13,348 nt of DNA, taken from contig JAUWZF010000007.1 in the NCBI GenBank assembly GCA_030615475.1, forward strand, positions 1 through 13,348, given 5' to 3'. Made by a program: the position numbers and the translations under genes. Below the pieces are notes generated by a model that saw only the letters and a list, made by a program, of their open reading frames with translations, had not been told where the DNA came from and did not search any database. This DNA comes from Dehalococcoidales bacterium. Lineage in GTDB: Bacteria > Chloroflexota > Dehalococcoidia > Dehalococcoidales > RBG-16-60-22. Below, one piece after another: positions 1 through 13,348 of the stretch (the first letter of the stretch is position 1; each line of letters starts with the position of its first letter).

Positions 1-540
1 GGTAAGAGCACCACCATATTTTACCTTATCCGGGGTATCGGTTAATGACGTCCAGGAATTGGCCAAGATGTCATATCGCCAGAAGTCATATTTGTCATCC
101 CCTCGAAAGGCATAGATGTAGTTGCTGCCATCATAGGCAAGGGACCCACCATGTTTTACCTTATCCGGGGTATCAGTTAATGACGTCCAGGAATTGGCCA
201 AGATGTCATATCGCCAGAAGTCATATTTGTCATCCCCTCGAAAGGCATAGATGTAGTTGCTGCCATCATAGGTAAGAGCACCACCATATTTTACCTTATC
301 CGGGGTATCAGTTAATGACGTCCAGGAATTGGCCAAGATGTCATATCTCCAGAAGTCACTGGAAGAGTTCCCGCGAAACGTGTAGATGTAATAATTCCCA
401 TCGTAGGCAAGGGCACCACCCTGGTTTACCATGCCTGGCGCATCAGCCAGCGACGTCCAGGAATTAGCCGAGGTATCATATCGCCAGAAGTTCTTGGAAT
501 CATTACCCCGAAGCGCGTAGACGCTATTGCTTCCGGCTCC
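1..540 (-). repeat. 135-bp tandem repeats encoding 45-aa propeller blades
   Basis: The same unit starts at 1, 136, 271 and 406, an exact 135-bp period, with a degenerate fifth copy from 541. Units 1 and 2 differ at only 6 of 135 positions by eye, all within the first 40 bases; the remaining 95 bases are identical. The first half of unit 3 matches unit 1 except at one position, then diverges. Unit 4 is more diverged. The period is a multiple of three, so copies can be gained or lost without a frameshift. The array continues beyond the left edge, so its copy number is unknown. Confidence 0.93.
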
Positions 541-741
541 CGCTGTAGCCACCTTAACATCACCGGGGCTGCTGGAAGTATCGACCTGAAAGAGCGTTCC
601 GGACTCAAAATCTGCCTGGCTTGTCTGCGTCCAGGCAGGGTCGGCTTTAGCGATACCTGTGCCCATAGCGACAAAAACCAATGCCGCTATCACAAGCAAC
701 CGGAACAGTTCCCTGCCAAATCCCTTCATATTGAGCTGCAT
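1..741 (-). CDS. Exported kelch-like repeat protein, N-terminal part (runs off the window)
   Basis: The frame is open from an ATG at 741 down to position 1 (247 codons, no stop), so the C-terminus is missing. An alternative ATG lies at 729. A GGGAG sits 10 nt before the ATG at 741. Residues 1-32 form a signal peptide: Lys/Arg near the start, a hydrophobic run (LLVIAALVFVAMG) and a likely signal peptidase I site AKA|DP. From about residue 65 on there are 45-residue repeats of the type YDGSNYIYAFRGDDKYDFWRYD followed by NSWTSLTDTPDKVKYGGAL. The Gly-Gly, Y-x-Y/F-x-G-x-x-x-x-x-F-W-x-Y and N-x-W-T positions are those of kelch-type beta-propeller blades. A secreted or cell-surface beta-propeller is therefore likely; ligand and role are unknown. 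It is divergent from the diaphorase operon and probably unrelated to it. The repeats are nearly identical at DNA level, which points to recent duplication. Confidence 0.8.
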   Translation of the reverse strand, partial: MQLNMKGFGRELFRLLVIAALVFVAMGTGIAKADPAWTQTSQADFESGTLFQVDTSSSPGDVKVATAGAGSNSVYALRGNDSKNFWRYDTSANSWTSLADAPGMVNQGGALAYDGNYYIYTFRGNSSSDFWRYDILANSWTSLTDTPDKVKYGGALTYDGSNYIYAFRGDDKYDFWRYDILANSWTSLTDTPDKVKHGGSLAYDGSNYIYAFRGDDKYDFWRYDILANSWTSLTDTPDKVKYGGALT

Positions 742-878
742 TTTAGATAGGCTCCCAGTCTATCAGTACCCGAAGTCTATCCCCCAACCCGTAAAAAAGG
801 CGTAAAGATTTAGGTGAAGCAAATAAACAGAGCATTAATATTTACGGCGGTGGGGTGTATAGTAATAAGGGGATTCCC

Positions 879-907
879 TTGACAAACGCAGCCAGCTTCG
901 CCAGAAT
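879..907 (+). promoter_or_regulatory. Putative sigma70-type promoter of the diaphorase operon
   Basis: A perfect -35 box TTGACA at 879-884 is followed, after 17 nt, by CAGAAT at 902-907 (4 of 6 matches to TATAAT). The start of transcription would fall near 914, just upstream of the AAGGA at 926-930 and the ATG at 936. This arrangement supports the downstream start codon for the first gene. It is predicted by eye only. Confidence 0.5.
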
Positions 908-935
908 TGAAGTAGGAAAACTACTAAGGACAGGT

Positions 936-1472
936 ATGACCGCATCGAAGCAGGAGACTACTACCGAGGAACGGGAGCAGATTAAGCAGGAAACCGGACA
1001 GATTTTAAACGGGTTCAGCCGAAAGAGGCCGGGCCTGATTCCCATATTGCAGAAGGTCCAGGGCAAGCTCGGCTACCTGCCGCGTGAGGCCATGACCGCA
1101 ATTGCCGAATACCTCGACATACCGGCGATAGACGTCTACGGCGTGGTCACGTTCTACAATCAATTCCGACTCAACCCACCGGGTCGGCACTCGATAAAGG
1201 TATGCCTGGGTACCGTCTGCCACATGAAAGGCGGCTACATCACCCTGGACGCCTGGAAACGAAGGCTGGGTATCAGTCCGCGTGAAACGACCGACGACCG
1301 CGAGTTCGACCTGGACACCGTGGCCTGCGTGGGCTGCTGCACCATGGCCCCGGTAACGGTGGTCGATGATAAGCCGGAAGGCGTGGTAGAACCTACCAGG
1401 GTCGACGGCATACTGCTCGCCTTCGGTTATGAGCGTGAAACGAAGGATAAAGAGAAGAGTGAAAGTGATTAA
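936..1472 (+). CDS. nuoE: NuoE-like [2Fe-2S] subunit of an NAD(P)H-dependent electron-transfer complex
   Basis: This 178-residue protein is a thioredoxin-like [2Fe-2S] ferredoxin of the NuoE/HndA/HoxE family, normally about 150-170 residues. Such subunits partner a NuoF-like flavoprotein and pass electrons near its FMN. A helical N-terminal region contains the family-typical segment from LIPILQKVQ to YLPREA (about 34-52) and the VYGVVTFYNQF motif (about 67-77). The cluster ligands are C90 and C95 (C-x4-C) and C131 and C135 in the CVGCC segment. The ATG at 936 is chosen because AAGGA lies 5 nt upstream and a promoter overlaps the longer reading; a GTG at 855 would add 27 poorly family-like residues. 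It is the first gene of a three-gene operon and overlaps the start of the next gene. The symbol is at family level; hndA or hoxE would describe it equally well. Confidence 0.9.
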   Translation: MTASKQETTTEEREQIKQETGQILNGFSRKRPGLIPILQKVQGKLGYLPREAMTAIAEYLDIPAIDVYGVVTFYNQFRLNPPGRHSIKVCLGTVCHMKGGYITLDAWKRRLGISPRETTDDREFDLDTVACVGCCTMAPVTVVDDKPEGVVEPTRVDGILLAFGYERETKDKEKSESD

Positions 1473-3366
1473 ACAGACAACGGCAGCCGCTGCCTTTCAC
1501 GAGATAAAGGAGCGCGCCGAATCTCACTGGCGGGAGCTGTGGCACGACAAGCCGGTAATCATGGTCGGCACCGCCACGTGCGGTCGCGCCGCCGGCGCTC
1601 CGGATGTCCTCCAGGCTTTCCGGGACGAGGTCAAAAAGCGTAAGCTCGACTGCCCGGTGATAGAGGTCGGCTGCATGGGGCACTGCTATGCCGAGCCAAT
1701 CGTGATTATCAGCAAGCCGGGCTACCCGCCGATATGCTACGGCTATGTCAACCCGGTTATCGCCGAGAGACTGGTCAAAGAGTTCATCCTCGGCGACAAT
1801 CCCTGTCCCGAGTTTGTCATCGGCGCGCTGGAAGCTAACGACCTTCTCCCCAGCTTTGATGACTTTCCCCGAGCACAGCATGAGCAGAAGATAATCCTGA
1901 AAAACTGCGGGCACATCGACCCCACCGAGATAGAGCATTATATTGCCGGCGGCGGCTATAACGCCCTGGCCAAGACCCTCGGAACGAAGCCGGAAGATAT
2001 CGTGGAAGAAGTAAAAAGGTCGGGGCTGAGGGGGCGGGGCGGGGCGGGCTTCCCCGTCGGCCGGAAGTGGCAGTACTGCCGGGAAGCGCCAGGTCGAACG
2101 AAATACATCATCTGCAACGCCGACGAGGGCGACCCCGGGGCTTTCATGGACCGGTCCATACTGGAGAGCGACCCCCACTCGGTAATCGAGGGCATGATTA
2201 TCGCCGGCTATGCCATCGGCGCCCGCTACGGCTATATCTATATCCGCGCCGAATACCCGCTGGCGGTGGAACGCATCCAGATTGCTCTAAAACAGGCGAA
2301 GAAATTAAATCTTCTTGGCAATCATATTCTGGGTAGTAGTTTCAATTTTGACATTATACTTTTCCATGGTTCCGGGGCCTTTGTCTGCGGCGAGGCGACC
2401 GCCCTGGCAGCCTCCATAGAGGGGAAGCCGGGAACGCCCAGACCAAAACCTCCCCGCATGACCGCGGCAGGCCTCTTCGGCAAGCCGACGGTCGTTAACA
2501 ATGTCAAGACCCTGGCCTTTATACCGCTGATAATCAGGAACGGCACCGAATGGTTTACCGGCACCGGCACGAAAAACAGCCCGGGCACGGCCGTCTTCGC
2601 CCTGGCCGGCAAGATAGTCAATACCGGACTGGTCGAGGTGCCCATGGGCACCACCCTGCGCCAGATTATATTTGAGGTCGGCAGCGGCATTCCCAAAGGC
2701 AAGAAATTCAAAGCCGTACAAATTGGCGGACCTTCCGGCGGCTGTTTACCCGAATCGGCCCTGGACTTACCCGTCGATTTCGACTCCCTGCAGGAGGTCG
2801 GCGCCATAATGGGCTCCGGCGGTATGGTAGTGCTGGACGAGGACGACTGCATGGTGGAGATAGCCCGCTACTTCCTGGAGTTCACGCAGAGGGAGTCCTG
2901 CGGCAAGTGCACCTTCTGCCGGCTGGGCACCAAGCAGATGCTGGAAGTCCTGAACGACTTTACTATGGGCAAGGGCGCGATGGAAGATATCGACAGCCTG
3001 GAACGGCTGGCCGGGGAGGTAAAGGCGGGGTCTTTGTGCGGACTGGGACAAACGGCGCCCAACCCGATACTGACCACCCTGCGCTACTTCCGTGACGAAT
3101 ACGAGGCGCATATCGAGCTGGGTAAGTGCCCGGCCCTGATGTGCCAGCACCTCATCGCCTACTATATCCTGCCCGACAAGTGCGAGCGCTCCTGCGATGC
3201 CTGCGTCGGCAGCTGCACCGTGGAGGCCATCAGCCCCAATAAAAAGAGAATCAAGGTCATCGACCAGACCCAGTGCGTCAAGTGCGGCACCTGCCTGGCC
3301 GCCTGCCCGCCTCAATACAACGCCATCGTGAAACTATCGCCGCCGAGCGAGGTGCCCGCCAAATGA
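1459..3366 (+). CDS. nuoF: NuoF-like FMN/NAD(P)H-binding flavoprotein with N- and C-terminal iron-sulfur domains
   Basis: This is the nucleotide-oxidising subunit of a diaphorase of the HndC/HydB type (about 600 residues), not the shorter complex I NuoF (about 440). In order: a thioredoxin-like [2Fe-2S] domain (C41, C72, C76, possibly C65); the NuoF core with the glycine-rich GLRGRGGAGFPVGRKW (189-204), the FMN-site EGDPGAFMDR (223-232) and CGEATAL (310-316); the [4Fe-4S] ligands C481, C484, C487 and C527; then a C-terminal double-cluster ferredoxin. The usual GEET motif reads GEAT (Ala313). The first ferredoxin cluster has C575-x3-C579-x2-C582-x3-C586 instead of Cx2Cx2Cx3C; the second (606-616) is canonical. 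A GTG start at 1459 is preferred, with AAGGA 11 nt upstream; an ATG at 1429 without a ribosome site would add ten basic residues, and a GTG at 1465 is also possible. It overlaps the gene before it, and its TGA overlaps the next ATG. Confidence 0.92.
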   Translation: MKVIKQTTAAAAFHEIKERAESHWRELWHDKPVIMVGTATCGRAAGAPDVLQAFRDEVKKRKLDCPVIEVGCMGHCYAEPIVIISKPGYPPICYGYVNPVIAERLVKEFILGDNPCPEFVIGALEANDLLPSFDDFPRAQHEQKIILKNCGHIDPTEIEHYIAGGGYNALAKTLGTKPEDIVEEVKRSGLRGRGGAGFPVGRKWQYCREAPGRTKYIICNADEGDPGAFMDRSILESDPHSVIEGMIIAGYAIGARYGYIYIRAEYPLAVERIQIALKQAKKLNLLGNHILGSSFNFDIILFHGSGAFVCGEATALAASIEGKPGTPRPKPPRMTAAGLFGKPTVVNNVKTLAFIPLIIRNGTEWFTGTGTKNSPGTAVFALAGKIVNTGLVEVPMGTTLRQIIFEVGSGIPKGKKFKAVQIGGPSGGCLPESALDLPVDFDSLQEVGAIMGSGGMVVLDEDDCMVEIARYFLEFTQRESCGKCTFCRLGTKQMLEVLNDFTMGKGAMEDIDSLERLAGEVKAGSLCGLGQTAPNPILTTLRYFRDEYEAHIELGKCPALMCQHLIAYYILPDKCERSCDACVGSCTVEAISPNKKRIKVIDQTQCVKCGTCLAACPPQYNAIVKLSPPSEVPAK

Positions 3367-4031
3367 AGACCGTATCGCTGACCATAGACGGTAAAAAGAT
3401 AACTGCCCGCCCGGGCGAAAAGCTGCTCCGGGTAGCACTGGAGAACAGTATCTATATTCCCAACCTGTGCGCCATCCGGGACAAACCGGAGCCGAGCGCC
3501 TCCTGCCGCCTGTGCTTCGTGGAAATAGAAGGGGGAGAAGAGCCGGTGACCGCCTGCACCATAGACGTGACCGAGGGTATGGTGGTGAATACAAGGGGCG
3601 AAAAGGCTTTAGCCCTGGTGCGAGCCGGTTTCGAGCTGCTGATGGCTTCTCACGCGCTGGACTGCGCCCACTGTCCGGCCAACGGCAACTGCGAGCTTCA
3701 GAAAATCGCCCGCCACCTGAAAGCCAGCCTGAAAACGAAACGGCTCCGGCTGTTGCTGAGAGAGCTGCCCATAGATGATAGCAACCCGCTTTTCACCTAT
3801 GACCCGAACAAGTGCGTTCTCTGCGGACGCTGCGTCTGGGTATGCCGCCAGAATATTAAATCAGGCGTTTTCGGATTTGCGCACCGGGGCTTTGAGAGGG
3901 TGATGACCACCTTTGCCGATGAGCCAATAGGCGCGGACAGGTGCCTGGACTGCAGCCAGTGCGTGGAAGTCTGCCCTACGGGGGCGCTTTCATTTAAAGA
4001 AGGGAAAAGACCGTCCACCGAGGACGGCTAG
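3363..4031 (+). CDS. HoxU/NuoG-N-like iron-sulfur electron-transfer subunit
   Basis: This 222-residue protein matches the N-terminal iron-sulfur part of NuoG or of [FeFe]-hydrogenase HndD, the form that stands alone as HoxU. It starts with a plant-type [2Fe-2S] ferredoxin domain (C36, C48, C51, C65). A His-Cys cluster motif follows (H97, C101, C104, C110 in HALDCAHCPANGNC). Two [4Fe-4S] motifs come last, C151/C154/C157/C161 and C194/C197/C200/C204; only the second has the usual CP ending. No H-cluster domain or molybdopterin domain follows: the protein stops about 18 residues after the last cluster. It would take electrons from the NuoF-like subunit and pass them to a partner not encoded here. 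Translation is coupled to the upstream gene by ATGA (3363-3366). Its TAG at 4029-4031 overlaps the stop of the convergent DnaC-like gene. Confidence 0.88.
   Translation: MKTVSLTIDGKKITARPGEKLLRVALENSIYIPNLCAIRDKPEPSASCRLCFVEIEGGEEPVTACTIDVTEGMVVNTRGEKALALVRAGFELLMASHALDCAHCPANGNCELQKIARHLKASLKTKRLRLLLRELPIDDSNPLFTYDPNKCVLCGRCVWVCRQNIKSGVFGFAHRGFERVMTTFADEPIGADRCLDCSQCVEVCPTGALSFKEGKRPSTEDG
3996..4027 (-). terminator. Possible terminator of the replication operon
   Basis: CCGTCC (4011-4016) and GGACGG (4022-4027) form a 6-bp GC-rich hairpin with a 5-nt loop. Read on the minus strand, just after the DnaC-like stop, it is followed by TCTTTTCCCTTCTTT, an interrupted T-rich tract. No T tract follows on the plus strand. 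The hairpin lies inside the last codons of the convergent plus-strand gene, so coding constraint is an alternative explanation. Confidence 0.35.
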
Positions 4032-5440
4032 CGGTAACGGCCCGTCTTGCCGCGGGAGGACAACCTCTTTTTATCGGCGCGTCTATCACCACGAAAATCA
4101 GGAGCCATAATATTAAAGGGTGTGCTGGTATTCCGGTCAACCAGCCGGGAACTGATGGCACTGTCGACTTCTCCCAGAATCTCGTCAAAAGAATAGCGGG
4201 TAGTGATAACGGTGGGCAGTCTCCCGTTATAGCGATAGTTGATAAGCTGATAGAGCTTCTCGCGCACCCAGGGCGTGGCCGAATGCTCGCCGAAGTCATC
4301 CAGGACGAGGAGCGGCGCCGTCTTGACGCTTTCGAAAAGCTGGTCGTAGGACACCTTGCTGTCCGGGCTGAAGGCCGAGCGCAGGTGGTCGAGGAACTCG
4401 GGCACCACCATGAAAAGGGCCGGTTTACCCGCCTCGTAACGATAGTTAACGATAGCCGCCGCCAGGTGCGTCTTGCCGCAGCCGGTCTCGCCCATGAACA
4501 CCAGCCAGCCTTCGGGGTTCTTGGCGAAATCGAAAGCCAGGCGATATGCCTCATCCATATTATCCTGCATCTCTAAAGAAAGATTATTCCGACGTTTGAA
4601 ATTGACGAAGTTCATCTTTTTCTGGAGCTCGAACTCAGGCCCCCAACTATATTCAGAAGTCGGCTGCTCTTCCTCAAGGACATAGACCTGGCACAGCCGG
4701 GGGTCGGTCAGGCGGGTGCGCAGTCGGTCGTCCAGCTTCTCCACAGGCGTAATGGTGACAATCACGGTCGGCAGCTCGCTGTTAAAACGCGAGGTCAGCA
4801 GCTGGTCGAGCTTTTCCTTAGCCCAGGCGGTGCCGGACTGAGCGCCGAGGTCGTCCAGGACAAGCAGCGGGGCGTTACGAACCTGGTCGAAGAACTCATC
4901 ATAGGGCACCTCACTGTCGGGATTGAAAGAAGAGCGGAGGTGGTCGAGGAGGTCGGGGACGGTGATATAGAGGGCCGGGTGGCCGTTCTTAATGCGTTCG
5001 TTGACGATGGCCGCCGCCAGATGTGTCTTGCCGCTGCCGCTGGGACCGCCCAGCACCAGCCAGCCCTCAGGCCCGGAGGCGAATTCCCTGGCGGCCTGAT
5101 AGGCGCGACCGAACTGCTCCTGGCTCCCCTTACTGCCGCTTCTTCCCCCCGGCTCCATATTGTCGAAGGTAAAGCGTGCCAGCGAGCCCAGGTTACTGTA
5201 CCGCTTAAGTCGGTTCTGGCGCTCGCTATCCAGTTCCTTTTTAGTACACCGGCAGGGAATAACACAGCTGTAGTCCGGCTGCCCCGAGGGTAACCGGGGA
5301 TGAACGATGCCAGCGCCCTTGCAGACAGGACAGTCAGGGGCTACCGGGGTCTCTTCATCATCGGCGGACCATGTGTCCGTACTTTCCTTTGATGAACCTG
5401 TCCGGGTCTGTTTTTTTAGAATCTCGCTGATATGTTCCAT
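4028..5440 (-). CDS. Tandem AAA+ DnaC/DnaI-like helicase loader (two ATPase modules)
   Basis: This 470-residue protein is about twice the usual DnaC/DnaI-like length (about 250). The N-terminus (MEHISEILKK) and a Cys cluster (C37, C40, C59, C63, C65) resemble the zinc-binding region of DnaI-type loaders. AAA+ module 1 has Walker A GGPSGSGKT (131-139) and Walker B LLVLDD (192-197), ending near RTRLTD. Module 2 has Walker A GETGCGKT (317-324), Walker B LLVLDDFG (377-384) and an SSRLVD arginine-finger-like segment. The modules are clearly related: both read EGWLV, then GKTHLAAAIVN, then LLVLDD. Both keep intact nucleotide-binding motifs. Neither has the T-x-N usual at the sensor 1 strand of loaders (VTITP and TTRYS instead). 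The likely role is loading DnaB, encoded in the same operon. The ATG at 5440 follows AAGG at 8 nt; a GTG lies at 5443. It overlaps the DnaD-like gene by 83 bp. Confidence 0.86.
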   Translation of the reverse strand: MEHISEILKKQTRTGSSKESTDTWSADDEETPVAPDCPVCKGAGIVHPRLPSGQPDYSCVIPCRCTKKELDSERQNRLKRYSNLGSLARFTFDNMEPGGRSGSKGSQEQFGRAYQAAREFASGPEGWLVLGGPSGSGKTHLAAAIVNERIKNGHPALYITVPDLLDHLRSSFNPDSEVPYDEFFDQVRNAPLLVLDDLGAQSGTAWAKEKLDQLLTSRFNSELPTVIVTITPVEKLDDRLRTRLTDPRLCQVYVLEEEQPTSEYSWGPEFELQKKMNFVNFKRRNNLSLEMQDNMDEAYRLAFDFAKNPEGWLVFMGETGCGKTHLAAAIVNYRYEAGKPALFMVVPEFLDHLRSAFSPDSKVSYDQLFESVKTAPLLVLDDFGEHSATPWVREKLYQLINYRYNGRLPTVITTRYSFDEILGEVDSAISSRLVDRNTSTPFNIMAPDFRGDRRADKKRLSSRGKTGRYR

Positions 5441-6071
5441 CACTCCTGCCTTCTACCGACCAGCGTTGTAAAATTGCCGAGACCACGCTCCACTTGTGCT
5501 TGCCTTGTTTGACCGCCTCTTTAATGGCATCCCGAATCCAGTTCTCTGGATATACTTTCTCGGCGTCACGGAGCTCATCGGCAATCATGGGGGTCAACAT
5601 GCCGATGTTGTCTTCATAAAGTTCAAATATGTTAGGCTGCTCCTCGGGCTCAACATAAGCCTGTTCTTTAAATGTCAGCCCCTTCAGCTTGAGCTCGCCG
5701 CTCTCGATTTTCGCCACCGTTTGACGGTCGGACGCAGTATTCAGAAAATAGACGTCCTCGGAAGTGCCGTCCTTATCCAGCGTCAAGTGGACTAACGTAC
5801 CACGCTCGGCAGCCATCTTCAGAGCGCTTCGCAGCACCTCCTCGGGCGTCCCCTCGACGCCCTGGAGACTGTCCATCAGGCCGGCATTCCCCAGCAGCTC
5901 CCCGTAGCTCACACAGCGCGGGTGTCCCTTTTTGCGGTAGAGCGCCGCCATGACATGCAGGGTCGTCTTCAGCTCGGCCATGTCGGTTATCCGGGGCAAC
6001 AGGCTGCTGAAAAAGACGTTGGGGATGGAGGTAAAATCCATCCTGGCGGGGAATCCCTGAAACTCTTTCAT
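5358..6071 (-). CDS. DnaD-domain primosome/replication initiation protein
   Basis: This 237-residue protein has two parts. An N-terminal winged-helix-like region (about 1-110) includes a DVYFLN strand. The C-terminal DnaD/DnaB-II type helical domain (about 146-208) shows the family signature NIFELYEDNIGMLTPMIADE and the following WIRDAI and W-S-V-V-S-A-I-L-Q-R-W positions. It ends with a basic stretch (FIKGKYGHMVRR) typical of primosome proteins of this family. DnaD-like proteins help recruit the helicase loader and DnaB to origins or restarting forks. Its ATG overlaps the dnaB stop (ATGA, 6068-6071) and its last 28 codons overlap the DnaC-like gene, so translation of the three genes is coupled. 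Assignment to the domain is firm; the exact primosomal role is inferred. Confidence 0.85.
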   Translation of the reverse strand: MKEFQGFPARMDFTSIPNVFFSSLLPRITDMAELKTTLHVMAALYRKKGHPRCVSYGELLGNAGLMDSLQGVEGTPEEVLRSALKMAAERGTLVHLTLDKDGTSEDVYFLNTASDRQTVAKIESGELKLKGLTFKEQAYVEPEEQPNIFELYEDNIGMLTPMIADELRDAEKVYPENWIRDAIKEAVKQGKHKWSVVSAILQRWSVEGRSDGTYQRDSKKTDPDRFIKGKYGHMVRR

Positions 6072-7444
6072 AGCAAAGTCGGCTCCACGCTGCCGAGGCT
6101 TTCAAACTTGGCCAGGTTATGGCGGAAACGCATCTTTATGCGGCCGGTCGGCCCGTTGCGGTGCTTGGCGATAATAACATCGGCTTCCTCACGGGGATAT
6201 TCACGGTCTGGGTGGGCGGCAATCCATTCCTCTTCAGTCTTGTAGTAATACTCGTCGCGATAGATAAAGAGGACGACATCCGCGTCCTGCTCGATGCTGC
6301 CGCTTTCACGGAGGTCGGAAAGCTGGGGTTCGTGGGAGGCGCGCCACTCCACGGCACGGCTGAGCTGCGATACCGCCAGTACCGGGGCATTAATTTCGCG
6401 GGCCAGTGCCTTGAGCGACCGGGAGATATAGCTGATTTCCTGCACCCGGTTCTCTCCCCTGATCCCTTCACCCTGCATCAGCTGGAGATAGTCGATAATA
6501 ACCATATCAATACCGCGCTCGTAGTTGAGGCGGAGCGCCTTGCTGCGCATTTCCGCCATGCGGAGCATCGGGGTATCGTCAATATAAATGGGAGCTTCCG
6601 ACAGGACGCCCGTAGCCTCCATGACCCGCCTTTCCTCATCCTCGGTATGCTGTCCAAACCGCACCCGCCGTGAGTTTACCCCGGACTCGCTGGACAGGAG
6701 GCGCAGCACCATGGAGTCGCGCGCCATCTCCGCGCTGAAGTGGGCGACGCACGCCCGGTGGTCGACGGCGGCGTTGCGGGCGATGTTCAGCGCCAGGCTG
6801 GTCTTCCCCATGCTGGGTCGGCCGGCGATAATGATGAGGTCGGCACGCTGGAAGCCGCCTAAAAATTCGTCCAGGCCGGGAAAACTGGAGAGCACGTAAG
6901 GTAACTCTTCGGGGCGTTCCTCGGTTGACGGCGGCGCTACCTCGAAATACTTGTCCAGCACCTGCCGGATATGGGTAAGGTCGCTGGTACCCTGCCCGCG
7001 ACGCAGCTTGAACAGTATGCTTTCGGCCTTCGCCAGGCTATCTTCGACGTCCGGGCCGGCCTCATAGCCGACGGCCGAGATACGGTCGCCGGCGCTTATC
7101 ATCTGGCGCATTACCGAAAGCCGGTAGACAATCCGGGCATAGTGCTCGATATCCAGAGAGGTGGGACAGATGGATATCAGATAGCTGAGCCGGGCGGCAC
7201 CCCCGCACGATTCAAGTCGTCCCTTCTGGGAAAGTTCCTGCGCCAGCGTCACCTGGTTGATGGCTTCGTCGCGCTCGTAAAGCGCCATGCAGGCCTCGTA
7301 AAGCCACTTGTTCTGCTCAAAATAGTAGTCCGCCGACTGAAGAAAGTCGGCAATCTGAAAAATAGCCGTGCCGTCAATCAGCAGCGAGCCGATGACCGCT
7401 TCTTCAGCATCGTTATCATTTGGCGGCAGCCTGACATCATTCAC
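6068..7444 (-). CDS. dnaB: Replicative DNA helicase DnaB
   Basis: This 458-residue protein has the full length of a replicative DnaB. The N-terminal domain begins PPNDNDAEEAVIGSLL. The RecA-like motor holds Walker A GRPSMGKTS (208-216), the catalytic glutamate region FSAEM (236-240), Walker B IIDYLQLM (316-323), AVSQLSRAVE (357-366), the DLRESGSIEQDADVV block (377-391) and the KHRNGPTG arginine-finger region (427-434). As a ring hexamer it unwinds DNA ahead of the fork. There is no intein: the P-loop region is continuous. The start is a GTG at 7444, overlapping the rplI stop by 8 bp, with AGGAG about 10 nt upstream inside rplI. The downstream neighbours are the probable loader genes, an arrangement that fits one replication operon. 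Confidence 0.96.
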   Translation of the reverse strand: MNDVRLPPNDNDAEEAVIGSLLIDGTAIFQIADFLQSADYYFEQNKWLYEACMALYERDEAINQVTLAQELSQKGRLESCGGAARLSYLISICPTSLDIEHYARIVYRLSVMRQMISAGDRISAVGYEAGPDVEDSLAKAESILFKLRRGQGTSDLTHIRQVLDKYFEVAPPSTEERPEELPYVLSSFPGLDEFLGGFQRADLIIIAGRPSMGKTSLALNIARNAAVDHRACVAHFSAEMARDSMVLRLLSSESGVNSRRVRFGQHTEDEERRVMEATGVLSEAPIYIDDTPMLRMAEMRSKALRLNYERGIDMVIIDYLQLMQGEGIRGENRVQEISYISRSLKALAREINAPVLAVSQLSRAVEWRASHEPQLSDLRESGSIEQDADVVLFIYRDEYYYKTEEEWIAAHPDREYPREEADVIIAKHRNGPTGRIKMRFRHNLAKFESLGSVEPTLL

Positions 7445-8342
7445 CCGATTCTTTCTCCTTCTCTTCCGCCTCTTCTACTTTAGTCTCAACTTCCTCTACT
7501 TTAGCCTCGGCTTCTGGTTCCTCTACCCTGGCTTTAGCTTTCTTCTTCGTTTTTGCTTTAGTCTTCTTTTCTTTCTTTTTTGCCTTTTCCGCTTTTTCCG
7601 GCTTCTCTTCCGCCACTGCTACCTTAGTCTCAACTTCATCTTCTTCAGCCCTGGCTTCCGGTTCTTCTGCCCTGGCTTCCGCTGCTTTCTTTTTCTTGGT
7701 CGATTTCGCCTTAGACTTCTTTTCCGCTTTCTTAGCCTTCTTCGGCTTCTCTTCCGCCGCTGCTACCTTAGTCTCAACTTCCTCTACTTTAGCCTTGGCT
7801 TCCGGTTCCTCTGCCTTGGCTTTAGCTTTCTTCTTCGTTTTTGTTTTAGTCTTCTTCTCTTTCTTTTCCGCCTTCTCCAGCTTCTCTTCCGCCACTTCGT
7901 CCGATATCACGTTAACCTTAATGACGGCCGTGATATCATGAGTGAACCTGACGGTCACGTCATGAGTGCCAAGCTGGCGAATCGGCTCGGCCATCTCTAT
8001 TTTCTTCTTGTCGACCTCATAGCCGGCGCTTTTACTCAGTTCCTCGGCGATATCGGCGGTGGTAACCGAACCATAGAGCCTCTCACTCTCACCGACCCTG
8101 GCCTTGAGAGTGATTTCAACTTCGCTTATCTTTTCAGCCAGCGCGGCCATCTCGGCTTCTTCAAGCTCACGCTGCTTGATTTTCTTCTTTAGCTGCGACT
8201 CAATCGCCACCGCGGCCTGCGAGTTGGCCACCACCACCAGCTTGCGGGGCAACAGGTAATTCCTGGCGTAGCCGTCGGCTACCACTCTGGTCTGGCCGAC
8301 CCTGGCAACGTTGGGGACATCCTCGATAAAAATAACCTTCAC
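7437..8342 (-). CDS. rplI: 50S ribosomal protein L9 with a long repetitive Lys/Glu/Ala tail
   Basis: Residues 1-148 are ordinary bL9. They include the N-terminal rRNA-binding domain with VGQTRVVADGYARNYLLPRKL (split about 15-35), a central helix rich in Lys and Glu, and the C-terminal domain with ESERLYGSVTTADIAE and an IRQLGTHDVTV strand. Residues 149-301 are an extra tail, highly charged and of low complexity, built from a 48-residue unit repeated about three times (EEKPEKAEKAKKKEKKTKAK, then EEPEAKAKVEEVETKV). L9 proteins are normally about 150 residues, so this one is doubled. The tail alternates Lys-rich and Glu-rich blocks and is probably helical or disordered; nucleic-acid contacts are possible. 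The GTG start at 8342 has AGGAG 6 nt upstream. The gene heads the operon with dnaB. Confidence 0.95.
   Translation of the reverse strand: MKVIFIEDVPNVARVGQTRVVADGYARNYLLPRKLVVVANSQAAVAIESQLKKKIKQRELEEAEMAALAEKISEVEITLKARVGESERLYGSVTTADIAEELSKSAGYEVDKKKIEMAEPIRQLGTHDVTVRFTHDITAVIKVNVISDEVAEEKLEKAEKKEKKTKTKTKKKAKAKAEEPEAKAKVEEVETKVAAAEEKPKKAKKAEKKSKAKSTKKKKAAEARAEEPEARAEEDEVETKVAVAEEKPEKAEKAKKKEKKTKAKTKKKAKARVEEPEAEAKVEEVETKVEEAEEKEKESGE
7472..7912 (-). repeat. 144-bp tandem repeat in the tail of rplI
   Basis: The marker TAGTCTCAAC (plus strand) occurs at 7481, 7625 and 7769, an exact 144-bp (48-codon) period, with flanking sequence similar in each copy (cttctctTCCGCC before it, AGCC..GGCTTC.GGTTC after it). 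The unit encodes alternating Lys-rich and Glu/Val-rich blocks. The copies are diverged but in register, so the tail grew by in-frame duplication. Confidence 0.85.
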
Positions 8343-8370
8343 TGCTTACTCCTTTTACTGATTACTGCTC

Positions 8371-8401
8371 ATTATACTTTAGTATATAGAAAACGCGTCA
8401 A
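8371..8401 (-). promoter_or_regulatory. Putative sigma70-type promoter for rplI-dnaB-dnaD-dnaC
   Basis: On the minus strand a perfect TATAAT (8371-8376) lies 19 nt after TTGACG (8396-8401). The spacer is longer than the ideal 17, which lowers confidence. Transcription would begin near 8364 and leave a leader of about 20 nt that includes the AGGAG of rplI. The 117-bp gap after trxB contains no clear terminator, so read-through from trxB may also feed the operon. Confidence 0.5.
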
Positions 8402-8459
8402 TACCCATCCAAGCGTATTGCCAAGAAAATTTTAAGGATTTTTCTATAAAAACTTATAT

Positions 8460-9386
8460 CTAACCTGTGATATATTTTTCGGCACCGATGGCGGCCACGG
8501 CGCCATCACCGGCGGCGGCGATAACCTGCCGGATAGAGTTGCTGCGTATGTCACCGGCGGCGAAAATGCCGGGAACACCGGTCTCCATCTTTTCATTGGT
8601 AATGATGGTGCCGATGTCATCCAGTTTCACGATATCCTTGAGATAACCGGTATTGGGCTTGAAACCGACCGCCATGAACACCCCGGAGACATCAAGGACG
8701 GTTTTCTTTTTGGTCTTAACATTACTTACCCTGACCCTGTTAACGAAGGCATCACCGACGATTTCCTCAAGCACGCTATCCCAGAGGAACTCGATTTTCT
8801 TTTCGGCGAAGGCCTTTTCCTGTAGAATTTTCGCGGCGCGCAGCTCGTCACGGCGGTGTATGACCGTTATCCTGGAAGCGAACCTGGTAAGCTCAAGAGC
8901 CTCGGTAATAGCGGCGTTGCCACCCCCCACCACGGCCACCGCCCTGCCACGGAAGAAGGGGCCGTCGCAGGTAGCACAGTAAGAGACGCCTTTGCCGGTA
9001 AATTCGGCCTCACCGGGCACGCCGAGTTTCTGCCGCTCCGAGCCACCGGCGATGATTATGGCTTTAGCCGTGAAGTCGCCCTGAGAGGTCCTGACCACCT
9101 TCTGCCTGCCTTTTATATCAATACCGGTAACCTCGGCAACGAGCGTCTCCAGTCCGAACTTCGTCGCCTGTTGATGCATCGCCTCGGTCAAATCGATACC
9201 GCTGATACTCTCGTTAAAACCGGGGTAATTCTCCACCCATTCGGCATTGATTATCTGACCGCCGACCGCTCCCCTCTCGATAAGGAGGCTGCTCAGCCTG
9301 GCCCTGGCAGCGTAAATACCCGCGCTGAGCCCGGCGGGCCCGCCGCCGATAATGACGATATCATACTTTTTCGGGGACTTATTCAC
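8460..9386 (-). CDS. trxB: Thioredoxin reductase (NADPH, FAD)
   Basis: This 308-residue protein is a low-molecular-weight thioredoxin reductase of normal length. It has the FAD-binding IIGGGPAGLSAG (12-23), the redox-active CATC (137-140), the NADPH-binding GGGNAA (154-159) with HRRDELR (177-183), and the second FAD motif GIFAAGDIR (273-281). The HRR-x3-R arginines fit use of NADPH. It reduces thioredoxin, encoded directly upstream. The GTG at 9386 is chosen because GGGAG lies 6 nt before it; a TTG at 9389 is the only longer option nearby. The gene starts 20 bp after the trxA stop. Confidence 0.95.
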   Translation of the reverse strand: MNKSPKKYDIVIIGGGPAGLSAGIYAARARLSSLLIERGAVGGQIINAEWVENYPGFNESISGIDLTEAMHQQATKFGLETLVAEVTGIDIKGRQKVVRTSQGDFTAKAIIIAGGSERQKLGVPGEAEFTGKGVSYCATCDGPFFRGRAVAVVGGGNAAITEALELTRFASRITVIHRRDELRAAKILQEKAFAEKKIEFLWDSVLEEIVGDAFVNRVRVSNVKTKKKTVLDVSGVFMAVGFKPNTGYLKDIVKLDDIGTIITNEKMETGVPGIFAAGDIRSNSIRQVIAAAGDGAVAAIGAEKYITG

Positions 9387-9406
9387 CAATCTCTCCCTCT
9401 TTACGT

Positions 9407-9730
9407 CTAAAGGGCTGCTTCCAGGCTCTTCTTTAACTCGTCCTTCGGTCGGAAGCCGATAATCGTGTCAACAGGCTGTCCTGCCTTAAAGACAATCAGT
9501 GTAGGAATGCTCATAATCCCGTACTGGCTGGCAATTTTAGGGTTACCGTCAACATTTACCTTAACAAAGCTGAACCTGCCTTCATACTCTTCCGCCAGTT
9601 CCTCAACAACAGGCGCCACCATCCGGCACGGCCCGCACCAGGGCGCCCAGAAATCGACCAGTACCGGTGTCTCCGCCTGTAAGACTGCTTCATTAAACTT
9701 TGCTTCTTCAATTTCCACTGGCTTGCTCAT
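9407..9730 (-). CDS. trxA: Thioredoxin
   Basis: This 107-residue protein is a typical thioredoxin with the active site WCGPC (31-35), the FVKVNVD strand, the cis-proline SIPT and the GFRPKDEL C-terminal helix start. It is a cytoplasmic disulfide reductant and, with trxB just downstream, forms a complete thioredoxin system. A strong GGGAGGG lies 5 nt before the ATG. That site and the first 23 bases lie inside the end of plsX, so expression is tied to plsX translation. There is no signal peptide. Confidence 0.96.
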   Translation of the reverse strand: MSKPVEIEEAKFNEAVLQAETPVLVDFWAPWCGPCRMVAPVVEELAEEYEGRFSFVKVNVDGNPKIASQYGIMSIPTLIVFKAGQPVDTIIGFRPKDELKKSLEAAL

Positions 9731-10721
9731 AGTTTCCCTCCCTAACTTTTTCGGCTATGCCGCATTCTACAGTCTCCTTGGCGAGACCGATGGCGTTCTT
9801 GATAGCTTTGGCCTGGCTGCGGCCGTGCGCGATAATAACATTGCCGTTCACGCCGAGGAGGCAGGCCCCGCCATACTCGGTATAGTCCATTTTTTTCGTC
9901 CAGGAACCCAGCCCGATGTCACGGAGCAGGTCACGCGCGCGAAGTCGCGAGGCGCTGGAAAAAACATGCCCCATCTGCCGCACCGAGTTTAAAAAATTAT
10001 CGTTGAAACCCTCGATGGTCTTGATGACGATATTGCCGGTGAAGCCATCGGTCACGATAACATCAACGGTTCTCTTGACGATATCATGTCCTTCCATATT
10101 GCCGGTAAAATTGATGTCTTTGGCATTTTTTAGAAGCTCGTAGGTCTCCTGGGTCAGACGGTTGCCCTTACCCTCCTCGGCACCGCTACTGAGAAGGCCG
10201 ACACGCGGCGATTCGATTTTGAGAAGGTATTTACTGTAAAGAGAACCCACCCTGGCAAATTCCAGAAGGTGCTCCGGACGACAATCGGAGTTGGCGCCGG
10301 CGTCCACCAGAAGCGCCGGGAAAGACGATATAGTATCCAGAAAACAGCCGATGGCCGCCCGGCTGACCCCATTCACCCTGCCGAGGGTGAGCAGCGCCGA
10401 CGCCACCACCGCCCCGGTATTCCCCGCCGAAACAAAAGCCTGAGCACCGCCGCTCTTGAGCAGGCCAATGCCGACTACGATTGACGAGTTAGGCTTGTTT
10501 CGAATGGCCTTAATCGGGTGCTCGTTAAAATCGATAATCTGCTTGGCGTCAACGATGGTAACAGGGGCCTTGCCCACAGATTTCTGCGCCAGTTTACGCA
10601 GTACGCTTCTCCGGCCCACCAGGGCTATCTCCACGCCATACTCCTGGGCTGCTTTTATGGCACCCTTAACCACCTCGTGCGGAGCGAAGTCGCCCCCGGC
10701 TGCATCAACCGCAATTTTCAT
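9708..10721 (-). CDS. plsX: Phosphate acyltransferase PlsX
   Basis: This 337-residue protein is PlsX, which converts acyl-ACP to acyl-phosphate for the first acylation of glycerol-3-phosphate (with PlsY) in phospholipid synthesis. Family motifs are visible: the N-terminal MKIAVDAAGGDFAPHEVVKG (usually DAMGGD), SAGNTGAVVASALLTLGR, the LLVDAGAN segment, IVTDGFTGNIVIKTIEG and the C-terminal YGGACLLGVNG-x-x-I-x-H-G. Length is normal. The protein is peripheral to the membrane in characterised members. The gene starts 9 bp after the activase stop with only a weak ribosome site, which suggests translational coupling. PlsX is often next to fabH/fabD or acpP; here its neighbours are an activase and thioredoxin. 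Confidence 0.96.
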   Translation of the reverse strand: MKIAVDAAGGDFAPHEVVKGAIKAAQEYGVEIALVGRRSVLRKLAQKSVGKAPVTIVDAKQIIDFNEHPIKAIRNKPNSSIVVGIGLLKSGGAQAFVSAGNTGAVVASALLTLGRVNGVSRAAIGCFLDTISSFPALLVDAGANSDCRPEHLLEFARVGSLYSKYLLKIESPRVGLLSSGAEEGKGNRLTQETYELLKNAKDINFTGNMEGHDIVKRTVDVIVTDGFTGNIVIKTIEGFNDNFLNSVRQMGHVFSSASRLRARDLLRDIGLGSWTKKMDYTEYGGACLLGVNGNVIIAHGRSQAKAIKNAIGLAKETVECGIAEKVREGNYEQASGN

Positions 10722-10730
10722 ATCTTTCAG

Positions 10731-11705
10731 CTAATCTCCCTGACCAACGGTACTTTCTTCCCACATGTCGCATTGTCCTCCCCAGCAGGCAACAACCCGG
10801 TCGTCCTCTGAAATCCGGACGATTTCACACGCGGTCGGACAGGCCTGACATTCGAACGACGAGGTCTGATACTCAATTTCGCTGACGCCGAATCCCTTGA
10901 ACTTACAGCCGTTACGGCTGACAGCGGCACGCTCATGCACCAGCAGGGCGGCGCCGATAGCCCCCATGACCTCATGGTGGGGAGGCACGGTTATCTCCAT
11001 TTCAAGTTCCTCCCGCAGCGCCCTGACGATACCCTGATTAAAGGCAACCCCTCCCTGAAAGAGCACGGGCGGCTGGATATCCTTATGCGAGCCGACATCG
11101 CTCAAGTAGTTACGTACCAGCGCGCGGCAGAGGCCATAAATAATATCATCGACGTTATGTCCCGTCTGCTGCTTGTGCACCATGTCCGACTCGGCGAAAA
11201 CGGTGCAGCGCCCGGAAATACGGACCGAGTCGCCGCCGAGTAAAGCCCGCCGGGACAATTCCTCGATGCTCATGTTAAGTCGGCCCGCCTGGTGGTCGAG
11301 GAAGCTGCCGGTACCGGCGGCGCATACGGTGTTCATACCGAAATCGGTAACCATGCCGTCCCGGATAATGATAATCTTGCTGTCCTGGCCACCGATTTCG
11401 ATGACCGTCCGCACTTCCGGGACATTATCAATGGCCGCCACAGCCTGGCAGGTGATTTCGTTTTTCACCAGGTCGGCACCGACGACGGCCCCGGCCAGGT
11501 AGCGGGCGCTTCCGGTGGTAGCCACACCCTTAATTTCAGCATCCGCCGGCAACTGCTGCCCTATTTGCCGCAATCCCCGCTGCACCATGGCCACCGGCCG
11601 GCCCCCGGTGGGCAGGTACAAACTGGCGAGCAGCTCGTCGGCTGAATTCAGCACGGCGAACTTGGTGGTAACCGACCCGACATCAATACCCAGATAGGCT
11701 TCCAT
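10731..11705 (-). CDS. BadF/HgdC-type activase ATPase (2-hydroxyacyl-CoA dehydratase activator family) with Cys-rich tail
   Basis: This 324-residue protein is an ASKHA-fold ATPase: phosphate loops GIDVGSVTTK (6-15) and IEIGGQDSK (102-110), and the adenosine loop VMGAIGAALL (246-255). C128 in NTVCAAGTGSFLD and C167 in RCTVFAESD match the two cysteines per subunit that hold the shared [4Fe-4S] cluster of such activases as homodimers. In that family ATP hydrolysis drives one electron into a partner dehydratase or reductase. After the ATPase core (about 262) a tail carries C267, C286, C289, C293, C307 and C312. The C-x2-C-x3-C and WGGQC pattern resembles the linker in the large fused activase-dehydratase proteins, but here the chain stops. 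No dehydratase gene is in the window, so the substrate is unknown. It is followed 9 bp later by plsX. Confidence 0.88.
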   Translation of the reverse strand: MEAYLGIDVGSVTTKFAVLNSADELLASLYLPTGGRPVAMVQRGLRQIGQQLPADAEIKGVATTGSARYLAGAVVGADLVKNEITCQAVAAIDNVPEVRTVIEIGGQDSKIIIIRDGMVTDFGMNTVCAAGTGSFLDHQAGRLNMSIEELSRRALLGGDSVRISGRCTVFAESDMVHKQQTGHNVDDIIYGLCRALVRNYLSDVGSHKDIQPPVLFQGGVAFNQGIVRALREELEMEITVPPHHEVMGAIGAALLVHERAAVSRNGCKFKGFGVSEIEYQTSSFECQACPTACEIVRISEDDRVVACWGGQCDMWEESTVGQGD

Positions 11706-11757
11706 AGTTCTTCTCTAAAGTTAATATTCCCCGTCCCTCTTAAACGCCCCTTAACAG

Positions 11758-12927
11758 TTACTTGCCTTTGCGGAACTCTTCCCAGACTTTTTCGGCTGTT
11801 TCCGGACCGGCCAGGAGGTCGACAACGGTCATCGCCATGGCCCTGGCCGCGTCAAGAAGACCGCGCAGGCCGTCCTCCGAGGCGGCGACCCTGGCGAACT
11901 GCGGGGTGTGCAATTGAATATCCTGCGAGGCTATAGCTACCAGCGGCTGAATGGTGGGCACCAGCTGGCTGACATTACCGACATCCGTACTGAAAGTCAT
12001 CATGGTATTATCGCCGAGACGTATGCTGCGTCCCAGCGACTGCATATTCTGTTTAAAAAGCCGGGCCATGGTCAGGTTATTGAACATGGCGGCGTAGTGC
12101 TCTCCCCACTTATATTTCAGTTTAGCACCGGTGGCCCTGGACGCGCCATTAAAACAGTCTATGACCTTTTTTTTCAGTTCATCGAGATAGGCATCGTTCT
12201 CGGCGCGCACGATAAAAGTAGCGGCGGTGTGGGCCGGAACGATGTTGGGCGCCTCACCGCCGTCGGTAATGATACCGTTAATGCGGGCCCTATCCCTGAT
12301 ATGCTGTCGCAGGGAATTAATGGCGTTATAGGACTGAATCATAGCCTCCAGGGCGTTGATACCGGCCTCCGGTTCGGCAGCGGCATGGGCCGCCTTACCG
12401 ATAAATTCAACCTCCAGGGTCTCGCAGGCGAGGGTGTTCATCACCACCGTATTACCCCCACCCGGGTGGGCTATCATCGCCATATCCACATCAGTGAAAG
12501 CACCCCTTTCCGCCATGATGGCCTTACCGCCGTACAATTCCTCGCCGGGTGTACCGAATATCATAATACTGCCACCCAGTTCGTCCACAGCCCGCCGGGA
12601 AGCCACACCGGCAGCAACAGAGCTGGTAGCTATCAGGTTGTGGCCGCAGGCATGTCCCAGCTTGGGTAGAGCATCGTATTCGGCAAGAAAAGCGATGACC
12701 GGTCTGCCTGTCCCATACCTTCCCCGAAAAGCCGTCGGCAGTTCACAGATGCCCTTCTCTACGGTAAATCCATTCTGCTCAATGAATTCCGCCAGCCAGG
12801 CAGACGACTTTTGCTCCTCGAAAGCTATTTCGGGGTTATCATGCAGTTTCTTACTCAGCTTACCGAGTTCATCGTAACGAGTATCTATTTCCCCGATAAC
12901 AGCGGCTTTCAGTTTATCGATATCCAT
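11758..12927 (-). CDS. M20-family amidohydrolase (AbgB-like zinc peptidase/amidase)
   Basis: This 389-residue protein belongs to the M20 metallopeptidases, in the group with aminobenzoyl-glutamate hydrolase subunit B and N-acyl-amino-acid amidohydrolases. Probable metal-site residues are in GHACGHN (91-97; C94, H96), GTPGEE (125-130; general base E129 and ligand E130), AHPGG (H154) and HTPQF (H340). A lid or dimerisation domain lies between about 165 and 285, with GKAAHAAAEPEAGINAL at its start. STDVGNVS (313-320) is typical of the AbgB-like group. There is no signal peptide, so it is cytoplasmic; it probably hydrolyses an amide bond of an N-acyl or peptide substrate, which cannot be named from sequence. 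AAGGAG lies 8 nt before the ATG. It sits 52 bp upstream of the activase gene and may be the first gene of that operon. Confidence 0.9.
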   Translation of the reverse strand: MDIDKLKAAVIGEIDTRYDELGKLSKKLHDNPEIAFEEQKSSAWLAEFIEQNGFTVEKGICELPTAFRGRYGTGRPVIAFLAEYDALPKLGHACGHNLIATSSVAAGVASRRAVDELGGSIMIFGTPGEELYGGKAIMAERGAFTDVDMAMIAHPGGGNTVVMNTLACETLEVEFIGKAAHAAAEPEAGINALEAMIQSYNAINSLRQHIRDRARINGIITDGGEAPNIVPAHTAATFIVRAENDAYLDELKKKVIDCFNGASRATGAKLKYKWGEHYAAMFNNLTMARLFKQNMQSLGRSIRLGDNTMMTFSTDVGNVSQLVPTIQPLVAIASQDIQLHTPQFARVAASEDGLRGLLDAARAMAMTVVDLLAGPETAEKVWEEFRKGK

Positions 12928-12974
12928 CCCTGTGTCTCCTTATACGGAAGGAGAATTTTCACGCCAATATACTC

Positions 12975-13003
12975 ATTATAACCCAGTAAGGGAGGGATTT
13001 CTA
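12975..13003 (-). promoter_or_regulatory. Putative sigma70-type promoter for the amidohydrolase gene and operon
   Basis: On the minus strand TAGAAA (12998-13003) is followed after 17 nt by a perfect TATAAT (12975-12980). Transcription would start near 12968, about 40 nt before the ATG at 12927, leaving room for the AAGGAG ribosome site. Spacing is ideal and the -35 matches 4 of 6 bases. Confidence 0.55.
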
Positions 13004-13069
13004 GGCGGTGTTCAATGAGATTTAGCGGACAGCTTAGCGTTTCCACCTCTTACAACCCTCCCCCTTTGT

Positions 13070-13094
13070 CCCCCTCCCTTGGAAAGGGAGGGGG
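13070..13094. repeat. Perfect 11-bp inverted repeat (C/G-rich hairpin)
   Basis: CCCCCTCCCTT (13070-13080) and AAGGGAGGGGG (13084-13094) are exact reverse complements with a 3-nt loop. It lies 143 bp upstream of the amidohydrolase start. No T tract follows directly on either strand, so a classical intrinsic terminator is not assured; it may be a repetitive intergenic palindrome. Confidence 0.8.
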
Positions 13095-13105
13095 AAGTAT
13101 TTTAA

Positions 13106-13126
13106 AAGAGAGGCTTCGCCTCTCTT
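13106..13126. repeat. Perfect 9-bp inverted repeat (AAGAGAGGC hairpin)
   Basis: AAGAGAGGC (13106-13114) pairs with GCCTCTCTT (13118-13126) across a TTC loop. On the minus strand it is followed by TTTTAAAATACTT, a weak T-rich tract, and on the plus strand by AAACTCTCC. It may act as a terminator for a minus-strand transcript entering from the right, or be part of the same intergenic element as the hairpin 11 bp to its left. Confidence 0.7.
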
Positions 13127-13348
13127 AAACTCTCCACTTTTTATCTCTCCTTACGAGGTAACCAAAGTAGAGGGGGAGAAATATTTGAGAGGGGGCTGCG
13201 CGCAGGCAGGCATCAAGGGAGAGGGGGCTTCGCGCTCCCCTACTGGGGTTGAGGGGTTTAAAAACTACGGGATAAGCCTTTGACATTACAAGGGCGGCGG
13301 GTGGGAAAAGATAACTTACGGGTGGGGGGCGGGGTAAATAATAATTTA

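Follow-up and report, generated by a model that had tools for sequence, protein, structure and literature searches.

The DnaC/DnaI-type helicase loader encoded in a Dehalococcoidales genome carries two AAA+ modules in one chain. We confirm that it is a real and conserved variant of the DnaC/DnaI loaders, with an internal duplication and with loss of the sensor-I Asn, and the tandem is a lineage-wide architecture, usual among its relatives. Bacterial helicase loading is understood from one-module loaders; the environmental bacteria of this class appear to depend on a doubled one, without DciA in the genomes tested. The gene lies in a stretch of 13,348 nucleotides (contig JAUWZF010000007.1, positions 1 to 13,348), referred to below as the window. 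The boldest reading compatible with the data, with a probability of roughly 0.4, is a double-decker loader in which six tandem chains would form two AAA+ rings, stacked on DnaB, with gating of one by the other. An arginine would hop between the trans Arg-coupler and the cis sensor I, with one arginine kept per second-ring ATP site, and the first ring would have been removed repeatedly, giving one-ring and two-ring versions within genera.

Two AAA+ modules in one loader chain

The tandem-AAA+ loader gene occupies 4028..5443 on the minus strand. Its ORF (5443..4028 in the ORF list) encodes 471 aa from a GTG start, or 470 aa from the ATG at 5440, and has homologues of like length; plus-strand frame 1 of 4028-5440 is interrupted by stops. 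The loader is the last gene of an operon-like run in the order rplI-dnaB-dnaD-loader, all on the minus strand. Its upstream operon partner is a dnaD-like gene (5358..6071; Pfam DnaB_2, 6.3e-7; NCBIfam DnaD_dom, 8.4e-8), preceded by the dnaB replicative helicase gene (6068..7444; NCBIfam DnaB, 490.7 bits) and by rplI for ribosomal protein L9 (7437..8342; Pfam).

A preliminary description of this DNA, made from the sequence alone, had claimed two DnaC-like AAA+ modules in one chain of the DnaC/DnaI type, and both parts of that claim hold. Pfam IstB_IS21 (6.2e-27) and the NCBIfam models PRK08116, DnaI and DnaC each match the 471-aa ORF product in two stretches; PRK08116, the best NCBIfam subfamily, scores above its cut-off, and DnaC in the PDB was matched at 1.4e-16 in a sequence search. 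Together with the predicted fold and the solved relatives DnaC and DnaI, these matches support the assignment to the DnaC/DnaI-type helicase loaders. Loaders of this type usually have one AAA+ module of the DnaC/DnaI/IstB family per chain; since this chain has two, we regard it as a variant of the kind.

The internal duplication proposed earlier also stands. Over 144 alignment columns the two halves share 53% identity (E 9e-55), a likeness beyond chance. A chance repeat was rejected on this identity, as was an unrelated P-loop fold in one half, which the preliminary description had set as a check: the same loader models match both halves. Based on Pfam and on an HMM built from the modules, module 1 (the N-module) spans residues about 93-261 (4661..5167, minus strand) and module 2 (the C-module) residues about 281-452 (4088..4603, minus strand). 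Both Walker A/B sets are complete, as had been described. Walker A lies at residues 133-140 (GPSGSGKT; 5024..5047, minus strand) and 318-325 (GETGCGKT; 4469..4492, minus strand), and Walker B lies at residues 193-198 and 378-383 in the 471-aa numbering. Only the first module is preceded by a Cys cluster, again in line with the earlier claim. This cluster, C38-P-V-C41 ... C64-R-C66 (5246..5332, minus strand; assigned by conservation), lies in the N-terminal domain and is presumed to mark a zinc site and the DnaB-binding domain. Three of its Cys are invariant and the fourth is present in at least 90% of 120 aligned tandem proteins (numbered 37, 40, 63 and 65 there); the pattern recurs in 244 of 284 tandem proteins and in 11/11 other loaders inspected.

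By sequence, Walker A/B, the Arg fingers and the ssDNA-contact residues are kept in both modules of the window protein, the residues matching the DnaC ssDNA tetrad being largely conserved in each. The sensor-I Asn that would complete the ATPase motif set is absent from both, as the preliminary description had noted. In the alignment, the sensor-I position is Ile231 in module 1 (4751..4753, minus strand) and Arg416 in module 2 (4196..4198, minus strand), the latter covarying with position 429. Arg-coupler R240 to Arg finger R244 of module 1 lie at 4712..4726, and the lost Arg-coupler position Ala429 to Arg finger R433 of module 2 at 4145..4159 (both minus strand, from the alignment; motif roles in module 1 after PMC8213410). 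E. coli DnaC, as described in PMC8213410, has both a sensor-I Asn and an Arg-coupler, and so differs from the window protein. One-module loaders of other Chloroflexota differ likewise, having a single module with Asn at sensor I in 14/14 rows versus I231/R416 here.

The ATPase motifs of the two modules are no longer alike, as their sensor-I residues show. Among 65 Dehalococcoidia second modules, sensor I is Arg in 32, Cys in 11, Ser in 9 and Asn in 6; among 67 first modules it is Ile in 14, Ser in 14, Ala in 11 and Asn in 9. A second tandem set of 117 proteins (P0124-P0240) was found with a Herpetosiphon loader, and the three of them that are named to class are Anaerolineae. Their first modules have Asn at sensor I in 113/117, the coupler Arg in 116/117 and the finger Arg in 117/117, and their second modules have the sensor-I Asn in 1/117; the Walker A Lys is intact in 117/117 for both modules. 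Elsewhere, it is replaced by Arg in the first module of three loci (L081, L087, L088) and the motif is broken in a fourth (L090); one second module (L092) also has a broken Walker A.

DnaC from E. coli and Aquifex aeolicus is among the best sequence and structure matches and shares an AAA+ module with Walker A/B, an Arg finger and ssDNA-contact residues, but has one such module per chain versus two here; E. coli DnaC forms a 6:6 complex with DnaB (PMC11087952). DnaI of Bacillus and Geobacillus has a zinc-binding N-terminal domain before its AAA+ module, and in the crystal with DnaB it is a trimer of dimers of separate chains (PMC3791466). The window protein is like DnaI in its N-terminal Cys domain before an AAA+ module and in the DnaD-domain gene that adjoins it, and unlike DnaI in having two modules in one chain where DnaI has one in each of separate chains.

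Based on its family and operon, the protein probably binds DnaB and loads the helicase onto ssDNA. Both dnaB and dnaD adjoin the loader in each of 50 loci (L004-L053), with exceptions among other loci (e.g. L085, L086, L098, L099, L101, L103, L105), and the loader is a resident chromosomal gene with a conserved context rather than a mobile IstB helper. The IS21 helper IstB was rejected as an identity: the score of 130.7 bits compares with an equivalog cut-off of 200, and the upstream neighbours are dnaD and dnaB, where istA would be expected. DciA (PF05258) was found in 0/45 chosen genomes with a loader (tandem or single) versus 13/15 chosen genomes without one, G399 and G411 having neither among these 60. 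Based on this difference the loader is probably the sole one of its kind in these cells, and it stands in for DciA.

Distribution of the tandem and loaders without the first module

The best 120 relatives in a search of 5.8 billion proteins are 376-481 aa long, and some are named Dehalococcoidales, Dehalococcoidia or Chloroflexi/Chloroflexota. One partial protein among them, from a metagenome-assembled genome (MAG), is named Planctomycetes. Within the Dehalococcoidia, 392 of 393 genomes have some match at E 1e-3, part of these matches being to proteins other than the loader. The best one-module match among those inspected reached 5.0e-83, and E 1e-90 was used as the cut-off for tandems. A search of 346 genomes, all of at least 90% completeness except the window's own (77.65% complete), gave a two-module match at this level or better in 292/346; where contamination is also no higher than 5%, with completeness of 90% or more, the count is 235/285. 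Part of the genomes below the cut-off have diverged tandems (family f39, e.g. L081, L087, L088) or one-module forms. In a sample of the phylum, 295/301 genomes have some match; outside the class some of these are tandem loaders, some one-module loaders and some weak matches only.

Named records with tandem matches come from Dehalococcoidia, Anaerolineae, Ardenticatenales and Thermoflexia MAGs (80 loci kept). The recovery of the tandem across genomes of the class and the phylum led us to reject a single-genome fusion or an assembly artefact. The preliminary description had raised the case that a second module is a routine feature of already described loaders in this lineage. It is routine in the class, but a prior description did not come to light: no paper on a tandem loader was recognised by titles and abstract beginnings in the mostly open-access literature searched. 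Herpetosiphon geysericola has a one-module loader. Loaders of this type from Herpetosiphon and its relatives (L123-L131) resemble the window's in context, with dnaD adjoining in 8/9 loci and dnaB in 6/9, and in the Cys pattern of the three inspected. A search with a one-module loader for more of its kind returned, among the 120 matches listed, only proteins of at least 431 aa.

In a tree of 221 modules and in one of 97 modules with support values, nearly all Dehalococcoidia first modules group together, as do most second modules; within the class, clustering is mostly by position and not by species. Neither a recent duplication nor wholesale gene conversion between the halves is seen in these trees within most Dehalococcoidia. 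The main second-module clade leaves out some second modules of deep Dehalococcoidia (e.g. L082, L083, L085, L086, L092, L093, L095, L096) and some of other Chloroflexota (L099, L101, L103). Beyond the Dehalococcoidia, many first modules group near one-module loaders. As deep branches are weakly supported and some modules lie outside their clade, more than one duplication is possible; the trees suggest that the AAA+ module was duplicated early in the Chloroflexota, perhaps more than once. Nine duplicate loci and L001-L003 were left out of the module work, and L084, which has an insert, was left out of the module tree.

In 16 Dehalococcoidia loci (L057-L072; families f10, f12, f38, f51, f62) the N-terminal domain is fused to the second module. 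Their one-module frames are 287-334 aa long, dnaD lies upstream in 16/16 and dnaB in 15/16, and their modules fall inside the second-module clade of the 221-module tree, in several places. Both forms occur within single genera: g17 has a single (L059) and a tandem (L077), and g93 likewise (L058 and L078). On a DnaB tree of 89 rows the one-module and two-module states change seven times, with support of only 46 for the place of L066; L072 and L075, with no DnaB frame in the stretch, are absent from this tree and L073, L074, L076 and L125 are unscored on it. In eight of ten joints inspected, the N-terminal domain ends and the linker proper to the second module follows, with the reading R/KYSGL... 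in four and ...GDL... in four; the joint of L060 lies further on and that of L065 is not clear-cut. The first module appears to be expendable: in several lineages a one-module loader that lacks it fills this place in the operon. In L073 and L074 the loader gene is in two overlapping frames, from an assembly error or a true break, and the pieces were handled apart.

Relatives are also found in phages. A tblastn search of 50,697 phage records gave 675 with matches, and the 30 matches listed span 546-819 bases, too short for two modules; a scan of viral contigs gave six loci with matches 450-714 bases long. The phage loader genes adjoin DnaD-domain genes in two of the three records opened, and the third has a replisome-organizer gene two genes upstream of the loader. 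A phage origin of resident dna[CI] genes, with domestication in Chloroflexi, is reported in PMC5109545, in whose main text the strings 'tandem' and 'duplicat' do not occur. The phage loaders next to DnaD-domain genes fit this origin and domestication. These PRK08116 or phage DnaC-like loaders are like the window protein, which the PRK08116 model fits twice, in their DnaD-domain neighbour (2/3 phage records) and unlike it in having one module per chain.

Covariation of sensor I and the Arg-coupler

In E. coli DnaC, the Arg-coupler lies four residues before the Arg finger; it belongs to a composite ATPase site shared with the adjacent protomer, where it engages sensor I (PMC8213410). We followed both positions in 284 tandem rows, obtained from 329 proteins by dropping 37 with one module, one with three and 7 of 291 two-module proteins with a short module; one gene may appear twice in these rows through two sources, and 22/284 near-identical rows were removed before tree building, leaving 262. 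In the second module, 149 rows have Arg at sensor I and neither Arg nor Lys at the coupler, 103 have the reverse, 6 have both and 26 neither. This pair ranks 10th of 58,311 pairs by mean-field DCA (Neff 133), and on the tree of 262 rows Pagel's test gives LR 42.8 (p 1e-8). After thinning at 55% identity the association is still found in 30 sequences (p 8e-4). A further 117 proteins divide 36/69/4/8 among the same four states, without correction for kinship. The independent-pairs sign test points in the same direction and is not significant (median p 0.125; of 14 pairs, 4.2 opposite, 0.1 same and 9.7 unchanged).

The first-module coupler is nearly invariant (Arg in 272/284), and with so little variation it shows no tie on the tree to second-module sensor I (LR 4.5, p 0.35; borderline once, p 0.058 at 70% thinning) and no signal with first-module sensor I (LR 5.3, p 0.26). 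Covariation is seen between Asn at first-module sensor I and the second-module coupler (Pagel LR 17.7, p 0.0014). Under thinning, p for this pair is 6e-7 at 80%, 0.003 at 70%, 0.083 at 60% and 0.25 at 55%; it is 7e-4 where second-module sensor I is not Arg, and 0.13 in the second set of 117 proteins.

The swap extends to the 16 one-module forms, 14 of which are in a swap state: sensor I and coupler are Cys and Arg in 11, and Arg and Glu or Pro in 3, the exceptions being L064 (Asn/Pro) and L065 (His/Gln). A ring of one-module forms, if formed, must be homotypic. Because the coupler works on the neighbouring subunit and the swap is within the second module, second modules probably touch second modules.

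Proposed ring architecture on DnaB

The wider explanation, in which the resident chromosomal loader is a domesticated DnaC/DnaI-type protein with an early-duplicated AAA+ module, has in our estimate an even chance of holding as a whole. The Cys-rich N-terminal domain probably holds DnaB, by analogy with DnaI and DnaC. That six chains sit on a DnaB hexamer, each DnaB subunit paired with one N-terminal domain, and that the modules build two stacked AAA+ rings is in our view a coin toss. In the second tandem set (Anaerolineae where named to class) the first module keeps sensor I and looks hydrolysis-competent, and the second module, without sensor I, may act as an ATP-bound holding ring. In the window's lineage the sensor-I Asn is gone from both modules; in the second, the alignment has the Arg at position 416 (sensor I, in cis) and not at 429 (coupler, in trans), and Arg416 probably takes over the gating of ATP hydrolysis. 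The arginine swap is in this way a concrete prediction of how ATP firing is restrained until DNA is bound. Same-genus pairs of one-module and two-module loaders (G292/G377; G072/G214) make the need for ring-wise ATP hydrolysis testable by direct comparison.

AlphaFold single-chain models show two confident modules both for the window protein (pLDDT 86.8, pTM 0.67) and for a distant Chloroflexota tandem, L113 (pLDDT 88.2, pTM 0.69); with pTM values at this level, the relative placing of the modules is uncertain. Single modules match structures of DnaA, DnaC, DnaI and IstB, with Z mostly 17-22. The PDB rows that span both modules are chains of p97, Cdc48, NSF/Sec18, Rix7, NVL, Drg1 and MSMEG_0858, which we take to be two-tier AAA+ machines. 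They make up 23 of the 50 rows listed for the window model (264-315 residues, 4.7-9.8 A) and 20 of the 50 for L113 (280-321 residues, 5.0-7.3 A, one at 11.2). The tandem loader thus resembles p97/Cdc48 and NSF/Sec18 in having two AAA+ modules per chain and in their predicted relative placing, over 264-321 aligned residues. Dynein has several modules of one ring in one chain. No known AAA+ protein of that one-ring-in-one-chain type was among the PDB rows listed, chains of more than 3,000 residues being outside the comparison. With pTM moderate and no one-ring-in-one-chain protein to compare against, we use the stacked look as supporting evidence only.

The preliminary description had suggested three chains per DnaB ring, and the evidence does not support it: the strongest coupling is within the second module, the models look stacked, and the first module is lost with one N-terminal domain kept. 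From the sequences and models, the two-tier ring is the better guess, at odds near even. A covalent dimer, with three chains per DnaB hexamer and modules alternating N-C-N-C-N-C in a single cracked ring, each ATP site completed by the other module, seems to us rather doubtful. What keeps it alive as a rival is that first-module sensor I and the second-module coupler covary, if more weakly, as expected of an alternating ring, and DnaI binds DnaB as three dimers in the crystal (PMC3791466); the sensor-I asymmetry of the second set (Asn 113/117 versus 1/117) would also suit alternating active and inactive sites. In such a ring, however, the two second-module positions joined by the strongest coupling would not meet, and the first-module coupler has no tie to second-module sensor I on the tree. 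The AlphaFold models look stacked, and with covalent dimers each DnaB would receive half as many N-terminal domains, a number that one-module relatives in the same genus would have to bring back up.

The swap could also be a cis or functional relation inside one module, with no bearing on the ring or its stoichiometry and compatible with any other reading. In its favor, the swapped residues are 13 apart in sequence and the independent-pairs test is weak, but the coupler lies four residues before the Arg finger, in a site that E. coli DnaC shares with the neighbouring protomer (PMC8213410). Because it sits in an ATPase site made with that protomer, contact of the coupler with its own sensor I is unlikely, and we consider a cis relation improbable. 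We think it more improbable still that second modules alone form the working ring on DnaB, the first being a tethered, degenerating side domain, either regulatory or a reserve binder of ATP or ssDNA, that forms no ring itself. It is the first module that 16 loci lack, its Walker A carries the Lys-to-Arg change in three loci and is broken in a fourth versus one second module, and its sensor I varies widely in Dehalococcoidia, all of which would fit decay. Yet among the 117 proteins of the second set the first module keeps the finger Arg and the Walker A Lys in all, the coupler Arg in 116 and the sensor-I Asn in 113, and both modules largely conserve the ssDNA residues.

The dnaD gene beside the loader

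The 3' end of the window's dnaD-like gene (5358..6071, minus strand) contains the conserved start of the tandem loader (MEHISEILK...; window 5358-5440), and the overlap comprises about 83 bases that are read in two frames. A corresponding dnaD/loader overlap of about 80 bases is found in L005, a loader locus from the genome of a relative, and in other relatives. At another such locus, L090, the dnaD match adjoining the loader is just 113 aa long, and this dnaD is possibly shortened. In L098, L099 and L105, the stretch from dnaB to the loader gave no dnaD match at E 1e-3.

Loader modules in related genomes

Immediately downstream of the tandem loader in L083 there is an additional DnaC-like module in its own frame of 210 aa (2882-3511 within that locus), perhaps a third module or a paralogue. 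In one Chloroflexota genome, two similar DnaC-like genes lie side by side (L135:2157-4025). The modules of these two genes are sisters in the module tree, with a support of 99, and the pair represents the sort of arrangement in which a fusion could begin. The loaders of L132, L133 and L134 have one module and adjoin dnaD and dnaB; some 255-390 residues of open frame precede their loader-like part.

Neighboring genes and repeats in the window

A plus-strand cluster of NADH-dehydrogenase/hydrogenase-type subunits (window 855-4031), whose members include a 2Fe-2S thioredoxin-like protein, a 51K flavoprotein and an iron-sulphur subunit, is convergent with the loader gene. At the contig end, a 135-base repeat is arrayed in 3.6 copies with 85% matches (window 4-491). 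Ribosomal protein L9 (window 7437-8342) carries a Lys/Glu/Ala-rich tail of about 155 residues, and the coding sequence of this tail runs across a tandem repeat whose 144-base unit is present in 3.0 copies with 75% matches.
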